A stretch of DNA of 64,000 bases from Haladaptatus caseinilyticus (GTDB lineage Archaea; Halobacteriota; Halobacteria; Halobacteriales; Haladaptataceae). Position numbers and translations under genes: made by a program. Position 1 is the first letter of the stretch. Each line of letters starts with the position of its first letter. The stretch covers positions 1,178,001-1,242,000 of the forward strand of contig NZ_CP111036.1 in the NCBI RefSeq assembly GCF_026248685.1, read 5' to 3'. The notes under the pieces are model-generated. The model was not told the origin of the DNA. It saw only the letters and a list, made by a program, of their open reading frames with translations, and searched no databases. Below, piece after piece: positions 1-64,000 of this stretch.

Positions 1-154
1 TCGAGATATAGTTCGAAACGAGCTGTAATGCTCGGTGGTTACCCCTCTATCGCGGTATCGAGTGCTCTATACTGCTTTGTGGCCGGTTTCATTAGCGGGT
101 CGAATGAACCCTCCCTCAGCGCTTTCACTCGATTTCGACTCGAAAGAAGGGGGT

Positions 155-370
155 TCAGTCGACGATGATTTCGGAACCTTCGTTCCCGGTTTCGTGGGAT
201 GGCTGTATCTCGTTTTCGTAGCGGTCTATCCAATCGGCAAAACATTCCGGACAGAGTCGCTGACTGTCGATTTGCGAACGGTCAACCGTCAAACGAACTG
301 TTCGTGCGAGTGCATCCGTCAGTGGTTCTTGGCAATCGTCACACAGTTCCGGTTCGTCTTGGTCGCTCAT
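155..370 (-). CDS. small CPxC-type zinc-finger protein (71 aa)
   Basis: A 71-residue acidic protein. It has two cysteine pairs, CDDC near residue 11 and CPEC near residue 40, spaced as in a small treble-clef or zinc-ribbon fold, and a polar tail. Small proteins of this type are abundant in haloarchaea and mostly lack an assigned role; protein or nucleic-acid binding is inferred only from the zinc ligands. The start is supported by a TATA-like AT run at 391-400, about 26 nt upstream of the ATG, as expected for a leaderless transcript. It runs in the same direction as the signal peptidase gene that follows on the map, with a 67-nt gap. Confidence 0.75.
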   Translation of the reverse strand: MSDQDEPELCDDCQEPLTDALARTVRLTVDRSQIDSQRLCPECFADWIDRYENEIQPSHETGNEGSEIIVD

Positions 371-390
371 GCGCGGTCAATGTGACGCCG

Positions 391-400
391 AATATATAAA
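391..400 (-). promoter_or_regulatory. TATA-like box of the small zinc-finger gene
   Basis: On the minus strand this reads TTTATATATT and lies about 26 nt before the ATG at 370. This is the spacing expected of an archaeal TATA box driving a leaderless mRNA. Confidence 0.6.
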
Positions 401-437
401 AACTCGTCAGGAAGCACGCGGATGTCGGATGCAGGAT

Positions 438-1193
438 TCAGGCGGGCGGCGCGTAGCGAGTCCCGTTAGTTCCCGGCTGAGACGGCTGATATTGCACGTG
501 CATATCCGCGGGTGCCGTACTGGAGAAGAACAGGCGCACGTGGCCGAGCCACGGGATTTTGACTTCGGCTGTGCCGCGAATCCAATTCGGTCTGACCGGT
601 TCGCTGATACGGACGACTTGATCGTACGCGTTGTTGTTGTCCCCTTTGGTGATGAATCCAGCGTGTTCGGCGGGACAGTTCGGGAGTTCGTCGCAGTTGT
701 CGGCACCACCGAGATATTCCGGATTTGCCTTGCCGTACCAGTTCTCCCCCTTATCGACCCAGAACCGCGCACGATGGATGATGGGCGTTTCGTACGTGCT
801 TCCATCGGGTCGGTAGATGATCACGTCCCCGGGTTGATTGAAACTGCTGTACCCGGTTTTTGCACCCTGTTGGTACGTGACGACACCAGTTCCTTCCTGT
901 GCGGCATCCGGAACGAAACGGCTCTGATCCATGATGAAGATGAGGTCACCACGCTCCATCTGTGGCTCCATGCTTCCACTTTCGACGGCGACCATCGGTG
1001 GCCATACACCACTGATCGCAAAAAGCACGAGACCGATCAAGAGGACGACAGCGGCGCTCTCCAGCATTTCTCGGACGAACACGACCGTCCCGTTGTCGGT
1101 GTGCCGGAACCAACGAAGCCACGAGACAAGCCCCGATCCCTCGGGGCCGGTGTCCCGTACGCCGTCTGATGACGACTCGTCTGGGGGACTCAT
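438..1193 (-). CDS. sec11: signal peptidase I, archaeal Sec11 type (S26)
   Basis: Membrane-bound signal peptidase that removes Sec signal peptides on the outer face of the membrane. The 251-aa protein has a charged cytoplasmic N-terminus, a transmembrane helix at about residues 45-66 (VVLLIGLVLFAISGVW), then the catalytic serine in VESGSMEPQM near residue 76. Further on come the general-base histidine region (PIIHRARF) and the conserved KGDNN segment carrying the Asp. This Ser-His-Asp layout with KGDNN is that of archaeal and eukaryotic Sec11, not the Ser-Lys dyad of bacterial LepB. The divergent neighbour is the polD small subunit gene, about 83 nt away. Confidence 0.88.
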   Translation of the reverse strand: MSPPDESSSDGVRDTGPEGSGLVSWLRWFRHTDNGTVVFVREMLESAAVVLLIGLVLFAISGVWPPMVAVESGSMEPQMERGDLIFIMDQSRFVPDAAQEGTGVVTYQQGAKTGYSSFNQPGDVIIYRPDGSTYETPIIHRARFWVDKGENWYGKANPEYLGGADNCDELPNCPAEHAGFITKGDNNNAYDQVVRISEPVRPNWIRGTAEVKIPWLGHVRLFFSSTAPADMHVQYQPSQPGTNGTRYAPPA

Positions 1194-1276
1194 TACGGCT
1201 CTCTAAACTTCCATGGATTGTCAACCTTCTGGGTTAGTTCGCTACGTTTTTTGCACATCCGTTCGTTCATCGATAC

Positions 1277-2788
1277 GTGCCATTAGAGACCCCGGCTCGA
1301 ATCGTCAAAGAACTCACGAGCCGCGGGTACAACGCTGACCGAGAGGCGGTGACGCTTCTCGCAAGCGCACCGAACCCCGACAGTGCGCTCATCCGTGCAG
1401 TCGAATCCGCCCCCGAAAACGCGCTGAAACTCTCCGTCGATCACGTTAGGGAGGTTCTCGATACCGAATCATCCGATGGTCAAAACCCCTCTGTTTCGAC
1501 TGGAAACGAAACGCCGAAACCATCCACAATGGAGACGGCTGTTCCAGTCGAAACGGAGGGGTCCGTATCACGAAACGAAGCGCTTCAGTCCGTCGGTATC
1601 GAGGGGGACGTAACCGGACAGAGTACGGGAACGGGCGAGTACGACGATTTCGTCACGGTGTTTCGCGACCGCTTCCAACAACTCTCTGGACAGCTTCGTG
1701 GTCGGGTGAACGCTCGTCCCACGAACGCAGTCGCGAGCATGCCTGGCGGCAGCGATGCCGCCATCGTCGGTATGATCAGTGACATTCGTTCGACGGCGAG
1801 CGGGCATTGGCTCGTCGAACTCGAGGATACGAACGGTACCTTTCCGTGTCTCATTATGAAGGACAAGGAGTTCGCTGGTCTCGTGGACGAACTCCTCTTG
1901 GACGAGACGGTTGCGGTCGAAGGGACGCTTTCGAGCGATGCTGGCATCCTGTTCGTCGATTCGCTCCAATTCCCGGATGTACCGCGAACCTACAAACCTT
2001 CGACTGCTGATCGCCATGTGCAGGCCGCGCTCATCAGCGACGTTCACGTCGGTAGCCAGGAGTTTATGGCTGACGCATGGTCGCGGTTTACCAGTTGGCT
2101 CCATACCGAGGAGGCAGAACATGTCGAATATCTCCTCATTGCAGGTGACATGGTCGAGGGCGTCGGTATCTATCCGAATCAGGACGAGGAACTCGACATT
2201 ATCGACATCTTCGAGCAGTACGAAAAGTTCTCGGAGTATCTGAAGGAAGTACCCGGCGACATGGAGATCGTCATGATTCCGGGCAACCACGACGCAGTTC
2301 GACTCGCCGAACCCCAACCCGGATTCGACGAGGAACTACGCGACATTATGGACGTTCACGACGCCCGAATCACGGGCAACCCGTCCACAGTTACGATAGA
2401 GGGCGTTTCGGTGCTGATGTACCACGGCGTATCGCTGGACGAGGTCATCGCGGAGATGCCCGAGGAGAAAGCGAGCTACGAGGAGCCACACAAAGCGATG
2501 TACCAACTCCTCAAAAAGCGCCACGTTGCGCCACAGTACGGCGGCCATACCCGAGTTGCACCCGAAGAAAAGGATTATCTCGTCATCGACGAAGTGCCGG
2601 ACATCTTCCACACGGGACACGTCCACAAACTCGGATTCGGCAAGTATCACAACGTTCTCGCGATGAACTCCGGCTGTTGGCAAGCACAGACCGATTTCCA
2701 GAAAAGCGTGAACATCAACCCTGACTCAGGGTTCGCACCGATCGTCGATTTGGATACGCTCGATGTGACGGTTCGGAAGTTCGCCTGA
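1277..2788 (+). CDS. polB: DNA polymerase D small subunit (DP1), exonuclease subunit
   Basis: Small subunit of the archaeal replicative polymerase PolD, carrying the 3'-5' proofreading exonuclease. The 503-aa product begins at a GTG. The N-terminal 150 residues are helical and acidic, followed by an OB-fold region (about 165-245) and a calcineurin-like phosphoesterase domain with intact metal motifs: SDVHVGS near 257, AGDMVEG near 291, GNHDAVR near 336 and GHVHKLG near 450. Full-length motifs suggest an active nuclease. No intein is present. The large subunit (DP2) is not in the window, as is usual for haloarchaea, where the two genes are separated. Confidence 0.93.
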   Translation: MPLETPARIVKELTSRGYNADREAVTLLASAPNPDSALIRAVESAPENALKLSVDHVREVLDTESSDGQNPSVSTGNETPKPSTMETAVPVETEGSVSRNEALQSVGIEGDVTGQSTGTGEYDDFVTVFRDRFQQLSGQLRGRVNARPTNAVASMPGGSDAAIVGMISDIRSTASGHWLVELEDTNGTFPCLIMKDKEFAGLVDELLLDETVAVEGTLSSDAGILFVDSLQFPDVPRTYKPSTADRHVQAALISDVHVGSQEFMADAWSRFTSWLHTEEAEHVEYLLIAGDMVEGVGIYPNQDEELDIIDIFEQYEKFSEYLKEVPGDMEIVMIPGNHDAVRLAEPQPGFDEELRDIMDVHDARITGNPSTVTIEGVSVLMYHGVSLDEVIAEMPEEKASYEEPHKAMYQLLKKRHVAPQYGGHTRVAPEEKDYLVIDEVPDIFHTGHVHKLGFGKYHNVLAMNSGCWQAQTDFQKSVNINPDSGFAPIVDLDTLDVTVRKFA

Positions 2789-2937
2789 TTCGAATCGTCG
2801 GTCACGGTTGCTGGTTTTTCCCGTTGAAATACATTGATAATAGTGGATTGATACAAATAGTCGACTTAAAAAGGACGTGAGTATCTGCGCCGAGGGAACG
2901 AACCGCGGGAACCACTTCGCTACCGAGTCTGTAGCGA

Positions 2938-4362
2938 TTATCGATTCAACGTGTGAATCGCGTGTCCAAGCGCGTTCTCGGCACACTCCATCACTGCCTC
3001 CGAGAGCGTCGGATGGGTGTGGATCGTTGCGGCGAGGTCTTCCAACGTCGCGCCCATCTCGATGGCCAGTCCCAACTCAGCGATGAGTTCGGAGGCTTCC
3101 GGTCCGACGATCTGCGCGCCGAGGGCGAACCCGCTCGGTTCGTCGGCCACGATTCGGACGAACCCTTCGGCGTGACCCGTGGTCAGTGCGCGACCGCTGG
3201 CTTGGAACGGGAACTTGCCAACGACTGGTTCGAAGCCCTGTGATTCGGCCTCCTCTTCGGTCAGTCCTACCGTACCGATTTCGGGGTCGGTGAACACCGC
3301 GGCGGGCATGGCCTGATAATCGAGGGCCGAGGGTTCGCCCGCGATGACTTCCGCGGCGACCTGTCCTTCCTTGCTCGCTTTATGTGCGAGCATCGGTTCG
3401 CCAGCCACGTCGCCGATGGCGAAGATGTGTTCCTGTTCGGTTCGGGCACGGTCGTCCGTCTGGATGAATCCCTTTTCGTCGGTTTCGATACCGGCGTTTT
3501 CGAGTTCGAGCGTGTCGGAGACGGGTTGCCGACCGACCGCCACGAGTGCCTTTTCGGCACCGAACTCCGAAACGTCGCCGTCCTCGTCCTCGGTCACGAC
3601 GGTGATGCCCCTTCCCGACCCTTCCCATTCTTTCGCGGCTTGCCCGAAATGGAAGTCGATTCCTAACTCGTCGGCCTTCTTTTTCACCGGTCGTGCGAGG
3701 TCATCCTCGTAGCCCGGGAGCACCGAATCGAGCATTTCGACGACCGTCACGTCGGAGCCGAGCTTGGCGAAGACACCGGCCAGTTCCATGCCGATGTAGC
3801 CTGCGCCGACGATGACGATGCTCTCGGGAACGTCGTCCAACGCGAGTGCCTGTCGTGAACTGAGGATATGCTCTCCGTCGAACTCGAAGCCGGGAATCTC
3901 GATCGGCCGGCTTCCGGTCGAGACGATGGCGTGTTCGAACTCGACGGTTTCCGAACCTTGTCCTTCGCCGCCGTGGACGACGCGAACCGATTTGTCGTCC
4001 GCGAACTCGGCGCGACCTTCCATCAGTGAAACGCCGTTGGCCTTGCAGAGTTTTTCGACGCCGCCCGTCAACTGGGAGACGACACCGTCCTTCCACTCGA
4101 CCATCTCGCCGTAGTTCACGTCAAGTTTCGTGTAGATACCCATCTCCTCGGCGTTGTTCGCATCGTACGCCAAGTCGGACGCCGTAATCATCGCCTTCGA
4201 CGGGATGCACCCGTAGTTCAGGCAGGTTCCTCCGTAGGCGTCCTTTTCCACGAGCGTTACGTCGAGTCCCAACTGGCCAGCGCGGATAGCGCCGACGTAG
4301 CCACCCGGTCCTGCGCCGATAACCAGCACGTCCGTTCCTGTCGAGATGTCTCCGACGACCAT
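2938..4362 (-). CDS. lpdA: dihydrolipoyl dehydrogenase (E3)
   Basis: FAD-dependent E3 that reoxidises dihydrolipoyl groups on the E2 of 2-oxoacid dehydrogenase complexes, passing electrons to NAD+. It has the Rossmann FAD motif VIGAGPGGYVGA, the redox-active disulfide GGTCLNYGCIPSK, a second NAD-binding GxGxxG (VIVGAGYIGME), and the C-terminal HTHPTLSE with the active-site His-Glu pair. I start at the ATG at 4362 (474 aa, usual family length) rather than 4434, because a TATA-like run at about 4386-4394 then gives leaderless spacing and the extra residues are not conserved-looking. It lies downstream of E2, separated by 242 nt, so it may have its own promoter. Confidence 0.94.
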   Translation of the reverse strand: MVVGDISTGTDVLVIGAGPGGYVGAIRAGQLGLDVTLVEKDAYGGTCLNYGCIPSKAMITASDLAYDANNAEEMGIYTKLDVNYGEMVEWKDGVVSQLTGGVEKLCKANGVSLMEGRAEFADDKSVRVVHGGEGQGSETVEFEHAIVSTGSRPIEIPGFEFDGEHILSSRQALALDDVPESIVIVGAGYIGMELAGVFAKLGSDVTVVEMLDSVLPGYEDDLARPVKKKADELGIDFHFGQAAKEWEGSGRGITVVTEDEDGDVSEFGAEKALVAVGRQPVSDTLELENAGIETDEKGFIQTDDRARTEQEHIFAIGDVAGEPMLAHKASKEGQVAAEVIAGEPSALDYQAMPAAVFTDPEIGTVGLTEEEAESQGFEPVVGKFPFQASGRALTTGHAEGFVRIVADEPSGFALGAQIVGPEASELIAELGLAIEMGATLEDLAATIHTHPTLSEAVMECAENALGHAIHTLNR

Positions 4363-4604
4363 TACCCGAGTAGAGTAGCTACCGGGTAAAAAATCAGGTG
4401 GATTACGAGCCAGCAATTGGACGCATGTTGGCAATGAGCACGATTTTGTACCCTATCTACTCTCGGTGAGGGAACTTATCGTGTCTCAATAACGGCTATC
4501 GCAGTTTTCTTCGATTAATCGGTGGACCCGGTTTGTCGTTGGACCTTTCTGACGCACCGCTTTTCAAATCGAAAAAATACGGAAATCCGTGTGATGCTCC
4601 TCGA

Positions 4605-6101
4605 TTACTCCAACAGGAGCAGTCGGGGGTTGTGCAGATATTCGAGTAGTTGGTTGGCGAACGACGCCACGACTGCACCGTCGATGATACGATGGTCGAT
4701 GGACATCGAAATCGGAAGCGTGTACCGCGCTTCGACTTCGTCGTCCACGACGACGGGACGCTTTTTCAGTTCGCCGAGTCCGAGGATACCGACCTCCGGA
4801 TGGTTGATAATCGGCGTCGCGTACTCGCCGCCGATGGCACCGAAGTTCGTGATGGTGAACGTGCCGCCCTGCATCTCGTCACGGGAGATGGTGCGGTCGC
4901 GGGCCTTCTCGACCAGTTCGTTCATTTCCGAGGAGATCTGGAGCATGTCCTTCTTGTCCACGTCCTTCAAGACGGGCACCATCAGGCCATCGTCGGTCGC
5001 TACCGCGATTCCGATGTTGTAATAGTTCTTGACGACGATTTCCTCGTTCTCCTCGTCTAACGCGCTGTTGAGGTACGGGTACTCTTTCAGTGCCGCCACG
5101 ATTGCCTTCAGCACGAACGGCATGTAGGTAAGCTTGATACCGCGCTCCTCGGCGATTTCCTTGAGTTCGGCGCGCGTCTCCACCAGTTCCGTCACGTCGA
5201 TGGAATCGTGGTGGGTAACGTGCGGCGCGGTGAACTTCGACTTCTGCATCTGTTTGCCGATGGTTCGCCGAATGCCGCGGTATGGAATCCGCTCCTCGCG
5301 CGGGCCGGTTTCGCCTGACGCGACTGCGGCGGCGTCCGCGGCCTGTGCGTGCTGTTGTGCTTCCGCATATTCCCGCACGGCTTCCGGCGTGACGAACGCC
5401 TGTCCGTCGCGCTCTTCGACGGCAGGCACAGCATTGAGGTTGATACCCTGTTCGTCAGCGAGCCGTCTCGTAGCGGGTGCGGCGAGCGTTCGCTCACGGT
5501 CAGCAGGTTCGATCGTGTCCGGCGACGGACCAGCAGAGGCTGAACCGCCGTTTTCCGGCTGGATTTCGAGGTCGTCATCCGACTCGACCGCTTCCGTTTC
5601 CTGTTCGACCTCGTCCGTCGTGCTTTCCGCTGCTGTGCGAACATCGTGTTCTGTCACACGACCGCTCGGCCCGGTCCCATCGACAGCACCGATGTCTACA
5701 CCGAGTTCACGCGCAAGTCGGCGGGCGCTCGGAGCCGCGAAGACGCGTCCTTCGGGCGTCTCGGTCTCTTCCGAAACTTCCGGCTCTTCGCTGACTTCCG
5801 CTTGTGATTCCGTCGGTTCTTCCGACTTGGCACTCTCGGTCGTCGATTCCTCGTCATCCTCGCCTTCCACGTTGAATGTGATGATGACGTTGCCGACGGG
5901 GACGACTTCGCCCTCCTCCGCGCGAAGTTCGCGGACGCTCCCGTTGACCGGGGAGGGAACCTCCACGATTGCCTTGTCGGTTTCGACTTCCGCGACGGGT
6001 TGGTCCTCACTGACCTCGTCGCCCTCTTCGACCAGCCAACTGACGAGTTCTCCTTCTGCGACACCTTCGCCAACGTCCGGGAGTTTGAATTCGCGTACCA
6101 T
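4605..6101 (-). CDS. 2-oxoacid dehydrogenase E2, dihydrolipoamide acyltransferase
   Basis: Core acyltransferase of a pyruvate or branched-chain 2-oxoacid dehydrogenase complex. Order: a lipoyl domain with the lipoylated lysine in ETDKAIVEV (K43); an acidic Ser/Thr/Glu linker (about 80-118); a peripheral-subunit-binding domain (APSARRLARELGVDIG through GRVTEHDV); a second acidic linker; a second, weaker PSBD-like segment (APATRRLADEQGINLN, lacking the GTGxxGRV turn); and the catalytic domain ending in DHRIIDGAVVASF with the active-site His and Asp. One base separates it from E1beta, so it is translated from the same operon. The physiological substrate cannot be told from sequence. Confidence 0.93.
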   Translation of the reverse strand: MVREFKLPDVGEGVAEGELVSWLVEEGDEVSEDQPVAEVETDKAIVEVPSPVNGSVRELRAEEGEVVPVGNVIITFNVEGEDDEESTTESAKSEEPTESQAEVSEEPEVSEETETPEGRVFAAPSARRLARELGVDIGAVDGTGPSGRVTEHDVRTAAESTTDEVEQETEAVESDDDLEIQPENGGSASAGPSPDTIEPADRERTLAAPATRRLADEQGINLNAVPAVEERDGQAFVTPEAVREYAEAQQHAQAADAAAVASGETGPREERIPYRGIRRTIGKQMQKSKFTAPHVTHHDSIDVTELVETRAELKEIAEERGIKLTYMPFVLKAIVAALKEYPYLNSALDEENEEIVVKNYYNIGIAVATDDGLMVPVLKDVDKKDMLQISSEMNELVEKARDRTISRDEMQGGTFTITNFGAIGGEYATPIINHPEVGILGLGELKKRPVVVDDEVEARYTLPISMSIDHRIIDGAVVASFANQLLEYLHNPRLLLLE

Positions 6102-6102
6102 G

Positions 6103-7098
6103 TTAGAAGTTCACCGCGTCGCGAATGCCTTCCTTGATTCGGGCGGGTTCGGGGAGGTAGTAATCTTCGAGGCTGTACAGTGGGAACGGCGTATCGAAGC
6201 CGGTGATTCGCTCGACCGGGGCTTCCTGATACAGGAGCGCCTCCTCCTGGATCGTCGCCGCGATTTCTCCGGCAAGACCGCCCGTCTTCGGGGCTTCGTG
6301 GACGACTGCCGCGCGTCCGGTCTTTTTGAACGATTCGATAATGGTGTCTTCGTCGAGCGGCGACACCGTTCGAAGGTCCACGACTTCCACGTCGATTTCG
6401 CCGTCGAGTTCCTCCGCGGCTTCCATCGTCGGACGGGTCATCGCACCCCACGTGAACACCGAGATGTCGGCACCTTCGCGGCGGACTGCGGCCTCACCGA
6501 GCGGCACCTCGTAGGATTCCGTCGGCACTTCGCCGCGGAACGCGCGGTAGATGAGTTTCGGCTCGAGGAAAATTACCGGGTCGGGGTCACGGATTGCGGC
6601 CGTGAGCAGGCCTTTCGTATCGTAGGGCGTGCTCGGCATGACGACCTTGAGACCGGGCTGATGGGTGTAGAACGCTTCCATCGACTCGGAGTGGTGTTCC
6701 GGTGCGCGAATTCCGCCACCGTATGGCGCACGGACGACCATCGGACACGTAAACCGTCCGCGCGAACGTGTGCGAATGCGGGCGGCATGCGAGACGATTT
6801 GATCGAATGCTGGGTACATGAACCCGGAGAACTGCATCTCCGGAACGGGTTTCAGACCGTAGGCAGCCATCCCGATCGCCGTTCCGACGATACCGGATTC
6901 TGCTAACGGCGTATCGATGACGCGGTCGTCGCCGAATTCCTCGTAAAGGCCTTCGGTTGCGCGGAATACGCCACCGTTTTTGCCGACGTCCTCGCCCATG
7001 ACGATGACGTCGTCGTCTTGTTTCATTTCAGTGTACAGTCCGTCGCGGACCGACTGAACGAGCGTAAGGTTTTCCGATTCACTAGTTGCCTGACTCAT
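6103..7098 (-). CDS. 2-oxoacid dehydrogenase E1 beta subunit
   Basis: Beta subunit of the thiamine-diphosphate-dependent E1 decarboxylase, forming the alpha2beta2 heterotetramer with the adjacent alpha subunit. The 331-aa length is usual for the family. Recognisable segments are GEDVGKNGGVFRAT, the IVGTAIGMAAYGL core, the PMVVRAPYGGGIRAPEHHSE loop, and the C-terminal transketolase domain (DISVFTWGAMTRP, VVDLRTVSPLD). It is spaced 3 nt from the alpha gene upstream and 1 nt from E2 downstream, which points to one transcript with coupled translation. Confidence 0.93.
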   Translation of the reverse strand: MSQATSESENLTLVQSVRDGLYTEMKQDDDVIVMGEDVGKNGGVFRATEGLYEEFGDDRVIDTPLAESGIVGTAIGMAAYGLKPVPEMQFSGFMYPAFDQIVSHAARIRTRSRGRFTCPMVVRAPYGGGIRAPEHHSESMEAFYTHQPGLKVVMPSTPYDTKGLLTAAIRDPDPVIFLEPKLIYRAFRGEVPTESYEVPLGEAAVRREGADISVFTWGAMTRPTMEAAEELDGEIDVEVVDLRTVSPLDEDTIIESFKKTGRAAVVHEAPKTGGLAGEIAATIQEEALLYQEAPVERITGFDTPFPLYSLEDYYLPEPARIKEGIRDAVNF

Positions 7099-7101
7099 GA
7101 T

Positions 7102-8223
7102 TTAATCCTCCAGAAGGGCTTCGTCTCCGTACTGTTCACGGAGTCGTTCGAACGATTCCATCTGCTCGCGGAGTCGCCGTGGCATGTCCGCGTACACGTG
7201 GTTGAAGATCTCCTCGGGTTCTGGACGCTCAACTGCCTCTGCTTCGTCAATGGCGTCGGCGACCTGTTGTTTGATATCTTCCTGGATGGCGTCCGCGCGT
7301 TCGTCGTCCAGTAGACCGTTGTTCCGCAGGAACTTCTCCATCCGCGGAATTGGATCCTTTTTCTTCCATTTCTGGACTTCCTCATCGTCACGGTAGACCG
7401 TCGGGTCGTCGGCGGTCGTATGCGCGCCGAACCGGTACTGGACGGCCTCGATGAGTGTTGGACGCAGTTCGTCCTCGCCCGGATTCTTTGCCTTGTCTAC
7501 CGCATCCTTGGTGACTGAATACACCGCCAGCGGGTCCATTCCGTCTACTTGCACGCCTTCGAACCCGTAGGCGGTTGCTTTCTGTGCGATGGTTTTCGAG
7601 GCGGTCTGGCGCTCTCGTGGTACCGAAATCGCCCACTGGTTGTTGTTACAGAAGAAAACTGCCGGAGCGTCGAAAACCCCTGCAAAATTCAGTCCTTCGT
7701 GGAAGTCCCCCTCGCTGGTGGCGCCATCGCCGAAATAACAGAGGAACGCTTTCTCTTCGTCGTTCAGGCGGGATGCCCATGCCGCACCCGTCGCGTGAAG
7801 GATCTGCGTTGCGATCGGCACTGCGACAGTGAAAAGGTTGGAATCCTCGGCGATTTCGTTCCCCGCTTCGTGGCCCATCCAGTAGAGCATGGTCTGTGTA
7901 AGCGAGAGACCACGAACCAGCGCCGCACCGTGCTCACGGTAACTCGGGAACATCCAGTCGTCGCCGTCCAGTGCGTAGACGCTGCCGATTTGGGCACCTT
8001 CCTGCCCCGAAAGTGGCGGGTAGGTTCCCATCCGGCCTTGGCGCTGGAGACTGACTGCGCGTTCGTCGAAGTGACGGGCGAGGCTCATCTGGTGGTACAT
8101 GTCCACCAGTTCCTCGTCGGAGAGGTCCGGCACTTCCGCACCGTCCAACACCGTTCCGTCTTCATCCAGTATCTGTACTCGTTCCTGGGGGTCTTGGTGT
8201 ACGATGCTCACGGTCGAACCCAT
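7102..8223 (-). CDS. 2-oxoacid dehydrogenase E1 alpha subunit
   Basis: Alpha subunit of the E1 component; binds ThDP-Mg and decarboxylates the 2-oxoacid. The 373-aa protein contains the ThDP motif beginning [13 protein letters not shown] and ending CNNNQWAIS (about residues 174-204), [12 protein letters not shown] earlier, and the [12 protein letters not shown] loop. It is the first gene of the E1alpha-E1beta-E2 operon. A TATA-like CCCTATAAC lies at about 8253-8262 before the start. In haloarchaea pyruvate is oxidised mainly by a ferredoxin oxidoreductase, so this complex may serve branched-chain or other 2-oxoacids; that is inference from family knowledge. Confidence 0.93.
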
Positions 8224-8509
8224 CCTGACATGTGCGAAAGAACTCTGGCGCGGGTTATAGGGTTTTCGTAATTAATTTCCCATAGGAACTCCTCCGTCTG
8301 CCATTTCTACCGGAATGTCGTTTATAACTCGGATAAATTTCTCTATTTAAAATTCCTCGACGGTTGTAAGTCGAATGATGGACAGCTCATCGACTTCCTC
8401 CTCCTCTCATCCGGGTGCGCTCGTGTTCGTTGTACGATGGGACGTGGTCCCCTCGTTCATCATGTCTCGCGGTTCGTGTGGCGTCTCCACCTCACCGCTT
8501 GTCGCTCAC
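8224..8509. other. intergenic region between E1alpha and lipA
   Basis: About 290 nt without a credible gene. It holds the probable E1alpha promoter (TATA-like CCCTATAAC on the minus strand at about 8253-8262) and an AT-rich stretch at about 8328-8352 that may end lipA transcription or be a second promoter element. Short open frames across it on the plus strand are serine-rich and look non-coding. Confidence 0.5.
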
Positions 8510-9448
8510 TCAGACCGACGCGCGGCGCGCTTCCCGCCGTGCCTGCTCGACACTTTTCCCGTCCCGGAGGATGGCATCGACGAACAGTTCGCCTGCCTTG
8601 TACGACGAGCGAACCATCGGTCCGCTGGCACAGTACAGGAAGGCCAATTCGTCCTCGGCGACATGTCGCCACGTCTCGAACTTCGCGGGGTGAACGTACT
8701 CTTCGACATCGAGATGCGCTCGTGACGGTTGGAGATACTGCCCGAGCGTCACGATATCGACGTCCGTCTCACGAAGGTCGGAAAGCGCCTGATACACCTC
8801 GTGGTCGTATTCGCCGAGGCCCAACATCAGACTCGTTTTCGTGTAGATGTCGGACTCGCGTTTGACTTGTTCGAGCACGCCAAGACTCTGTTCGTATCCC
8901 GCACGTGGATCACGAACGTGCCGCTGTAGTCGTTCGACCGTTTCGACGTTATGCGCGATAACGTCCGGTTCCGCGTCAATAATCTTCCGAACTAACTCGT
9001 CTTCGCCCTGGAAGTCCGGAATCAGCACCTCCACGAGGATACCCGGGTGTCGTTTTTTGATTTCTCGAATCGTTTGTGCGAAGTGTTCTGCACCCTGCCC
9101 TTCGAGGTCGTCTCGGTCAACCGAGGTGAGAACCACATAATCGAGACCGATCTTCGCGATGGCGCTCGCTACGTTCGCCGGTTCGTCGGGGTCGAGCGGC
9201 TCGCCGCCGCCCGTATCAACGTCACAGAACCCACAATTTCGGGTGCATTTGTGACCCATCAGCATGAACGTGGCAGTCCCCCCGCCGTCCGATCCTCCGC
9301 CGCTCCAACATTCGCCGAGGTTTGGACAGTTCGCTTCCTCGCAGACGGTGTGTAAGTCGTGCTCGCGGAGCGTCTGCTTGATTCCCGTAAACTCCTGACC
9401 CGACGGAGGCCGCATCTTCAGCCAGTCGGGTTTGCGCCGCCCACTCAT
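8510..9448 (-). CDS. lipA: lipoyl synthase
   Basis: Radical-SAM enzyme inserting two sulfurs into octanoyl groups on E2. Seen: the N-terminal auxiliary-cluster cysteines in the CEEANCPNLGEC segment, the radical-SAM motif CTRNCGFC, the DYVVLTSVDRDDL strand, and the C-terminal MVRSSYKAGE serine motif. From the ATG at 9448 the protein is 312 aa, the normal family length; a longer reading frame reaching 9778 adds 110 residues without family features and overlaps a gene on the other strand. It shares orientation with the dehydrogenase operon downstream (287-nt gap), matching its role in maturing that complex. Confidence 0.95.
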   Translation of the reverse strand: MSGRRKPDWLKMRPPSGQEFTGIKQTLREHDLHTVCEEANCPNLGECWSGGGSDGGGTATFMLMGHKCTRNCGFCDVDTGGGEPLDPDEPANVASAIAKIGLDYVVLTSVDRDDLEGQGAEHFAQTIREIKKRHPGILVEVLIPDFQGEDELVRKIIDAEPDVIAHNVETVERLQRHVRDPRAGYEQSLGVLEQVKRESDIYTKTSLMLGLGEYDHEVYQALSDLRETDVDIVTLGQYLQPSRAHLDVEEYVHPAKFETWRHVAEDELAFLYCASGPMVRSSYKAGELFVDAILRDGKSVEQARREARRASV

Positions 9449-9625
9449 TATCCGCGATTTCGGGCCCGGGCGACAAAAGGATAGGGTATTCGTGAAGATG
9501 GGTCGCGCTTTTCGTTCACAATCCGTGTATAGTTCGGCGTTGCCGACTGGAAATCCGGAAATACTCTCGTCTGACGGTGTACAACTGCCAAATAACAATG
9601 CTCTCTCTGCGCCTATACACGTGTT

Positions 9626-9937
9626 ATGGCAACGAAAGAGAGCATGGAGACGAGCAGAGCTATGGAGACTAATGGGTTGGACTGGTTCAGCATGCTCCTC
9701 GTCGTCGTTGGCGCGCTCAACTGGGGTATTATTGGCGTGACTGGGTTGACTGGCACGCGAGTAAACGTCGTCCAACAAGCGATGGGGCTGTTATTCCTTC
9801 CTGATATCGCCCTCGTCGTCGCAAATCTCATCTACGTCCTCGTTGGATTAGCCGGGTTGTACTTCATCTACACCAGCTACAAAATCCGTCGTGCGAGTCG
9901 CCGGTCGCGCCAACAGGTCGCACAACAAACTGAATAG
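9626..9937 (+). CDS. DUF378-like small membrane protein
   Basis: A 103-aa protein with two predicted transmembrane helices: WFSMLLVVVGALNWGIIGV (about 20-38) and a C-terminal hydrophobic stretch ALVVANLIYVLVGLAGLYF (about 63-82), followed by an Arg-rich cytoplasmic tail. The GALNWGxxG signature in the first helix matches the DUF378 family of small inner-membrane proteins of unknown role. It stands alone, divergent from lipA. The N-terminus could start at the second Met, but the first is close to the expected promoter. Confidence 0.8.
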   Translation: MATKESMETSRAMETNGLDWFSMLLVVVGALNWGIIGVTGLTGTRVNVVQQAMGLLFLPDIALVVANLIYVLVGLAGLYFIYTSYKIRRASRRSRQQVAQQTE

Positions 9938-9986
9938 ACGATTTTCGTCGGCGTCTTCGTTACGCTGTTCCTGTAAATCGATTTCA

Positions 9987-10030
9987 GGATACTATTTTCC
10001 CCGCTTCTAGGATATCTATAAATAGTATCC
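9987..10030 (+). promoter_or_regulatory. inverted repeat operator candidate before the MATE gene
   Basis: GGATACTATTT at 9987-9997 is repeated as its exact reverse complement AAATAGTATCC at 10020-10030, with a 22-nt spacer. The downstream arm ends 1 nt before a TATA-like box (TATTTTATA, 10032-10040), itself about 25 nt before the MATE start at 10061. The position is right for a transcription factor controlling TBP or TFB recruitment. Confidence 0.55.
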
Positions 10031-10060
10031 GTATTTTATACTGCTTATAACAGTAAAACC

Positions 10061-11464
10061 ATGGTGGATGTCTCTCGGGAGGAAATAACGAACGGATCTC
10101 TTACACGCGCTCTCCTCCTTCTCGCCGCTCCGCTTGTCATGCAAAACCTCGTTCAAGTTGCTCAACAAGTAGTCGACACGTTCTGGCTCGGGCGACTCGG
10201 TGAGGATACGGTTGCGGCGGTCGGACTGAACTTCCCGTTACTCGCACTCTTGTTTTCCGCCGTCATGATTACCAACGTCGGAACGCAAGTTCTCGTCTCC
10301 CAGCGTGTCGGTGCGAATGATGAATCCGGTGCACGACGTGCAGTCTTTCACGGCGTTACACTCGCGCTCGTCCTTGGAACGATGCTTGCTGCGTTCGTGT
10401 TCGTTTTTGGGGTCGGGATCATCTCCCTGTTCGGCGCCGAGGCGTCGGTCGCGTCGATGGGGGTTGTTTATCTCACCACGTATTCGCTCGGATTCCCGCT
10501 TATAGGGATGTGTGATGCCATCGAGATGGGTTTCATCGGATGGGGTGATTCACGTGCGGCTCTCTACATCAATATCATTGCAGTCGTTGTCAATATGATT
10601 CTTGACCCGTTTCTCATCTTCGGCTACGGAATCCCGGACTTTTCCGGATTTCAAGTCGCTGGCGCCGCTCTTGCAACCATCCTCGGCTATGCCATGTCGT
10701 TGCTGTTCGCCCTCGGGATGACGCTTCGGGGGCGAAACGGATTCTCGATTACGAGAAAGTCAATGACGTTTCGGAGAACCGACTACCGTGAAATTCTCGA
10801 TATCGGTCTTCCGATTTGCGGTCAGCGTGCGGCCGGCCAATCAGTCCGCCTCTTCATCATCGCGGTCGTGGTTTCTGCCGGTGGTTCTGCCGCACTTGCG
10901 GCGTACACAGTCGGTGCGCGCATCGCCAGCGTCGCATTCATTCCAGCAGGTGGTCTTTCACAGGCCGCACAGAGCATCATCGGTCAAAATATCGGGGCTG
11001 ACAAACCGATGCGTGCCAGACGGACCACGTGGACCGGTGCGGCTATCGCCGCTATCGGTCTGACGTTCGTGGGCGTCGTCCAGTGGGCGGCCCCCGGAGC
11101 ACTGGTCAGAATATTCGTGCCCGACATGACTCCGAATGGTTTCAAACTAACTGTCGAATACCTCAAAATATTGGCCTACGGCTACTGGGCCATCGGAGCG
11201 ATGTACCTGTTCAATGCTGGTTTCAACGGTGCACGCCGGACCAAAGTAACTATGCTTGCTGATCTGCTGAAATATTGGTCGGTTCGACTGCCGATCGCTG
11301 CGATCGGCGTGTTGTGGTTCGGGTACACCGTTCGTGCCGCTTTCTGGGCAGTCACGATTTCGAACATCGTCGGTGCGATCGGCGCGGGCACGTACTACTA
11401 CTATTCGACTAGCAACGGAATGATCGAACGTGCAATAGAAACCGCGTCGAACCCGGCGGACTAA
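10061..11464 (+). CDS. MATE family efflux transporter
   Basis: Multidrug and toxic-compound extrusion transporter, 467 aa with about 12 transmembrane helices in two homologous halves. The N-terminal helix has the family motif PLVMQNLVQVAQQVVDTFWLGRLG cut into the usual first helix and loop, followed by the AAVGLNFPLL segment; the second half starts near residue 245 (LDIGLPICGQRAAGQ). It should exchange Na+ or H+ for cationic drugs or metabolites; substrate unknown. An inverted-repeat site just upstream of the TATA box suggests regulated expression. A second, divergent MATE gene lies at 12292-13665. Confidence 0.9.
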   Translation: MVDVSREEITNGSLTRALLLLAAPLVMQNLVQVAQQVVDTFWLGRLGEDTVAAVGLNFPLLALLFSAVMITNVGTQVLVSQRVGANDESGARRAVFHGVTLALVLGTMLAAFVFVFGVGIISLFGAEASVASMGVVYLTTYSLGFPLIGMCDAIEMGFIGWGDSRAALYINIIAVVVNMILDPFLIFGYGIPDFSGFQVAGAALATILGYAMSLLFALGMTLRGRNGFSITRKSMTFRRTDYREILDIGLPICGQRAAGQSVRLFIIAVVVSAGGSAALAAYTVGARIASVAFIPAGGLSQAAQSIIGQNIGADKPMRARRTTWTGAAIAAIGLTFVGVVQWAAPGALVRIFVPDMTPNGFKLTVEYLKILAYGYWAIGAMYLFNAGFNGARRTKVTMLADLLKYWSVRLPIAAIGVLWFGYTVRAAFWAVTISNIVGAIGAGTYYYYSTSNGMIERAIETASNPAD

Positions 11465-11655
11465 CGCTGTCGCTCAGGGGTTCGAAAGGGGAAAGAATGG
11501 GGAGCGCGGAGCGTTTGACCGCGTCCGGAGAGTGAACGCCGGAGTACTTAAAGACGCGGTGGGCAGACTGAAAGTGAAATCGCAAGCAAGCTCGGGGAAA
11601 AATGGTGTGTCTGACGGAAGGCAGACATCGATGTCCGACGGTCGTCGTATATAAA

Positions 11656-12042
11656 TCATTCGGCAGTTCGAATCCGAACGTTTTGCTTACGGATGTATCG
11701 GCGGACACGCTGTTCTAAGCTTCCATCACCGGGCCACGAAACAGCGTCTTCGACACCTAGTTGACCCGGCTCTCCGACGTACACCGCCACCTCTCCGACT
11801 TCCGATGGAACCGTGACCCGTACGTACAATCCACGTTCGACGCCTTCGTACGAATCGAGCATGGTCGTGTCTGGCGTTTCGAGCAGCCGACCTTTCGTTT
11901 CACCACCTGGTGCCACTGTCGGATACGTTCCATCGACACGATGCATTCCCGACAATATTGCATCATCGACGAACTCGAACGTTTCGACGACCGATTCGAC
12001 ATGGTCTGTGTCGGTGAGTGTCCCGTAGACGAACACTAACAT
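11656..12042 (-). CDS. gamma-glutamylcyclotransferase-fold protein (AIG2/GGCT-like)
   Basis: A 128-aa protein with the GGCT-fold signature VFVYGTLTD at residues 3-11 and the buried acidic position in DSYEGVERGLYVR (Glu about residue 68). Members of this fold cyclise gamma-glutamyl amines or peptides; haloarchaea make gamma-glutamylcysteine as the main thiol, so a thiol-related substrate is possible but unproven. It lies between the two MATE genes and is convergent with the first and divergent from the second, so no operon is implied. Confidence 0.82.
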   Translation of the reverse strand: MLVFVYGTLTDTDHVESVVETFEFVDDAILSGMHRVDGTYPTVAPGGETKGRLLETPDTTMLDSYEGVERGLYVRVTVPSEVGEVAVYVGEPGQLGVEDAVSWPGDGSLEQRVRRYIRKQNVRIRTAE

Positions 12043-12291
12043 ACGCTGTTTTCCATATTGTTCCCCACACTCATCATGGGTTGGGAACGGCGGTCGATCG
12101 CCTGCCGAACCCGCTCCAACTGCTCGTCACCTTTCCCCCGCATTGCTCTTCGCTTCCGTCGACGATCGCAAGCGACCTCATTTTTCAGTACGAAAACGTA
12201 CGACAGCTGTGGGGGGGGAAGCGTTTCTTCCTGTGCTTCGTTGGTTGCCCGTTCCGGTACACCCAAATCCCGCCGTGGGGTATCGCGTTGC

Positions 12292-13665
12292 GTGACCGTT
12301 CGCACGCGAACCATCGCCGTTTGGCAGCGAGTAGTTCACCTCTCGTGGCCGGTGATGGCCGAGCAGGTGCTTCGGACGTTGATGCGGACGACGGACATCA
12401 TCGTCACTGCCCTGTTTTCTCCGGCCGCAGTCGCGGCAATCGGTCTCGCCGACCTCTATGCCAGACTCCCCCTCCGAATCGGTCTCGGTCTTGGTGGTGG
12501 CGCTATCGCGCTCTCGAGTCAGGACACCGGCGTCGGTGCAACCGCGAACCGCGACGAAGCCGTTACGCAAGCGATTCTCGTCAGCGCGGTTGCTGGCATC
12601 CCCTTCGTCCTCTTCGGTCTGCTGTTCGCCGAGCCAGCGATCGCACTCCTCGGCGCACCTCCAAACGTTGCACGAATGGGCGGCACGTATCTCCTTATCA
12701 TCTTTCTCACTGCACCCGCTCGACACGTCGCGCTCGTCGCCGCACGCTCCTTACAGGGAACTGGCGATACGAAAACACCGATGTATGTCAACGTGGTTTC
12801 CAATCTGCTCAACATCGGTGGTACCGTCGCACTTGGACTCGGCATCGGTCCGTTTCCGGAGTGGCGCATCGTCGGCGTCGGCGTCGCTACCGCAGTTGGC
12901 AACCTGTTCACTGCGACAGCACTCCTATTGGCGATCCACGGCGGGTGGACGCAGTCGTCGTTTGCCCGACCCCACAATCGAACCATCACCAAACAACTAC
13001 TCGTCGTCAGTGCTCCACGAATCGGCGAAGGCATCGCCGCGACGATTGCCGAGTTCCCGTTCAACGCGATTTTGCTCGCCTTCGGAACCGAAGTCAACGC
13101 GGCGTATCAAATCGGTCGGCGGGTGTATCAGCAGGTGACGGGTCCACTCTCCCGTGGATACAGCGTTGCTTCCAGTGTCATCGTCGGTCAGGCTCTCGGT
13201 AACGGTGATCCCGACCGAGCACGCTTCGAGGGGTGGGCAACCGTCGCCCTCGGACTTCTAACGGTCGGCGGAATCGGCGGTCTCCTCTTTCTCACCGCCG
13301 TGCCGCTGGTCCGGCTTTTCACCTCCGACCCGCCGACGCTCGAATACGCCGCGGACTTCGCCCGTGTGTACGGATTAGCTGCGCCGTTCCTCGTTTCGTT
13401 CGTCGTCCTCGCCGGGTCACTGCAGGGTGGGAGCGATACGAAAACACCATTCATCGCCCGCACGTCTGGAATGTTCCTGTTCATGGTCGGATTCTCGTGG
13501 CTGGTCGGCGTCCGGCTTGGATACGGTGTGACGGGTGTTTATGCAGGTATTATCCTGTATTACGTCTGGTCAACAGCGATCGTCGGAGCGGGATTCTACT
13601 GGGGAGAATGGGCGTCGCGCGCTACTGCGATGATGAAGGAGCGAGGGAGCGCCGAGGAGGCTTGA
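12292..13665 (+). CDS. MATE family efflux transporter (second copy)
   Basis: Second MATE exporter, distantly related to the one at 10061. From a GTG at 12292 the protein is 457 aa with about 12 membrane helices; the conserved first helix reads LSWPVMAEQVLRTLMRTTD. The open frame runs back to 12058, but that extra 78-residue stretch is Arg/Ser-rich and unlike a membrane protein, so I reject it as coding; an ATG inside the first helix (MAEQ) is too late. The second half begins near VVSAPRIGEGIAATI. Substrate unknown. The gene ends 70 nt before the esterase gene on the same strand. Confidence 0.87.
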   Translation: MTVRTRTIAVWQRVVHLSWPVMAEQVLRTLMRTTDIIVTALFSPAAVAAIGLADLYARLPLRIGLGLGGGAIALSSQDTGVGATANRDEAVTQAILVSAVAGIPFVLFGLLFAEPAIALLGAPPNVARMGGTYLLIIFLTAPARHVALVAARSLQGTGDTKTPMYVNVVSNLLNIGGTVALGLGIGPFPEWRIVGVGVATAVGNLFTATALLLAIHGGWTQSSFARPHNRTITKQLLVVSAPRIGEGIAATIAEFPFNAILLAFGTEVNAAYQIGRRVYQQVTGPLSRGYSVASSVIVGQALGNGDPDRARFEGWATVALGLLTVGGIGGLLFLTAVPLVRLFTSDPPTLEYAADFARVYGLAAPFLVSFVVLAGSLQGGSDTKTPFIARTSGMFLFMVGFSWLVGVRLGYGVTGVYAGIILYYVWSTAIVGAGFYWGEWASRATAMMKERGSAEEA

Positions 13666-13735
13666 GCAGCGTACGTAGCGGCAGAAAACGGGGGAAGAAG
13701 AAAACGATACGCGTGGTGAGGCCTATTTTGAACCA

Positions 13736-14407
13736 ATGCCAGATACCCGGTTCACCACGGATACGATCGACGGCCCACACGCCGGACAACATATCGCGAC
13801 CACAGGTTCGGACGTGGACGAGGCCGATACGGCGATAGTACTCGTCCACGGGCGCGGCGCGACTGCCGAGAGTATCCTCGAACTATCCCACGAGTTTTCA
13901 CACGACGAAATCGCTTACGTTGCGCCACAGGCATCGCAAAACACGTGGTACCCCCAATCGTTTCTCGCCCCGATGGAGTCGAACCAGCCGTATCTGTCGT
14001 CCGCGTTGGCGTTGCTCGACACGATCGTTTCCGACCTCGATACCGCTGGAATCCCGCCGGACCGGATCTTTCTCCTCGGGTTCTCACAAGGTGCGTGCTT
14101 GACGACGGAGTTCGTCGCACGAAACGCGAAGCGGTACGGCGGCGTCGCCGGGTTGAGCGGCGGTCTTATCGGTCCGGAAGGAACGCCCCGCGAATACGAG
14201 GGGTCGCTCGACGATACCCCGATTTATCTTGGCTGTAGCGACCGCGATCCGCACATTCCGGTCGAACGCGTCCACGAGACGAGGGACGTGCTCCGTGACC
14301 TCGACGCGGATGTGACCGAGCAAATTTTCGAGGGGATGGGCCACGGCGTCGTGCCCGAGGAAATCGCCAGCGTTGCAGAAATGGTGGACGAACTGATGGC
14401 AACCTAA
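13736..14407 (+). CDS. phospholipase/carboxylesterase family alpha/beta hydrolase
   Basis: Serine hydrolase of the alpha/beta fold, 223 aa. Visible: the oxyanion-side LVHGRGATAES, the nucleophile elbow GFSQGACLT (Ser about residue 118), the acidic residue in CSDRDPHIPVERV and the histidine in GMGHGVVPEE, giving a full Ser-Asp-His triad in the right order. The family cleaves carboxylic esters or lysophospholipids; the substrate is open. There is no signal peptide, so it is cytoplasmic. It may be co-transcribed with the MATE gene 70 nt upstream. Confidence 0.88.
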   Translation: MPDTRFTTDTIDGPHAGQHIATTGSDVDEADTAIVLVHGRGATAESILELSHEFSHDEIAYVAPQASQNTWYPQSFLAPMESNQPYLSSALALLDTIVSDLDTAGIPPDRIFLLGFSQGACLTTEFVARNAKRYGGVAGLSGGLIGPEGTPREYEGSLDDTPIYLGCSDRDPHIPVERVHETRDVLRDLDADVTEQIFEGMGHGVVPEEIASVAEMVDELMAT

Positions 14408-14522
14408 CGTCGAGCGTTCAGAACCGTTCACCGCGTTTCGAACTGTTTACCCCCCGCAACGACGGCCGAAACGGAGGGGGAGCGTCGCCTCGGCTTATAC
14501 TGCTGCTGGAAGATGTACCGGT

Positions 14523-14918
14523 ATGACCCATTCCCGTCGCCTTCCAACGCGGGTCACCTCGCTCGAGGAATTTCGTACGACGCTGAAGTTGCTACTCGGC
14601 ATCCACTACGACTCTTCGGATGCGCTCGACCGGTCGTGGACGTTCCGCTATTCTGATGAAGAGCGACGTGACCTGATGGTCGAAGTGACGCATCTCCGTT
14701 CTCGCGGTTCGAATGCCCCTTCCCTGCGTTCCACATCGGCTTCGTCCGACCGACATCCGGAATTCGAGTTCGAGCCGATGCTCCGAGAGTTACTGATACG
14801 GGCACAGGAGGGGGGGATAGCGTTCGACCGTTCGTGGCGGTTCCAGTTCGCCGACACCGACCCCTGGGATTTGATGGTCGAAATAACGTATCTCGAAAAG
14901 CGGACCGCGAGAGCGTAG
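14523..14918 (+). CDS. hypothetical protein with an internal duplication (131 aa)
   Basis: Not recognised. The protein contains two copies of one motif, DRSWTFRYSDEERRDLMVEV at about residues 38-57 and DRSWRFQFADTDPWDLMVEI at about 102-121, each preceded by a hydrophobic helical stretch (LKLLLGIHY, LRELLIRAQ) and joined by a Ser-rich linker. So it is a tandem of a roughly 45-residue unit. A TATA-like CTTATAC at 14494-14500 sits 23-29 nt before the ATG, supporting this start and expression. It is convergent with citrate synthase, with 20 nt between the stops. Confidence 0.7.
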   Translation: MTHSRRLPTRVTSLEEFRTTLKLLLGIHYDSSDALDRSWTFRYSDEERRDLMVEVTHLRSRGSNAPSLRSTSASSDRHPEFEFEPMLRELLIRAQEGGIAFDRSWRFQFADTDPWDLMVEITYLEKRTARA

Positions 14919-14938
14919 AAAAGTCGCCGGATACCAGA

Positions 14939-16078
14939 CTATCGATCGTCGAGCGACACGAACTCGGCGTCCTCGTCACCGACGTACTTCGCACGGGGAC
15001 GAATCAGTCGGTTATCGTCGTACTGCTCCAGCACGTGAGCGATCCAGCCACCGACGCGCGAGACGGCGAAAATGGGGGTGTAGATGTCGATCGGAATTCC
15101 CATCTGATAATACGTCGAGGCGGAGTAGAAGTCCACGTTCGGTGCCAGACCTTTCTCTTCTTTGATATAGTTCTCGATGGCGACGGACATCTCGTACCAC
15201 TTCGTATCGCCTGCGGCCTCGCCGAGTTCTTCGCTTTGCTCGCCGAGAATCTTCGCACGCGGGTCTTTCACGTTGTAGACACGGTGGCCGAACCCAGCGA
15301 CGCGTCGTCCCTCATCGAGCGCGTTCTGAACCCACTCGACCGGGTCTTGGTCTGCCTCGTCTACTTCCTTCAGCATCCGCATGACGTTGGCGTTCGCGCC
15401 GCCGTGGAGGGACCCCGACAGCGTGCCGATTGCGCTCGTCACTGCGCTGTGAAGGTCGGCGAGCGTGCTCGCCGTTACCATCGCGGAGAAGGTCGAGGCG
15501 TTCAGGCCGTGGTCGGCGTGCAGAACGAGTGCTTGGTCGAACACGTCCGCAAGCACGTCGTCAGGTTCCTCGCCGTTGAGCATGTAGAGGAAGTTCTCAG
15601 CGTGACCGAGGTCGGTTCGTGGTTCGACCGGTTCGTCCCCGTTTCGGATGCGTGTGAACGCCGCGAGAATCGTCGGCATCTTCGCGGTGATGCGTCGGCC
15701 TTTTCGGAGGTTCGCCTCGTGGTCTGCCGGGTCCGAGTCGGAATCGTCAGGGTCGTAGGTCGCGAGCATCGAAACAGCAGTTCGGAGCGCTGCCATCGGA
15801 TTCGAGTCCGACTCGGCGAGTTCCCGAACGGTTTCCATGACGCCGCCATCGACCGCGCGCTCGTTCGCCATCGATTCGCTGAACGATTCGAGTTCGTCAC
15901 GATTCGGCAGTTCACCGTGCCAGAGGAGATAGAGCACTTCCTCGTAACTCGCATCGCGCGCGAGGTCTTCTATCGTGTATCCACGATAAACGAGTTTTCC
16001 TGCGTCTCCATCGATGTGGCTGAGTGCTGATTCGGCGACTACGACGCCCTCTAAGCCTTTTTTGACCTCGTCTGCCAT
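14939..16078 (-). CDS. gltA: citrate synthase
   Basis: Condenses oxaloacetate and acetyl-CoA in the TCA cycle. 379 aa from the ATG at 16078; a TATA-like GATAATCC lies about 30 nt upstream, so I prefer this to the in-frame ATG 15 nt earlier. Active-site features are present: GSLHGGANANVMRML and GFGHRVYNVKDPRAKIL with catalytic histidines, and the C-terminal VDFYSASTYYQMGIP with the catalytic Asp. Length and motifs match the short archaeal/Gram-positive type rather than the hexameric proteobacterial enzyme. Confidence 0.95.
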   Translation of the reverse strand: MADEVKKGLEGVVVAESALSHIDGDAGKLVYRGYTIEDLARDASYEEVLYLLWHGELPNRDELESFSESMANERAVDGGVMETVRELAESDSNPMAALRTAVSMLATYDPDDSDSDPADHEANLRKGRRITAKMPTILAAFTRIRNGDEPVEPRTDLGHAENFLYMLNGEEPDDVLADVFDQALVLHADHGLNASTFSAMVTASTLADLHSAVTSAIGTLSGSLHGGANANVMRMLKEVDEADQDPVEWVQNALDEGRRVAGFGHRVYNVKDPRAKILGEQSEELGEAAGDTKWYEMSVAIENYIKEEKGLAPNVDFYSASTYYQMGIPIDIYTPIFAVSRVGGWIAHVLEQYDDNRLIRPRAKYVGDEDAEFVSLDDR

Positions 16079-16246
16079 ATCCCGACAATTCACGGGGTAC
16101 CCGCAAAAGGATTATCTTTCGTGGTCGTTCTGCCGGGACTTGTTTTCGGCGCGATTCTATCGAACGGTAGGTGGGTCGTAGTGGTCGTTTACGCCGTTTT
16201 TCCTCTTCTACGAACGTTTTTACGGGAGAACGACCAATCCCGAACT

Positions 16247-17452
16247 ATGGAACCCGCGAGCGGCGAGGTGGAGTACGAACCGCGGAGCGTAAAGGAGGTC
16301 TTGGCGGAGATGAAAGATACAGCCGAACTGCTCATCGACCTCTCGTTTTCCGCAGTCTTCCACGGGAGCGACGACATCGCGTCGGAGGTGCTTGCGCTCG
16401 AAGGGAAGATGGACGTGCTGGAACTGCAAGCCAGAATGAGCTTGCTCATGGCCGCGAGAAGTCCTGAGGACGCGGAAGAACTCGCGCCGGTTCTCGGCGT
16501 CGTCGGTGCTGCGGAGAAAATCAGCGATGCCGCAGGCGACATCGCCAAAGTCGTCTTGGAAGATATCGGCCTTCCTCAGACCATGCGCGCGGCACTCCCG
16601 GAGGCGATCGAAACGCTCGTCCGCGCGTCGGTGACCGAAACATCGTCACTTGCGGGGCAGACGCTCGGTACGCTCAATCTCGAAACTGAAACGGGGGTTC
16701 GCGTCATCGCCATCCATCGTGGCGGAGATTGGATTCTGAACCCCGACAAGGACACCGACCTCCGCGTGGACGATAGACTCCTTCTGCGCGGCCCGGACGA
16801 AGGTATCGCATCGGTGTACGAACAAGCGACGGGTGAGGAGTACGAACCGCCGGAACCGCCGGAGGCCGATGACACCGACCTCGAACGGGCGGTCGATTCC
16901 ATCGTGCTGATGAAGAACATGAGCGAACTTGCGGTCGATCTCGCATACGGAAGCGTCCTCTTCGACAGCGAAGAAGTGGCGGAGGAAGTCGTCGAACTCG
17001 AAGCCGAAGTAGATGCGCTTCAATCGCGATTCGAGGCGTGGGTGTTACAAGCCGCGAGCCACGCTGACGACCCTGTCTCGCTCCGCGGCCTCGTCCACCT
17101 CGCGAACAGTACGGAAGTCATCAGCGACGCAGCGGTCGAAATCAGCGAAGGAATGCTCCACGGACTCGGAACACATCCCGTCGTCGAGTATGCGGTGCAG
17201 GAAAGCGACGAGGTCATCGTTCGGGTGACCATCGAACGTGGGAGTGGCTTCGACGGCACGACACTCGGCGAGAAACGGGTCGAAACGGAAACCGGGATGC
17301 GAATTATCGCGGTTCGCAGGCCACCGGACGACTGGGTCATCTCACCGGGTCCGAAAACCGACATCCACGCCGGTGATGTCCTGCTCGCCAAAGGAACGCG
17401 GTCGGGTGCAGAACGACTCGAAGAACTGGTCGGTATGGACAGGTCGGTGTGA
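16247..17452 (+). CDS. tandem PhoU / TrkA-C (RCK_C) regulatory protein
   Basis: 401 aa with a duplicated PhoU-TrkA_C architecture. A PhoU-like helical bundle (about 12-105) with the SVKEVLAEMKDTAELLIDLS start is followed by a TrkA_C domain (about 125-190, SLAGQTLGTLNLETETGVRVIAI). The pair repeats at about 205-305 (MKNMSELAVDLAYGSVLFD) and 320-395 (FDGTTLGEKRVETETGMRIIAV). Haloarchaeal proteins of this kind are thought to gate K+ channels or transporters through nucleotide binding at the RCK_C domains. No channel domain is present. The ATG at 16247 has a TTTTTAC box about 27 nt upstream. Confidence 0.85.
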   Translation: MEPASGEVEYEPRSVKEVLAEMKDTAELLIDLSFSAVFHGSDDIASEVLALEGKMDVLELQARMSLLMAARSPEDAEELAPVLGVVGAAEKISDAAGDIAKVVLEDIGLPQTMRAALPEAIETLVRASVTETSSLAGQTLGTLNLETETGVRVIAIHRGGDWILNPDKDTDLRVDDRLLLRGPDEGIASVYEQATGEEYEPPEPPEADDTDLERAVDSIVLMKNMSELAVDLAYGSVLFDSEEVAEEVVELEAEVDALQSRFEAWVLQAASHADDPVSLRGLVHLANSTEVISDAAVEISEGMLHGLGTHPVVEYAVQESDEVIVRVTIERGSGFDGTTLGEKRVETETGMRIIAVRRPPDDWVISPGPKTDIHAGDVLLAKGTRSGAERLEELVGMDRSV

Positions 17453-17467
17453 CCGGTCACGAAGCGA

Positions 17468-17743
17468 TCAGTCGAGATCGCGTGCGAGTCGCCGCGCCGA
17501 GAGAAGCGTCAGCAGTGTCGTGAAAAGCGCGCCGAGCGTGATCGCTAGCACGAATCCGAGCGCGAGAAACGCGACCGGCGTTCCGGCCTGTCCGGGGACC
17601 TCGCCGATGAAGACGACGCGATAAAAGTACACGAGCACGGTAAAGACGATGCTCAGTGCGAACCCAACCATCGCGTTTCGGCGAACGTTCAACGCTTCGA
17701 TGAGGTTCGCTGTCGCCGGGCGCTCTGGTATCTGTTCTTGCAC
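17468..17743 (-). CDS. two-helix membrane protein, hypothetical (91 aa)
   Basis: Small membrane protein starting at a GTG (17743). Two hydrophobic helices are clear, MVGFALSIVFTVLVYFYRVVF (about 24-44) and a longer one spanning VAFLALGFVLAITLGALFTTLL (about 57-78), with a basic tail (SARRLARDLD) that should be cytoplasmic. The longer open frame upstream runs over RidA on the same strand and has no sense, so the GTG is chosen. Unknown function; it lies 38 nt after the RidA gene in the same direction and could be co-transcribed with it. Confidence 0.7.
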   Translation of the reverse strand: MQEQIPERPATANLIEALNVRRNAMVGFALSIVFTVLVYFYRVVFIGEVPGQAGTPVAFLALGFVLAITLGALFTTLLTLLSARRLARDLD

Positions 17744-17781
17744 CTTCTGGGGTTGGTATCCATCAATAAAAGATTCGTCGG

Positions 17782-18171
17782 TCAGCGTTCGAGAATCGCG
17801 TCGGCTTCGATTTCGACCAGCATTTCCGGGGTGACCAATCGGCTCACTTCGACCATGCTCGTCGCCGGTCGAATCGCTTCGAAGAACGCGGCGTGGGCAT
17901 CCCCGACTGCTTCCCAATCCTCGATATCCGTCACGTAGATTCGCGTTCGAACCACGTCTTCGAGGCTTGCATCTGCTGATTCGAGCGCCGTTTCGATATT
18001 TTTGAGCGCTTTTTCCGTCTGCCCGTAGGGATCGTTCTTTCCGACGATGTTCCCGTCTTCGTCCGTGGCTGTGGTTCCGGACACTCGAACTTCGTTCCCA
18101 ACACGGACGGCGCGTGAGTAGCCAACGCGGTCTTCCCATTCTGTTCCGCTGGAGATGGTTTTGCGGGTCAC
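17782..18171 (-). CDS. RidA/YjgF family protein
   Basis: 129-aa member of the RidA/YER057c/UK114 family, trimeric proteins that hydrolyse reactive enamine/imine intermediates released by PLP enzymes. Seen: VGYSRAVRVGNEVRVSGTTA near the N-terminus, QTEKALKNIETALESADASLEDVVRTRIYV in two adjoining stretches, and the VEVSRLVTPEMLVEIEADA C-terminal strand. The canonical catalytic arginine position is matched by the Arg in VVRTRIYVTD. The nearby threonine synthase is PLP-dependent, but it is on the other strand and any link is speculative. Confidence 0.85.
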   Translation of the reverse strand: MTRKTISSGTEWEDRVGYSRAVRVGNEVRVSGTTATDEDGNIVGKNDPYGQTEKALKNIETALESADASLEDVVRTRIYVTDIEDWEAVGDAHAAFFEAIRPATSMVEVSRLVTPEMLVEIEADAILER

Positions 18172-18206
18172 AGTGGAAAAACGTCGAGATGAGGCAAAAA
18201 CCCATC

Positions 18207-18359
18207 TCAGGCGTACGAATCGAGTTCCCGTCCGAAGACGACGAGATAGGCCGTGTCAGCGATGCCGACTACGGTGACCAATCCGAATGCAAATGCCGAT
18301 CCGTTTTCGGTTGCCACGGGTACCTCATTCGCCCGACTGCTAATCGTTTCACCGGACAT
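18207..18359 (-). CDS. possible 50-aa single-helix membrane protein
   Basis: A short frame of 50 codons plus stop reading MSGETISSRANEVPVATE, then a hydrophobic segment AFAFGLVTVVGIADTAYLVVF and a polar tail ending LDSYA. The composition (polar acidic head, one clean transmembrane helix, short tail) is typical of small haloarchaeal membrane proteins, and the frame fits the gap between RidA and the aspartoacylase-like gene. No convincing promoter is seen, so the call rests on composition alone. Confidence 0.42.
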   Translation of the reverse strand: MSGETISSRANEVPVATENGSAFAFGLVTVVGIADTAYLVVFGRELDSYA

Positions 18360-18410
18360 GGCAACGGTAATACCGAACTGCTAAGGGCGTTCAGCAACGG
18401 TGTACCTGTA

Positions 18411-19367
18411 ATGACAACGCTCGGAACGGCGAGCGCGGCCCCCGGAGAAATAGACACGGGCCGACTCGCGGTGGGAGAGACCCGCGATGGGAGCCAGTTC
18501 GGTCTCCCCGTCGCCGTGATAAACGGTGCAAACGAGGGAAAAACGCTATACATACAGGCCGTCAGCGACGGTGACGAACTCAACGGACTCGGCGTCATCA
18601 AACGGGTCGTCCCACAGCTCGCGCCGGAAGACATCTCCGGCACGATTCTCGTCGTTGGTCTCGTTAACTATCACGCCTTCCAAGTGGCGGAGCATCGCAA
18701 CCCTATCGACGATACGAAAATGAATCGCGCGTACCCCGGCAACGAGTCGGGTACGTCGAGCGAGCGAACTGCGGCGGCAACCTTCGAGGCCGCATCACGG
18801 GCCGACCTCATTCTCGACCTTCATCAGGGTTCGACCAGCCGGATGATAAACGAGGTCCGCGTCCGCTGTGGCAAACGTCATCGCCTTCACGACGAGTGTT
18901 TGGAACTCGCCAAGGTGTTCGGATGCGGCCACATTTTGGACCAGAAGGGGCCGGACGGACAGCTCGCCCGTGCTGCACCGGACGAGGGTATCCCTACCAT
19001 CGACCCCGAACTCGGCGGCTGTGTCGGCTGGGACGAGGAGAGTATCCAGTACGGCGTCGATGGCGTGTTCAATGTGCTTCACCATTACGGGTTTCTAGAC
19101 GGCGACGTGGAACTCGAACCACAAACCAGAGCGTCGGGATTCGACCGCTACGGCGCACCGAACGGCGGTATCGTGACATTCAAAAAGGACCTCGGCGAAA
19201 CGGTGTCGCCGGGTGAAACGTTGTTCGAGGTCACGGACGTGTTCGGTACGCTGAAAGCTGAAGTGACCGCCGACCGTTCCGGCGTCTTCTGGCGTTCGCG
19301 GCGACTCCCTCAGGTCGCCACCGGGGAGTACGTCTGTTCGGTCGGAATCGATATCGACGAATATTGA
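18411..19367 (+). CDS. succinylglutamate desuccinylase/aspartoacylase family protein
   Basis: Zinc carboxypeptidase-like amidohydrolase of the AstE/AspA (M14-like) family, 318 aa from the ATG at 18411. Zinc ligand motifs are visible: the early AVSDGDELNG with Glu, and LDLHQGST with the His ligand, plus DDTKMNRAYPG, the conserved Asn-Arg substrate-binding motif. The C-terminal third carries a small beta domain (GGIVTFKKDLGETVSPGETLFEV) resembling a biotinyl-lipoyl-like fold, as in many members. The usual first zinc motif HGNE is replaced by SDGDE (Ser-Asp-Gly-Asp-Glu), so a ligand may differ. The stop lies 8 nt before the threonine synthase ATG: likely one operon. Confidence 0.85.
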   Translation: MTTLGTASAAPGEIDTGRLAVGETRDGSQFGLPVAVINGANEGKTLYIQAVSDGDELNGLGVIKRVVPQLAPEDISGTILVVGLVNYHAFQVAEHRNPIDDTKMNRAYPGNESGTSSERTAAATFEAASRADLILDLHQGSTSRMINEVRVRCGKRHRLHDECLELAKVFGCGHILDQKGPDGQLARAAPDEGIPTIDPELGGCVGWDEESIQYGVDGVFNVLHHYGFLDGDVELEPQTRASGFDRYGAPNGGIVTFKKDLGETVSPGETLFEVTDVFGTLKAEVTADRSGVFWRSRRLPQVATGEYVCSVGIDIDEY

Positions 19368-19375
19368 CCAAACTG

Positions 19376-20470
19376 ATGAAAACCGATCTTCTCTGCTCCG
19401 CATGCGGAAATGAGTATGCCGCTGGCCCGAACGAGCCGTGGCGCTGTGACTGCGGCCATCCACTCGATTTTGCGCGCCAACCGCTTCCCAGTGCGGACGA
19501 CCCACCGGAATTCGCTGAATTCGACACGCGTGATGGGTTGTGGGCGTTTTCGGAGTTTCTTCCGGTCCGCCGAGTCGTCTCGCTCGGCGAGGGATTTACG
19601 CCGCTCACGGATGCCGACGAGTGGAATGCGCAGTTCAAACTCGATTGCGTTTTCCCGTCGGGAAGTTTCAAAGACCGCGGTGCAACTGCTACCCTCTCCC
19701 GTGCCGCCGAACTCGGCGTCGAAACGGTTCTCGAAGACTCCTCCGGAAATGCGGGGGCGGCAATCGCTCAGTACTCTGCACGGGCCGGTATCGACGCCGA
19801 AATCTACGTTCCGGCGGACGTGAAGGAATCGAAACTGAAAGCCATCGAGCGTGCTGGTGCGACCCCGGTTCGTGTCGAAGGGAGCAGGCAGGACGTAACC
19901 GATACCTGTGTCGCCGCAGTCGAAGCGGGTGACGGCTGGTACGCCAGTCACGCATGGAATCCCGCCTTCTTCGCCGGAACGATGACGTTCGCGTTGGAAC
20001 TGGCCGCCCAGCGCGACTGGTCGGTGCCGGACGCCATCGTGTCGCCGCTCGGCCACGGAACGCTCTTTCTCGGCATGTATCGCGGATTCCAAGCCTTACT
20101 CGATGCGGGGTGGACGGACGAGATGCCTCGCCTCCTCGGCGTGCAGGCAGAAGGCGCCGCCCCGATTGCTGACGAACGACACGGGGACGGCGACGGACGA
20201 AACGACGTGGCTGACGGCATTCAAATCACGCATCCGGCGCGTAAGAACCAGATTGATGATGCCATCGAAGCGACCGACGGCGACGCGATTGCACTCGACG
20301 CGGCGGCGACGCAGGATGCCCTCGACGAACTTCATCGAACTGGCTTCTACGTCGAACCGACGAGTGCGGTGGCAGTGGCGGGGCTGTCGGCGTATCGAGA
20401 GCGGGGGACGATTGCGGAGGACGCGGATGTCGTCGTCCCGCTCACCGGACACGGCTTGAAGTCATCGTAG
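19376..20470 (+). CDS. thrC: threonine synthase-family PLP enzyme
   Basis: Fold-type II PLP enzyme. N-terminal zinc-ribbon-like head (CSACG and CDCGHPL) as in archaeal threonine synthases, the PLP lysine in SGSFKDRGATATL, the phosphate-binding loop SSGNAGAAIAQY, and a glycine loop PLGHGTLFLGMY. Threonine synthase converts O-phosphohomoserine to threonine; other paralogues use related substrates, so specificity is an inference. ATG at 19376 is preferred (364 aa); a TTG at 19364 overlapping the upstream stop is the alternative. It follows the aspartoacylase-like gene closely. Aspartate kinase of the same pathway is at 59162. Confidence 0.85.
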   Translation: MKTDLLCSACGNEYAAGPNEPWRCDCGHPLDFARQPLPSADDPPEFAEFDTRDGLWAFSEFLPVRRVVSLGEGFTPLTDADEWNAQFKLDCVFPSGSFKDRGATATLSRAAELGVETVLEDSSGNAGAAIAQYSARAGIDAEIYVPADVKESKLKAIERAGATPVRVEGSRQDVTDTCVAAVEAGDGWYASHAWNPAFFAGTMTFALELAAQRDWSVPDAIVSPLGHGTLFLGMYRGFQALLDAGWTDEMPRLLGVQAEGAAPIADERHGDGDGRNDVADGIQITHPARKNQIDDAIEATDGDAIALDAAATQDALDELHRTGFYVEPTSAVAVAGLSAYRERGTIAEDADVVVPLTGHGLKSS

Positions 20471-20531
20471 TCGTTTCTACGGTGACTGTTGCTGTCCCCC
20501 TCCCGAAACCCGACATCGGGTCAAATACCAG

Positions 20532-21800
20532 TTATCGTTCGGGATGTGTCGGTCCGTCGAACCCACCTCGAACGAGCGGTTTGGCGATGTGGCGACGTGC
20601 TTCCGGCGGTACTTCGTACCAGCCGTGTTCCAATTCTCGTTCGATTCTTCGCTCGACTTTTCCGTCCGCCCGCGTACCACAGTCTCGACACCGATAGCCT
20701 TGCTCCGCCCCCGCGCTCTTCATCGACCGGCCACAGTCCGGGCAGGTCGGCGTGACGAGTTCCGTGGCATCGAGGGTTCGAACCGCGAACTTTTCCAGCT
20801 TTACTGTTCCACGAGCGACTTCCCCACAGACCGTGATCTCGTCCCTTGGGCGGAGATTCCTGACGTGGTCGCGGAACCGTTTCGTCGGCTCGAAGGCAGC
20901 ACAGGGTAGGCGACTCGCCCCATCCGTGAGCGTGAAAAAGACGTGACCTCCTTGCCGAGTTTCGGGCTTCGAGGTGACCGTTCCGGTGATTCTGTAAGCG
21001 TGACCGTCTTTCACGTTCCCGGGGTCGGCATCACGGAGATGGGCGTCAGTCCCTTGGTTCGTCACGAACTGTGCGGTTTTGATCACTTGTTCGCTTTCGA
21101 TTTCGTCGGCGACTCGCCGGACTGCATCCGGGTCGTCGCCACGGATTCCGTGAAGGATGGGACAGGGCGTATGCGGGACACAAACGGCCTCGCCGGTTCC
21201 TCGGTCAACCGTGTCCCAGACGGTCGGATACTCGTCGCTTTCGGCCGCGAACACCGAGTCGAAATCCACGTTTCGGCGTGTTCCCCATCGCTCCGATTCG
21301 CGGTAGGAGATCTGTTCGTAAGTCCACTCCGTGAACGCGGCCCAACTGCCGACCGCTGCGAGCGCACCGATTTTCCCTCGCGCGTTTTTCCATCCGGTAG
21401 AACGATAGCCCGCTGATTCGATTCGCCGGTCGGCCTGCTCGCGGGATAGGTGGTCTCGAACGGCGGCCTGCGCGAACGTTGACACGCCGTCCGGAACGGT
21501 TTCGGGCGCATGAGGCGCGACCACGAGTCCGGGATTCGTATTGGGGTCACCGGTCTCAGCCGCAGCTTCGAGTTCGTCCCGCGCGAGTTCGAACGCCACT
21601 CCCGGGTCAAGGTCAGTGTGGACCGCGAGTGCAGCGTTGCCCCGCGTCTTGTGCTTGACCGCGGGATTGAGACGGACGAGGAGCAGTCGCTCTACGTCCC
21701 CACCTGCGTTTCGCACACTGTCCGCAACGCGCGCGGCCAGGTAGGTCGTGCACATCCCACGTGTTCGGGAGTCGGTGTCGTCGAGACCGATAACCGTCAC
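20532..21800 (-). CDS. tiaS: tRNA(Ile2) 2-agmatinylcytidine synthetase TiaS
   Basis: Archaea-specific enzyme that attaches agmatine to C34 of tRNA-Ile(CAU), so that the anticodon reads AUA rather than AUG. The 422-aa protein starts [21 protein letters not shown], the family's N-terminal hallmark, followed by the TCKD/FLD region, an OB-fold ([21 protein letters not shown]) and a C-terminal zinc ribbon (CPDCG and CRDCG). All expected domains are in order. It is divergent from the COG1395 regulator gene. Confidence 0.95.
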
Positions 21801-21916
21801 ACAGAAGCGTTGTCGCGTGGCGGATTAACAGCTTTCGAAGCCGCATTGTAATATATGAGTCTATCGTCGTCGATTCACGAAATCGCAAGACTGCGGTATC
21901 ATATACACCCAAAACG

Positions 21917-21925
21917 TATTTATAT
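21917..21925 (+). promoter_or_regulatory. TATA box of the COG1395 regulator
   Basis: TATTTATAT at 21917-21925, ending 22 nt before the ATG at 21947, is a strong archaeal TATA box with leaderless spacing. Confidence 0.65.
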
Positions 21926-21946
21926 CGGAATCGCTTACCCGACACC

Positions 21947-22894
21947 ATGTCCCGGTCTGCACTGGTCGGCAACGTGACCGCGATGCTCGAAGATGCGGGA
22001 TTCGTGGTCAGTGACCGGTGTGCTATCCGACCAAAGAGTTTCGATGTGGCAGCGCGACGTGGACCAGACCTGCTACTGTTGAAAATTCTCGGCAACATCG
22101 ACGCGTTCGACGCCGAGACCGGCATGGAGATGCGACGACTCGGTACGTATCTCGATGCAACTCCGCTAGTCATCGGTCTACGGACGAGAAACCAAGACCT
22201 CGAATCCGGCGTGGTGTACTTCCGCCATGGGGTTCCGGTGTTCAGCCCCGATACCGCTCTCGACCTCTTCGTTGAAGGAGTGCCACCGCTCGTCTACGCC
22301 GCGCCCGGCGGCTTGTACGTCAACATCGACGGCGACGTGTTGAAGGACGAACGTAAGGGTCGTGGATGGAGTCTCGGTCAACTCGCCTCGGAACTCGGGG
22401 TCTCCCGACGAACCGTCTCGAAATACGAGGATGGCATGAACGCCAGCGTCGAGGTGGCAATCGAACTCGAAGAGCTGTTCAACGGCGAGCTCACCAGTCC
22501 CGTCGAAGTGTTCGATGGCGCGGAGGAACTCACCGAGGAGGACGAACTGGCAGAGTCGGAGACCGAACCGGAGGACGAACACATGTTCACGACGTTGACC
22601 CGCGTCGGCTTCACGGTGCATCCGACGACTCGTGCACCGTTCAAAACGGTCAGTGAGGACGATTACGAGGACCGTGTCCTGACGAGTCACTCGGAGTTCA
22701 CTAGAACTGCCGAAAAACGCGCTCGAATCATGAGTTCGATCAGCCGAGTCGCACGCACTCGGTCGGTCTATTTCGTCGATAAAGCGCGGCGCGAAACCGT
22801 CGAAGGGACCGCGCTGGTAGAACGCGAGGAAGTCGAAGGAATAGAGGACGCTGACGAACTCCGGAAGCTGATTCGAGAACGAGCGGAAGCGTAG
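21947..22894 (+). CDS. archaeal HTH transcriptional regulator (COG1395 type)
   Basis: 315-aa protein with an N-terminal restriction-endonuclease-like or DUF domain ([32 protein letters not shown]), then a Cro/C1-type helix-turn-helix at about 145-175 ([20 protein letters not shown]) and a C-terminal region ([17 protein letters not shown]). This is the single-copy archaeal family annotated as putative HTH-type transcriptional regulator, present in most euryarchaea; its targets are not known from sequence. Promoter and start are well supported. Confidence 0.85.
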
Positions 22895-22896
22895 TT

Positions 22897-23112
22897 TTAC
22901 CCTTCACCCTCCCCGTCTTCACCACCCATCTCTCCGTTTTCATCGGCTTCTCCGTCTTTGCCGCCCATTTTACCGTCACTGTCTTGTCCGCCGTCACCGC
23001 CTCCACCTTCTTCGCCGCCTCCTTCTCCACCCTCTTCGCCCGGTCCCATGCAACCCGCACACCCAGCGATGACCAGGCCGCTCGTGGACAGTATTTTTCG
23101 CCTCGTCGTCAT
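22897..23112 (-). CDS. low-complexity Gly/Glu/Asp-rich putative lipoprotein
   Basis: 71 aa: a twin-arginine-like start (MTTRRKILSTSGLVIAGCAG) followed by repeats rich in Gly, Glu and Asp with MGGEDGE- and GGKDGE-like units. A short hydrophobic segment ending IAGCAGC could be a signal peptide with a lipobox cysteine, giving an anchored acidic surface protein. The acidic tail is highly repetitive and could simply be low complexity, so expression should be confirmed. It ends 3 nt after the stop of the convergent regulator gene. Confidence 0.55.
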   Translation of the reverse strand: MTTRRKILSTSGLVIAGCAGCMGPGEEGGEGGGEEGGGGDGGQDSDGKMGGKDGEADENGEMGGEDGEGEG

Positions 23113-23319
23113 GCAGACTTCGATGTACTGAGAACAAGTAAACCGGATGGCCAACACGCGAATACTATCGAACGAAGGGAGAGATGGCACCGGGTTATTC
23201 AGTGTAACGCGTTCCGTTCGCTGTTCGACAGTTATCAACTCATCGCCGTTATCGACCTTTTATGGCCTTTACCTGAACGAGCTTCTCTGAAAAACCACTC
23301 CGGCTTATCGGAAGTGGTG

Positions 23320-23568
23320 CTACGCGCCGTAGGATTCTTCCAGATATTCAACGATATCGTCGCTTTCCGGCATTCCCTCGACGCCGTTTTCTTCATCCAC
23401 CAACACTGGGACGCCGGTTTGGCCACTCACTTCTTTCACTTCCGTTCGCTGCCCGTGGGCGCGCGGGACATAGTGAGATTCGTAGTCTAGGTCGAGTTCG
23501 TCCAGCTTGCTCGTCACTTTCGCGCAGAACGGACAGCCTTGGAGTTCGTACAGTTCGAGGGTGGGCAT
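23320..23568 (-). CDS. glutaredoxin family protein
   Basis: Thioredoxin-fold protein of 82 aa: YELQGCPFCAKVTSKLDELDLDYE at the N-terminus has the CPFC active-site pair, GVPVLVDEENGVEGMPESDDIV has the cis-proline and the following loop, and YLEESYGA ends the helix. It should reduce disulfides or protein-glutathione-type mixed disulfides; in haloarchaea the partner thiol is probably gamma-glutamylcysteine. From the ATG at 23568 the length is normal; a longer frame to 23700 has no homology-like features. Confidence 0.88.
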   Translation of the reverse strand: MPTLELYELQGCPFCAKVTSKLDELDLDYESHYVPRAHGQRTEVKEVSGQTGVPVLVDEENGVEGMPESDDIVEYLEESYGA

Positions 23569-23804
23569 GAGCGTAGTTAGGGGGGTCTGAAATAAGAGTG
23601 TGGTGTTCGCGAGGAAAGCGACCGGTTTTCTGGACGACGGACAACGCGAGTTGTCGTTTGTGGCAGAGCACATTCGGTAGATGTAAAAGAAATGGGTCAT
23701 CTGTCACACAACTCCACAACGTCCGAACAATCGAAGCGATACATCCGGGACTCGGGAGCCGAAAGTACGGCAACCGAAAATAATCGACGAAACGACGTGG
23801 CCGA

Positions 23805-25250
23805 CTAAACGTTTCCTTTGAGGAGACCGCTCGTCCGGACGAAGAAGTAGAGAACGAATGCGACTGCGAGCGCCCAGTGGCCAGGACGGGTGTCCTCCAG
23901 CTCACCTGCTGCGAGTTTGACGATTGGATAGGAGACGATGCCCGCGGCGATGCCGTAGGCGATGGAGAACGTAAACGGCATGACGAGGATGGTCATCCCG
24001 GCGGGGACGGTACTGGTGATGTCGTCCCATGCGATATCGACGACGTTACCGAGCATCACGACGCCGATGACAACCAGCGCGATATGGGAGGCGTACTGCG
24101 GAATCGCTGCGGCTACGGGGACGAAGGCCAGCGATACCAGAAACAGGACACCGACGACGAGTGCTGTCATTCCGGTCCGGCCACCTTCTTCGACGCCAGA
24201 AGCGGATTCGATGTAGGTCGTCACCGTCGAGGTGCCGAGCATTCCGCCGACGGTCGTGCCGACGGCGTCAGCCATCAGCGGTTTCTCGATTTCGGGGAGG
24301 TTCCCTTCATCGTTGAGAAAGCCGCCGACCTGCCCGACGCCGACCAGCGTTCCGGCGGTGTCGAAGAAGTCCACGAAGAAGAACGTGAACACGACGAGCG
24401 CGAACGAGAACGCTTCGACGCCCTTCAATCCCGAGATGAACGCGCCAGCGACGGGGGTGATATCGTAGGTCGCACTCACCATCTGCGGGGTGAGTGTGCC
24501 TGGTGCGACGAGACCGAACCACTCCGCGGCGTAGCCGATGATCGTCGTCAGTGCGATGCCGACGATGATGGAGCCCGGGATACCACGGGCATAGAGCGCG
24601 AAGGTGAGGAAGAGGCCGAACACGGAGAGAATCGCGACGGGGTCGGATGCGACCGGACCGAGCGTGATGTAGGTCGCTTCGTCGGGGACGACGACGTTCA
24701 TCGCCTGCAAACCGATAATCGCGAGGAACAGTCCGATACCGGTTCCGACGGCGAATTTCACTGGTTCGGGGAAGAGGCGAATTATGTACTTTCGCGCGCC
24801 GATTGCAGTCAGCGCGATGAAGACGATTCCTTCCACAAACACTGCAGCCAGCGCGGTCTGCCACGAAATCCCGAGCGCCCCGACGACCGTGAACGCGAAG
24901 AAGGCGTTCAAGCCGAGGCCGGGTGCCTGCGCGAACGGTCGATTCGCGTAGAACGCCATGGTCAATGTCGCGACTGCCGCCGCGATGATGGTCACGACTG
25001 CGAGCATGGAAACAGTTTGACCGTAGGAGTAGTTGGCCAGTTGGATGCCGTCCTGAATCGGAATCTGTGGATTATCCGCGAGGATGCTCGGGTTGACGAC
25101 GACGATGTAACTCATCGTCAGAAACGTCGTCAGCCCTGCGATTACCTCCGTCCGCAAGTCCGTACCGTGTTCCTCGAAGCCGAAGTATTCGGCCAGAGAG
25201 CTGAACACGCCCGATTCTGTGCGAGTGTCGCCGGTTTCATTCGTCCCCAT
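23805..25250 (-). CDS. NCS2/AzgA-type purine permease
   Basis: 481-aa secondary transporter of the nucleobase:cation symporter family, AzgA-like branch (adenine, guanine, hypoxanthine uptake). The N-terminus has RTEVIAGLTTFLTMSYIVVVNPSIL split over the first helix. The MALAPGLGLNAFF-like motif reads APGLGLNAFFAFTVVG, and the second repeat has VEGIVFIALTAIG. About 12-14 helices are expected. It follows gfcR in the same orientation, 160 nt away, so purine transport and a PRTase-type regulator lie together. Confidence 0.9.
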   Translation of the reverse strand: MGTNETGDTRTESGVFSSLAEYFGFEEHGTDLRTEVIAGLTTFLTMSYIVVVNPSILADNPQIPIQDGIQLANYSYGQTVSMLAVVTIIAAAVATLTMAFYANRPFAQAPGLGLNAFFAFTVVGALGISWQTALAAVFVEGIVFIALTAIGARKYIIRLFPEPVKFAVGTGIGLFLAIIGLQAMNVVVPDEATYITLGPVASDPVAILSVFGLFLTFALYARGIPGSIIVGIALTTIIGYAAEWFGLVAPGTLTPQMVSATYDITPVAGAFISGLKGVEAFSFALVVFTFFFVDFFDTAGTLVGVGQVGGFLNDEGNLPEIEKPLMADAVGTTVGGMLGTSTVTTYIESASGVEEGGRTGMTALVVGVLFLVSLAFVPVAAAIPQYASHIALVVIGVVMLGNVVDIAWDDITSTVPAGMTILVMPFTFSIAYGIAAGIVSYPIVKLAAGELEDTRPGHWALAVAFVLYFFVRTSGLLKGNV

Positions 25251-25410
25251 GATGAACGAGTGAGCATAACCGTGAAAACATACTTAACAGTTCTCATTGA
25301 TTCTGAGCATCTATACGCAAATATGTATATATCATCGCTTTCGATCGCCTTCTGATGGTTATATTCGCATGAATGTGAGTACAATTTCAGGAGACCAGCA
25401 CGGGGTTGCC

Positions 25411-26124
25411 TCACTCGAACAGCGCCAACGCACCGACTGGTGCGTCAGTTCGGGCTTTTGCACGCTCGATTCCCTCATCCCCTGCTGCGATGAGTGCGAA
25501 AACGCCGCCCACATCGGCGTCCGCGTCGTGGGCGATTTCGAGAAGCAGTTCTTGGGTCTCGCCGGAGCGGATGAGGTCGTCCACGACGAGCACGGTTTCG
25601 CCCGATCCGATGGCGGAAGACGGGAGATAGTAAGTGAGTTCGATACCGGAAGCGAGTCGCTGACGAGCCTCGATGAACTCCTCGACGGCGGTCTCTTTCG
25701 ACTTCTTCGCGTAGGCACAGCGCGCGCCGAAGTAACTCGCCATCGCGGCGGCAAGGGTGATGCCGTCGGTTGCGGCGGTCAGTACTACGTCAGGGTGGCT
25801 GAAATCAAACGTTTCGGCGGCGACCGGTGCGACGAGGTCGAGAAACGCTTGGTCGAAGACGACGCCCGAGTTGTCCACGTAGCCTTCGGTGTCGAGACGA
25901 GTACGAGCTTCGAGTTCGTCCGCGAGTTCTTCCCTGCCGACTCCTTCGACGACTGCTTCGGCGCGGTCGGTACTCGGGAGAACGTGACCGTTCACGTAGC
26001 GGTTCAAATCGCCCGCAGGGAGATCGGTCACCTCGGCAAGTTCGTCATAGGTTCGCGTCTCTTTTAACATCCGCAGAACGGAGACTGCCTGTAACTGGAG
26101 AGTAGCCTTCTCGGCTCGATTCAT
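25411..26124 (-). CDS. gfcR: GfcR-type HTH-phosphoribosyltransferase regulator
   Basis: 237 aa: an N-terminal helix-turn-helix (LKETRTYDELAEVTDLPAGDLNRYVNG) fused to a type-I PRTase-like domain with the PRPP loop VLVVDDLIRSGETQELLLE. Haloarchaeal GfcR, a pyrE-like transcription factor, controls sugar-degradation genes in Haloferax. The PRPP loop reads VDDLIRSGET, close to the canonical VEDVITTGGT-like loop, so ligand binding is plausible. Start at 26124; a longer open frame back to 26451 overlaps thrS. Adjacent to the purine permease, it may instead sense purines in this organism. Confidence 0.87.
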   Translation of the reverse strand: MNRAEKATLQLQAVSVLRMLKETRTYDELAEVTDLPAGDLNRYVNGHVLPSTDRAEAVVEGVGREELADELEARTRLDTEGYVDNSGVVFDQAFLDLVAPVAAETFDFSHPDVVLTAATDGITLAAAMASYFGARCAYAKKSKETAVEEFIEARQRLASGIELTYYLPSSAIGSGETVLVVDDLIRSGETQELLLEIAHDADADVGGVFALIAAGDEGIERAKARTDAPVGALALFE

Positions 26125-26212
26125 ATTCCAATACTCACCATCGTGCAACCTTGAACACTTCGATGATGAACCGGTGCAGTCTACACACAACCGTGTTGTT
26201 CCACTCGACGTT

Positions 26213-28153
26213 TTAGTCGAGGAAATCCGGTTGTTGTCTCTTCTCTCCGCACTCCTCTTCGAGATGAATCCGGAACGCCGCCAGTTCGATATTACCGTGC
26301 TGTCGCTCCTTTCTATCGCGGACCGATATCGTACCCGACTCCGCTTCGTCACTACCGACGATGAGCATATACGGAACGTGGTCGTCGTGCCCAGCACGAA
26401 TCTTTTTCCCGAGCGTCCAATCACGGTTGTCCACCTCAACTCGGAACTCATCGAATTCGTTCGCTACGCTTTCGGCGTACTCCGCGTCGTCGTCCGTAAT
26501 CGGCAGCACTCGAATCTGTTCCGGTGCGAGCCAGAGCGGGAAATTGCCCGCGAAGTGCTCGATGCATACGCCCATGAATCGTTCGAGCGACCCGAGGAGC
26601 GCGCGGTGTATCATCACGGGACGGTGTGCTTCGTTGTCCTCGCCGATGTAGCTGATCCCGAGTCGCTCTGGTTGGACGAAATCCAACTGCACCGTCCCGA
26701 TCGTCCATTCGCGTCCGATAGCGTCCTTCGCGTTGATTGCGATTTTCGGCCCATAAAACGCGCCTTCTCCCGCTGCGACTTCGTAATCGAGTTTTTCGTC
26801 GTCCAGCGCGTTTCGAAGGGCCTCACGTGCGCGTTCCCAGAGCGCGTCGTCACCGATTGCGTCGTCGGGTTTCGTCTCCAGTTTTAGCAGGACGTCCAGT
26901 CCGAAGACGGCGTACATTTCGCGGATGACGGCGAGCGTCCGTGCTATTTCTGCCTGAATCTGGTCCGGGCGAACGAAGGCGTGACCGTCGTCCTGCGTGA
27001 ACCCGCGTACCCGGAGCATTCCGGAGAGCTCTCCCGACTGTTCGTTTCGATAGCACGTGCCGAACTCCGAGAATCGCAGTGGAAGATCACGATACGACCG
27101 TCGGTCGTAATCGTAAATGTGCGCGTGATTCGCGCAGTTCATCGGCTTGAGACCGTATTCGTGGCCGTTCTGTTCCCATACGAACATCTCCCCTTTCTCC
27201 GTGAAATGTTCGTAGTGCCCCGACTTCTTCCACAGCTCGGCGTGATTGAGTTCGGGCGTTTTCACCTCTTCGTAGCCCAACTCGGCGTTTTTCTCGCGGA
27301 CGAACTCTTCCAACTCTCGCCGGAGTGCCATCCCGTTCGGGTGGAAATGCACACATCCCGGCGAGTGATCGGGGACCGAGAACAGTTCCATCTCCGCGCC
27401 GATTTTGCGATGGTCACGCTCTTTGGCTTTCTCGCGGCGTTCGAGAAACTCCTCCAAGTCCGCCTCGCGGTCGAAGGCCGTACCGTAGAGTCGCGTGAGC
27501 ATCGCCTCGTCCTCGTCGCCGCGCCAATACGCCCCGGCGATTTCGAGCAGGGAGAGCGCACCGATTTCGCCCGTTGACTCGACGTGCGGGCCAGCACAGA
27601 GGTCTTCGAACTCCCCTTGGTGATAGAACGACACCGGTTCGCCTACGTCCTCGATTTTCGTCATCAGTTCGCGTTTGTAGGGCTGGTCTGCAAGTCGTTC
27701 ACGCGCATCGTCAGGGGCGACTTCTTCCCGGACGATATCGTAATCCTCAACCACGATATCGCGCATCTCGGCTTCGATTACGGCGAGATCGTCTCCGTCG
27801 AGTTCGACGCCATCGAAATCGTAGTAAAAGCCGTCGTCCGTCGGCGGCCCGATAGCCAGTTTCGCATCCGGAAAGCGGCGAAGCACTGCTTGCGCGAGTA
27901 CGTGCGCCGCGGAGTGGCGCAAGACACGAACGTATTCGTCCGAATCCGGTGTGACGATCCGAAGGTTTGCGTTCGATTCGATTCGATATTCTGGTGCGAC
28001 GAGGTCGCCGTCCACGATTCCGGCGACGCAGTCGTTTCCGAGACCCGGTCCGATCTCGTAGGCGACCTCCTCTACCGAAACTGGGCGGCTGAACTCGCGA
28101 CTCGATCCGTCCGGAAGCGATACGACGACTGCTGGCTGTGATCGATGATTCAT
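26213..28153 (-). CDS. thrS: threonyl-tRNA synthetase
   Basis: Class II aminoacyl-tRNA synthetase, 646 aa, of the bacterial domain plan: TGS (about 5-68), N2 editing domain with HSAAH (H80, H84) and CAGPH (C187 region) forming the zinc/editing site for mischarged Ser-tRNA-Thr, the catalytic domain with class II motifs (FRVRNEQSGELSG-type motif 2: CYRNEQSGELSGMLRVRGF), and the C-terminal anticodon-binding domain. Most archaea use a DTD-like editing domain instead; haloarchaea carry this bacterial type by ancient transfer (family knowledge). The promoter is probably far upstream, see the leader region. Confidence 0.95.
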   Translation of the reverse strand: MNHRSQPAVVVSLPDGSSREFSRPVSVEEVAYEIGPGLGNDCVAGIVDGDLVAPEYRIESNANLRIVTPDSDEYVRVLRHSAAHVLAQAVLRRFPDAKLAIGPPTDDGFYYDFDGVELDGDDLAVIEAEMRDIVVEDYDIVREEVAPDDARERLADQPYKRELMTKIEDVGEPVSFYHQGEFEDLCAGPHVESTGEIGALSLLEIAGAYWRGDEDEAMLTRLYGTAFDREADLEEFLERREKAKERDHRKIGAEMELFSVPDHSPGCVHFHPNGMALRRELEEFVREKNAELGYEEVKTPELNHAELWKKSGHYEHFTEKGEMFVWEQNGHEYGLKPMNCANHAHIYDYDRRSYRDLPLRFSEFGTCYRNEQSGELSGMLRVRGFTQDDGHAFVRPDQIQAEIARTLAVIREMYAVFGLDVLLKLETKPDDAIGDDALWERAREALRNALDDEKLDYEVAAGEGAFYGPKIAINAKDAIGREWTIGTVQLDFVQPERLGISYIGEDNEAHRPVMIHRALLGSLERFMGVCIEHFAGNFPLWLAPEQIRVLPITDDDAEYAESVANEFDEFRVEVDNRDWTLGKKIRAGHDDHVPYMLIVGSDEAESGTISVRDRKERQHGNIELAAFRIHLEEECGEKRQQPDFLD

Positions 28154-28538
28154 GGTTGTGACTGTTGATTCAGTGAAATTCTACGCCGCCACGTACTCCA
28201 TTCGAGTGCGCAACGGACACCCGGACACGAACCCGAACTCGCATTCCAAAACCGACTCGGAAATGCATCGCTGGGGGCGTCAGAGGCGGACGGGAAAACG
28301 ATGATGGTGGTGACTATATTAACGGGCGAGAACCCGGCGTGTAAAGCAGTCACCTAGCATAGTGTTGCGTGTTCCGATACTAATCGTGGAATCGTATATA
28401 TGTCTTGTGCGAGTTCGAGAGGTCTCTCGTGGCGGTTTCGCTTTCGAGTTTCTCGCCGACAGTCGCCTTCACGCGCCAAAGAACTACCATCCAACTTCAC
28501 GACGATACGACCGCTCCATCAAAAAACGGACTCACCGG
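28154..28538. other. intergenic region between thrS and pyrE, possible long thrS leader
   Basis: About 385 nt. A TATA-like AATATAGT on the minus strand at about 28313-28320 implies a transcript start near 28290 and a leader of roughly 135 nt for thrS. A 67-codon frame (28150-28353) ends on the thrS start codon but has no sensible composition. A plus-strand TCGTATATATG at about 28392-28402 has no gene to drive. No RNA gene was recognised. Confidence 0.4.
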
Positions 28539-29063
28539 CTATTCGCCCTGTTCGAGCAAGTCGGAGGCGGAGAGAAGGGCCTCCATCTCGACATCGGCAT
28601 CGGCTAGATTTTCGCGGCCACCTTCCTCCCTATCCACGACGACGAGGATCTTGTTCACTTCTGCACCCGCGTCTCGGAGGGCTTCCACGGCATCCACCGC
28701 GCTTTGGCCCGTCGTTACGATGTCTTCGAGAACGATGACCTCTTCTCCCGCCTCCAGCCTCCCTTCGACGAGGTTCGCGGTCCCGTACTCCTTTTTCTGC
28801 TTTCGTGCGATGACGTAGGGGTTGCCCGTCTCGACGCTGGTGACTGCGACGAGTGGGACGGCACCGAGGGCGACGCCCGCGAGTTTCGTATCCCCCAGTC
28901 GCTCGGCGAACGCCTCGGCGATGAGTTCGAGACAGTGAGGGTCCGTCTCGAACAGATATTTGTCAACGTAGTAGTTGCTCGTTCCGCCGTGCGAGAGCTC
29001 GAATTCGCCGTACTGAACGGCGTCCGCCGCCCGAAGGGCTTCGATGAGTTCCTGATTCGCCAT
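28539..29063 (-). CDS. pyrE: orotate phosphoribosyltransferase
   Basis: Joins orotate and PRPP to make OMP in pyrimidine synthesis. 174 aa from the ATG at 29063. Motifs: [17 protein letters not shown] near the N-terminus, the flexible-loop [15 protein letters not shown] and the PRPP-binding loop [21 protein letters not shown], all intact and canonical for the enzyme, unlike the regulatory GfcR paralogue at 25411. The gene follows carS on the same strand (48 nt gap). Confidence 0.93.
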
Positions 29064-29111
29064 GTGCGACAACGGGCGGGGAACGGGTTTAAAAGTAGTT
29101 TATCGCGGTCG

Positions 29112-29675
29112 TTACCACGGTTCGTTTTTCAACCCGACCATGTATGCGGCCATGTTCGTCACGAGATGTAAGAACGGCGTGACGACGACGACCACGGTGA
29201 GCACCGGAAGGGTGAACGTCCGTAACGTCCACCCCGGCGCGGAAAGCGACGTGAGCAGGAGCGCCATCACGACGAAATCCAACTGGTCGACGCCGGGAAA
29301 CGCCGCGCCACGCTGTCGTCCGGTTCGACGCTTCAGGAACGACGCCCCCATATCACCGAGCATCGCACCGAGCGGCATCGCGACGATGACGACTGCGGGG
29401 AAGGGGTCGGGAAGTCGAGCGCCGAAGATACTTGCATTCGGCCCGTTGATTGCGTTTAACCCAAGTGCGAGCACCGCTCCCGCGGCGACGCCTGCGACGG
29501 TCCCACGCCAGGTTTTCCCGTCCCCAAGGATTCGTTCTCCGTTCCACGTCCGACCCCCGTCGATGGGTGCGCCACCGCCCGCAAGCACCGCGACGTTGTT
29601 CGGCACGTACGCGGGCAACATCGCCCACACCGCGACGACAACGGCTTCGAAAACGTCCACACCGAGAATGTCCAT
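29112..29675 (-). CDS. carS: CDP-archaeol synthase
   Basis: Integral membrane enzyme that activates unsaturated archaeol with CTP, the step before polar head-group attachment in archaeal lipids. 187 aa with about five membrane helices; the CarS-type motifs GKTWRG (about residue 51), the LLPAYVPNN-like start and GDMGASFLKRRTGRQRG loop followed by PGVDQLDFV are clear. It is the first gene before pyrE. Its TATA-like CTTAAGA lies at the centre of a 16-bp perfect palindrome (29694-29709). Confidence 0.92.
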   Translation of the reverse strand: MDILGVDVFEAVVVAVWAMLPAYVPNNVAVLAGGGAPIDGGRTWNGERILGDGKTWRGTVAGVAAGAVLALGLNAINGPNASIFGARLPDPFPAVVIVAMPLGAMLGDMGASFLKRRTGRQRGAAFPGVDQLDFVVMALLLTSLSAPGWTLRTFTLPVLTVVVVVTPFLHLVTNMAAYMVGLKNEPW

Positions 29676-29693
29676 ATCGAGACAGAAACTCCC

Positions 29694-29709
29694 CGGGTCT
29701 TAAGACCCG
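29694..29709 (-). promoter_or_regulatory. 16-bp palindrome over the carS TATA position
   Basis: CGGGTCTTAAGACCCG is its own exact reverse complement; its centre is about 26 nt before the carS ATG, exactly where the TATA box should be. A protein bound here would block TBP, so it is a candidate operator. Confidence 0.5.
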
Positions 29710-29764
29710 ACGGTCTGGCGCTGGTATATATAATCATAAGGCATGGGGGTGCAAACCCCGGAGT

Positions 29765-30595
29765 ATGATACCACCGATTGCCAGTCGGTTCGTCGCTGGT
29801 GAAACACCGGCGGAGGCGTTGGAGTACACGCAGGAGCTGAATCAGCGGAACGTCAGCGTCATTCTCAATCTGCTCGGCGAACATTACCATGACCGGAAAC
29901 CGGCGGACGAAGACGCCGAGGTGTACGTCCGATTGCTCGAAGACATCGACCGTTCTGATCTTTCTGCATGTGTTTCGGTCAAGCCATCGCAAGTCGGCCT
30001 CGATATCGGCACGCACGTTTTCCGCGAAAATATGGAACGCATCGCGGACGCCGCCGAAGACACGTTCGTCTGGATCGATATGGAAGACCACGAGACGACG
30101 GACGCAACCCTCGACGTATTCGAACAACTGACTCGCGAGCACGACGGTGGCATCGGTGTCTGTCTCCAAGCGAACCTAAAGCGGACGGCGGACGACCTCG
30201 AACGACTCGCAGACCTTCCTGGGAAAGTGCGACTGGTGAAGGGCGCCTACGACGAACTCGAGGATATCGCGTACAAACAAAAGGAGAAGGTCAACGCCGT
30301 CTATCGTGAATATCTCGAATTCATGTTTCAGGAGTTCGAGGGCGGCATCGCAGTCGGCAGCCACGACCCAGCGATGATCGAATATGCCAAAGAACTCCAC
30401 GAGGAGTACGGCACCGACTTCGAAATCCAGATGTTGATGGGTGTCCGCGAAGACGCCCAATACGAACTCGCGGAGGAGTACGAGGTTTGGCAGTACGTTC
30501 CGTACGGCGGTAAATGGATGTCGTACTTCTACCGTCGTGTGATGGAACGGAAGGAGAACCTGCTGTTTGCGGCCCGTGCAGTGCTCGGTAGATAA
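29765..30595 (+). CDS. proline dehydrogenase
   Basis: FAD-dependent proline oxidase, 276 aa, monofunctional type. ALEYTQELNQRNVSVILNLLGEH at the start, a FAD/substrate segment VWIDMEDHETTD, CLQANLKRTADDLERL and VRLVKGAYDELEDIAYKQKE, then the substrate-binding region QMLMGVREDAQYELAEE and VPYGGKWMSYFYRRVMER. These match the PutA-type TIM barrel. Enables growth on proline or peptides, giving pyrroline-5-carboxylate; the partner P5C dehydrogenase is not nearby. Start at 29765; a TATATATAATC lies about 30-40 nt upstream. Confidence 0.9.
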   Translation: MIPPIASRFVAGETPAEALEYTQELNQRNVSVILNLLGEHYHDRKPADEDAEVYVRLLEDIDRSDLSACVSVKPSQVGLDIGTHVFRENMERIADAAEDTFVWIDMEDHETTDATLDVFEQLTREHDGGIGVCLQANLKRTADDLERLADLPGKVRLVKGAYDELEDIAYKQKEKVNAVYREYLEFMFQEFEGGIAVGSHDPAMIEYAKELHEEYGTDFEIQMLMGVREDAQYELAEEYEVWQYVPYGGKWMSYFYRRVMERKENLLFAARAVLGR

Positions 30596-30645
30596 CGCGA
30601 ACGTTGCAACTGGTTTATATTCCTGCACTCGTATGCTACACACAA

Positions 30646-31302
30646 ATGTCTTCGTGGAAGCGTGACGCTGGCAGCGGTCTCATCGTTCTTGCCCCCTTAC
30701 TGGTCACCGCGTATATCGTGGCGTGGATGTTCCTCAAAATCGCTGGGCTTCCGTTCCTGGTCAAACTTCCGAACTACACGATTCTGGGAGGGTTCATAAC
30801 GATACCCGGTAGCCTCATTCGTGTCGGTATCGTCCTCACGGTGTTTTCGATGCTCGTGCTCAGCGTGGGATATCTCATGCGGACGACCGTCGGTGGAATC
30901 GTTGAAAACGCCATCGACGGAGCGATGAACCAACTGCCCGGCCTCCGAATCGTCTACAACGCGTCCAAAATGGCCGCCGAAACCGCACTTTCCGACACCA
31001 ACCAACTGCAGAAACCGGTCAAAATCGAGACGTGGAACGGAATGCGGATGACGGCGTTCAAAACCGGAAAGACGACCGACGACGGTCGGGAACTCCTCTT
31101 TTTGCCGACTGCACCGAACATTACGACTGGATTCGTCGTGGAGGTCGAACCCGACCAGTTCACGGAAACCGATGAGAGCGTCGAGGATGCCTTGACTCGC
31201 GTCTTGAGCGCTGGATTCGGAGAAAACAGCGAAAGTGGAATTCCGATCAACGTGACTGAGGAAGGCAAGGACAACACGAAGACACCCCCGCCGACGCAGT
31301 AA
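30646..31302 (+). CDS. DUF502 family membrane protein
   Basis: 218 aa. Two transmembrane helices, GLIVLAPLLVTAYIVAWMFL (about 10-29) and a second near GSLIRVGIVLTVFSMLVLSVGYLM, followed by a soluble region with GGIVENAIDGAMNQLPGLRIVYNASKMAAE and LPTAPNITTGFVVEVEPDQF, the family's conserved loop. The DUF502 family is of unknown role. A TTTATAT box at 30614-30620 is 26 nt upstream of the ATG, supporting this start over the longer frame. Confidence 0.85.
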   Translation: MSSWKRDAGSGLIVLAPLLVTAYIVAWMFLKIAGLPFLVKLPNYTILGGFITIPGSLIRVGIVLTVFSMLVLSVGYLMRTTVGGIVENAIDGAMNQLPGLRIVYNASKMAAETALSDTNQLQKPVKIETWNGMRMTAFKTGKTTDDGRELLFLPTAPNITTGFVVEVEPDQFTETDESVEDALTRVLSAGFGENSESGIPINVTEEGKDNTKTPPPTQ

Positions 31303-31354
31303 TGTAAAAATTAAAACTGGTAATCTTTTGAGGATTGCAGTTCTCCTTTCAATT

Positions 31355-31750
31355 ATGACGTGTCCAGAATGTGGGGACGAACGGCTTCCATTCACCGTTC
31401 CATCCGAACTCCGCGAATACGTGCCGAGTGAACCGGCTTCAGTGCTCCTCTGTCCACATTGCCTTCATCTCGACCCAACGGAAGACGTGGAAGCGGAACT
31501 CGCCGACTTTACGCGAATAAGTAGCACACTTCCCGAGGACCGAGACGTCGCAGCAGCAATGATTCTCGCAACCGCACTCCTTTCGTCGCTTGCACTCCAT
31601 CGACAGCGTATCGACGCTCTCCTCGACCGGGTCGAGGCGGCCGGTATCGACCCGCTTCTTGCCCTCGACAGACTCGCGGCGGATTCGGAACTCGAACCGA
31701 ACTTCGATATCGAATCGCGGCGTCAGCAGTTGCTCCAACTCCGGGACTGA
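31355..31750 (+). CDS. haloarchaeal zinc-ribbon protein, DUF6276-like
   Basis: 131 aa with two cysteine pairs, CPECGDERLPF at residues 3-13 and CPHCLHLDPTED at about 33-44, then a mostly helical C-terminus (LLSSLALHRQRIDALLDRVEAAG and DRLAADSELEPNFDIESRRQQ). It has the look of a small haloarchaeal zinc-ribbon family annotated DUF6276; function unknown. It follows the DUF502 gene by 52 nt. A TATA-like AAAATTAAAAC lies around 31306-31317, somewhat upstream of the expected position. Confidence 0.7.
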   Translation: MTCPECGDERLPFTVPSELREYVPSEPASVLLCPHCLHLDPTEDVEAELADFTRISSTLPEDRDVAAAMILATALLSSLALHRQRIDALLDRVEAAGIDPLLALDRLAADSELEPNFDIESRRQQLLQLRD

Positions 31751-31810
31751 ATCGCTCGACGGTTCCACGAAGCCTCAACTTTCATCACACCGTCTCACAA
31801 CTAGAGAGAT

Positions 31811-32236
31811 ATGCCCGAAAACTGCATCTTCTGTCAAATCGTGGCAGGCGACATTCCGAGTAAGACCGTCTACGAAGACGACAGCGTGTTCGCGTTTCTC
31901 GACGTGAACCCTCTCGCGCCGGGGCATACGCTCGTCATTCCGAAACACCATTACGAGACGCTTGCCGACCTCCCCGAAGACGCTGCAACCGACCTGTTCT
32001 CGGCGCTCCACCGCCTCACGCCCGTCGTCGAGGATGCGGTTGCTGCCGACGCGAGCAACGTCGCGTTCAACAACGGTGAGGCGTCGGGACAGGAAGTTCC
32101 GCACGTCCATGGACATATCATTCCACGATTCGACGATGACGGTGGCAACCCGATTCACGCCATCGCCGGACGTACGCCGGATCTCTCCGATGAAGAGTTA
32201 GACGAGATCGCAGCCGACATCCGCGACGCTCGATAA
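31811..32236 (+). CDS. HIT family nucleotide hydrolase
   Basis: 141-aa histidine-triad protein. The N-terminus CIFCQIVAGDIPSKTVYEDD is canonical, and the catalytic triad reads HVHGHIIPR, with the active histidine second in the HxHxH pattern. Family members cleave AMP from phosphoramidates such as adenosine phosphoramidate or lysyl-AMP. The two N-terminal cysteines resemble a zinc-binding subclass. Substrate not determinable. It is the last gene before the ParA-like gene. Confidence 0.93.
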   Translation: MPENCIFCQIVAGDIPSKTVYEDDSVFAFLDVNPLAPGHTLVIPKHHYETLADLPEDAATDLFSALHRLTPVVEDAVAADASNVAFNNGEASGQEVPHVHGHIIPRFDDDGGNPIHAIAGRTPDLSDEELDEIAADIRDAR

Positions 32237-32281
32237 GCCTCGGATTTTTATACTAGTGCGAATCTATTCCGCTGTAGAACT

Positions 32282-33049
32282 GTGAAACGAACTGCTGCAC
32301 TCGTCGGCGTAACTGGCGGGGCCGGAACGACACGCCTCTGTGTCGAACTCGGTGCCATCCTCACACACACCGGCCGCGACGTGGTTATTTTGGATGCCGC
32401 GTTCGCGACGCAGGGCTTGGCCCACCATGCACCCGGTCGCATCGATACTGACCTTACCACGCTGTTGACCGACGAGAACGATCTTGCGAACGGACTCACT
32501 GATGCGCTCATCGACCATCCTGTCGAAACACCTGGACGACTCGCGCTCTGCCCGACATACGCACCCTTCGAGCGATTAGCACGCGCAAAAGGAGTTGATG
32601 CGGTCCAGCGATTCGAAACGCTCATCGAGATCCTGTCGAATCAGTTCGACCACGTTCTCGTGGATACACCGCCGGTCGCAGCGAATCAGTCTGTTGCGGC
32701 GGTGAACGCCGTCGATTCCATCGCACTTGTCGCACCTGCTTCCCGTAGTGGTTCGGATGCGGCTCAAGGGATGCGTGGTCGCCTTGTCGACCTCGGAACG
32801 AATGCGGATTCCGTCATCGTCAATCGCGTGGATGGTGAGCATCCATTGGGAGATGCGTTGGCGATTCCGACGGACGCTACTGCCGCTGAGGACGTACCTT
32901 CGAGCGTCCCCGACCTCGATACGTCGTTTTCGCCTGCTATCGCTACCGCCGCTGAAACCGTTTTCGACACCACACTTGCTATCGATTTTCCGGAGGAGGG
33001 CCTGTTCGATATCGATCCGGACGACTATTTACCGGAATCACTCCCGTAG
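32282..33049 (+). CDS. ParA/MinD-like protein with degenerate P-loop
   Basis: 255 aa of the MinD/ParA fold starting at a GTG; a TTTTATA box at 32245-32252 gives leaderless spacing to it. The Walker A region reads GVTGGAGTTRLCVE (residues 9-22). The signature lysine (residue 11) and the P-loop lysine (residue 16) are both Thr, so ATP hydrolysis by the usual mechanism is unlikely. Later elements keep the fold: VVILDAAFATQG (switch-like), HVLVDTPPVAAN and DSIALVAPASR. Function unknown; it precedes an HTH protein and TFB, and an intact MinD relative lies at 34675. Confidence 0.78.
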   Translation: MKRTAALVGVTGGAGTTRLCVELGAILTHTGRDVVILDAAFATQGLAHHAPGRIDTDLTTLLTDENDLANGLTDALIDHPVETPGRLALCPTYAPFERLARAKGVDAVQRFETLIEILSNQFDHVLVDTPPVAANQSVAAVNAVDSIALVAPASRSGSDAAQGMRGRLVDLGTNADSVIVNRVDGEHPLGDALAIPTDATAAEDVPSSVPDLDTSFSPAIATAAETVFDTTLAIDFPEEGLFDIDPDDYLPESLP

Positions 33050-33126
33050 TCGTGGGTTCAACTGATCGGTAACCCTTGAACTCTCCGTGCGTGCTTCTCA
33101 ACCCGCTTCGTTCCCCCGAAAATACG

Positions 33127-33642
33127 TTAGAACAGATCGCCGACGTCGCTCATCGTCTCAGCCAGTGCGTCCCGCTTTTCGACCGCCGCATCGCCACCGG
33201 GTGTCAACACACTTTCCACCACTTCTGCCGACCCTGCTATCGGTTCATGCGTTTCGATGAACGTAGCCAACGCAAATTCAGTTTCATTCGCGCCGGTTAG
33301 CGTCCGTGCTTCCGTACGTGAGAGGTCGGCCGAGAGCCAATCCCGAATAATCTCGTGGCCGATCGGTCCAAGTGGAGAGACACCATCTACGCTGAGCAGG
33401 TGGAGCGTCTTTGCCGCAGTAATCGGTGCAACCCCGCTCTCACGAGCGGTTTCGCCGATAGATATGCCAGCGGAGTACGATTCCAGTATTTTCTCCGCCG
33501 TGTCGGCATCGCAGGGTAAGTCGCTGGCGAAGGCGGTCAGTTGCTCGCCGAGATTCCGACCAGTATCGTCCACGGTTGCGACACCGCGGTTTCTCTGCTC
33601 GGTCGTCACCTCCAACCCCTCCGCAATATCCGACAGCGCCAT
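33127..33642 (-). CDS. putative HTH-domain haloarchaeal protein (171 aa)
   Basis: Not confidently recognised. Sequence shows an N-terminal acidic stretch, a predicted helix-turn-helix around residues 55-80 (YSAGISIGETARESGVAPITAAKTLHLL) and a C-terminal helical domain with a TGANETEFALATFIETHEPIAGSAEVVESV segment. It is convergent with the ParA-like gene (77 nt between stops) and divergent from TFB, so it shares a promoter region with TFB. A DNA-binding role is inferred from the HTH only. Confidence 0.62.
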   Translation of the reverse strand: MALSDIAEGLEVTTEQRNRGVATVDDTGRNLGEQLTAFASDLPCDADTAEKILESYSAGISIGETARESGVAPITAAKTLHLLSVDGVSPLGPIGHEIIRDWLSADLSRTEARTLTGANETEFALATFIETHEPIAGSAEVVESVLTPGGDAAVEKRDALAETMSDVGDLF

Positions 33643-33779
33643 GTGGCTTTCTTGTCTCTCTCCCGACTTGAATGTTTATGACAGGTATCAAAATTGGTAA
33701 TTGCGCTCGAGTTCAAGCGTACCGGTTACCGGTATGCTTATTCCCGCCGAACATCGTCGTTTCCCTGATTTCTGCGCTC

Positions 33780-33789
33780 GTTTAAATAC
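33780..33789 (+). promoter_or_regulatory. TATA box of the TFB gene
   Basis: GTTTAAATAC at 33780-33789, about 26-35 nt before the ATG at 33815, is a classical haloarchaeal TATA box with leaderless spacing. Confidence 0.65.
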
Positions 33790-33814
33790 TATCTCGGGAG
33801 AAGTTTTCAGTGTG

Positions 33815-34693
33815 ATGAGTACGACAGAGACCCACGCCGAAACGTGTCCCGAATGCTACAGCCGAGTCCGCGAACGCGGCGCAGAGGCAGTCTGCACCGA
33901 ATGTGGACTCGTCGTTGCGGAAGACAACCTCGATCGCGGTCCGGAGTGGCGCTCGTTCTCCGACGACGAGACGAATCGAAAGCGGACCGGTGCACCCCTC
34001 ACGCGCTCGCGGCACGACCGTGGCCTCTCGACTGAGATCGGCTACCGGGACAGCTCGGTTCGATTGACCGGTCGTAAACGACGACAGGTGATGCGTATGC
34101 GCCGTCAGCACAACCGTGCACGGATCTCCTCCAAGTCCGAGCGAAATCGTGTGTACGGGTTCACGGAAATCCGCCGACTCGTCGGCGCACTCCAACTCCC
34201 CGTGAACGTGCGCGACCAAGCCTGCGTGCTGTTCGAATCCGCACAGAGTGAAGACCTGCTCCGTGGTCGTTCGTTGGAAGGATTCGCCGCGGCGGCGGTG
34301 TACGCGACGTGCCGAACGGCTACCGTCGCCCGGACGCTGGAGGAAGTTGTAGAGAAAGCCCGCGCCGACCGAAACGAACTGATAGTCGCCTACGATGCCT
34401 TGAATTCCGAACTCGGCCTTCCGATAGGGCCGATCGACCCCCGCGAGTATCTCCCTCGATTCGCGAGCCAACTCGGCCTTTCGATGTCGGTCGAGCGGCA
34501 AGCGAAAGCGTTCGTGACGCAGGCAGAAACGCAAAATATCGTCAGCGGTCGCAATCCGAGTGGCGTGGCAGCGGCTTGTCTCTACGCCGCCGCTTCCGAG
34601 TGTAACGAGAAGGTGACCCAACGCGAAACGGCCGACGTAGCCGATGTAACTCCTGTTACGCTCCGTTCGACCTATCACGACCTACAACGGTGA
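33815..34693 (+). CDS. tfb: transcription initiation factor IIB (TFB)
   Basis: General factor that bridges TBP and RNA polymerase. 292 aa: an N-terminal zinc ribbon (CPECYSRV and CTECGLVV), the B-reader region (GPEWRSFSDDE, LTRSRHDRGLSTEIGYRD), and two cyclin-fold repeats (ICSKSERNRVYGFTEIRRL-like core; second repeat SQLGLSMSVERQAKAFVTQ and SGVAAACLYAA). Haloarchaea carry many TFBs and this is one of them, so a subset-specific role is likely. It ends overlapping by 19 bp the 3' end of the convergent minD-like gene. Confidence 0.94.
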   Translation: MSTTETHAETCPECYSRVRERGAEAVCTECGLVVAEDNLDRGPEWRSFSDDETNRKRTGAPLTRSRHDRGLSTEIGYRDSSVRLTGRKRRQVMRMRRQHNRARISSKSERNRVYGFTEIRRLVGALQLPVNVRDQACVLFESAQSEDLLRGRSLEGFAAAAVYATCRTATVARTLEEVVEKARADRNELIVAYDALNSELGLPIGPIDPREYLPRFASQLGLSMSVERQAKAFVTQAETQNIVSGRNPSGVAAACLYAAASECNEKVTQRETADVADVTPVTLRSTYHDLQR

Positions 34694-35337
34694 ACTACAC
34701 GGCCGAGCTCCGCAAACTGTTCTGCTGACTTGCTCTCCGGTGCGATCGTTGCGACAGGCCGACCGTGTCGCTGTGCGCGTGCAAGCGTCTTCGACTCCGG
34801 CATCGTCGTTACCGGAGCACCGAGCGTCTGCTCGACGGTATCGATCGGCGGATCGGCTCCCGTTCGGTTCAGGACAACTCGGAGGAGCCCCGCATCCAGT
34901 TGGCGAGCCAACGCTCTGGTTCGAACCGCATCTGCCAGCGCGAACCGCCGTGGAACGGTGACGATCACACACACGTTCGCAACGACAAGCGGAAGTCCTG
35001 CATCGGCGGCCATCCCTGCCGGGCAGTCGATAATCACGTGTTCGTATTCGTCTGCTAATCGTTCGACCGTTTCTACGAACGTCGTCAGGTCGCACGCTCG
35101 TGCACCGGCGAGCGTGCGACCACAAGCGAGCAAACTGACTCCCCCAGCGTGGGAAACCGCTTCGAGTGGCTCCGCTCGTCCGGCAAGCACATCGTGTAAA
35201 TTCGGGCCGTGTGCTGGCGGCAAGTCTGCCATCGCGAGATCCGCATCGACGACGACGCCACCGAGCTCTCGTCCGAGATTCAACGCCACGGTCGATTTCC
35301 CGACCCCGCCCTTCCCACCCGTGACGGCCAGAATCAC
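34675..35337 (-). CDS. MinD/ParA-like ATPase with intact P-loop
   Basis: 220-aa ATPase of the MinD/ParA family. Deviant Walker A GGKGGVGKST at residues 7-16 is complete. Switch/Walker B elements are VVVDADLAMADLPPAHG and EHVIIDCPAGMAADA. A membrane-targeting C-terminal helix of MinD type is not obvious (RVVHRCRS ends it). Its start overlaps the end of the 207-aa gene by 4 nt, typical for translational coupling. Expected role: positioning or segregation, or activation of another protein; not determined. Confidence 0.85.
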   Translation of the reverse strand: MILAVTGGKGGVGKSTVALNLGRELGGVVVDADLAMADLPPAHGPNLHDVLAGRAEPLEAVSHAGGVSLLACGRTLAGARACDLTTFVETVERLADEYEHVIIDCPAGMAADAGLPLVVANVCVIVTVPRRFALADAVRTRALARQLDAGLLRVVLNRTGADPPIDTVEQTLGAPVTTMPESKTLARAQRHGRPVATIAPESKSAEQFAELGRVVHRCRS

Positions 35338-35957
35338 GTGTTTCCTCCACTCGTCTTGGTCGCTTCGTGAGCGGTTTCGGCACGTTCGAGCAGGTCAGAC
35401 GCTTGGTCAGCAGCTGCACGAAGTGCTCGTCTGTCCGTATCGCGTATGTCGTGCCGTTCTATCCGGCTTTCCACTTCGACCAGCCACGATTCGACGTTTT
35501 CCGGTAGCTCGAAAGCGACCGGAAGCGGAACGGCATCGGACGGTGGACGGGAGTCCCCTAGTGACCGGATAACTCCGTCTGTCGTCGGCCGAATCGAAAG
35601 AGAACCGTCTCCAGCATCGAGACCAACATCGCCGGACTGTGCCGGTTTCTGTGGTTTCGCCGCTCGTTCGGTCCAGACGATTTCGACGGGCACCGTGTCC
35701 GGTCCGAGCTGTTTTGCCGGACTCGCATAGCCGAGCGCTCGCCGTTCGCCCGCATCGACGACGCCCTCGTACCCACCATCATCCCACCCTACTTCCGGAA
35801 CGCCTTCAACTCGGGGCGGCCACACCGCTCCGTCGAGCTGGTTTGCGATCCGTAGCCGAATCGGTATTTCGCTCGAATTTTCGATCACCAGCTCGACCAG
35901 CGTGACGGTCTTGTGCCCGTGGGAGTGTTCATCCGTCGTCCAGCGTAGCGTCACCAT
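35334..35957 (-). CDS. hypothetical protein in the mcm-minD run (207 aa)
   Basis: Not recognised by function. The N-terminal half (about 1-95) is beta-rich (TVTLVELVIENSSEIPIRLRIANQLDGAVW) and looks like an immunoglobulin- or C2-type sandwich, the middle is a proline/glycine linker, and the C-terminal third (WLVEVESRIERHDIRDTDRRALRAAADQASDLLERA) is alpha-helical. It overlaps the minD-like gene by 4 nt and follows the coiled-coil gene by 26 nt. It is part of the seven-gene run from mcm. Confidence 0.7.
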   Translation of the reverse strand: MVTLRWTTDEHSHGHKTVTLVELVIENSSEIPIRLRIANQLDGAVWPPRVEGVPEVGWDDGGYEGVVDAGERRALGYASPAKQLGPDTVPVEIVWTERAAKPQKPAQSGDVGLDAGDGSLSIRPTTDGVIRSLGDSRPPSDAVPLPVAFELPENVESWLVEVESRIERHDIRDTDRRALRAAADQASDLLERAETAHEATKTSGGNT

Positions 35958-35983
35958 GCTCCGGGTTGGACTCGTCTTCGGAC

Positions 35984-36820
35984 TTAAACCTGTAGCACGG
36001 GAGCACCGAGACAGTTGCTTGCTGATTTCGCCGTCTCGAACCGATCACACGCCAACACGATTGGTGCACGAAGGCTAGCGATTCGTGCGACCGCCAGTGC
36101 CGCAGTCACCGACTCTCCTTCGAACGTTCCCGGACCGGTTACTCGCCCCCTTCCCGGTACTGTCCTAACCGCATCGACGAACGATTCGTGTATCTGCTGT
36201 GTAAGTTGCCGACGAGCACTCCGTTCGAGGTTCGCCTTCCGGTCGCGGAGACGCAGTCGCTTCGCTCGTTCGTCCCGAGCCGAACGTTGTCGTTTTCGTG
36301 CATGTTCGAGCGCTTGCTCGGCGGCGATTCGTTCTGTCTCGACCTCGGACAGCTTTCGCGTTGCCGCTCGAAGCTCCGATTCGGCGGGTTCGACGTCCCG
36401 TTCGGATTCCTTTACCGCCCGGACTCGGCCTCGAAGTGATGCGACTCGCTCCCGAAGTTTCGTCTCCGAACCACTCGTCTCCATCACCCGCTTCCGTTCT
36501 GCTCGGAGCGAAACCTCCGGCACGTCGAACGACTCCAGTTTGCGTGCGAGTGATGCTATCTCCTCGTCCTGCGGTGCGGTTCGGTTTCTGGAACGTGCGG
36601 CGTCAGCTACCGCCGACCGAACATTGATCGACATCTCGGGTTCGATACAACCGATGTGGTCGTGGACCGGTTCGGGTTCCGGACAGTCGATGGTAACTGA
36701 ACCGACCGACGTTTCAACATCGTTTCTGAAGGCTGCGAGAATCATCTCCGGTGTCACTGACCGATCGGAGAGGTCGATAGCGCGTCCCGACAGTGTTTCA
36801 CCTTCGATTCGAACGTTCAT
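35984..36820 (-). CDS. coiled-coil protein in the mcm-minD run (278 aa)
   Basis: No clear family match. The N-terminal 70 residues resemble a beta-rich cap, followed by a long coiled coil at about 85-200 (heptads visible in LRERVASLRGRVRAVKESERDVEPAESELRAATRKL split over the helix; ERIAAEQALEHARKRQR). The C-terminus has LTQQIHESFVDAVRTVPGRGRV and IASLRAPIVLACDRFE, a short alpha-beta domain. A scaffold or SMC-like bridging role is an inference from the coiled coil only. 26 nt before the 207-aa gene. Confidence 0.7.
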   Translation of the reverse strand: MNVRIEGETLSGRAIDLSDRSVTPEMILAAFRNDVETSVGSVTIDCPEPEPVHDHIGCIEPEMSINVRSAVADAARSRNRTAPQDEEIASLARKLESFDVPEVSLRAERKRVMETSGSETKLRERVASLRGRVRAVKESERDVEPAESELRAATRKLSEVETERIAAEQALEHARKRQRSARDERAKRLRLRDRKANLERSARRQLTQQIHESFVDAVRTVPGRGRVTGPGTFEGESVTAALAVARIASLRAPIVLACDRFETAKSASNCLGAPVLQV

Positions 36821-36847
36821 CCTTTCCGAACACCTGTCTTCGACGCG

Positions 36848-37186
36848 TTACAGTTCTTCGTCGCGCATGGCAGTTGGCGACGGATGGGTGGTTCCAATCG
36901 CGAACTTGTCGTACGGAGTGCTCGGATGCTCGCGGTTTTCGTACTCGTTCGCGGCGTTTCGAACTGATTTCGGAACGTCCCGAAACTCGTTCAGCGGTGT
37001 GGTGCGTTCGATCTGTACGTCGGAACCGTGTTTTTCCTGGAGTCGAAGTGCAAGAAATGCACCCAACTCCGTGCTTCGAAACAAAACAGCACGTCCGAAC
37101 CGGCGGACGACACAGTTCTCATAGCTCGTGCAGACGTTTCGGAGCGTCTGCCGAGCAGGGCGAGAGTACGTAATTACCAGTAGCAT
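36848..37186 (-). CDS. hypothetical protein in the mcm-minD run (112 aa)
   Basis: A 112-aa protein starting MLLVITYSRPARQTLRNVC. It has an alpha/beta start (LLVITYS), a helix, the FGRAVLFRSTELGAFLALRLQEKHG strand-helix unit, and a polar C-terminal region ending MRDEEL. No known motif. The compact Rossmann-like start could bind a small molecule or nucleic acid, but nothing shows this. It sits between the coiled-coil gene (27 nt) and the KaiC-like gene (37 nt), same strand. Confidence 0.65.
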   Translation of the reverse strand: MLLVITYSRPARQTLRNVCTSYENCVVRRFGRAVLFRSTELGAFLALRLQEKHGSDVQIERTTPLNEFRDVPKSVRNAANEYENREHPSTPYDKFAIGTTHPSPTAMRDEEL

Positions 37187-37223
37187 ATCAGTGCGTTCAC
37201 CTCTACGTTAATGTAAAATCATC

Positions 37224-37886
37224 TCACCGTGTCCTGACCGACCATTCCCCATCGTCGAACTCCGCAACGGCGTCGAACAGCGTTTTGAGCGTGTTGATGG
37301 TTTGGGAATCGTGTGCGTTAGGATCGAGATGGAAGTGGGCATTGACGCCCACGGTTGCAAAGCGACCGGTAAGCACGTGAAGGAATTTGTATACTGTCTG
37401 GACATCTGAGTACTGAAGCAGGGCGGTGAGCGAATGAAAACACGCGACGGTTTCATAGCCGTTTCCGTGCCATTGCTGGAGTATCTCACTGATTTTGATT
37501 CCAAGTCCCGTCAGATCCCCTGGATTGGAGAGTGTATCGACGACGGCATCGTTTGAGCTTTTGCGTGTCGGTGTCGAAGCGGTCACGGATCGAACAGTCT
37601 CCCCAACGCTGAGAAAACGAAGGTTCGCCGGACGCCCGCTAGCGTGTGAGGTCCAATCTTGCAGACAACCGTCCGGTGAGCGCGTAAACGTGACCCAGAG
37701 AACGTTCTCCTGTTCTGACGGTGCTTGCGTGAGCAAATCGATGCACCTTTCGTCGGTCTCCGGACTCATCGATGGGGCAAGAACAAGGACGTTGGATTCG
37801 TCGTTCAAATCCGCTGGGAGACCACTCATCGGTGATCGTTCCCGACGATACCGCGTTCGCTCTCCGTGAGATCCATCCTGTGCCAT
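37224..37886 (-). CDS. KaiC/RadA-like protein without a P-loop
   Basis: 220 aa of the RecA/KaiC-like fold (the haloarchaeal DUF7504-like type). The strand that should carry the Walker A reads NVLVLAPSMSPETDERCIDLL, with no GxxxxGK[ST], so nucleotide hydrolysis is unlikely. Other fold elements are present: VLWVTFTRSPDG, TVACFHSLTALLQYSD (Walker-B-like strand), and a final FDAVAEFDDGEWSVRTR. Start at 37886, where a TATA-like ATAATAATGC sits about 29 nt upstream; the frame opens 21 nt earlier. It lies between the 92-aa and the 112-aa genes. Confidence 0.72.
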   Translation of the reverse strand: MAQDGSHGERTRYRRERSPMSGLPADLNDESNVLVLAPSMSPETDERCIDLLTQAPSEQENVLWVTFTRSPDGCLQDWTSHASGRPANLRFLSVGETVRSVTASTPTRKSSNDAVVDTLSNPGDLTGLGIKISEILQQWHGNGYETVACFHSLTALLQYSDVQTVYKFLHVLTGRFATVGVNAHFHLDPNAHDSQTINTLKTLFDAVAEFDDGEWSVRTR

Positions 37887-38048
37887 CCAGTGTGTATCAT
37901 CCGGCAACCTGCATTATTATGGGATCGATAAGTACCTGTACTTTTGTCGATACTGTCGCATTTGACACACCTGCACACGCGATTCTACGTCTCTTCTATT
38001 GTCAGACCATGTTTATTTATTTTTCCATATTTCAAATTCTGACAGGTT

Positions 38049-38327
38049 CTACGGAGTGTCTATCGTGAAATCAATATCACTCTCATCGAGCAGTTCGTGA
38101 ACTCGTCTTCGCGCCGCCTCTTTCGATTCAGCAACGACGACGATACCATCTGCTCGGTCGTCACCATGCGCTCGATACGCTGATAAGTCACGGTCGCTCT
38201 CGAATTCGGTTGCGTAGGTCCGGAGTACGGCCAGTACTCGCCGTTCGGTCGTACGTAAGTCACTCTCCCCCGATTCGAATGAGGAGAGGGCATCCTCGAT
38301 GTTCCGAAGTGCAGAAATCCGGTCCAT
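38049..38327 (-). CDS. hypothetical protein coupled to mcm (92 aa)
   Basis: 92 aa; the ATG lies 1 nt after the mcm stop, so translation is almost surely coupled. The N-terminal 40 residues are helical (ISALRNIEDALSSFESGES, ERRVLAVLRTYATEFES); the second half is an alpha/beta unit (GIVVVAESKEAARRRVHELLDESDIDFTIDT). No catalytic motif and no recognised family. The tight spacing makes an MCM-associated or replication-related role the natural guess; unproven. Confidence 0.72.
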   Translation of the reverse strand: MDRISALRNIEDALSSFESGESDLRTTERRVLAVLRTYATEFESDRDLSAYRAHGDDRADGIVVVAESKEAARRRVHELLDESDIDFTIDTP

Positions 38328-38328
38328 A

Positions 38329-40425
38329 TCAGGTCGTTCGAAGATGGTCGGTGGAGGGCTCGTACACCTCTCCCTTCTGTTTTAGCTTATCAATTTCGTG
38401 CTCAGCTTTCGAAGGATCCATGCCGATTTCGTCCGCTCTGTCGAGGACGACTTCAACGGGAGCACCTTCGTCGTACTCTTCCTCGATATCTGCGATGAGT
38501 TGTTTGATATTTTTGATGCGGTCCCGTTGTGATTTCGAGGTTCCCGTTTCGACCACGTCGGCGTCGAACTGCCCCGTTTCGGGGTCAACGCCGATATCCT
38601 GCAAGCACGACCGGACGATTTCGATGACGCGGTCTGCGTCTTTTTGTTCGACTGTATCCGAAAGTCGAACCCGTGCGCTCGCTTCAGCCAGTCGAACGAG
38701 TGCCTCCAGTTTTCGGGCCGTTACTGGTACCGGTGCGTCTTCGTCAGCACCCTTCGAGCGCAGGTCGACGTAGAAGTCCCGTATCGCTCCACGGGCCTCC
38801 TCGGTCATCGTCGGATAAACGTTCGATTTCGCGTAGGCGATATACTTGCGCAGGAGCTCGGCATCGATAGCCGGTGCGACCTCCTCCGTCTGGCTTTCGA
38901 CCTGCTCCTCGGTGATATCCGGTGCGCTGATTTCCGTTCGCTGAGTGTTCAACTCTCCGGCGAAGTTTGTCTGAAGGATGTGTTCCGCAAGCCGAGAGTC
39001 GTGGTCCGGGTCCGGTTTGTCCGTTACCGTGAAGATGAGGTCGAATCGCGAGATGAGTGCGGGTTCGAGGTCGATTTGCTCACCGATGGGTTCGTATTGG
39101 TCGAATCGTCCGTACTTCGGATTCGCCGCCCCGAGAAGCGAACAGCGCGATTTTAACGTCGCGTTAATTCCGGCTTTGCTCACGCTGATTTTCTGCTGTT
39201 CGAGCCCTTCGTGCATCGCGGAACGGTCGTCCGGGTTCATCTTGTCCAGCTCGTCCACTGCCGCGATACCTTTGTCCGCAAGCACCAGCGCACCCGCTTC
39301 CAGCGTCCACTGTTGCCCGTCGCCGAAGTCGTCGCGGACTGCGGCGGCAGTCAGTCCAGCCGAGGACGAACCCTTTCCGGAGGTGTAGACGGACCGTGGC
39401 GCAATGTGCTGGATGTACGATATCATCTGCGACTTACCCGTACCGGGGTCACCGATGAGGAGCATGTGCAGGTCGCCACGAATCCGCGACCCGTCCGGGA
39501 GATGTTTGGTAACGCCGGAGAACAGTTGGAGAATCATCGCCAGCTTCTCCTGTTCGTAGCCGTAGATGGCCGGTGCGATGGAATCAACCATCCGCTCGTA
39601 GATGTCCGGTTCGTCGGAGAGTTCGATGATTTCCTCTTTGTCCTCGTCCGTGATGTCCATATCCTCGAACTCTTCGTCCTCGATGACGACCGAGACGCCG
39701 TCCATGTAGACGTCGAAGACGGCGGATTTCTCCTGTCCGCTTCCCTGTTGTTCGAGATGCAAAACACCGGTGACCGTCACGTGGTCACCGGGAGAGACGT
39801 TGCCGGTGATGTCGTCTTCGATATTGATGTCGATACTCTGGGGTGTCTCGCCGCCGCGGAGGCCCTCCGGACTTTCCTGTACGCGGAGCTTTTGCGAGTC
39901 GATGAACTCCGACTGGTCGAAGTTGATTCGGAACGGTCCCTGTCGCTCGCAGCCTTGACATTCGTGTGGCTCCTGAAAATCGCCCCCCGATTGGGGAATG
40001 AGCGTCAGAGTTCCACAGCGCTGGCATTCGAAGGCAGCTTCCTGAATTTTGGGCCGGACGCCGGTCGCTTTGCGAACGATACCCTGTACGCTGACCATCG
40101 TATTGACGTGCCGGGCACGGATCGCGCGGATGTCCGTGTGTTCCGGTAAGCCCTGAAGACGGACGTGTGCCTGTCCAAGGCTCACATCGACGGGGAGGTC
40201 ATATAGGCGGAGCGCCTCCTCGGCGTACTCTTGCAACTGTTGTGGTTGCGCGAGGTAGTCGTCCGCGATATCTGCGTCGTATCGATACAGGTCGTTCCAG
40301 TCGATAAACAGCGACCGCTTTTCGTTCGGGTATTGCTGGGCGAGTTCCCCGACTTGGTCGTTGTAATACCGCCGGTAGAACTGCTCGAATCGGTCTACCA
40401 GTTCCGTGTTTTCCGCGCGAGCCAT
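38329..40425 (-). CDS. mcm: MCM replicative helicase
   Basis: The hexameric replicative helicase, 698 aa. N-terminal domain with OB fold and a zinc finger (CQRCGTLTLIPQ, then CQGC) at about 134-160; AAA+ core with Walker A GDPGTGKSQ near residue 326, Walker B DELDKM near 392, and the arginine-finger SRFD near 460; C-terminal winged helix (VEVVLDRADEIGMDPSKAEHEID). No intein. It begins the seven-gene run that ends with the MinD-like ATPase, while another gene (139 aa, HTH) lies just upstream. Confidence 0.96.
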   Translation of the reverse strand: MARAENTELVDRFEQFYRRYYNDQVGELAQQYPNEKRSLFIDWNDLYRYDADIADDYLAQPQQLQEYAEEALRLYDLPVDVSLGQAHVRLQGLPEHTDIRAIRARHVNTMVSVQGIVRKATGVRPKIQEAAFECQRCGTLTLIPQSGGDFQEPHECQGCERQGPFRINFDQSEFIDSQKLRVQESPEGLRGGETPQSIDINIEDDITGNVSPGDHVTVTGVLHLEQQGSGQEKSAVFDVYMDGVSVVIEDEEFEDMDITDEDKEEIIELSDEPDIYERMVDSIAPAIYGYEQEKLAMILQLFSGVTKHLPDGSRIRGDLHMLLIGDPGTGKSQMISYIQHIAPRSVYTSGKGSSSAGLTAAAVRDDFGDGQQWTLEAGALVLADKGIAAVDELDKMNPDDRSAMHEGLEQQKISVSKAGINATLKSRCSLLGAANPKYGRFDQYEPIGEQIDLEPALISRFDLIFTVTDKPDPDHDSRLAEHILQTNFAGELNTQRTEISAPDITEEQVESQTEEVAPAIDAELLRKYIAYAKSNVYPTMTEEARGAIRDFYVDLRSKGADEDAPVPVTARKLEALVRLAEASARVRLSDTVEQKDADRVIEIVRSCLQDIGVDPETGQFDADVVETGTSKSQRDRIKNIKQLIADIEEEYDEGAPVEVVLDRADEIGMDPSKAEHEIDKLKQKGEVYEPSTDHLRTT

Positions 40426-40473
40426 TCATCAACCTTTGGTCGCCGATTACGTAAGAAGTTTCGCAAAATTTCG

Positions 40474-40893
40474 TCAGGCTGTCACTGCTGCATAGAGTTC
40501 GGACTGGCGAGCCAGAGTCGGTACCGATCCCGGGAGATACACCACGTTTTCTGCGCCGAGACGAACGCGAACGATTTCGCCCCGTAACTCCATCTTCGTG
40601 AGCAATCTACTCACGGTCGAACGCGACCACCCGGTTTCCGCGATGAGTTCCTGTTGGCGTAGCTCACCGCCGTGTGCTTCGAGCACCTGTACGATGTATC
40701 CTTCGGGTAGCAGTCCTGTTTCAACCGCGAAATCGGTCATCGAAACCTGCTTCGGCTCGTATCCCGTTACCGGTTCGAGTTTCGAGCCGTGGAAGTCTCC
40801 TTCTCGCGCTTCGTCTTTCGCCGCGACGTTCCTGAGTGCCCCGGCGCGCTTCATCCACCTTCCGATGGCTTTGCCACTTACTCTTCGTGTCAC
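40474..40893 (-). CDS. HTH domain protein upstream of mcm (139 aa)
   Basis: 139 aa with a winged-helix type DNA-binding region (about 72-118): YIVQVLEAHGGELRQQELIAETGWSRSTVSRLLTKMELRGEIVRV split over a recognisable helix-turn-helix and wing. The N-terminal 60 residues are basic and poorly structured. This matches the small DUF7343/MarR-like HTH regulators of haloarchaea. It is 48 nt upstream of mcm on the same strand, so it could be co-transcribed with mcm or regulate it. Confidence 0.75.
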   Translation of the reverse strand: MTRRVSGKAIGRWMKRAGALRNVAAKDEAREGDFHGSKLEPVTGYEPKQVSMTDFAVETGLLPEGYIVQVLEAHGGELRQQELIAETGWSRSTVSRLLTKMELRGEIVRVRLGAENVVYLPGSVPTLARQSELYAAVTA

Positions 40894-41127
40894 TACAATC
40901 CTCCATTATCTATTATGTAGTTATAGAGTATAAGCCATCCGATCGTTCCATCGATCGTCAAATACTATCCTCGGTGGCTACCTATCGTTCTCCCTGTCCG
41001 CTCTTATATTTCGTTCTCCCCTCTATTTGTTTTTGAGCCACATTTCCGCCACTCATTGATGATACCATATTAATCCCTTGCGATTGCAACCCCACTACCT
41101 TCTCCACCGCGTCCCAATCCATCGTCC

Positions 41128-41349
41128 ATGCTCGGACCACTGACGGTCGGCAAGAAAGCGGCAAAGTTCGGCTATCGAAAATTCGGCAAATTCGGTGCAG
41201 TCGTGTTCGGTGCCGTTGCCGTCGGCGGATATTTCGCCGCCAAACGAAAAGTCAAATCGATGATGGCGGGTGACCAACCGTCGGTGGATGAAAACGAGAA
41301 CACTGAGGACACCGAAACAGGGACGGAACAGAGTCAGCAGGCCGAATAA
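41128..41349 (+). CDS. small single-helix protein (73 aa)
   Basis: 73 aa: a basic N-terminus (GKKAAKFGYRKFGKFG), one hydrophobic helix (AVVFGAVAVGGYFAAKRKV) and a C-terminal acidic tail (ENENTEDTETGTEQSQQAE). The basic head, helix and acidic tail suggest a small membrane protein of unknown role. It stands alone with 235 nt of non-coding DNA upstream. The head-helix-tail charge pattern makes it more than a random frame. Confidence 0.55.
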   Translation: MLGPLTVGKKAAKFGYRKFGKFGAVVFGAVAVGGYFAAKRKVKSMMAGDQPSVDENENTEDTETGTEQSQQAE

Positions 41350-41616
41350 ACGCGTTTTCTTTCGATTTTCGGACGTGCGAGGAATGAAACCAAGTGAAAA
41401 CTTTCCAGCATCGATGGTGACTTGCAGACGCGCTTGCGTTTCGACTGACTCTTCTGTGAGCGAAGTGAGCAGTCCAAGCGACGACCGGTGTGAGGGGCGG
41501 AACGCCTCACAAAGCGAGCGGTGAAGTCACAAGCCGAGGGAGACGCACCGCCTTTAAACCGATGTTTTGCCAGTGAAGAAGTGTTTCTGACGCTTTTGAA
41601 CGCGACAAAATTCGGA
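41350..41616. other. intergenic region before tRNA-Pro
   Basis: About 270 nt between the small protein and tRNA-Pro. It includes a GC-rich stretch (about 41450-41525) with a short hairpin-forming pair GTGAGG and CCTCAC (about 41490-41509) and an open plus frame of Ser/Glu composition, but no credible gene. I see no recognised RNA. Confidence 0.4.
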
Positions 41617-41689
41617 TGGGATCGCCCGGATTTGAACCGGGGTTATCGGCACCCAAGGCCGAAAGGATACCAAGCTACCCCACGATCCC
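41617..41689 (-). tRNA. tRNA-Pro (anticodon TGG)
   Basis: 73-nt cloverleaf on the minus strand. Acceptor GGGATCG pairs with CGATCCC, discriminator A73; anticodon stem TCGGC/GCCGA around the loop CTTGGGT with TGG at 34-36; T-loop TTCAAAT between CCCGG and CCGGG. No intron, and CCA is not encoded. Confidence 0.95.
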
Positions 41690-41745
41690 GTACTCACGAG
41701 TAGCGCACTTGCACTGTAAAGCGTTTCGTTTCGCGCCCGCGCCTG

Positions 41746-43800
41746 TCACTCGTCATCACCGAACAGTTCGAGGTCGGCGACGATGTCGAACGGATGCTTG
41801 TCCTTCCTGATACCGTCCACGATTCGGAAGGCCTCGTCCGGTGCGAGGAAGTGACTCGTGATGACGCGGCCGAGGTGCGTCGGTGAAAAGCCGTCGATGA
41901 ACTCGTATTCGAGGAGCTTTCCGACGGCGTGCTTCGTCGGCACATCGCCGATCATTCGGTCGTTCAGCCGCTTCGCGGCCTTGCCGCCAACCGTAACGTT
42001 CGCCAGCGTTTCCTCGATAGCGGCGCTCTCGTCGTAGAGCGTCCGCACGTCTTCCATCTCGCCTTTCAGGAGTTTGAACGCCACTTCGTCCTCCGACATC
42101 TCCATGCTGTTGTGATAGCTTCCGTCGGGTTCGACGAGGACGTACACCTTTCCGCGGTCGTGATAATCCGGGCGTCCAGCACGCCCGAGCATCTGGTGGA
42201 ACTCCTGGACGGTGAGCCATTCGATACCCATTGCGAGCGAATCGAAGATGACCTGTGAGGCCGGGAAATCGACGCCGGCGGCGAGCGCTGCAGTCGTCAC
42301 GACCGCCGAAAGTTCCTGCTCGGCGAACATGCGTTCGACCTTCTTTCGTCGCCCGTAATCCAGTCCGGCATGATAGGGTGCGGCGTTGTATTCCAGTTTT
42401 CTCGAAATCTCGTGACAGCGTCGTCGCGAGTTGGTGAAGATGATGGTTTGGCCGCGATACCCCTTCGACGATTCGCGGTCGAACTCACGCTTGACCAGCT
42501 TGTTCTCGATGTTCGGTTTTTCTTGCCCGCTGGCGAAGGTGACGTGGCGCTCCAGCGCGACTGGACGCTCTTCGAACTCCACCAGATTGGCTTCTAGCGC
42601 CCCTGCGAGGTCGCGCGGGTTCCCGACCGTCGCGGAGAGATACACCCACTGTGCACCACCGTACTCCTGTTTTCGTTTTGCACGCCTCTCACAGTAGTAT
42701 TTCAACCGCGAGATGAGGCCGTCGAGTCGATGACCGCGCTCCTGTTCTTGCAGGGTATGAACTTCGTCGATGACGACCGTCCCGATGTCGCCCAGATCGC
42801 GTCCGGTTCGGAGCGCGTGGTCGATACCCTCGTAGGTGCCGACGATGATGTCCGCACTCGGGTCGAAATTGTTTCCGTCATCGCGCACGCGACTCGCACC
42901 GACGCGGATGGTCACGTTCGCGAGGTCGCCGTACTCCTCCTCGAAATCCTCGTGCTTCTGGTTCGCTAGCGCGACCAACGGCACCAGAAAGAGCATCTTT
43001 CCTTGCCCGTTCAGTACGCGGTCGAGTCCCGTCATCTCCCCGACGAGGGTCTTTCCGGTCGCCGTCGCGCTGACGACGAGTTGGTCGTCGCCGTCGAGCA
43101 GTCCGTTCTGTACTGCGAGACTCTGGACGGGGAGCAGGGTTTCAAACCGCGATTCGAGCAGGTTCTGGACACCCGGATGGAGGTTCAGTGAATCGACCCG
43201 CTGTAACTCCACGTCGTCGACGTTCGCGCTGATTTCGTCGAACTTCGTCAAGTCGGGGTCGAGACGACCCTTGAGCAGGTTCGTTATTCGCTCCAAATCC
43301 TGCACTTCCAACAACAAGTCCTCCAGACGGTCCTGTGCGGCCCCCGTTAGGTCTCCCCTGAAGGCGAGTTCTCGTTCCAACTCCTCCGTCGCGCAGTCGG
43401 GACAGATATATTCGTTGCCCGCGTCGATGGCCGTCTCACTGCTGATGGGAGAGTATTCGCCTTTGTTAGCACACAGTCGACAGGTTCGAACTGCTGTCGC
43501 ATCGAGCTGATAGCCCGAAAGCATCTCCTTCAATTCCGCACGTCCATCACGGGAGGTCTGCTGTGAGATACGGATACGGTCTGCACCTCGCGCGAGTTCG
43601 ATGAATTCATCCGGGTTCCGCGGTTTTTCGCTCGACCCGTTCTTCACCACAAACCGGCCCGGTCGCGGCCCGGCACTCGTTTCTTTGAGTTCGAGAATTC
43701 CCCGGAACAGTCGCTCACCGTCCCGTTGGGGAACGATCTGATAGCCCCGATCCGTCTCGTGGCAGAAGAGCGTTTCCACCTGCTGGGCCTGCTTCGACAC
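41746..43800 (-). CDS. Ski2-like DEVH-box helicase with zinc finger
   Basis: 684-aa superfamily 2 ATPase, haloarchaeal DUF5814-type helicase. Unlike Hel308 it begins with about 100 residues of unassigned domain, then a zinc-finger-like CRLC-x-CPDC pair (about 107-132). Core motifs: Q-like FETLLPVQSLAVQ, Walker A SATATGKT (about 245), DEVH (about 345), SATV after it, GQTIIFTNS, and motif VI QMLGRAGRPDYHD. The C-terminus lacks a long HRDC-like extension. Likely acts on RNA or branched DNA; the substrate is not shown. A stop-to-stop gap of 128 nt separates it from tRNA-Pro. Confidence 0.88.
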   Translation of the reverse strand: MSKQAQQVETLFCHETDRGYQIVPQRDGERLFRGILELKETSAGPRPGRFVVKNGSSEKPRNPDEFIELARGADRIRISQQTSRDGRAELKEMLSGYQLDATAVRTCRLCANKGEYSPISSETAIDAGNEYICPDCATEELERELAFRGDLTGAAQDRLEDLLLEVQDLERITNLLKGRLDPDLTKFDEISANVDDVELQRVDSLNLHPGVQNLLESRFETLLPVQSLAVQNGLLDGDDQLVVSATATGKTLVGEMTGLDRVLNGQGKMLFLVPLVALANQKHEDFEEEYGDLANVTIRVGASRVRDDGNNFDPSADIIVGTYEGIDHALRTGRDLGDIGTVVIDEVHTLQEQERGHRLDGLISRLKYYCERRAKRKQEYGGAQWVYLSATVGNPRDLAGALEANLVEFEERPVALERHVTFASGQEKPNIENKLVKREFDRESSKGYRGQTIIFTNSRRRCHEISRKLEYNAAPYHAGLDYGRRKKVERMFAEQELSAVVTTAALAAGVDFPASQVIFDSLAMGIEWLTVQEFHQMLGRAGRPDYHDRGKVYVLVEPDGSYHNSMEMSEDEVAFKLLKGEMEDVRTLYDESAAIEETLANVTVGGKAAKRLNDRMIGDVPTKHAVGKLLEYEFIDGFSPTHLGRVITSHFLAPDEAFRIVDGIRKDKHPFDIVADLELFGDDE

Positions 43801-44058
43801 GACGAATTCTATACGGTGAAGCTATTTGAGCGATTCGGACTGAACGAATCTCACGGTCGCCCTGCGTACTACTTTCGGACCGTGGTAGGCGATAGCAACT
43901 GTTCTGGAAATCGGTCCTTAAAATCCATCAACCGTCCAATAACACCCGTGAGAGAGCGTTATTCCGCGAATACCGTTTTGCAACCGGCTCATAACAAAGC
44001 CGGTTCGTTCGCTAACACCGGACAGCGCACTGCTGCGCCCTCAAGGTGGACAAAACGA
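43801..44058. other. divergent control region with an 8-bp inverted repeat
   Basis: 258 nt between the helicase (minus) and a 58-aa gene (plus). AACCGGCT at 43982-43989 and AGCCGGTT at 43998-44005 form an exact inverted repeat with an 8-nt loop, about 54 nt upstream of the plus-strand start. The open frame upstream of 44059 has no sensible composition. Confidence 0.45.
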
Positions 44059-44235
44059 ATGGAAGGCACGCAAGAAGAAGAACTCCCACGGCGGTTCGAT
44101 GAGAAGATCGTTCTGGAGATAGAGGATGGATCGGATCACGAACGACCGCTCATTCGAATGCGCGATACGCGAGCGGAAGAAGCGTGGGTGTCGACATCTA
44201 TCGATGCCGTGGTTTCGCTCTCCGAGCGTCGATAG
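44059..44235 (+). CDS. small haloarchaeal protein (58 aa)
   Basis: 58 residues, MEGTQEEELPRRFDEK followed by IVLEIEDGSDHERPLIRMRDTRAEEAWVSTSIDAVVSL in two stretches. The order of a hydrophobic strand, an Asp/Glu loop and an AWVST-like strand resembles the small haloarchaeal DUF7331-type proteins. The frame opens far upstream at 43726, but that region lacks coding character; the ATG at 44059 is chosen. Unknown role. Convergent with the cupin gene (11 nt apart). Confidence 0.6.
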   Translation: MEGTQEEELPRRFDEKIVLEIEDGSDHERPLIRMRDTRAEEAWVSTSIDAVVSLSERR

Positions 44236-44246
44236 ACCGGATCGCG

Positions 44247-44618
44247 CTAGACGAGGTTGATTTCATCGTCTCCGTTCGGCACTGCACAGAGAAAGGCACC
44301 AGATTCGTCGCCCTCGTTTCGATACCAATGAACGGCACCCGCTGGTATAAGCAGTGAATCGCCCGCGCTGACTTCGTATTCCTTGTCCCCGATGCCGACG
44401 ATGTACTCTCCCTCCAGCACGTACTGTTCGTGTTCGACTTCGTTCGTGTGCTCCGGAACCTTCGCGTTCGGTTCGAGCGTGAATCTCCGAATGGCGAAGT
44501 TCGGCGCCTCCTGTCGGTCACCGATGAGGACTCCTTTCGACATTCCGTCCGCGGCCCCGACTGCTTCGTATTCGATATCGTCCGGTTTTCGTACGATTGG
44601 TTCGACCATGGTCGCCAT
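44247..44618 (-). CDS. cupin-domain protein
   Basis: 123 aa, a single cupin barrel. The metal-binding motif 1 reads PEHTNEVEHEQYVLEGEYIVGIG in two parts (His55, His62 and Glu residues) and motif 2 is GDSLLIPAGAVHWYRNEGDE (His near 103). Metal binding is expected from the His/Glu pattern. Substrate unknown. The gene starts only 14 nt after the stop of the tnpB-like gene, so it may share its transcript or use a promoter inside that gene. Confidence 0.85.
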   Translation of the reverse strand: MATMVEPIVRKPDDIEYEAVGAADGMSKGVLIGDRQEAPNFAIRRFTLEPNAKVPEHTNEVEHEQYVLEGEYIVGIGDKEYEVSAGDSLLIPAGAVHWYRNEGDESGAFLCAVPNGDDEINLV

Positions 44619-44632
44619 TCACGGCATGGGGG

Positions 44633-45874
44633 CTAATGTTTTTGCACTTCAGCGAACTCCTCGTTCGGAACGAAATCCCCGTCCGGTGTTACTCGTCCCG
44701 ACCCGAGTGCGCAGTATCTTGCACCGACGCCGCGCGACGAAAGCGGTCCGCGACGGATGCAACGGAAGCCGACGTTTTTCGCCGCGTTGTAATGATCGTT
44801 CGCCTCGTCGCCACATTTCAGGCATTCGAAATGATTGCGCTCGATATCGCGATTCTGTGGGTGGGTGAACCCGCAGGACGTACATCGCTGACTCGTATAC
44901 TCCGGATTCACCTGCACGACCGTAATTCCACGCTCTTCTGCCCGATAGGCGACGAAATCGAACAGTCGGTCGAATACCCACGCGTGGAAGTCGTCGGCTT
45001 TGGGGAGTGTCTCGCGTACTGCTTCGAGTTCGCCAAACGCGATGACCGAACAAGCGTACTGTTCTGCCTCGCGTACGATTCCGCCAGCGACGGTGTGGAG
45101 GGTGTCCCGAACGAAACTGTCGTTTCGTTCACCGGCCTGTCGAAGCGTTCGGAGTGCGCTTCGAGTGTCAGTTTCGTTGAGGTCGGTGCGCAGTTCGGCA
45201 AACTCACGGTGTCGATGAGAGAGTTCATCGCCGGAGAAGAACCGTGCCGTGCTCGTCACCGCCAAACTATCGACACCGAGCGAGACGCCGAGAACTGTCG
45301 CACCTTCGTCCGACGGTTCGTTGTCGTTGGATGCTCCGATTTCGGGACGCTCGGCACGAAATCCGAGATGTAAATCGAACTCCCCGTTACGGTAGCGAAG
45401 GCTGCTCTTTGCAGGTTCCCAGCGGTCGTCGTTCAAATACTGCGTCTGGTATCCGCCGTCCTGAAAGACGAGGTCACACTGAACTCTGTCTTCGGTCGTG
45501 GTCAGGCTGACGCTCCGGTCATCGAACAGCGTCATGGTCCGGGTGTCGTACACGACCGTCGGACTGGTGAATTCCGGCTTTACAGCAGTTTCGGTATCCC
45601 CGTCGCTTCTATCGAGGGCTCCTTTTATCGCTTCGGCAGCGCGATGCGTCGCGAGAACCGCGTGCTGACTGCCGAGATCGGTACGCTCGCGAAGGACGTC
45701 GTAGGCGAGTTGCTGTACCTCACTGCGCGTATGGCAGTCGCCCCACGCGGTGTTGACCGCGATTTGACACCCCCGCTTCCACTCGCGCACCATCGCCAGC
45801 AGGCGGCCACGATCGGCCGACTCGACCGCGAGGCGGGTTACTGCTGTCCGCTTGAAATAGTCGGGACCAGTCAC
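44633..45874 (-). CDS. TnpB homologue with all three RuvC catalytic residues replaced
   Basis: Full-length 413-aa TnpB (IS200/IS605 type), the RNA-guided nuclease relative of Cas12. The N-terminal WED/REC region (KRTAVTRL, LGSQHAVLATHRAA) and SPTVVYDTRTMTLFDD are well kept, as are the zinc-ribbon cysteines C331, C334, C351 and C354. The RuvC residues are not: the Asp of GVDLG is Ser198 (GVSLG), the Glu of FEDL is Gly281 (FGEL), and the Asp of ANADYNAAKN is His361 (ANDHYNAAKN). A GTG start has a GGAGG Shine-Dalgarno at 45882-45886. No tnpA and no recognisable transposon end is seen. See findings. Confidence 0.85.
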   Translation of the reverse strand: MTGPDYFKRTAVTRLAVESADRGRLLAMVREWKRGCQIAVNTAWGDCHTRSEVQQLAYDVLRERTDLGSQHAVLATHRAAEAIKGALDRSDGDTETAVKPEFTSPTVVYDTRTMTLFDDRSVSLTTTEDRVQCDLVFQDGGYQTQYLNDDRWEPAKSSLRYRNGEFDLHLGFRAERPEIGASNDNEPSDEGATVLGVSLGVDSLAVTSTARFFSGDELSHRHREFAELRTDLNETDTRSALRTLRQAGERNDSFVRDTLHTVAGGIVREAEQYACSVIAFGELEAVRETLPKADDFHAWVFDRLFDFVAYRAEERGITVVQVNPEYTSQRCTSCGFTHPQNRDIERNHFECLKCGDEANDHYNAAKNVGFRCIRRGPLSSRGVGARYCALGSGRVTPDGDFVPNEEFAEVQKH

Positions 45875-45881
45875 GCTATTT

Positions 45882-45886
45882 CCTCC
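45882..45886 (-). promoter_or_regulatory. Shine-Dalgarno of the tnpB-like gene
   Basis: GGAGG on the minus strand (45882-45886), 7 nt before the GTG at 45874. A strong SD is unusual here, where most starts are leaderless, and it supports translation of this gene. Confidence 0.6.
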
Positions 45887-45964
45887 CCGGAGCGTCCCCT
45901 TGAATACTTCGGAGACGATGCGAGCGCGACGAACTTTAAGACGTTTCCGCCGCTAGATACTCCC

Positions 45965-47134
45965 ATGCGTAGCTTTCGAATCGGGAGTGCGTTTGGCATC
46001 CCGATCAAACTAGACCTCACGTTCCTGCTCATCCTACCCGTGTTCGCATGGCTCATCGGAACGCAGGTCGATCTTTGGGTGGAGACACTGAACCGGTTGT
46101 GGGGGCTTGGACTGACGGCAGAACCGCTTTCGTCCGGAATGATGCCATGGGTGTTAGGTGCCGCCGCCGCGGTCGGTCTATTCGTTGGCGTCGTCCTCCA
46201 CGAACTCGGCCATTCGGTCGTTGCGATGCGGTTCGGGTTTCCCATCGATTCCATCACGCTGTGGATTTTCGGGGGCATCGCCCGACTTACCGACCAGCCC
46301 GAAGACTGGCTCGAAGAACTCCTCATCGCTATCGCTGGCCCGGTCGTCAGTATCGTACTCGGTGTGGCCTCGTATCTCACGTTGTTCGCCATCCCCATTC
46401 AACTGGAAGCAGTCCGGTTCGTGGTCGGCTACCTCGCGCTGATGAATCTCGTGCTCGCCGCGTTCAACCTCCTCCCGGGCTTCCCGATGGACGGTGGCAG
46501 AGTCCTTCGTGCGTTGCTTGCGCGAACTCGTCCATTCGCCGAGGCAACCCAAACCGCCGCCGAAGTGGGGAAGTTGTTCGCCATTCTGCTTGGCCTGTTC
46601 GGGCTGCTCGGAGGGAACATCATCCTCATCGGTATCGCCTTCTTCATCTACATCGGTGCAACCGGCGAAGCCCAACAAACGGTTCTCTCGGCTGCGTTCC
46701 GGGACGTTCGTGTTCGCGACGTGATGACACCTGAAGAAGACCTCAAGACCGTCTCACCGGACACCTCGATTGCCGACCTGCTGGAGATGATGTTCCGACA
46801 GCGTCACACCGGCTATCCAGTCATCGAGGACGGCGATCTCGTTGGCATGATAACGCTGGACGACGCGCGGAGCGTTCGACCGGTCGAACGCGACGCCTAT
46901 CGAGTTCGGGAAGTGATGTCTACCGACGTGAAAACGATTCCCGCCGACAGCAACGCGCTGGACGCCCTCGAAACCATTCAGCAGCATGGTATCGGTCGAT
47001 TGCCGGTTATCGACACCGACGGAAACGTCGCGGGTATCATCTCTCGAACGGACTTGATGACGGCGTTCGACATCATCAAAAGCAGTGGGCGCTCGGAGGA
47101 GGAAGAGTTGACGCCGAGCGAACAACCGTTTTGA
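45965..47134 (+). CDS. M50 site-2 protease with CBS domains
   Basis: 389 aa intramembrane metalloprotease. Six or so transmembrane helices; zinc ligands in HELGHSVV (about 79-85) and the second motif DGGRVLRA with Asp (about 177-183). The C-terminus (about 250-370) has two CBS domains (VRDVMTPEEDLKTVSPDTSI and VREVMSTDVKTIPADSNAL), which in this family bind nucleotides and regulate activity. Likely cleaves a membrane-anchored transcription regulator or sigma-like inhibitor. A CTTTAAGA box sits about 28 nt before the ATG. Convergent with the SBP gene, 10 nt apart. Confidence 0.9.
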   Translation: MRSFRIGSAFGIPIKLDLTFLLILPVFAWLIGTQVDLWVETLNRLWGLGLTAEPLSSGMMPWVLGAAAAVGLFVGVVLHELGHSVVAMRFGFPIDSITLWIFGGIARLTDQPEDWLEELLIAIAGPVVSIVLGVASYLTLFAIPIQLEAVRFVVGYLALMNLVLAAFNLLPGFPMDGGRVLRALLARTRPFAEATQTAAEVGKLFAILLGLFGLLGGNIILIGIAFFIYIGATGEAQQTVLSAAFRDVRVRDVMTPEEDLKTVSPDTSIADLLEMMFRQRHTGYPVIEDGDLVGMITLDDARSVRPVERDAYRVREVMSTDVKTIPADSNALDALETIQQHGIGRLPVIDTDGNVAGIISRTDLMTAFDIIKSSGRSEEEELTPSEQPF

Positions 47135-47144
47135 TTTACCGTCG

Positions 47145-48755
47145 CTACTCGTCCAACGACATGGACCCATCGGGACTCACGAGGAGCGGATTGACTTGTG
47201 AGATGGGATGTGGTCGGAACCCCGAAACCCTGTTTTTCACCCCGAAACTGTTATGAAGCGTGTAGGCCGGAAGGTGAACCCGCTCTTCGAGGATGGTTCG
47301 AATACTCTCTTCGTATAGCCGCTGTCGCTTCCCGCGGTTCGACGTCCGCCGAGCGTTCTCGATTTGCTTCATCACGCTCTCATCGCGGTAGTAAGTGCCG
47401 TTGGTCAGCCCCTCGTTGTTGCTGTGGAACAGGGGATAGAGGAACGTGTCGGGGTCGGGATAGCCCGCCCACGACCCGACGAACATGGCATAGTTCCCCT
47501 GGTCGCCGTTGGTGACCAGTTCGCGGAACTTGGGCCACGGATACTTCACTGTTCGTGCCTTTCGGAATCCCATCTTCTTCAGACCGTGAACGATGGTCTC
47601 GGCTACTTTCTCGCGCATCTTATCGCCCGAACTCTTCGTCCCCGGAACCGCGATCTTCGGACTCCACGATTTCAGGCCCGCTTCCCCCTTAATGAGTTTC
47701 TTCGCCTCGTGGTGGCTCTTCTTTTTTGGAATCCTTTTCCACTCTTCGAGTGGCATATCCCACGATTTTGCAACCTGTCGGGGGAGCGGTCCATACTGTC
47801 GCCGTCCCGCAGGTTCGACCAGGTGTTTTACCAATTCGTCCATCGAGAGCAAGGCGTCGATACCTTCGCGTACTTTTGGCTTTGCCGTCGGCGTCCCGCT
47901 ACTGCAGTTGAATCCGACGAAATGGTAGTGATAGCTCTCGGCCGAGACGACCGTCGAATCCGGAAAGTCCTTCGTCGTCTGCCAGAGTTTCGGCTGGATT
48001 CGCTCGACGATATCGTTCTGTCCCGTTTTCAAACTCATTGTCCGCGCCAACCCGGCGTGATTGGGGACGAACTTTGCCCGTCGAATCGGCTCTCCCTGTG
48101 ACCGCCAGTGGTTTTTCCACGATGTCAGGGTAGCGTACTTTCCGGGTTTGAATCGGTCGATCCGGTACGGACCAGAGCCTATCGTCATCTTTTTTCCGAA
48201 CGCCGCCGGGTCCTCCTCTCGAATCGATTTCGGTACGACCGGTCGCGTCAGCGTATGCTCGAATCCCGGGTATGGGTTCTCGAGGGCGAACTCCACTTTC
48301 TTTTCACCGAGCGTCTTCATCGACCGAATCATATCGACGTGCCACTTGGTTGGTGGCGGCGTCTCCTCCTGATTCGGCTTCTCGAAACTGTATGTTACGT
48401 CTTCGGCCGTGACCGACGTTCCGTTCTGAAAGCGAGCCTCATCGCGGAGTTCGACGGTGTACTTTTTACCATCGTCGCTCCGTTTCGGTTTCCCGTTCGC
48501 TAGCACCGGAACGAGATTCATCCCGAAATCGTAGGTGTACAATCCTTCGAAGACGAGCGACTGGACTTGGCCGGACCACGGGTCGTCCACCGCGATAGGG
48601 TCGAGCGAGACCGGTGTGAGAACCTGCGCGTAACGCAACTGTTCGCCGGACCTACCAGCGACGCCAGTACATCCAGCGAGTGCCGCGGACCCGGCGACTG
48701 CGCCGATTCCTTTGAGGGCGGTGCGACGGTCGATCGTGTTCGAATTTTCGTTCAT
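47145..48755 (-). CDS. ABC-type solute-binding lipoprotein (SBP_bac_5, OppA/DppA type)
   Basis: 536-aa extracellular binding protein for peptides, nickel or other solutes. A Tat signal DRRTALKGIGAVAGSAALAGC with lipobox Cys places it on the cell surface as a lipoprotein. Family features: RYAQVLTPVSLDPIAV, LVFEGLYTYD, KPNQEETPPPTKW and RFQNGTSVTAEDVTYSFEK in short stretches. No ABC permease or ATPase genes are nearby; instead the APC permease gene ends 2 nt before this one starts. That pairing is unusual, see findings. Confidence 0.9.
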   Translation of the reverse strand: MNENSNTIDRRTALKGIGAVAGSAALAGCTGVAGRSGEQLRYAQVLTPVSLDPIAVDDPWSGQVQSLVFEGLYTYDFGMNLVPVLANGKPKRSDDGKKYTVELRDEARFQNGTSVTAEDVTYSFEKPNQEETPPPTKWHVDMIRSMKTLGEKKVEFALENPYPGFEHTLTRPVVPKSIREEDPAAFGKKMTIGSGPYRIDRFKPGKYATLTSWKNHWRSQGEPIRRAKFVPNHAGLARTMSLKTGQNDIVERIQPKLWQTTKDFPDSTVVSAESYHYHFVGFNCSSGTPTAKPKVREGIDALLSMDELVKHLVEPAGRRQYGPLPRQVAKSWDMPLEEWKRIPKKKSHHEAKKLIKGEAGLKSWSPKIAVPGTKSSGDKMREKVAETIVHGLKKMGFRKARTVKYPWPKFRELVTNGDQGNYAMFVGSWAGYPDPDTFLYPLFHSNNEGLTNGTYYRDESVMKQIENARRTSNRGKRQRLYEESIRTILEERVHLPAYTLHNSFGVKNRVSGFRPHPISQVNPLLVSPDGSMSLDE

Positions 48756-48757
48756 GG

Positions 48758-50095
48758 TTACTTGCTGACCCCCGGAATCGCGTCCTCGATTGGCTGTCGC
48801 TCGAAGTAAATCAGCTCGACACCGATGACGACCACGCCGATAAGGAGCACGAGGAAGAACGTGCTCGGACTGTTCAGGTAGAGGTTGTAGAGCAAGAGCG
48901 GGAAGAAGGCTACACAGCCGACCATTCCGATAACTGGCAGGGCGACTATCATGTCGTCTATCTCGTCTCGCTGGCGGAATGCCAGATAGCTCATCGCGCC
49001 GAAGACGGCGATGAACGCGAGCGACGCGAAGGAAGTGATGCTTCGAAGACTCCCGTACACCGCGAACGCGGCCGAAAGGACGCCCAGAACGATGACGAGT
49101 TTCGATGGAACTCCCTCGTCGTCGCTCGCACTGAACCGCTCCGGTAAAAGCCCCTTGTCGATAAGGTCACGGGAGAACTGTGCGCCGCTGAACAGCGTGG
49201 CGTTCACGGCACTGGCGGTCGAGAACAACGCGGAGATTCCGATGATGAACGCCCCAATCGAACCCATGTAGGGAAGGGCGGCGTACAGCAGCGAAACTTC
49301 GGGTGATACCGCGATGACCGACAGTTCGAGGATGCTGACGGTGGTAAACGCGACCAAAACGTACAGCAAGGTCGCTATCGGTATCGAGATGTAAATCGCC
49401 TTCCTGATGTTCTCCGTGGGGTTTTCGAACTGCGACTGATCGTACATCAGCAACTGCCAGCCTTGGAACGCGACGAACGACATCGCCGCGCCGATAATCG
49501 GGCTGAACCCCAACTCCGAAAAGCCAAGAGTGAGTGTCTGTCCGGTGTAGGCGAACCAGACGCCCCACGCTCCGAAGATGGCGATGACGCCGACCTTGAA
49601 GAAGGACAGCACGTCCTCTACCTTGCCCGTTTCGGCGGCACCGAGGAGGTTCAGGCCAACGAACAGTCCGATGAGGAGAACGGAAATCAGGTTCGGAATC
49701 GGTACCAGGAGTTCGTAGTTCACTACCGGAATCACGAGGGCCATCTGAAGCCGCCCGATGAGCTCCGAGAAGAACGACGAAAAGGCGTAGGCGTACAGCG
49801 CCATCGACCCGATGTACCCGAACAGGAGCGTCCATCCGGTCATTCCTGCCACCGTCGAATTTTCGACTATCTCTTCGATGTATGTCGGTGCTCCGCCGTT
49901 ATCATCCGTCAGCTCGTTCAGTTGGACGTAGCTATAGCCGGCACACAACGCGATGAATCCGGCAATGCCGAACGCCAGCCACGCGATTTTTCCGGAGATG
50001 GCGACGACGATACCGAACGCCGAGTAGATACCCCCGCCGATCATGCCTCCGAGGGCCATCGCTATCGCTTCCTTTAACCCAAGCGTTTCTCCCAT
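48758..50095 (-). CDS. APC superfamily amino-acid permease
   Basis: 445-aa secondary transporter with about 12 helices. The N-terminus GLKEAIAMALGGMIGGGIYSAFG contains the conserved GxxGxGIF-like helix-break motif read here as GGMIGGGIYSA, and the region SMALYAYAFSSFF and MSFVAFQGWQLLMYDQSQFENP follow. Expected to import amino acids or amines. It is followed 2 nt later by the SBP gene, and preceded by a bat-type regulator gene in the same direction. A CAAATTTA-type box (about 50121-50129) is about 27 nt upstream. Confidence 0.92.
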   Translation of the reverse strand: MGETLGLKEAIAMALGGMIGGGIYSAFGIVVAISGKIAWLAFGIAGFIALCAGYSYVQLNELTDDNGGAPTYIEEIVENSTVAGMTGWTLLFGYIGSMALYAYAFSSFFSELIGRLQMALVIPVVNYELLVPIPNLISVLLIGLFVGLNLLGAAETGKVEDVLSFFKVGVIAIFGAWGVWFAYTGQTLTLGFSELGFSPIIGAAMSFVAFQGWQLLMYDQSQFENPTENIRKAIYISIPIATLLYVLVAFTTVSILELSVIAVSPEVSLLYAALPYMGSIGAFIIGISALFSTASAVNATLFSGAQFSRDLIDKGLLPERFSASDDEGVPSKLVIVLGVLSAAFAVYGSLRSITSFASLAFIAVFGAMSYLAFRQRDEIDDMIVALPVIGMVGCVAFFPLLLYNLYLNSPSTFFLVLLIGVVVIGVELIYFERQPIEDAIPGVSK

Positions 50096-50172
50096 ACGTA
50101 TCGTGAAGGGATGAAAGTATGCAAATTTAGTGGCTGAATATCCAATCCCTTTTAAGTCGAACCACGCTTGGA

Positions 50173-50188
50173 AACTGAATATTCAGTT
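50173..50188. promoter_or_regulatory. 16-bp perfect palindrome upstream of the APC permease
   Basis: AACTGAATATTCAGTT equals its reverse complement. It overlaps the last codons of the regulator gene and lies about 80-95 nt upstream of the permease start, 45-65 nt above its TATA box. A related half-site CTGAATAT is at 50134-50141. Candidate operator for the permease-binding-protein cluster. Confidence 0.55.
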
Positions 50189-50857
50189 GTCCTCCGCCGC
50201 GTCGATTTCGGTGTCTCTCGGGGCGAGCGTGTTCCGAAGCACGTTCGCGTGACCGCGTCGGAGTCGCTGTGAAACCGACTGTGTCGAGATGCCGAACTCC
50301 TCCGCCAGCTCGTCCATCGTGATTCGTCGAGGTACCTCGAAGTACCCGTTTTCGAGCGCCAAAACCAGCGTATCGCGCTGTTCCGGTGTCACTTCGTATT
50401 CGCCGAACGTGGCTGGATTCGAGCGGTCGAACACTCCCTTCAGTGTATAGTCGTACTCCGCACTACAGTGGTCGTAAAACCCCGACAGCGCGCTTCGGTT
50501 GGGGAACAGCATTCGAAGGTCCCACTCGCCATCGCTCGCTCTGGCGTGCATGACGGTCGCTTCGGCGTCACGAAGCCCCGTGATGAGGTGGTCGACGTTT
50601 CGCGTCCATCGAGCACGGTAGAACCGCTCGTCTTCGACACGTTCGAGCGTCGTTATGTTTGTCACGGTTCCGTCGTCCTCGATACTCTCCTCGAAGGTGT
50701 CGAGCGCGCTTCCGGTCGCTCTGAAATACGGGGTGAGACTCGACTCTGTCCGAACGACTACGCGTTCTATTTCGACCGCTACGCCCGGACCGTCGTGCAT
50801 CGTGTGTGCGAGGACGAAATGCTCCGGAGGCACGGTAAAATCGGCGATGACGCTCAT
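50183..50857 (-). CDS. bat/HTH_10 family transcriptional regulator
   Basis: 224 aa with the halobacterial bacterioopsin-activator type HTH_10 at the C-terminus: YEVTPEQRDTLVLALENGYFEVPRR, MDELAEEFGISTQSVSQRLRRGH with the helix-turn-helix near residues 185-205. The N-terminal part resembles the bat/DUF sensor region (VVRTESSLTPYFRATGSALDTFEESI). It starts with a TATA-like CATAAATC at about 50878-50886, 27 nt upstream. As the first gene before the permease it likely regulates it. Confidence 0.87.
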   Translation of the reverse strand: MSVIADFTVPPEHFVLAHTMHDGPGVAVEIERVVVRTESSLTPYFRATGSALDTFEESIEDDGTVTNITTLERVEDERFYRARWTRNVDHLITGLRDAEATVMHARASDGEWDLRMLFPNRSALSGFYDHCSAEYDYTLKGVFDRSNPATFGEYEVTPEQRDTLVLALENGYFEVPRRITMDELAEEFGISTQSVSQRLRRGHANVLRNTLAPRDTEIDAAEDN

Positions 50858-50946
50858 GACCTCGATTCGTCCGGATGTGATTTATGTTTGGTTGCCGTTC
50901 CCTCTTCGCCGTCGTGTTTAACCTCGTTCCCGACGGAGTATCGATT

Positions 50947-51627
50947 ATGTGCGGCCGTTTATCACTGTTCGCTCCGGAGACCGACCTGTCGGAGCGATTC
51001 GACGCAACCCCCGTCCGTCCACTTCGCCCCCGATACAACGTCGCTCCCGGACAGGAACATCCCGTGGTCCGGAACGACGCGTCCGATGAGATGCACTTTC
51101 CGACGTGGGGTCTCGTTCCCCACTGGGCCGACGAATTCGGCAGCGGTCACATCAACGCTCGGGCGGAGACACTGGCCGAGAAACCGAGTTTTCGGGATGC
51201 GTTTCGGGAGCGTCGGTGTCTCGTCCTTGCCGATGGATTCTACGACTGGAAGAAAACAGCCACCGGAAAGCAACCCTACCGGATGACCCGAGCGGATGCA
51301 AAGCCGTTTGCGATGGCTGGGCTCTGGGAACCGTGGCAGAACGGAGCGTCGAGAGCGTCGTTTACCGTCGTTACGACCGAACCGAACGACCTCGTTGGCG
51401 AGATACACGACCGAATGCCGGTGATTTTGGCCCCGGACGAAGAATCACGGTGGCTTCATGGCGACGAAGACGAACTGCGACCCCTGCTTGACCCGTTCCC
51501 TGGCGACGAGATGCGCGCGTATCCCGTGTCGAAACGAGTGAACAGTCCGAAAAACGATTCGCCGGACCTGGTCGAAGAAGTGGCTGCTGATGAAGACTCT
51601 CAGACTGGCTTGGGCGACTTCAACTGA
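50947..51627 (+). CDS. SRAP domain protein (YedK/HMCES family)
   Basis: 226 aa. The N-terminal catalytic Cys2 (MCGRLSLF), the Asn in RYNVAPGQ and the His region HDRMPVIL are the residues that form a thiazolidine crosslink with abasic sites in single-stranded DNA, protecting them during replication. NARAETLAEKPSFRDAF and ADGFYDWK complete the family signature. Length is normal. A GTGTTTAACC box 27 nt upstream supports the start. It ends overlapping by 8 bp with the convergent HalOD1 gene. Confidence 0.93.
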   Translation: MCGRLSLFAPETDLSERFDATPVRPLRPRYNVAPGQEHPVVRNDASDEMHFPTWGLVPHWADEFGSGHINARAETLAEKPSFRDAFRERRCLVLADGFYDWKKTATGKQPYRMTRADAKPFAMAGLWEPWQNGASRASFTVVTTEPNDLVGEIHDRMPVILAPDEESRWLHGDEDELRPLLDPFPGDEMRAYPVSKRVNSPKNDSPDLVEEVAADEDSQTGLGDFN

Positions 51628-51982
51628 CCGTCTTTTCTTCCGGCTCGTAAACGAGAATCGTGTGCGGACTCCGGACGATGATCAAATACTCCTCGACGGT
51701 GAACCGGATCTCTACCTCGCTCCGTTTGTCCGAACTTGCCTCGACGATTTCATCGAGTCCATCGGGGTCCAGATATTCGTAGAGCGTGAGCGCCGTCTGA
51801 CCGGACGACTCGGCAACTGCAGTCACCGCATCGGCGACGCAGAGACTCACCGGACGCGTTGGATCCATCGTGAATGGGGCAACCAGCGTATACTGGTGAA
51901 CGCCATCGTCGCCAAGTTGCTCCGTTTCAGCAGCAAACCAGTTGGCCGTTTGGATGGACTTGGTTCTTCTACCCTTCTTCAT
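51620..51982 (-). CDS. HalOD1-domain protein
   Basis: 120 aa, one HalOD1 output domain (about 50-115): ESSGQTALTLYEYLDPDGLDEIVEASS and VEIRFTVEEYLIIVRSPHTILVYEP. HalOD1 is a haloarchaeal output domain found alone or behind sensors, and its ligand is unknown. The N-terminal 50 residues are poorly conserved and start MKKGRRTKSIQTANW, basic. Overlaps the 3' end of the SRAP gene by 8 bp. Confidence 0.82.
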   Translation of the reverse strand: MKKGRRTKSIQTANWFAAETEQLGDDGVHQYTLVAPFTMDPTRPVSLCVADAVTAVAESSGQTALTLYEYLDPDGLDEIVEASSDKRSEVEIRFTVEEYLIIVRSPHTILVYEPEEKTVS

Positions 51983-52209
51983 CTAATTAAGTAATTGGCT
52001 GTTACCGTACTATTTACTGATATATGTGGGATTCTTAGTTGGATATCCACCAGAAAGCAAAAACACTGCGTCATCGTCGATTACCCTCCCCATGTCTCGA
52101 AGCCCGGTATCTTTCAGATTCGAATGTCTTCGTCTAGTTATTACGAAATCCATAATCAGCGCGTTACGATACTCATAATAATCCTCCAATGGCGTTACGA
52201 CGGAAACGT

Positions 52210-52908
52210 ATGGATCGCCAACGATTCACCGCGATAGCAGTCGTTGTTGTCGTTTTGTTCGCAGGCTGTAGCGGCTTGGGGCCATCCGAAGGCTCGAAGA
52301 CGACTACGGGAACGACGACAACCGCACAAATGACTACGGATACGGTCGAAAAGACGACAACGGAAGGGACGACAATCGGGTCGTCAACCACGTTCGCTTC
52401 GGAAACCACTGCCACCTCGACGACGTCATCGGATTCGTGGTCGAAGCCTACGCCCCCGAATACACCACTCCAGAACAAAATGGCGGATGAAGATCGAGAA
52501 CAGGGTCGAATCAAGAGCGTCGAACTCGTGGATAAAACCGAGGCCAGCAGTGGCGGCTATTCGGATTTCGACCTGAAAATCAACGCCGACACCCGGATGA
52601 AGAACATCGACCCTTCGGATCACGGTTCCGTGAGGGGTGAGCCTTACTTCCTCGTCTACGTCGATGGCTCGCTCGACAATGGGTCCCGATTCACTCGCAC
52701 CGATGGAACGCTCATCGAGCGATCGCAGGAGGTCAGCCAGAACGAGAACGGCGAGTATACCATCGACGTTCGTCCTGGCGGGCTGAAAAAGACGGAAACC
52801 GAGGACGGTGAGGTTACGATACTGATTCTGCTGATGGACGAAGACAAAGACTGGGACGACATCTACGGCGTCAAGAAGATCACCGTCGACTACTCCGCCG
52901 AAGCGTAA
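52210..52908 (+). CDS. Thr/Ser-rich putative surface lipoprotein (232 aa)
   Basis: Signal peptide with lipobox: RQRFTAIAVVVVVLFAGCSG, Cys near residue 17, so it is probably a lipoprotein on the outer surface. It is followed by a Thr/Ser/Gly-rich linker of about 60 residues (possible O-glycosylation) and a C-terminal beta-rich domain (about 95-232, YSDFDLKINADTRMKNID, EPYFLVYVDGSLDNGS). Function unknown. A CATAATAAT box at 52174-52182 fits a start at 52210 better than the ATG at 52189. No partner genes adjacent. Confidence 0.72.
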   Translation: MDRQRFTAIAVVVVVLFAGCSGLGPSEGSKTTTGTTTTAQMTTDTVEKTTTEGTTIGSSTTFASETTATSTTSSDSWSKPTPPNTPLQNKMADEDREQGRIKSVELVDKTEASSGGYSDFDLKINADTRMKNIDPSDHGSVRGEPYFLVYVDGSLDNGSRFTRTDGTLIERSQEVSQNENGEYTIDVRPGGLKKTETEDGEVTILILLMDEDKDWDDIYGVKKITVDYSAEA

Positions 52909-53029
52909 CGTTCCGTTTTTCGGTTTGACAGTTGTCTCGAACGGTTTTTCGGGAAACCGTTCGCGTATAACGTGTTTTTCCCCTCGCGATAGAGCGTCCG
53001 CTACCCAGCGCTTACCGATTTGTTCGCTG

Positions 53030-53034
53030 AAAAA
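53030..53034 (-). terminator. U5 tract downstream of tRNA-His
   Basis: On the minus strand a run of five T (53030-53034) follows the tRNA-His 3' end, as for intrinsic archaeal termination. Confidence 0.45.
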
Positions 53035-53035
53035 G

Positions 53036-53109
53036 GTCCAGGTGCGAGAATCGAACCCGCGTCCCAGCCTCCACAAGGCTGGAGGATAGTCCACTACCCC
53101 AACCCGGAC
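53036..53109 (-). tRNA. tRNA-His (anticodon GTG), G-1 encoded
   Basis: Minus strand. With acceptor TCCGGGT pairing ACCTGGA (72-66), the encoded base before position 1 is G, opposite C73, giving the G-1:C73 identity of tRNA-His. Anticodon stem CAGCC/GGCTG surrounds the loop TTGTGGA with GTG at 34-36; T-loop TTCGATT sits between GCGGG and CTCGC. No intron. Confidence 0.93.
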
Positions 53110-53194
53110 ACGCATCTCTTCGTAGTCGGGTGAGATTAAAATACGTTTCGAAAGCGAGCGTTCGTCCGATGGTGATCGCTACCGTGTGCCCCGG

Positions 53195-53596
53195 TCACTC
53201 TGATTCGGTCTTCGGATTCTCCAGTCGAAACCGACGGGTTCGTTTCCCGTCGAACCACGGCCCCGATTCGGTCTCCTCGAATCCGGTGCTTTCGGCGACA
53301 GCAACGATCTCCGGTTTTGGTTCGGGGAGCAGTATCTCGACCGGCATCGATTCGCGCTCCGCGAAGCGAACCGGTTCGGCGATGAGATGTTCGCAAGCCG
53401 ATCGTTCCCCGAAGAGGTGTGTGACGTGAACTGCTTTCTCGTCCGCCTCGAAGCCGACGAATCCTTCGATTTTTTCGTTGGATTCCGCCACACAGACCGT
53501 TCGGTCATGAACCACGTCGGCCATCACTTCGGTCGGAAGATCGGCGAGCGCCGCGAGGCGTCCTCCGTCCGCCTCTACCGCATCTCGGACACGCAT
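53195..53596 (-). CDS. GNAT-like acetyltransferase
   Basis: 133 aa with a GNAT-type fold: MRVRDAVEADGGRLAALADLP at the N-terminus, ESNEKIEGFVGFEADEKAVHVTHLFG as the central strand pair, then ACEHLIAEPVRFAERESMPVEILL. The acetyl-CoA P-loop (Q/RxxGxG/A) is not obvious, so binding may differ. A TATA-like TTTTAAT (53621-53628) is 25-32 nt before this ATG, so I start at 53596 instead of the longer frame overlapping the plus-strand gene. Unknown substrate. Confidence 0.7.
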   Translation of the reverse strand: MRVRDAVEADGGRLAALADLPTEVMADVVHDRTVCVAESNEKIEGFVGFEADEKAVHVTHLFGERSACEHLIAEPVRFAERESMPVEILLPEPKPEIVAVAESTGFEETESGPWFDGKRTRRFRLENPKTESE

Positions 53597-53668
53597 GGGT
53601 GGTATTTCTCGCTCCCCCACATTAAAACCGGGAGTAGCTTCATTTCGTTCGAGTACCAACGATTGAGT

Positions 53669-54730
53669 ATGAGTGACACACCCAGCGACAACGGCCAGGA
53701 GCGATGTGATTTCTGCCGTCTTCTCTGTCACGAGAACTCCGTTGTGCTGGAGTACGAGGGGGATACGTACGAGTTCTGCTCGGAAACGTGTCGAGACGAG
53801 ATGAGAGAAAACGATCGAGTGTTTACCGAGTATCACGGATTTCGACAAATCGTGACGGGTGTGTCGGCGCTGGACGATCATCTTCCCGAGGGTCTTCCGC
53901 GGAACTCCTTCGTCCTGATTTCGGGTGAGGGCGGTACCCGGGACAACGCGATTCAAACTGAACTCATCTGGCGAACACTGGAGCGCGATGAACCCGCAGT
54001 TATCCTCAGCTTTACTGAACCACCCATTTCTATCGTCGAACAGTTCCTCTCGTTGGAATGGAACGTCCTCCCGTATCTCGAAGCGGGACTGTTTCATATC
54101 ATCGATTGTTTCACCTATCGGGTCGGCGACCGCAACCGGATGTTCGCCCGAATGGACGATTGGAACCAGTTTCTGCATCGAATTACCAGGTCCGTCACGA
54201 CCACTGTCCGTGACCCGACCGATACGAGCGAACTGCAGCACAAACTCGATAACTGCCTCGAATCGCTCTCGATGGGCGATATCGGTATCGTAGTGTTCGA
54301 CTCGCTGACGGAGTTTGGAACGCTCGTTCAGCCCGTACAGGCCTACGATTTCGTGAAAGACGTTCGAGCAGACGTTTGTAAGGGTCGATTCGTTCCGGTG
54401 TTCGCAGGTGCCACTTTCGTCGGAGAGGAGGACATCTTTCCACACGACTTGAGCTACGTCGTGGATGGCTTCATCGAACTGCAGTTGAACGGCTCGATAA
54501 TCGAGGACGTTCTCGTCAAACGTATTCGAATCCGGAAAATGAACAGCGTTCTTACGGTCCCGGAATGGGTCGCTTACGAATACACTGATACCAAGGGGTT
54601 GGTGACGTTCGATCCAGTGGAAGAACTCGAAAAGTCGAAGGAGATGCTCGACGACTCGTCCGAATCCGCACCGAACGATCGACAACATCCTGCTTCGGAC
54701 GCACAATCGACACTCGACACGATGAAGTGA
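53669..54730 (+). CDS. zinc-finger KaiC/RAD55-like pseudo-ATPase
   Basis: 353 aa. An N-terminal TRASH/treble-clef type zinc finger (C13, C16, C37, C41) is followed by a KaiC/RAD55-like domain. The strand-loop that should be the Walker A reads ISGEGGTRDNAIQTE at 85-99: the loop is GEGGTRD, with Arg and Asp in place of the catalytic Lys and Thr. The Walker-B-like strand IGIVVFDSLTEFGT is intact. So nucleotide hydrolysis is doubtful. A signal-transduction role as in haloarchaeal HTR-like or RAD55 proteins is a guess. Promoter near 53621 is shared with the divergent GNAT gene. Confidence 0.78.
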   Translation: MSDTPSDNGQERCDFCRLLCHENSVVLEYEGDTYEFCSETCRDEMRENDRVFTEYHGFRQIVTGVSALDDHLPEGLPRNSFVLISGEGGTRDNAIQTELIWRTLERDEPAVILSFTEPPISIVEQFLSLEWNVLPYLEAGLFHIIDCFTYRVGDRNRMFARMDDWNQFLHRITRSVTTTVRDPTDTSELQHKLDNCLESLSMGDIGIVVFDSLTEFGTLVQPVQAYDFVKDVRADVCKGRFVPVFAGATFVGEEDIFPHDLSYVVDGFIELQLNGSIIEDVLVKRIRIRKMNSVLTVPEWVAYEYTDTKGLVTFDPVEELEKSKEMLDDSSESAPNDRQHPASDAQSTLDTMK

Positions 54731-54761
54731 CGATACCGGGTCGAATACCCTAAGAGCGTTC

Positions 54762-57101
54762 TCAGACTGCCCCTTCGAACACAGCGAATCCGACCACTTC
54801 CTCGGTATGTTCCATTTCGCTGTCCAAGCTCTGTTCTTCTTGAATCTTGATCTCGACGCCGGTTCCAGTGAGATTTCGATACCGCAGATTCGCCGTGTCT
54901 ACTCCGTTCATCGTTTGCATGTTGGCGACGAACTGCGGTGACTCGTACTGTTGGTTGAATGACAGCCGGGTCCAGCTGTCCGTGATGGTGGTCCCGGTCC
55001 GCCGTACCTCGAACGGCTGGTTTCCGATCCGTCCTGTTCCTTGTTCGAGTGCGATGTAGCCGACCGTTTCATCCAAGTGCCCATCCCTCGCTTCTTCCTC
55101 CTGAATCGTCACCCCGAACGAACTGTTCGAAATATCCGACAGTCGTGTGACGATCGGATCGGAGCCGTCAAACGTCTGAACCTGTGCCAGAACGACTGGT
55201 GCTTCCGACCCGAAGAAATTACCCAACGATACGGTCTTTCCTTTGCTCGAGACCGCGGCTTCCCCGGACTTCACCCGATACGAGGAACCGCTGTTGAGTT
55301 GCAGTTCGAACTCGCCCGGTTCCGTGGCGAGCGTGTGGAACGTCTCGCTCACGTGTGCTCCGTCTAGATATACCCACTCTTCGAGTTTGTACTCGAAGGA
55401 ACCATCGTCAACGTTTCGGAGACGGGTGTGCACTGGATTCCCACCGTCGAACGACAGCGGTTTCGCGATGGCGATGCCGTTCTGCGGAACGACCGAGTCA
55501 GCCTGTTGCCACTGTTTTCTGTTCTGTTGATAGTCACTAGTGATCGTGTTCGTGACGAATATACTCCTGGCGTTCGGATCGAAGGGCTCACCATCGACTG
55601 TCCATGTTGCTGGTCCATTCGCTTCAGTCGAAACGATGCCACCGGTCACGTAGAACGCGTACACTTTTCCTGCTGGAACCGTCCCGGTGGCGACCGCCGA
55701 ATTCGGCGGTCGTCTCGGTTCCCCGTTCGGCCCCCACGACATGGTTATCGTCGCGCCGTCGTTGCCCGCCGGGAGGGCGTAGTCCCCTGCTGTAATCCGA
55801 TAGGTCGTTGCACTATTGTTGCCCTTGTTGTCGATACGGACGAGCTGTGACGGTTCCATCGGCACTTCTCCCAGCGGTGGTGGACTCGGTAGCGGGGGTG
55901 TCGTATCCGGCGCTGTCGGGTTGCCGCCGATCGTCATCCGCTCGCTCACGTAGGACGAATCGGTCGCCGCACCGCTACCGCCCAGAACGCCAGAGACGGT
56001 CCCCCACGTGTCCGGAAGCTGCTCGAGCGAGATGGCGTACTGTGAGTTGTGATCGTTGCGAACGTGAACGTTCTGAAGCTGGAGATACTCCAGGTTGGGT
56101 GTCGTCCCATCGCTCATCCTTCCGTTCAGCGTGTAGATGGCGTCGTGGCCTTTCCTGGAGTCGTAGCTGATACGAACGTTCTGAACGTCGATGCGCTGGC
56201 ACGGCGTCGGCGCCGTGATGGCTCCACCGCAACTGCTGTCCGAATACCGGTGATAGAAGTCGCTGTCAGCGACGGTGAGCGTTCCGTCGTAGGTGTTGAT
56301 ACCCGCCGACGAATCCGCCGGATCAGTGGCTTCCGCGTTCACGCCGCGCTGGAGCGACCCGTTCGACCACGCCTGTCGAGGGTGCTGGTCGTCTTTTATC
56401 GAGACGTGGTTTTGGACGTCGGTGTTGCCACCGAGTCGCAGTCCATTCTGTGAATTACGGACATAGCAGTTCAGTATTTTCAGCCTCCCTGCGGGTTTCT
56501 TGGCGTATATCGTGTTTTCGCCCCAGTTTTCGAACCAACATCGGTTGAACGTGAGCGCGCCCGCTGCCGACTCGACCAGGATGGCTCGGCGATTGCCCGC
56601 TTCCGTCGGCTCGCACGCTCCCTCGTGGAAGTAGCAATCCTGTAGGAGACCGCGCTTTCCCGCCGCTGCGGACAGTCGAAAGTACGTTCGTGCCTCGCTC
56701 GAACTGTTCGACCCGACGTTCGTGTCCGTGGCTGCTCGGACTCGACCACGGGTGATGAGCCGTCTGAGTTCCCAGTTCCCTGACTCGGAGTTCATTCGGA
56801 CGAAGGGTGGGAGGGGGGTGTTTCGCATGTCGAGTTCGAAACCATCCAGCACGAACCCGTTCGAGGAGACATCTATCCAGCGCTGATTGTCGTCCGACAC
56901 TCCGGGGACGAGACGTGCTCCATCTGGCGCGATGAGTTCGAAGTCATCCGTCCCTGACGGGACGACAAGTTCGTTGAGCTTGTACGTGCCTGGCGGGAAG
57001 ATGACGGTCGTATCACCACCGATGAGACCGTTGAGAACGGAATCGATCGCGGTGCCTCCGGTATCGTCCGCGCCTTGATTCACGATGTCGTAGGTCGGCA
57101 T
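54762..57101 (-). CDS. 779-aa parallel beta-helix protein with C-terminal triplicated module
   Basis: Large protein with a Shine-Dalgarno GGAGGA about 10-15 nt before the ATG. N-terminal half (about 1-380) is a pectate-lyase-like right-handed beta-helix (VIFPPGTYKLNELVVPSGTD, then repeated turns such as LLQDCYFHEGACEP, LQNVHVRNDHNSQY). A proline linker at about 395-420 separates it from a C-terminal region with three related modules of about 60-70 residues (SFDGGNPVHTRLRN, TFDGSDPIVTRLSD, TMNGVDTANLRYRN, each followed by an E-rich and a H-E-VG(Y/F) unit). No signal peptide is evident. A carbohydrate-binding or adhesin-like role is plausible. Confidence 0.75.
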   Translation of the reverse strand: MPTYDIVNQGADDTGGTAIDSVLNGLIGGDTTVIFPPGTYKLNELVVPSGTDDFELIAPDGARLVPGVSDDNQRWIDVSSNGFVLDGFELDMRNTPLPPFVRMNSESGNWELRRLITRGRVRAATDTNVGSNSSSEARTYFRLSAAAGKRGLLQDCYFHEGACEPTEAGNRRAILVESAAGALTFNRCWFENWGENTIYAKKPAGRLKILNCYVRNSQNGLRLGGNTDVQNHVSIKDDQHPRQAWSNGSLQRGVNAEATDPADSSAGINTYDGTLTVADSDFYHRYSDSSCGGAITAPTPCQRIDVQNVRISYDSRKGHDAIYTLNGRMSDGTTPNLEYLQLQNVHVRNDHNSQYAISLEQLPDTWGTVSGVLGGSGAATDSSYVSERMTIGGNPTAPDTTPPLPSPPPLGEVPMEPSQLVRIDNKGNNSATTYRITAGDYALPAGNDGATITMSWGPNGEPRRPPNSAVATGTVPAGKVYAFYVTGGIVSTEANGPATWTVDGEPFDPNARSIFVTNTITSDYQQNRKQWQQADSVVPQNGIAIAKPLSFDGGNPVHTRLRNVDDGSFEYKLEEWVYLDGAHVSETFHTLATEPGEFELQLNSGSSYRVKSGEAAVSSKGKTVSLGNFFGSEAPVVLAQVQTFDGSDPIVTRLSDISNSSFGVTIQEEEARDGHLDETVGYIALEQGTGRIGNQPFEVRRTGTTITDSWTRLSFNQQYESPQFVANMQTMNGVDTANLRYRNLTGTGVEIKIQEEQSLDSEMEHTEEVVGFAVFEGAV

Positions 57102-57329
57102 TTAGATCCTTCCTCCGGATGGATCGCACGCGTCTTTCGGTCGGATCGCTGCGGTTGGCGTCTGACTCGTTGGCGGTGTATTTTCGCTTTGGTGTTCGAT
57201 TATTTCTCTCCGACGCATGTCTTGATCAAACACTGTCCAGAACATTGTTATACAGAGCCTGAAGGTAAAATGTTGAGTTCAAGGACACCATAACAAAGCG
57301 TCTATTCGTTGGGTTTAAATCTGTGAAAT

Positions 57330-59006
57330 ATGAGTGAAAAACGCCACACATCGGAGTACGGAAACACTCGTCGAACGTTTCTGAAAACTATCGGCACTGT
57401 AACGACTGTCGCAGGGTACGGCGGTATTTCCATCGCTCGACGTGAGGGGCGTTCGAACTGGGCCCGCCCCGACGGTTGGACTGGCCCTCGGTCGGGTCCG
57501 GGACGAACAGGAACCACCGATGATCGCGGCCCGACGCCATATCCCGTGACCGATTGGAAGACGGATTTGGACGGGAGCATGTACCATTCCGAACCCATCG
57601 TTGCCGACGACACGCTGTACCTCGCCGTGACGACGAACGACACGCCCGGGGAATTCAGCGGAAGTTTCGGCGCGTACGATCTCGAAAGCGGCGTTGCGAA
57701 ATGGACCCGTTCGGACATCCCTGCCCCAAAAACGCCCACAGTCGGCGACGAGATGATTTACATCGCGACGAAAGTTCCGGAAACGTCCGATTCTGACGAC
57801 GTCGGATTCTACGCACTCGACGCGGACAGCGGCGACACGATGTGGTCTCGCACGGACCACGACTATTGGTCCCCACCGGTGGTCACGGAAGATCGAATAT
57901 ATACGTCGAACAAGAATGCAACGTTCGCATTCGACCGTATGACTGGGGAGACCGTCTGGGAAGCGGATGGCGTCGACAGCCTATCCGATGATATCGACGA
58001 CGCGCTGAGTTACACCGATGGGACCGTTTTCGTCAGCGACGGCACCGCGCTGGACGCGGAAGACGGCTCGACCGAGTGGCAGGTAAAACCCGAGCGGGGT
58101 ACGCTCGGAAACCCGTCGGTTCGTGACGGGTTGGTTTACTACACGAGAAACGAGTATCTCGTAGGGGACGACGACCGCATTCGGGTCCAAGCACGGTCGG
58201 CGGACACCGGAGAAATGGAGTGGTCGTATCGGGAGACCGAAAACGCGTGGGACGGCCGACCCGCCGTCACGCAACGACACATATTCGTCGTCGATTCGGA
58301 CAGCGACGGGTCGGCGGTAACGGCGCTCGATTCAAAAACAGGTGACGTGGCGTGGACGACGGAAATCCCGGGTGCATTCTTCAGCAGTCCGGTCGTCGGT
58401 GACGGAACGATATACCTCGGCGGGCAGTACGTTTCGGAGTCCGACCCATCCGAAGGCAAAGCGCTCATCTACGCGCTCGACAGTGCGACGGGCAACCGAA
58501 AATGGTCGTACCTGCTCGACAGCGGCGACCTCGAAACGTCACCCGAAGACCCGCCTGCTGCCGGAACACCCGTCGTGTCGGACGGAAAACTGTACGCCGC
58601 GACGTACCCGGCCGGTTCGACGCTCGACTATCGGTACGTCTACTATTCCAACTTCTTCGTCCTCGATTCATGTGCCGAACGGCCGGACGAAGACCACCGA
58701 CTACCGGTTGATGAGGGACCGGACGACGGGACCGATGTGCCGACCCCCGAGGCTTGTATCGAGGCCATTTCGAACATCGATTGGGACGATCTCGACGCAG
58801 GGGACCTCCTCCAACTCGACGCCTCCTGTTCCATCGGTCGTGGACTTCAGTTCGAATGGGACATCGGCGGCGACGGCCAGTACGAGGATTCGGGAAGTTC
58901 GATTTCCGTCACTGTACCGAGATGTGGGTCGCTGACGGTCAAACTCCGGATTACTGATACCAACGACGATACGGACAGCACGAGTATTTCCCTCTCGTCG
59001 AACTGA
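57330..59006 (+). CDS. Tat-exported PQQ-like beta-propeller protein with C-terminal PKD-like domain
   Basis: 558 aa. A twin-arginine signal (NTRRTFLKTIGTVTTVAGYGG) sends it out of the cell. The body is a BamB/PQQ-type beta-propeller of repeats with blades such as GSMYHSEPIVADDTLYLAV, GAYDLESGVAKWTRSD and ALDADSGDTMWSRTD, about eight blades. The last about 80 residues (AISNIDWDDLDAGDLLQLDASCS, FEWDIGGDGQYEDSG) form a PKD-like domain. No enzymatic site is evident; a surface-binding or scaffold function is likely. Adjacent and divergent to the beta-helix gene. Confidence 0.83.
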   Translation: MSEKRHTSEYGNTRRTFLKTIGTVTTVAGYGGISIARREGRSNWARPDGWTGPRSGPGRTGTTDDRGPTPYPVTDWKTDLDGSMYHSEPIVADDTLYLAVTTNDTPGEFSGSFGAYDLESGVAKWTRSDIPAPKTPTVGDEMIYIATKVPETSDSDDVGFYALDADSGDTMWSRTDHDYWSPPVVTEDRIYTSNKNATFAFDRMTGETVWEADGVDSLSDDIDDALSYTDGTVFVSDGTALDAEDGSTEWQVKPERGTLGNPSVRDGLVYYTRNEYLVGDDDRIRVQARSADTGEMEWSYRETENAWDGRPAVTQRHIFVVDSDSDGSAVTALDSKTGDVAWTTEIPGAFFSSPVVGDGTIYLGGQYVSESDPSEGKALIYALDSATGNRKWSYLLDSGDLETSPEDPPAAGTPVVSDGKLYAATYPAGSTLDYRYVYYSNFFVLDSCAERPDEDHRLPVDEGPDDGTDVPTPEACIEAISNIDWDDLDAGDLLQLDASCSIGRGLQFEWDIGGDGQYEDSGSSISVTVPRCGSLTVKLRITDTNDDTDSTSISLSSN

Positions 59007-59161
59007 GTCCCTCCCGTGTCGCGGTTCGACCCATAAACACTATTTCTTCCTCGGGTTCGGACCATACTTCAACTACTGGCAGATATTCCGGACATGAAAG
59101 CAGTTATCTGGTCACCGTTGCTATGCCTGCGCATGAATTACCGACCACGAGTGGTGGTTCG

Positions 59162-60346
59162 GTGCGCGTAGTTGCCAAATTCGGGGGCACGAGCCTCGGA
59201 AGCGGTGACCGCATCAACCGGGCCGCAGACTCCGTCGCCGCTGCCGTCGAAGCAGGTCACGAAATCGCCGTCGTCGCCAGTGCGATGGGTAACACCACCG
59301 ACGAATTGCTAGAGGAAATCAAATTCGACGCGGACGAACCCGACCGGGCCGAAATCGTTAGCATGGGTGAACGAACGAGCGTTCGAATGCTCAAAGCCGC
59401 TCTCGCCGCGCGCGGGGTCGATGCCCTGTTCCTCGAACCCGGTAGCGATGGATGGCCAATCGTCACCGATTCTCGCGGAGAAGTGAACGCCGAGATAACC
59501 AAAGAACGGGCAGCCCAGCTCGCCGAAGCGTTGGACGGTACCGTTCCAGTCGTCACGGGATTCCTCGCCGAAGACGAGGAGGGCGGCGTCACCACCCTCG
59601 GACGCGGTGGGAGCGACACGACCGCCGTGATGCTCGGTACGTACATGGATGCGGACGAGGTCGTCATCGTCACCGACGTGGAGGGCGTCATGACCGGCGA
59701 CCCGAGCGTCGTGGAGGGTGCTCGAAACGTCGGCGAAATAACGGTTGACGAGCTTCGAAACCTCTCGTTCCGCGGGGCGGAAGTCGTCGCACCGTCGGCG
59801 CTTTCGTACAAGGACGACGATCTGCACGTTCGCGTCGTCCACTACCAGCACGGCGACCTGCTCGCCGGCGGCACGAGCGTCACCGGCAAGTTCGAAAACC
59901 TCATCGACATGCGGGAATCGCCACTCTCCTGTATGACCGTCGCCGGACGTGCGATGCGAAATCGCCCCGGTATCCTATCCGATCTCTCCACCGCGCTCGG
60001 GGATAGCGACATCAACGTCGATGCGGTGGCCAGCGGGATGGACAGCATCACGTTCTACGTGGACACCGACGTTTCGGAGCGAGCCGAAAACATCCTTCAC
60101 CAGGAGGTCATCGGCGAGGAGACGCTCTCCAGCGTTACCGTGGACGACCCAATCGCCGTGATTCGAGTCACTGGCGGCGAACTCCCAAACCAACCGGGTA
60201 TCATCCACGAACTCGTTCAACCGGTCGCGGACGCCCATATCAACGTCCACGACCTGATTACCAGCGCGACCAGCGTGGCGCTGTTCGTTGACTGGGATGA
60301 CCGCGAGAAGACGCTCGAAATCCTGCAGGACCATTTCCAGCAGTAA
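59162..60346 (+). CDS. lysC: aspartate kinase
   Basis: Phosphorylates aspartate, the first step to threonine, methionine and lysine. The sequence starts RVVAKFGGTSLGSGDRINRAAD, has GRGGSDTTAVMLGTYMDADEVVIVTDVEG with the substrate motifs, and two C-terminal ACT domains (MTVAGRAMRNRPGILSDLSTALG and VIRVTGGELPNQPGIIHELVQP) for allosteric inhibition. I favour the GTG at 59162 (394 aa), because the 13 residues before it (start at 59123) are not conserved-looking; the longer start is possible. The rest of the pathway is not here except thrC at 19376. Confidence 0.93.
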   Translation: MRVVAKFGGTSLGSGDRINRAADSVAAAVEAGHEIAVVASAMGNTTDELLEEIKFDADEPDRAEIVSMGERTSVRMLKAALAARGVDALFLEPGSDGWPIVTDSRGEVNAEITKERAAQLAEALDGTVPVVTGFLAEDEEGGVTTLGRGGSDTTAVMLGTYMDADEVVIVTDVEGVMTGDPSVVEGARNVGEITVDELRNLSFRGAEVVAPSALSYKDDDLHVRVVHYQHGDLLAGGTSVTGKFENLIDMRESPLSCMTVAGRAMRNRPGILSDLSTALGDSDINVDAVASGMDSITFYVDTDVSERAENILHQEVIGEETLSSVTVDDPIAVIRVTGGELPNQPGIIHELVQPVADAHINVHDLITSATSVALFVDWDDREKTLEILQDHFQQ

Positions 60347-60415
60347 GGTGGACCACTTCCAGCAGTTGGGGGATTCAGTACATACGGACGCTCGTTTTCC
60401 GGTTCGTCCCCTCGG

Positions 60416-60649
60416 TCAGCTTTCGGCAAGCAGTTTGTACGCGATCGCAACACCACCACTCAGGAGCGTAACGGCACTTGCGAGGAGGAGGACACCTGCA
60501 CCGAACGTCACGATCGGTTGAAACGAGGTTTGTAACACGAACTGTGCAAAAAACGCCACGACCCACGACCCGATGAGTACACCGTAGAGTTTCAACATTT
60601 CGTCGCTCATCGCATATCGGAGGGCATCGCGGGCGGAAACAGTCGGCAT
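60416..60649 (-). CDS. small two-helix membrane protein (77 aa)
   Basis: 77 aa with two membrane helices (YGVLIGSWVVAFFAQFVLQT and IVTFGAGVLLLASAVTLLSGGVAIAY) and a short cytoplasmic N-terminus (MPTVSARDALRYAMSDEM). The reading frame opens at 60700, but a TATA-like AAGTTTATAT at 60671-60680 on the minus strand, about 26 nt before the ATG at 60649, supports the shorter start. Unknown function; convergent with the aspartate kinase gene, 69 nt away. Confidence 0.72.
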   Translation of the reverse strand: MPTVSARDALRYAMSDEMLKLYGVLIGSWVVAFFAQFVLQTSFQPIVTFGAGVLLLASAVTLLSGGVAIAYKLLAES

Positions 60650-61054
60650 AAATAGATATCCGAACAGACTATATAAACTTGTTTCGTAGTAGAAAGACAT
60701 TTTCGGCCGTATTCCGCCAGGCGTTCGGGGGAGACGAATGATGCCGATTCCAACTGCTAGCCGTCGGTCATCGGCCCGCCCACTCCACGGCCAACCAGCC
60801 GATTCTGGGCTGAAACTCTCTTCCCAACATTCGGTGGCAACCCCGACTAATCACTTGGCGAGCAAGTGCAGTGCACTTGCTCGCCTGCTGTCCTGGTGGC
60901 AACGGGCGAAACGAGGCGTACGTCTGGCAGTTGGAATCGTCATATTTCCAACTCCACGTACCGACTCCGCAACAAACGTGGCTCCTCGATAATTCATCTC
61001 CCTATCCACGTATTCTCGACACAAACTTTACCCGGCAGTCCGAACCGGCCCAGT
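60650..61054. other. intergenic region with a 29-bp perfect palindrome, upstream of hemL
   Basis: About 400 nt without a credible gene. It contains the 29-bp palindrome at 60857-60885 (separate entry) and the hemL TATA-like box (AACTTTACC, about 61024-61031). Open frames covering it on the plus strand are Arg- and Ser-rich and look non-coding. Confidence 0.5.
60857..60885. repeat. 29-bp perfect palindrome in the hemL upstream region
   Basis: GGCGAGCAAGTGCA at 60857-60870 and its exact reverse complement TGCACTTGCTCGCC at 60872-60885 surround a single central base, G60871. The sequence is not followed by a T run. It lies about 150 nt before the hemL TATA box. It is too long and perfect to be chance in 64 kb of mixed-GC DNA. 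Confidence 0.8.
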
Positions 61055-62395
61055 ATGAACCGCGAGCGCTCTCGAAACCTGTACGACCGCGCGCTATCAG
61101 TGACGCCCGGTGGCGTCAACTCCCCCGTTCGAGCCGTTCGACCGCATCCGTTCTTCGTGGAACGAGGCGATGGCGCGCACGTCATCGACGCCGACGGAAA
61201 CCGGTACCTCGACTACGTGGGGGGGTACGGCCCGCTCCTCTTGGGTCACGACCTGCCCCAATCCGTCCAGTCGGCACTCCAGTCCCAACTCGCCGACGGG
61301 CCGATGTATGGCGCGCCAGCGGAGGTCGAAGTCGAACTCGCGGAGTTCGTCACCCGGCATGTTCCGAGCGTCGAGATGATTCGGTTCGTCAACAGCGGGA
61401 CGGAAGCGACTTCGTCCGCAGTTCGTCTCGCGCGTGGCTACACCGGACGCGACAAAATCGTCGTCATGCAGGGCGGCTACCACGGCGCACAGGAGTCAAC
61501 ACTTGTACAAGGTTCCTCGGGCCGAACCTCGGAACCGAGTTCCAGCGGGATTCCGTCGGCGTTCGCCGAGGAAACCATCACGCTCCCGTTCAACGACGCC
61601 GAGGCAGCGCGCGAACTGTTCGAGGAACGCGGCGACGAAATCGCCTGCGTGATGACCGAACCGATTCTCGGCAACTGCGCCAGTATCCCGCCGGTCGATG
61701 GCTATCTGGAAACCCTGCGGGAACTGACCGCGGAACACGGTTCGCTCCTCGTGTTCGACGAGGTGATGACCGGCTTTCGAATCGGCGGTCTTCAATGTGC
61801 ACAGGGCAAGTTCGGCGTCACACCCGACTTGACGACCTTCGCCAAAGTTATCGGCGGTGGCTTCCCTGTCGGCGCAATCGGTGGGCGAGCGGACATCATC
61901 GAGCAGTTCGCACCGACAGGAAACGTGTTTCAGGCAGGTACCTACTCAGGTCACCCGCTCTCACTGACCGCCGGATTGGAGATGCTACGATTCGCCGCGA
62001 AAAACGACGTGTACGACCACGTCAACGGTCTCGGGGAGAAACTTCGATCGGGACTGACCGACATCCTCGCCGACCACGCGCCGGAATATACCGTGGTCGG
62101 ACAGGACAGCATGTTCAAGGTCGTCTTCACGCGCGACGGGCCGCGTGATTTGGAGGGACAATGTGATGCGGGCTGCATGCAGAATCCGGACTGTCCGCGA
62201 TTCGACTACTGCCCGAAGGACAAAACGGACGTTGACCGTGCGGAAACCGACCGCTGGGAGCGTCTCTTCTGGCCCGCCATGCTGGACCAGGGGATCTTCC
62301 TCACGGCGAATCAGTTCGAATCGCAGTTCATCAGCTACGCCCATACCGAGGAGGATGTCGAGGAAACGTTGGAGGCGTACAAGGAAGCATTGTAG
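61055..62395 (+). CDS. hemL: glutamate-1-semialdehyde 2,1-aminomutase
   Basis: PLP enzyme that makes 5-aminolevulinate for tetrapyrroles. 446 aa from the ATG at 61055 (TATA-like AACTTTACC about 27 nt upstream). Signature: [58 protein letters not shown] in shorter parts, [12 protein letters not shown], and the PLP lysine in [19 protein letters not shown] Cys-rich C-terminal insert ([17 protein letters not shown]) is seen in haloarchaeal HemL. hemC follows at 63380 with one gene between. Confidence 0.95.
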
Positions 62396-62467
62396 ACTCC
62401 CTCCGATGGGCTCGTCGTCCTTCCGCAGGCGACATTCGTTTTATCCCCCCGTCCTAACAGGGACGTA

Positions 62468-62947
62468 ATGAGACGCCCACAGCTCTCCGGCGACCGGGTA
62501 CAGTCGCGCTGGTGGTACTGGATCGCGGCGGTTCCCATCGTTTTCGTTTTTTGGTTGGTGACCGTCGCGTGGGTCGCGTTCGCCATGTCGATTGACCCTA
62601 GTTTCGTCGGTGATTCCGCTCCGTCGTTTTTCGTCCGTCTTCTCGTCGCCATCCCGCACGCAACCGTCGTCTCACTGGTGGCGGTCGGAATTCCGTTCGC
62701 CGTTCTCATCGCGATCCTCCCGCTCGCGGTGTTTCAGGATACGGTCGCAATCAACCGTGCTGAAACTGGATGGGAGCCGTCGAGCCGGAACTTCGCCCTC
62801 TCCGGGTTGCTTGGACTCATCGCAGCAGTCGTAGTTGGGATTTTCACCATCGATATCTCGCTCGCCATCATCGCCGGATTCGTCCTGAGTGTTCCCTTCG
62901 CACTGTATTATCTTCGGGAACGTCACGAGAAGCTCGGCGTTCCGTAA
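62468..62947 (+). CDS. four-helix membrane protein (159 aa)
   Basis: 159 aa with four hydrophobic helices (about 18-41, 55-85, 107-125, 128-145), e.g. WYWIAAVPIVFVFWLVTVAW and LVAVGIPFAVLIAILPLAVF. No family assigned. It starts with MRRPQLSGDRVQSRW, a basic cytoplasmic head, and ends with a polar tail RERHEKLGVP. It lies between hemL and hemC in the same direction, and a GTTTTATCC box about 62434-62441 gives leaderless spacing, so it may be expressed on its own. Confidence 0.7.
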   Translation: MRRPQLSGDRVQSRWWYWIAAVPIVFVFWLVTVAWVAFAMSIDPSFVGDSAPSFFVRLLVAIPHATVVSLVAVGIPFAVLIAILPLAVFQDTVAINRAETGWEPSSRNFALSGLLGLIAAVVVGIFTIDISLAIIAGFVLSVPFALYYLRERHEKLGVP

Positions 62948-63379
62948 GAATGCGGATCTCGTGAGGCTGTCGATGATTTCTCTGCTCTCGATGGTTTTCT
63001 GGAACGACGACTCACAGCATCGCCCGAATTGCTGGCTCCAAAAACCGCCTGCGGACAGTCGTGCCGACCGCTCCCCCGATTGTCCGCGACGTTCCCTCTC
63101 CTCCCCGGGTGTTCGGACATCTGCGCCAGCGGTCGGCGCAGGTGTTCCCGCCGTGCATCCTGAAATCAGCAGGTCGATTAATAGCCATGCTGCTGCCGGT
63201 GACACAACCGGTAGAGTGCTTGCCGCTTCCCGTGTGAGCAGAACCGTCCTCCGGTGCTTTTGTCGAGCTTTTACAGGGGAACGGACGGGGTCTGCTCGAA
63301 TCGCGCAGACTCCGTCTTTTGACCGTCGTAAAAGGTCGGTTGCGAAGATGGTTTTACTATCCAGTGCGGAGGGGAGGAT
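62948..63379. other. 432-nt gap upstream of hemC
   Basis: No credible gene. The hemC TATA-like TTTTACTA lies at about 63351-63358. A 7-bp inverted pair CTGCGCC and GGCGCAG (about 63121-63141, with a 7-nt loop) could form a small hairpin. An overlapping plus frame is Ser/Arg-rich and looks non-coding. No RNA gene is recognised. Confidence 0.45.
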
Positions 63380-64000
63380 ATGAGCAAGCGCGGAAAGGAA
63401 CTCACGTTGGCGACGCGGGGGTCGGACCTCGCCATCCGACAGTCGGGGGAGGTAACGGCGGCACTGGAAGACCGTCGGTTCTCGGTCGAACTCGTCGAAG
63501 TGGAGACGACTGGCGACCAGTTGGACGACGCACTCATCACGGAACTCGGAAAGACTGGTGCGTTCGTTCGTGATTTGGACCAAAAAGTGCTGGACGAGGA
63601 GGTCGATGGAGCGATCCATTCGATGAAGGATATGCCGACCGAACATCCGAACGAACTCATCGTCGCGGGCGTCCCCGAGCGCGCGAGCGCGAACGACGTG
63701 CTGGTTACGCCCGATGGAAAGCCCATCGACGCGCTCCGGGAGGGTGCAGTCGTCGGCACGTCAAGCCTTCGTCGGAAAGCCCAACTGCTGAACCATCGAC
63801 CGGACCTCACGGTCGAACCCCTGCGTGGAAACGTCGATACGCGAATCGAGAAACTGCTCGCCCCGGTGCTTCAGGCTGAACACGAAGAACGTACTGAGGA
63901 AGAAAAAGAACGGAAAGCGCACTCCGGAAAGAAGGACAGCTACGAGTTCCCCTACGACAAACGTGTCGAGGAGTGGTTCGACGACCTCGCCGAAATCGAA
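63380..64000 (+). CDS. hemC: hydroxymethylbilane synthase, partial (cut by window end)
   Basis: Porphobilinogen deaminase N-terminal 207 codons. Motifs: LATRGSDLAIRQSGEV, TTGDQLDDALITELGKTGAFVRDLD, DGAIHSMKDMPTEHP and VGTSSLRRKAQLLNHRPDLTVEPLRGNVDTRI in parts, including the Arg/Lys residues that hold the growing chain. The dipyrromethane-bearing cysteine lies in the missing C-terminus. The region after RIEKLLAPVLQAEHE carries an acidic insert (ERTEEEKERKAHSGKK) typical of halophiles. Belongs to tetrapyrrole synthesis with hemL. Confidence 0.92.
   Translation, partial: MSKRGKELTLATRGSDLAIRQSGEVTAALEDRRFSVELVEVETTGDQLDDALITELGKTGAFVRDLDQKVLDEEVDGAIHSMKDMPTEHPNELIVAGVPERASANDVLVTPDGKPIDALREGAVVGTSSLRRKAQLLNHRPDLTVEPLRGNVDTRIEKLLAPVLQAEHEERTEEEKERKAHSGKKDSYEFPYDKRVEEWFDDLAEIE

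What the first reader, a model, noticed from the sequence alone, without database searches (positions are those of the whole stretch)
44633..45874. Full-length TnpB homologue with a dead RuvC centre (S198, G281, H361): candidate archaeal RNA-guided regulator
Seen: compared with the TnpB pattern GVDLG / FEDL / ANADYNAAKN, this protein has GVSLG, FGEL and ANDHYNAAKN, so all three acidic RuvC residues are gone. The open reading frame is intact at 413 codons, the zinc-ribbon cysteines are all kept, and it has a GTG start with a GGAGG Shine-Dalgarno. No tnpA and no transposon ends are apparent: the next gene starts 14 nt after the stop and the divergent gene 90 nt before the start. Known: nuclease-dead TnpB homologues acting as RNA-guided repressors (TldR) have been described in bacteria. 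Inference: this may be an archaeal, independently domesticated equivalent that silences a target by guide RNA; the guide would come from the 3' end of the gene.
Basis: partly seen in the sequence, partly recalled or inferred. Interest (0 to 1): 0.88.

Follow-up and report, generated by a model that had tools for sequence, protein, structure and literature searches.

The report
Archaeal dead TnpB lacking guide RNA
A family of salt-loving archaea has kept, in one chromosomal place, a transposon-derived RNA-guided DNA cutter that has lost its cutting residues and also the guide RNA normally encoded at its end, yet natural selection still preserves the protein, which suggests a new job for it that may need no guide.

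Summary
The gene lies on the minus strand (44633-45874, 413 aa, GTG start), belongs to the TnpB/Cas12f family, and has S198, G281 and H361 where 32 of 32 related full-length TnpBs have D, E and D. It is not a decaying copy. A single-copy orthologue sits in the same place (beside an M50 protease gene, before a cupin and a helicase gene) in 27 of 28 genomes of the family Haladaptataceae; the exception is 62% complete. dN/dS is about 0.10-0.15. The residues were lost stepwise: E to G in all 27, then the first D in Haladaptatus, then the last D in four species.

The guide-RNA inference is not supported. A covariance model of the relatives' omega RNA finds all 22 held-out TnpB loci (53-146 bits) and no orthologue (10 bits or less). 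Both pseudoknot strands are absent. The synonymous constraint marking the embedded RNA in canonical genes is gone, while the same segment is among the gene's most conserved peptides. Sequence after the stop is not conserved. In three near-complete genomes the dead protein is the only TnpB, without any omega-RNA-like site.

Best reading: a domesticated, non-cleaving TnpB without its own guide, probably a nucleic-acid-binding protein; not shown to be a TldR.

The parts
44633..45874 (-). dead TnpB homologue (413 aa, GTG start, TAG stop)
45281..45283 (-). codon of S198, RuvC-I (D in 32/32 canonical relatives and in the orthologues of the other two genera; A or S in Haladaptatus)
45032..45034 (-). 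codon of G281, RuvC-II (E in 32/32 canonical relatives; G in 27/27 orthologues)
44792..44794 (-). codon of H361, RuvC-III (D in canonical relatives and 23/27 orthologues; H in the window and three close relatives)
44813..44884 (-). zinc-ribbon cysteines C331, C334, C351, C354; all conserved, 10 of 10 canonical-conserved columns of this part kept
44636..44758 (-). C-terminal tail (residues 373-413): in canonical TnpB this DNA is the omega-RNA scaffold; here the RNA constraint is gone and the peptide is constrained
45897..45911 (-). conserved promoter-like block CGAAGTATTCAAGGG upstream of the start codon; a single copy per genome where found
44247..44618 (-). cupin-domain gene, 14 nt downstream; an AT-richer promoter-like stretch lies in the last codons of the dead tnpB (inference)
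45965..47134 (+). divergent M50-family protease with CBS domains; conserved neighbour
41746..43800 (-). DEAD-box helicase gene, conserved further neighbour

Best explanation
This is a TnpB that the host domesticated in the ancestor of the Haladaptataceae, in the intergenic space between an M50-protease gene and a cupin gene. Shown by comparison: it lost the RuvC-II glutamate first, then the first aspartate in Haladaptatus, then the last aspartate in four species. It is inherited vertically under purifying selection, and it no longer carries a recognisable guide RNA at its 3' end. Inferred: it does not cut DNA and does not work like a TldR with its own guide. It most likely works as a non-cleaving nucleic-acid-binding protein through the retained N-terminal, RuvC-fold and zinc-ribbon surfaces, either without any guide (preferred) or with an RNA of another kind supplied in trans. 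It is probably a regulator of a chromosomal process. What it binds is unknown.
For: Family-wide single-copy syntenic orthologue, absent at comparable identity elsewhere in the order and class samples. One clade, 100/100 support. dN/dS 0.14, 0.105 and 0.148. Stepwise residue loss. No omega RNA: 22/22 held-out canonical loci found, 0/27 orthologues; pseudoknot strands both present in 32/41 canonical copies and 0/27 orthologues; tail/body synonymous-rate ratio 0.33-0.54 in five canonical groups against 0.88 and 1.27 here; no significant synonymous-constraint window anywhere in the orthologues. 3' flank not conserved. The only TnpB in genomes G001, G020 and G026, none of which has an omega-RNA-like site. 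Retained surfaces: zinc ribbon 10/10, RuvC-I 12/14, N-terminus 31/43 canonical-conserved columns. Closest structural matches are Cas12f/TnpB.
Against: Retention of most canonical-conserved surface could mean that it still binds a guide-like RNA. A strongly diverged or separately encoded RNA would escape the model. Nucleic-acid binding itself is inferred from homology only. No expression, binding or knockout data.
Confidence: 0.62

Rival explanations
1. TldR-like repressor: it binds a guide RNA made from its own 3' end and silences a target by RNA-guided DNA binding.
For: Dead RuvC with the rest of the fold kept; TldRs are known in bacteria (PMC13418256).
Against: No omega RNA in 27/27 orthologues although the model finds 22/22 held-out canonical copies; pseudoknot strands lost; no synonymous constraint in the tail; sequence after the stop unrelated even between near-identical orthologues such as L060 and L062; the 18 nt after the stop have no other genomic match above the reversed-pattern control.
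Confidence: 0.1
2. Guided in trans: the dead protein borrows omega RNAs from active IS200/IS605 elements in the same cell, for example as a competitor that blocks TnpB cutting or marks empty donor sites.
For: Most family genomes carry canonical TnpBs and many carry omega-RNA-like sites, and the window's genome has such sites. Protein surfaces are largely kept.
Against: In three genomes at least 98% complete (G001, G020, G026) the dead protein is the only TnpB and no omega-RNA-like site is found, yet the gene is intact. These IS copies vary among genomes while the dead protein is invariant in place.
Confidence: 0.17
3. Residual or shifted catalysis: neighbouring acids (E282, D360) replace the lost residues, so the protein still cuts or nicks.
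For: D360 is new and invariant in the clade (27/27 against 0/32). The D-G-D orthologues keep two of three acids.
Against: E282 is K in one orthologue and D in another. No acid is invariant at the alternative helix position: YRAAARD in L058 has none there. The window's own subclade keeps only D360 near the site.
Confidence: 0.03
4. A recent, decaying IS copy.
For: Substitutions at catalytic residues.
Against: 27 intact syntenic orthologues, dN/dS 0.10-0.15, divergence up to 34%.
Confidence: 0.01

Closest known systems
Canonical haloarchaeal TnpB (IS200/IS605, IS1341-type; NCBIfam NF040570, Pfam PF07282)
   Same: Full-length homology (about 50-55% identity to the nearest copies), same domain order, zinc ribbon, similar C-terminal peptide, related promoter region
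   Different: Catalytic D-E-D lost, no omega RNA, no guide, no transposon ends, fixed chromosomal place, vertical inheritance
TldR (TnpB-like nuclease-dead repressors, bacteria)
   Same: TnpB-derived, RuvC centre lost, domesticated, not in a transposon
   Different: No guide-RNA scaffold or conserved guide at the 3' end; archaeal core-chromosome gene, whereas the flagellin TldRs are prophage-borne; no target known
Naturally inactive Cas12 (Cas12m / V-M, V-C, Cas12k)
   Same: RuvC-dead member of the Cas12/TnpB superfamily
   Different: No CRISPR-type repeat array nearby and no identifiable guide
AsCas12f1 (PDB 8dzj, 7wju) and ISDra2 TnpB (8h1j)
   Same: Best solved-structure matches by sequence and fold search
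   Different: Active nucleases with guide RNAs

Membership tests
TldR | Derived from TnpB | tested here: met
TldR | RuvC catalytic residues lost | tested here: met
   S198, G281, H361; G281 in 27/27 orthologues
TldR | Guide-RNA scaffold overlapping or following the 3' end | tested here: not met
TldR | Guide complementary to a genomic target next to a TAM | tested here: inconclusive
   no match above control for the 18 nt after the stop; the place of any guide is unknown
TldR | RNA-guided repression of a target promoter | not testable with these tools
   needs RIP-seq, ChIP-seq and RNA-seq
Canonical TnpB | D-E-D RuvC triad | tested here: not met
Canonical TnpB | Omega RNA with guide at the right end | tested here: not met
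Canonical TnpB | Carried by an IS200/IS605-type element (ends, tnpA, or multiple copies) | tested here: not met
   single copy, syntenic, no terminal repeats
Inactive Cas12 | CRISPR array at the locus | tested here: not met
   no regularly spaced repeats in 41000-49000

The most novel reading that the evidence does not exclude
A TnpB that has become independent of guide RNA: the DNA that once served as RNA scaffold now serves only as coding sequence for a constrained peptide tail, and the RuvC-dead protein acts as a guide-free nucleic-acid-binding factor conserved across an archaeal family.
Probability: 0.45. Interest if true: 0.8.

Novelty: new variant of a known kind. Interest (0 to 1): 0.64.

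Why it matters
Known domesticated dead TnpB and Cas12 proteins remain RNA-guided. This family shows nuclease loss, stepwise and placed on a tree, together with loss of the embedded guide RNA and conservation of the protein. If it works without a guide, it would show that the TnpB fold can be kept for a purpose other than RNA-guided targeting. It also gives archaea a natural series (D-G-D, A/S-G-D, S/A-G-H) for studying how an IS nuclease is turned into a host gene. I found no description of it in the open-access library, but two key papers (Nature 2024 on TldR, PNAS 2023 on TnpB classification) are not held and could mention it.

Tried and rejected
The Rfam library, which per PMC12558985 holds haloarchaeal omega-RNA families (RF02656/RF02657), gave nothing in the window, but it also missed the canonical control loci, so that test was uninformative; I built my own model instead. 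The low-confidence RuvC-I stretch in the AlphaFold model of the window protein (178-210) was considered as a sign of lost folding and rejected: the canonical control L034, with the same alignment depth, shows the same. The conserved upstream block was considered as a regulon motif or relocated guide and rejected: it occurs only once, at this promoter, in each of the five genomes in which the exact pattern was found, and only about 45-60 nt are conserved. The cupin gene as a functional partner: adjacent in Haladaptatus, but at variable distance (41 nt to 2.2 kb) in the large second genus, so not firmly coupled. The named genome collection returned one orthologue only (H. litoreus), too few for taxonomy by name. 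Laying the whole genome in the Python box was not available.

Full report
Observation. The ORF is real and intact, on the minus strand at 44633-45874. Family assignment is firm (Pfam PF07282, NCBIfam guided_TnpB). Against solved Cas12f sequences the lost residues fall on the catalytic columns, and among 32 full-length TnpBs of the same order all have D, E, D. All three acidic residues are therefore missing in the window's protein.

Orthologues and age. In the window's family (Haladaptataceae by the H. litoreus hit, and NCBI taxonomy) 27 of 28 genomes have one orthologue at 66-85% identity; the missing one is 62% complete. The next-best matches in the order are at 55% or less, often multi-copy, and all those aligned at full length have D-E-D. 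A class-wide sample found no orthologue outside the family. The place is conserved: among the 26 other orthologous loci, the M50 protease gene lies on one side in 25, the cupin gene on the other in 25, and the helicase in 24. In ten loci of other families the M50 and cupin genes are divergent neighbours with about 70-180 nt between them, the apparent empty site; in others they are further apart or not adjacent. The orthologues form one clade with full support.

Stepwise loss of the active site. G replaces E in 27/27; the first D is kept in the other two genera (18 genomes) and is A or S in all nine Haladaptatus; the last D is H only in the window and three close relatives. dN/dS is 0.143 in Haladaptatus, 0.105 in the subclade with all three lost, and 0.148 in the large second genus. 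Catalysis was evidently dispensable from the base of the family, while the protein was not. Besides the triad, the change from A to D at 360 is fixed in 27/27 and absent in 32/32 relatives. It might compensate in the D-G-D orthologues, which I cannot exclude, but hardly in the window's protein.

Guide RNA. In canonical copies of this group the omega RNA overlaps the gene's 3' end and closes with a hairpin and GTTGAC, which can pair with an upstream GTCAAC, next to the guide (the pairing is my reading of the alignment). A covariance model from 13 copies finds 22 of 22 held-out canonical loci at 53-146 bits and none of the 27 orthologues above 10 bits. Both pseudoknot strands are present in 32 of 41 canonical copies and in none of 27 orthologues. 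In five canonical groups the 31-codon tail has a synonymous rate only 0.33-0.54 that of the gene body, the mark of an embedded RNA; in the orthologues it is 0.88 and 1.27. A scan for synonymous constraint finds the tail in canonical sets (P 0.008-0.016) and nothing significant in the orthologues. Yet the tail is the most or nearly the most conserved peptide of the orthologues (pN 0.35-0.48 of the body). The segment has thus passed from RNA constraint to protein constraint. The sequence after the stop is not conserved in the second genus (0.00-0.38 identity per bin), and the 18 nt after the window's stop have no other genomic match above control.

Guides in trans. Omega-RNA-like sites occur in many family genomes, but in G001, G020 and G026 (98-99% complete) the dead protein is the only TnpB and no omega-RNA-like site is found. 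A family-wide dependence on borrowed omega RNA of this type is therefore unlikely; an RNA of an unknown kind remains possible.

Structure. The AlphaFold model (mean pLDDT 72) is of modest quality. Its best matches are AsCas12f, other Cas12f and TnpB complexes, with low global TM-scores, as can be expected for a multi-domain protein modelled from a shallow alignment. The canonical control behaves alike. Retention of canonical-conserved columns is highest in the zinc ribbon (10/10) and RuvC-I (12/14), and lowest around RuvC-II (2/7).

Conclusion. The protein is a domesticated, non-cleaving TnpB without its own recognisable guide RNA. Shown here, by comparison: orthology, synteny, selection, stepwise residue loss, loss of the omega RNA. 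Inferred: no cleavage, nucleic-acid binding, regulatory role. It resembles TldRs in origin and inactivation but fails their guide-RNA feature, so I do not file it there.

Noticed in passing
L072, L073, L077, L085 (just after the element's right end): Four canonical haloarchaeal TnpB copies from different genera carry guides sharing CGGCCTAGGC, as if one target were reused.
   Followed up: no
L002 (G000:C7:131578-132198, minus): Another, distant TnpB homologue in the same genome also aligns with G at the RuvC-II Glu (INVGKL); it may be a rearranged or dead centre, but the alignment is distant.
   Followed up: no
L103 (G000:C3:139220-139352): An omega-RNA-like site (39.5 bits) with no tnpB ORF beside it, a possible solo remnant.
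   Followed up: partly
window 44633-44650: The last codons of the dead tnpB are unusually conserved in DNA in Haladaptatus and AT-richer (GCAAAAAC), probably the promoter of the downstream cupin gene.
   Followed up: partly
L068 1388-1430, L076 1388-1430, L035 2762-2804: Upstream of canonical copies lies a hairpin like the terminal stem of the omega RNA, presumably the left end of the element.
   Followed up: no
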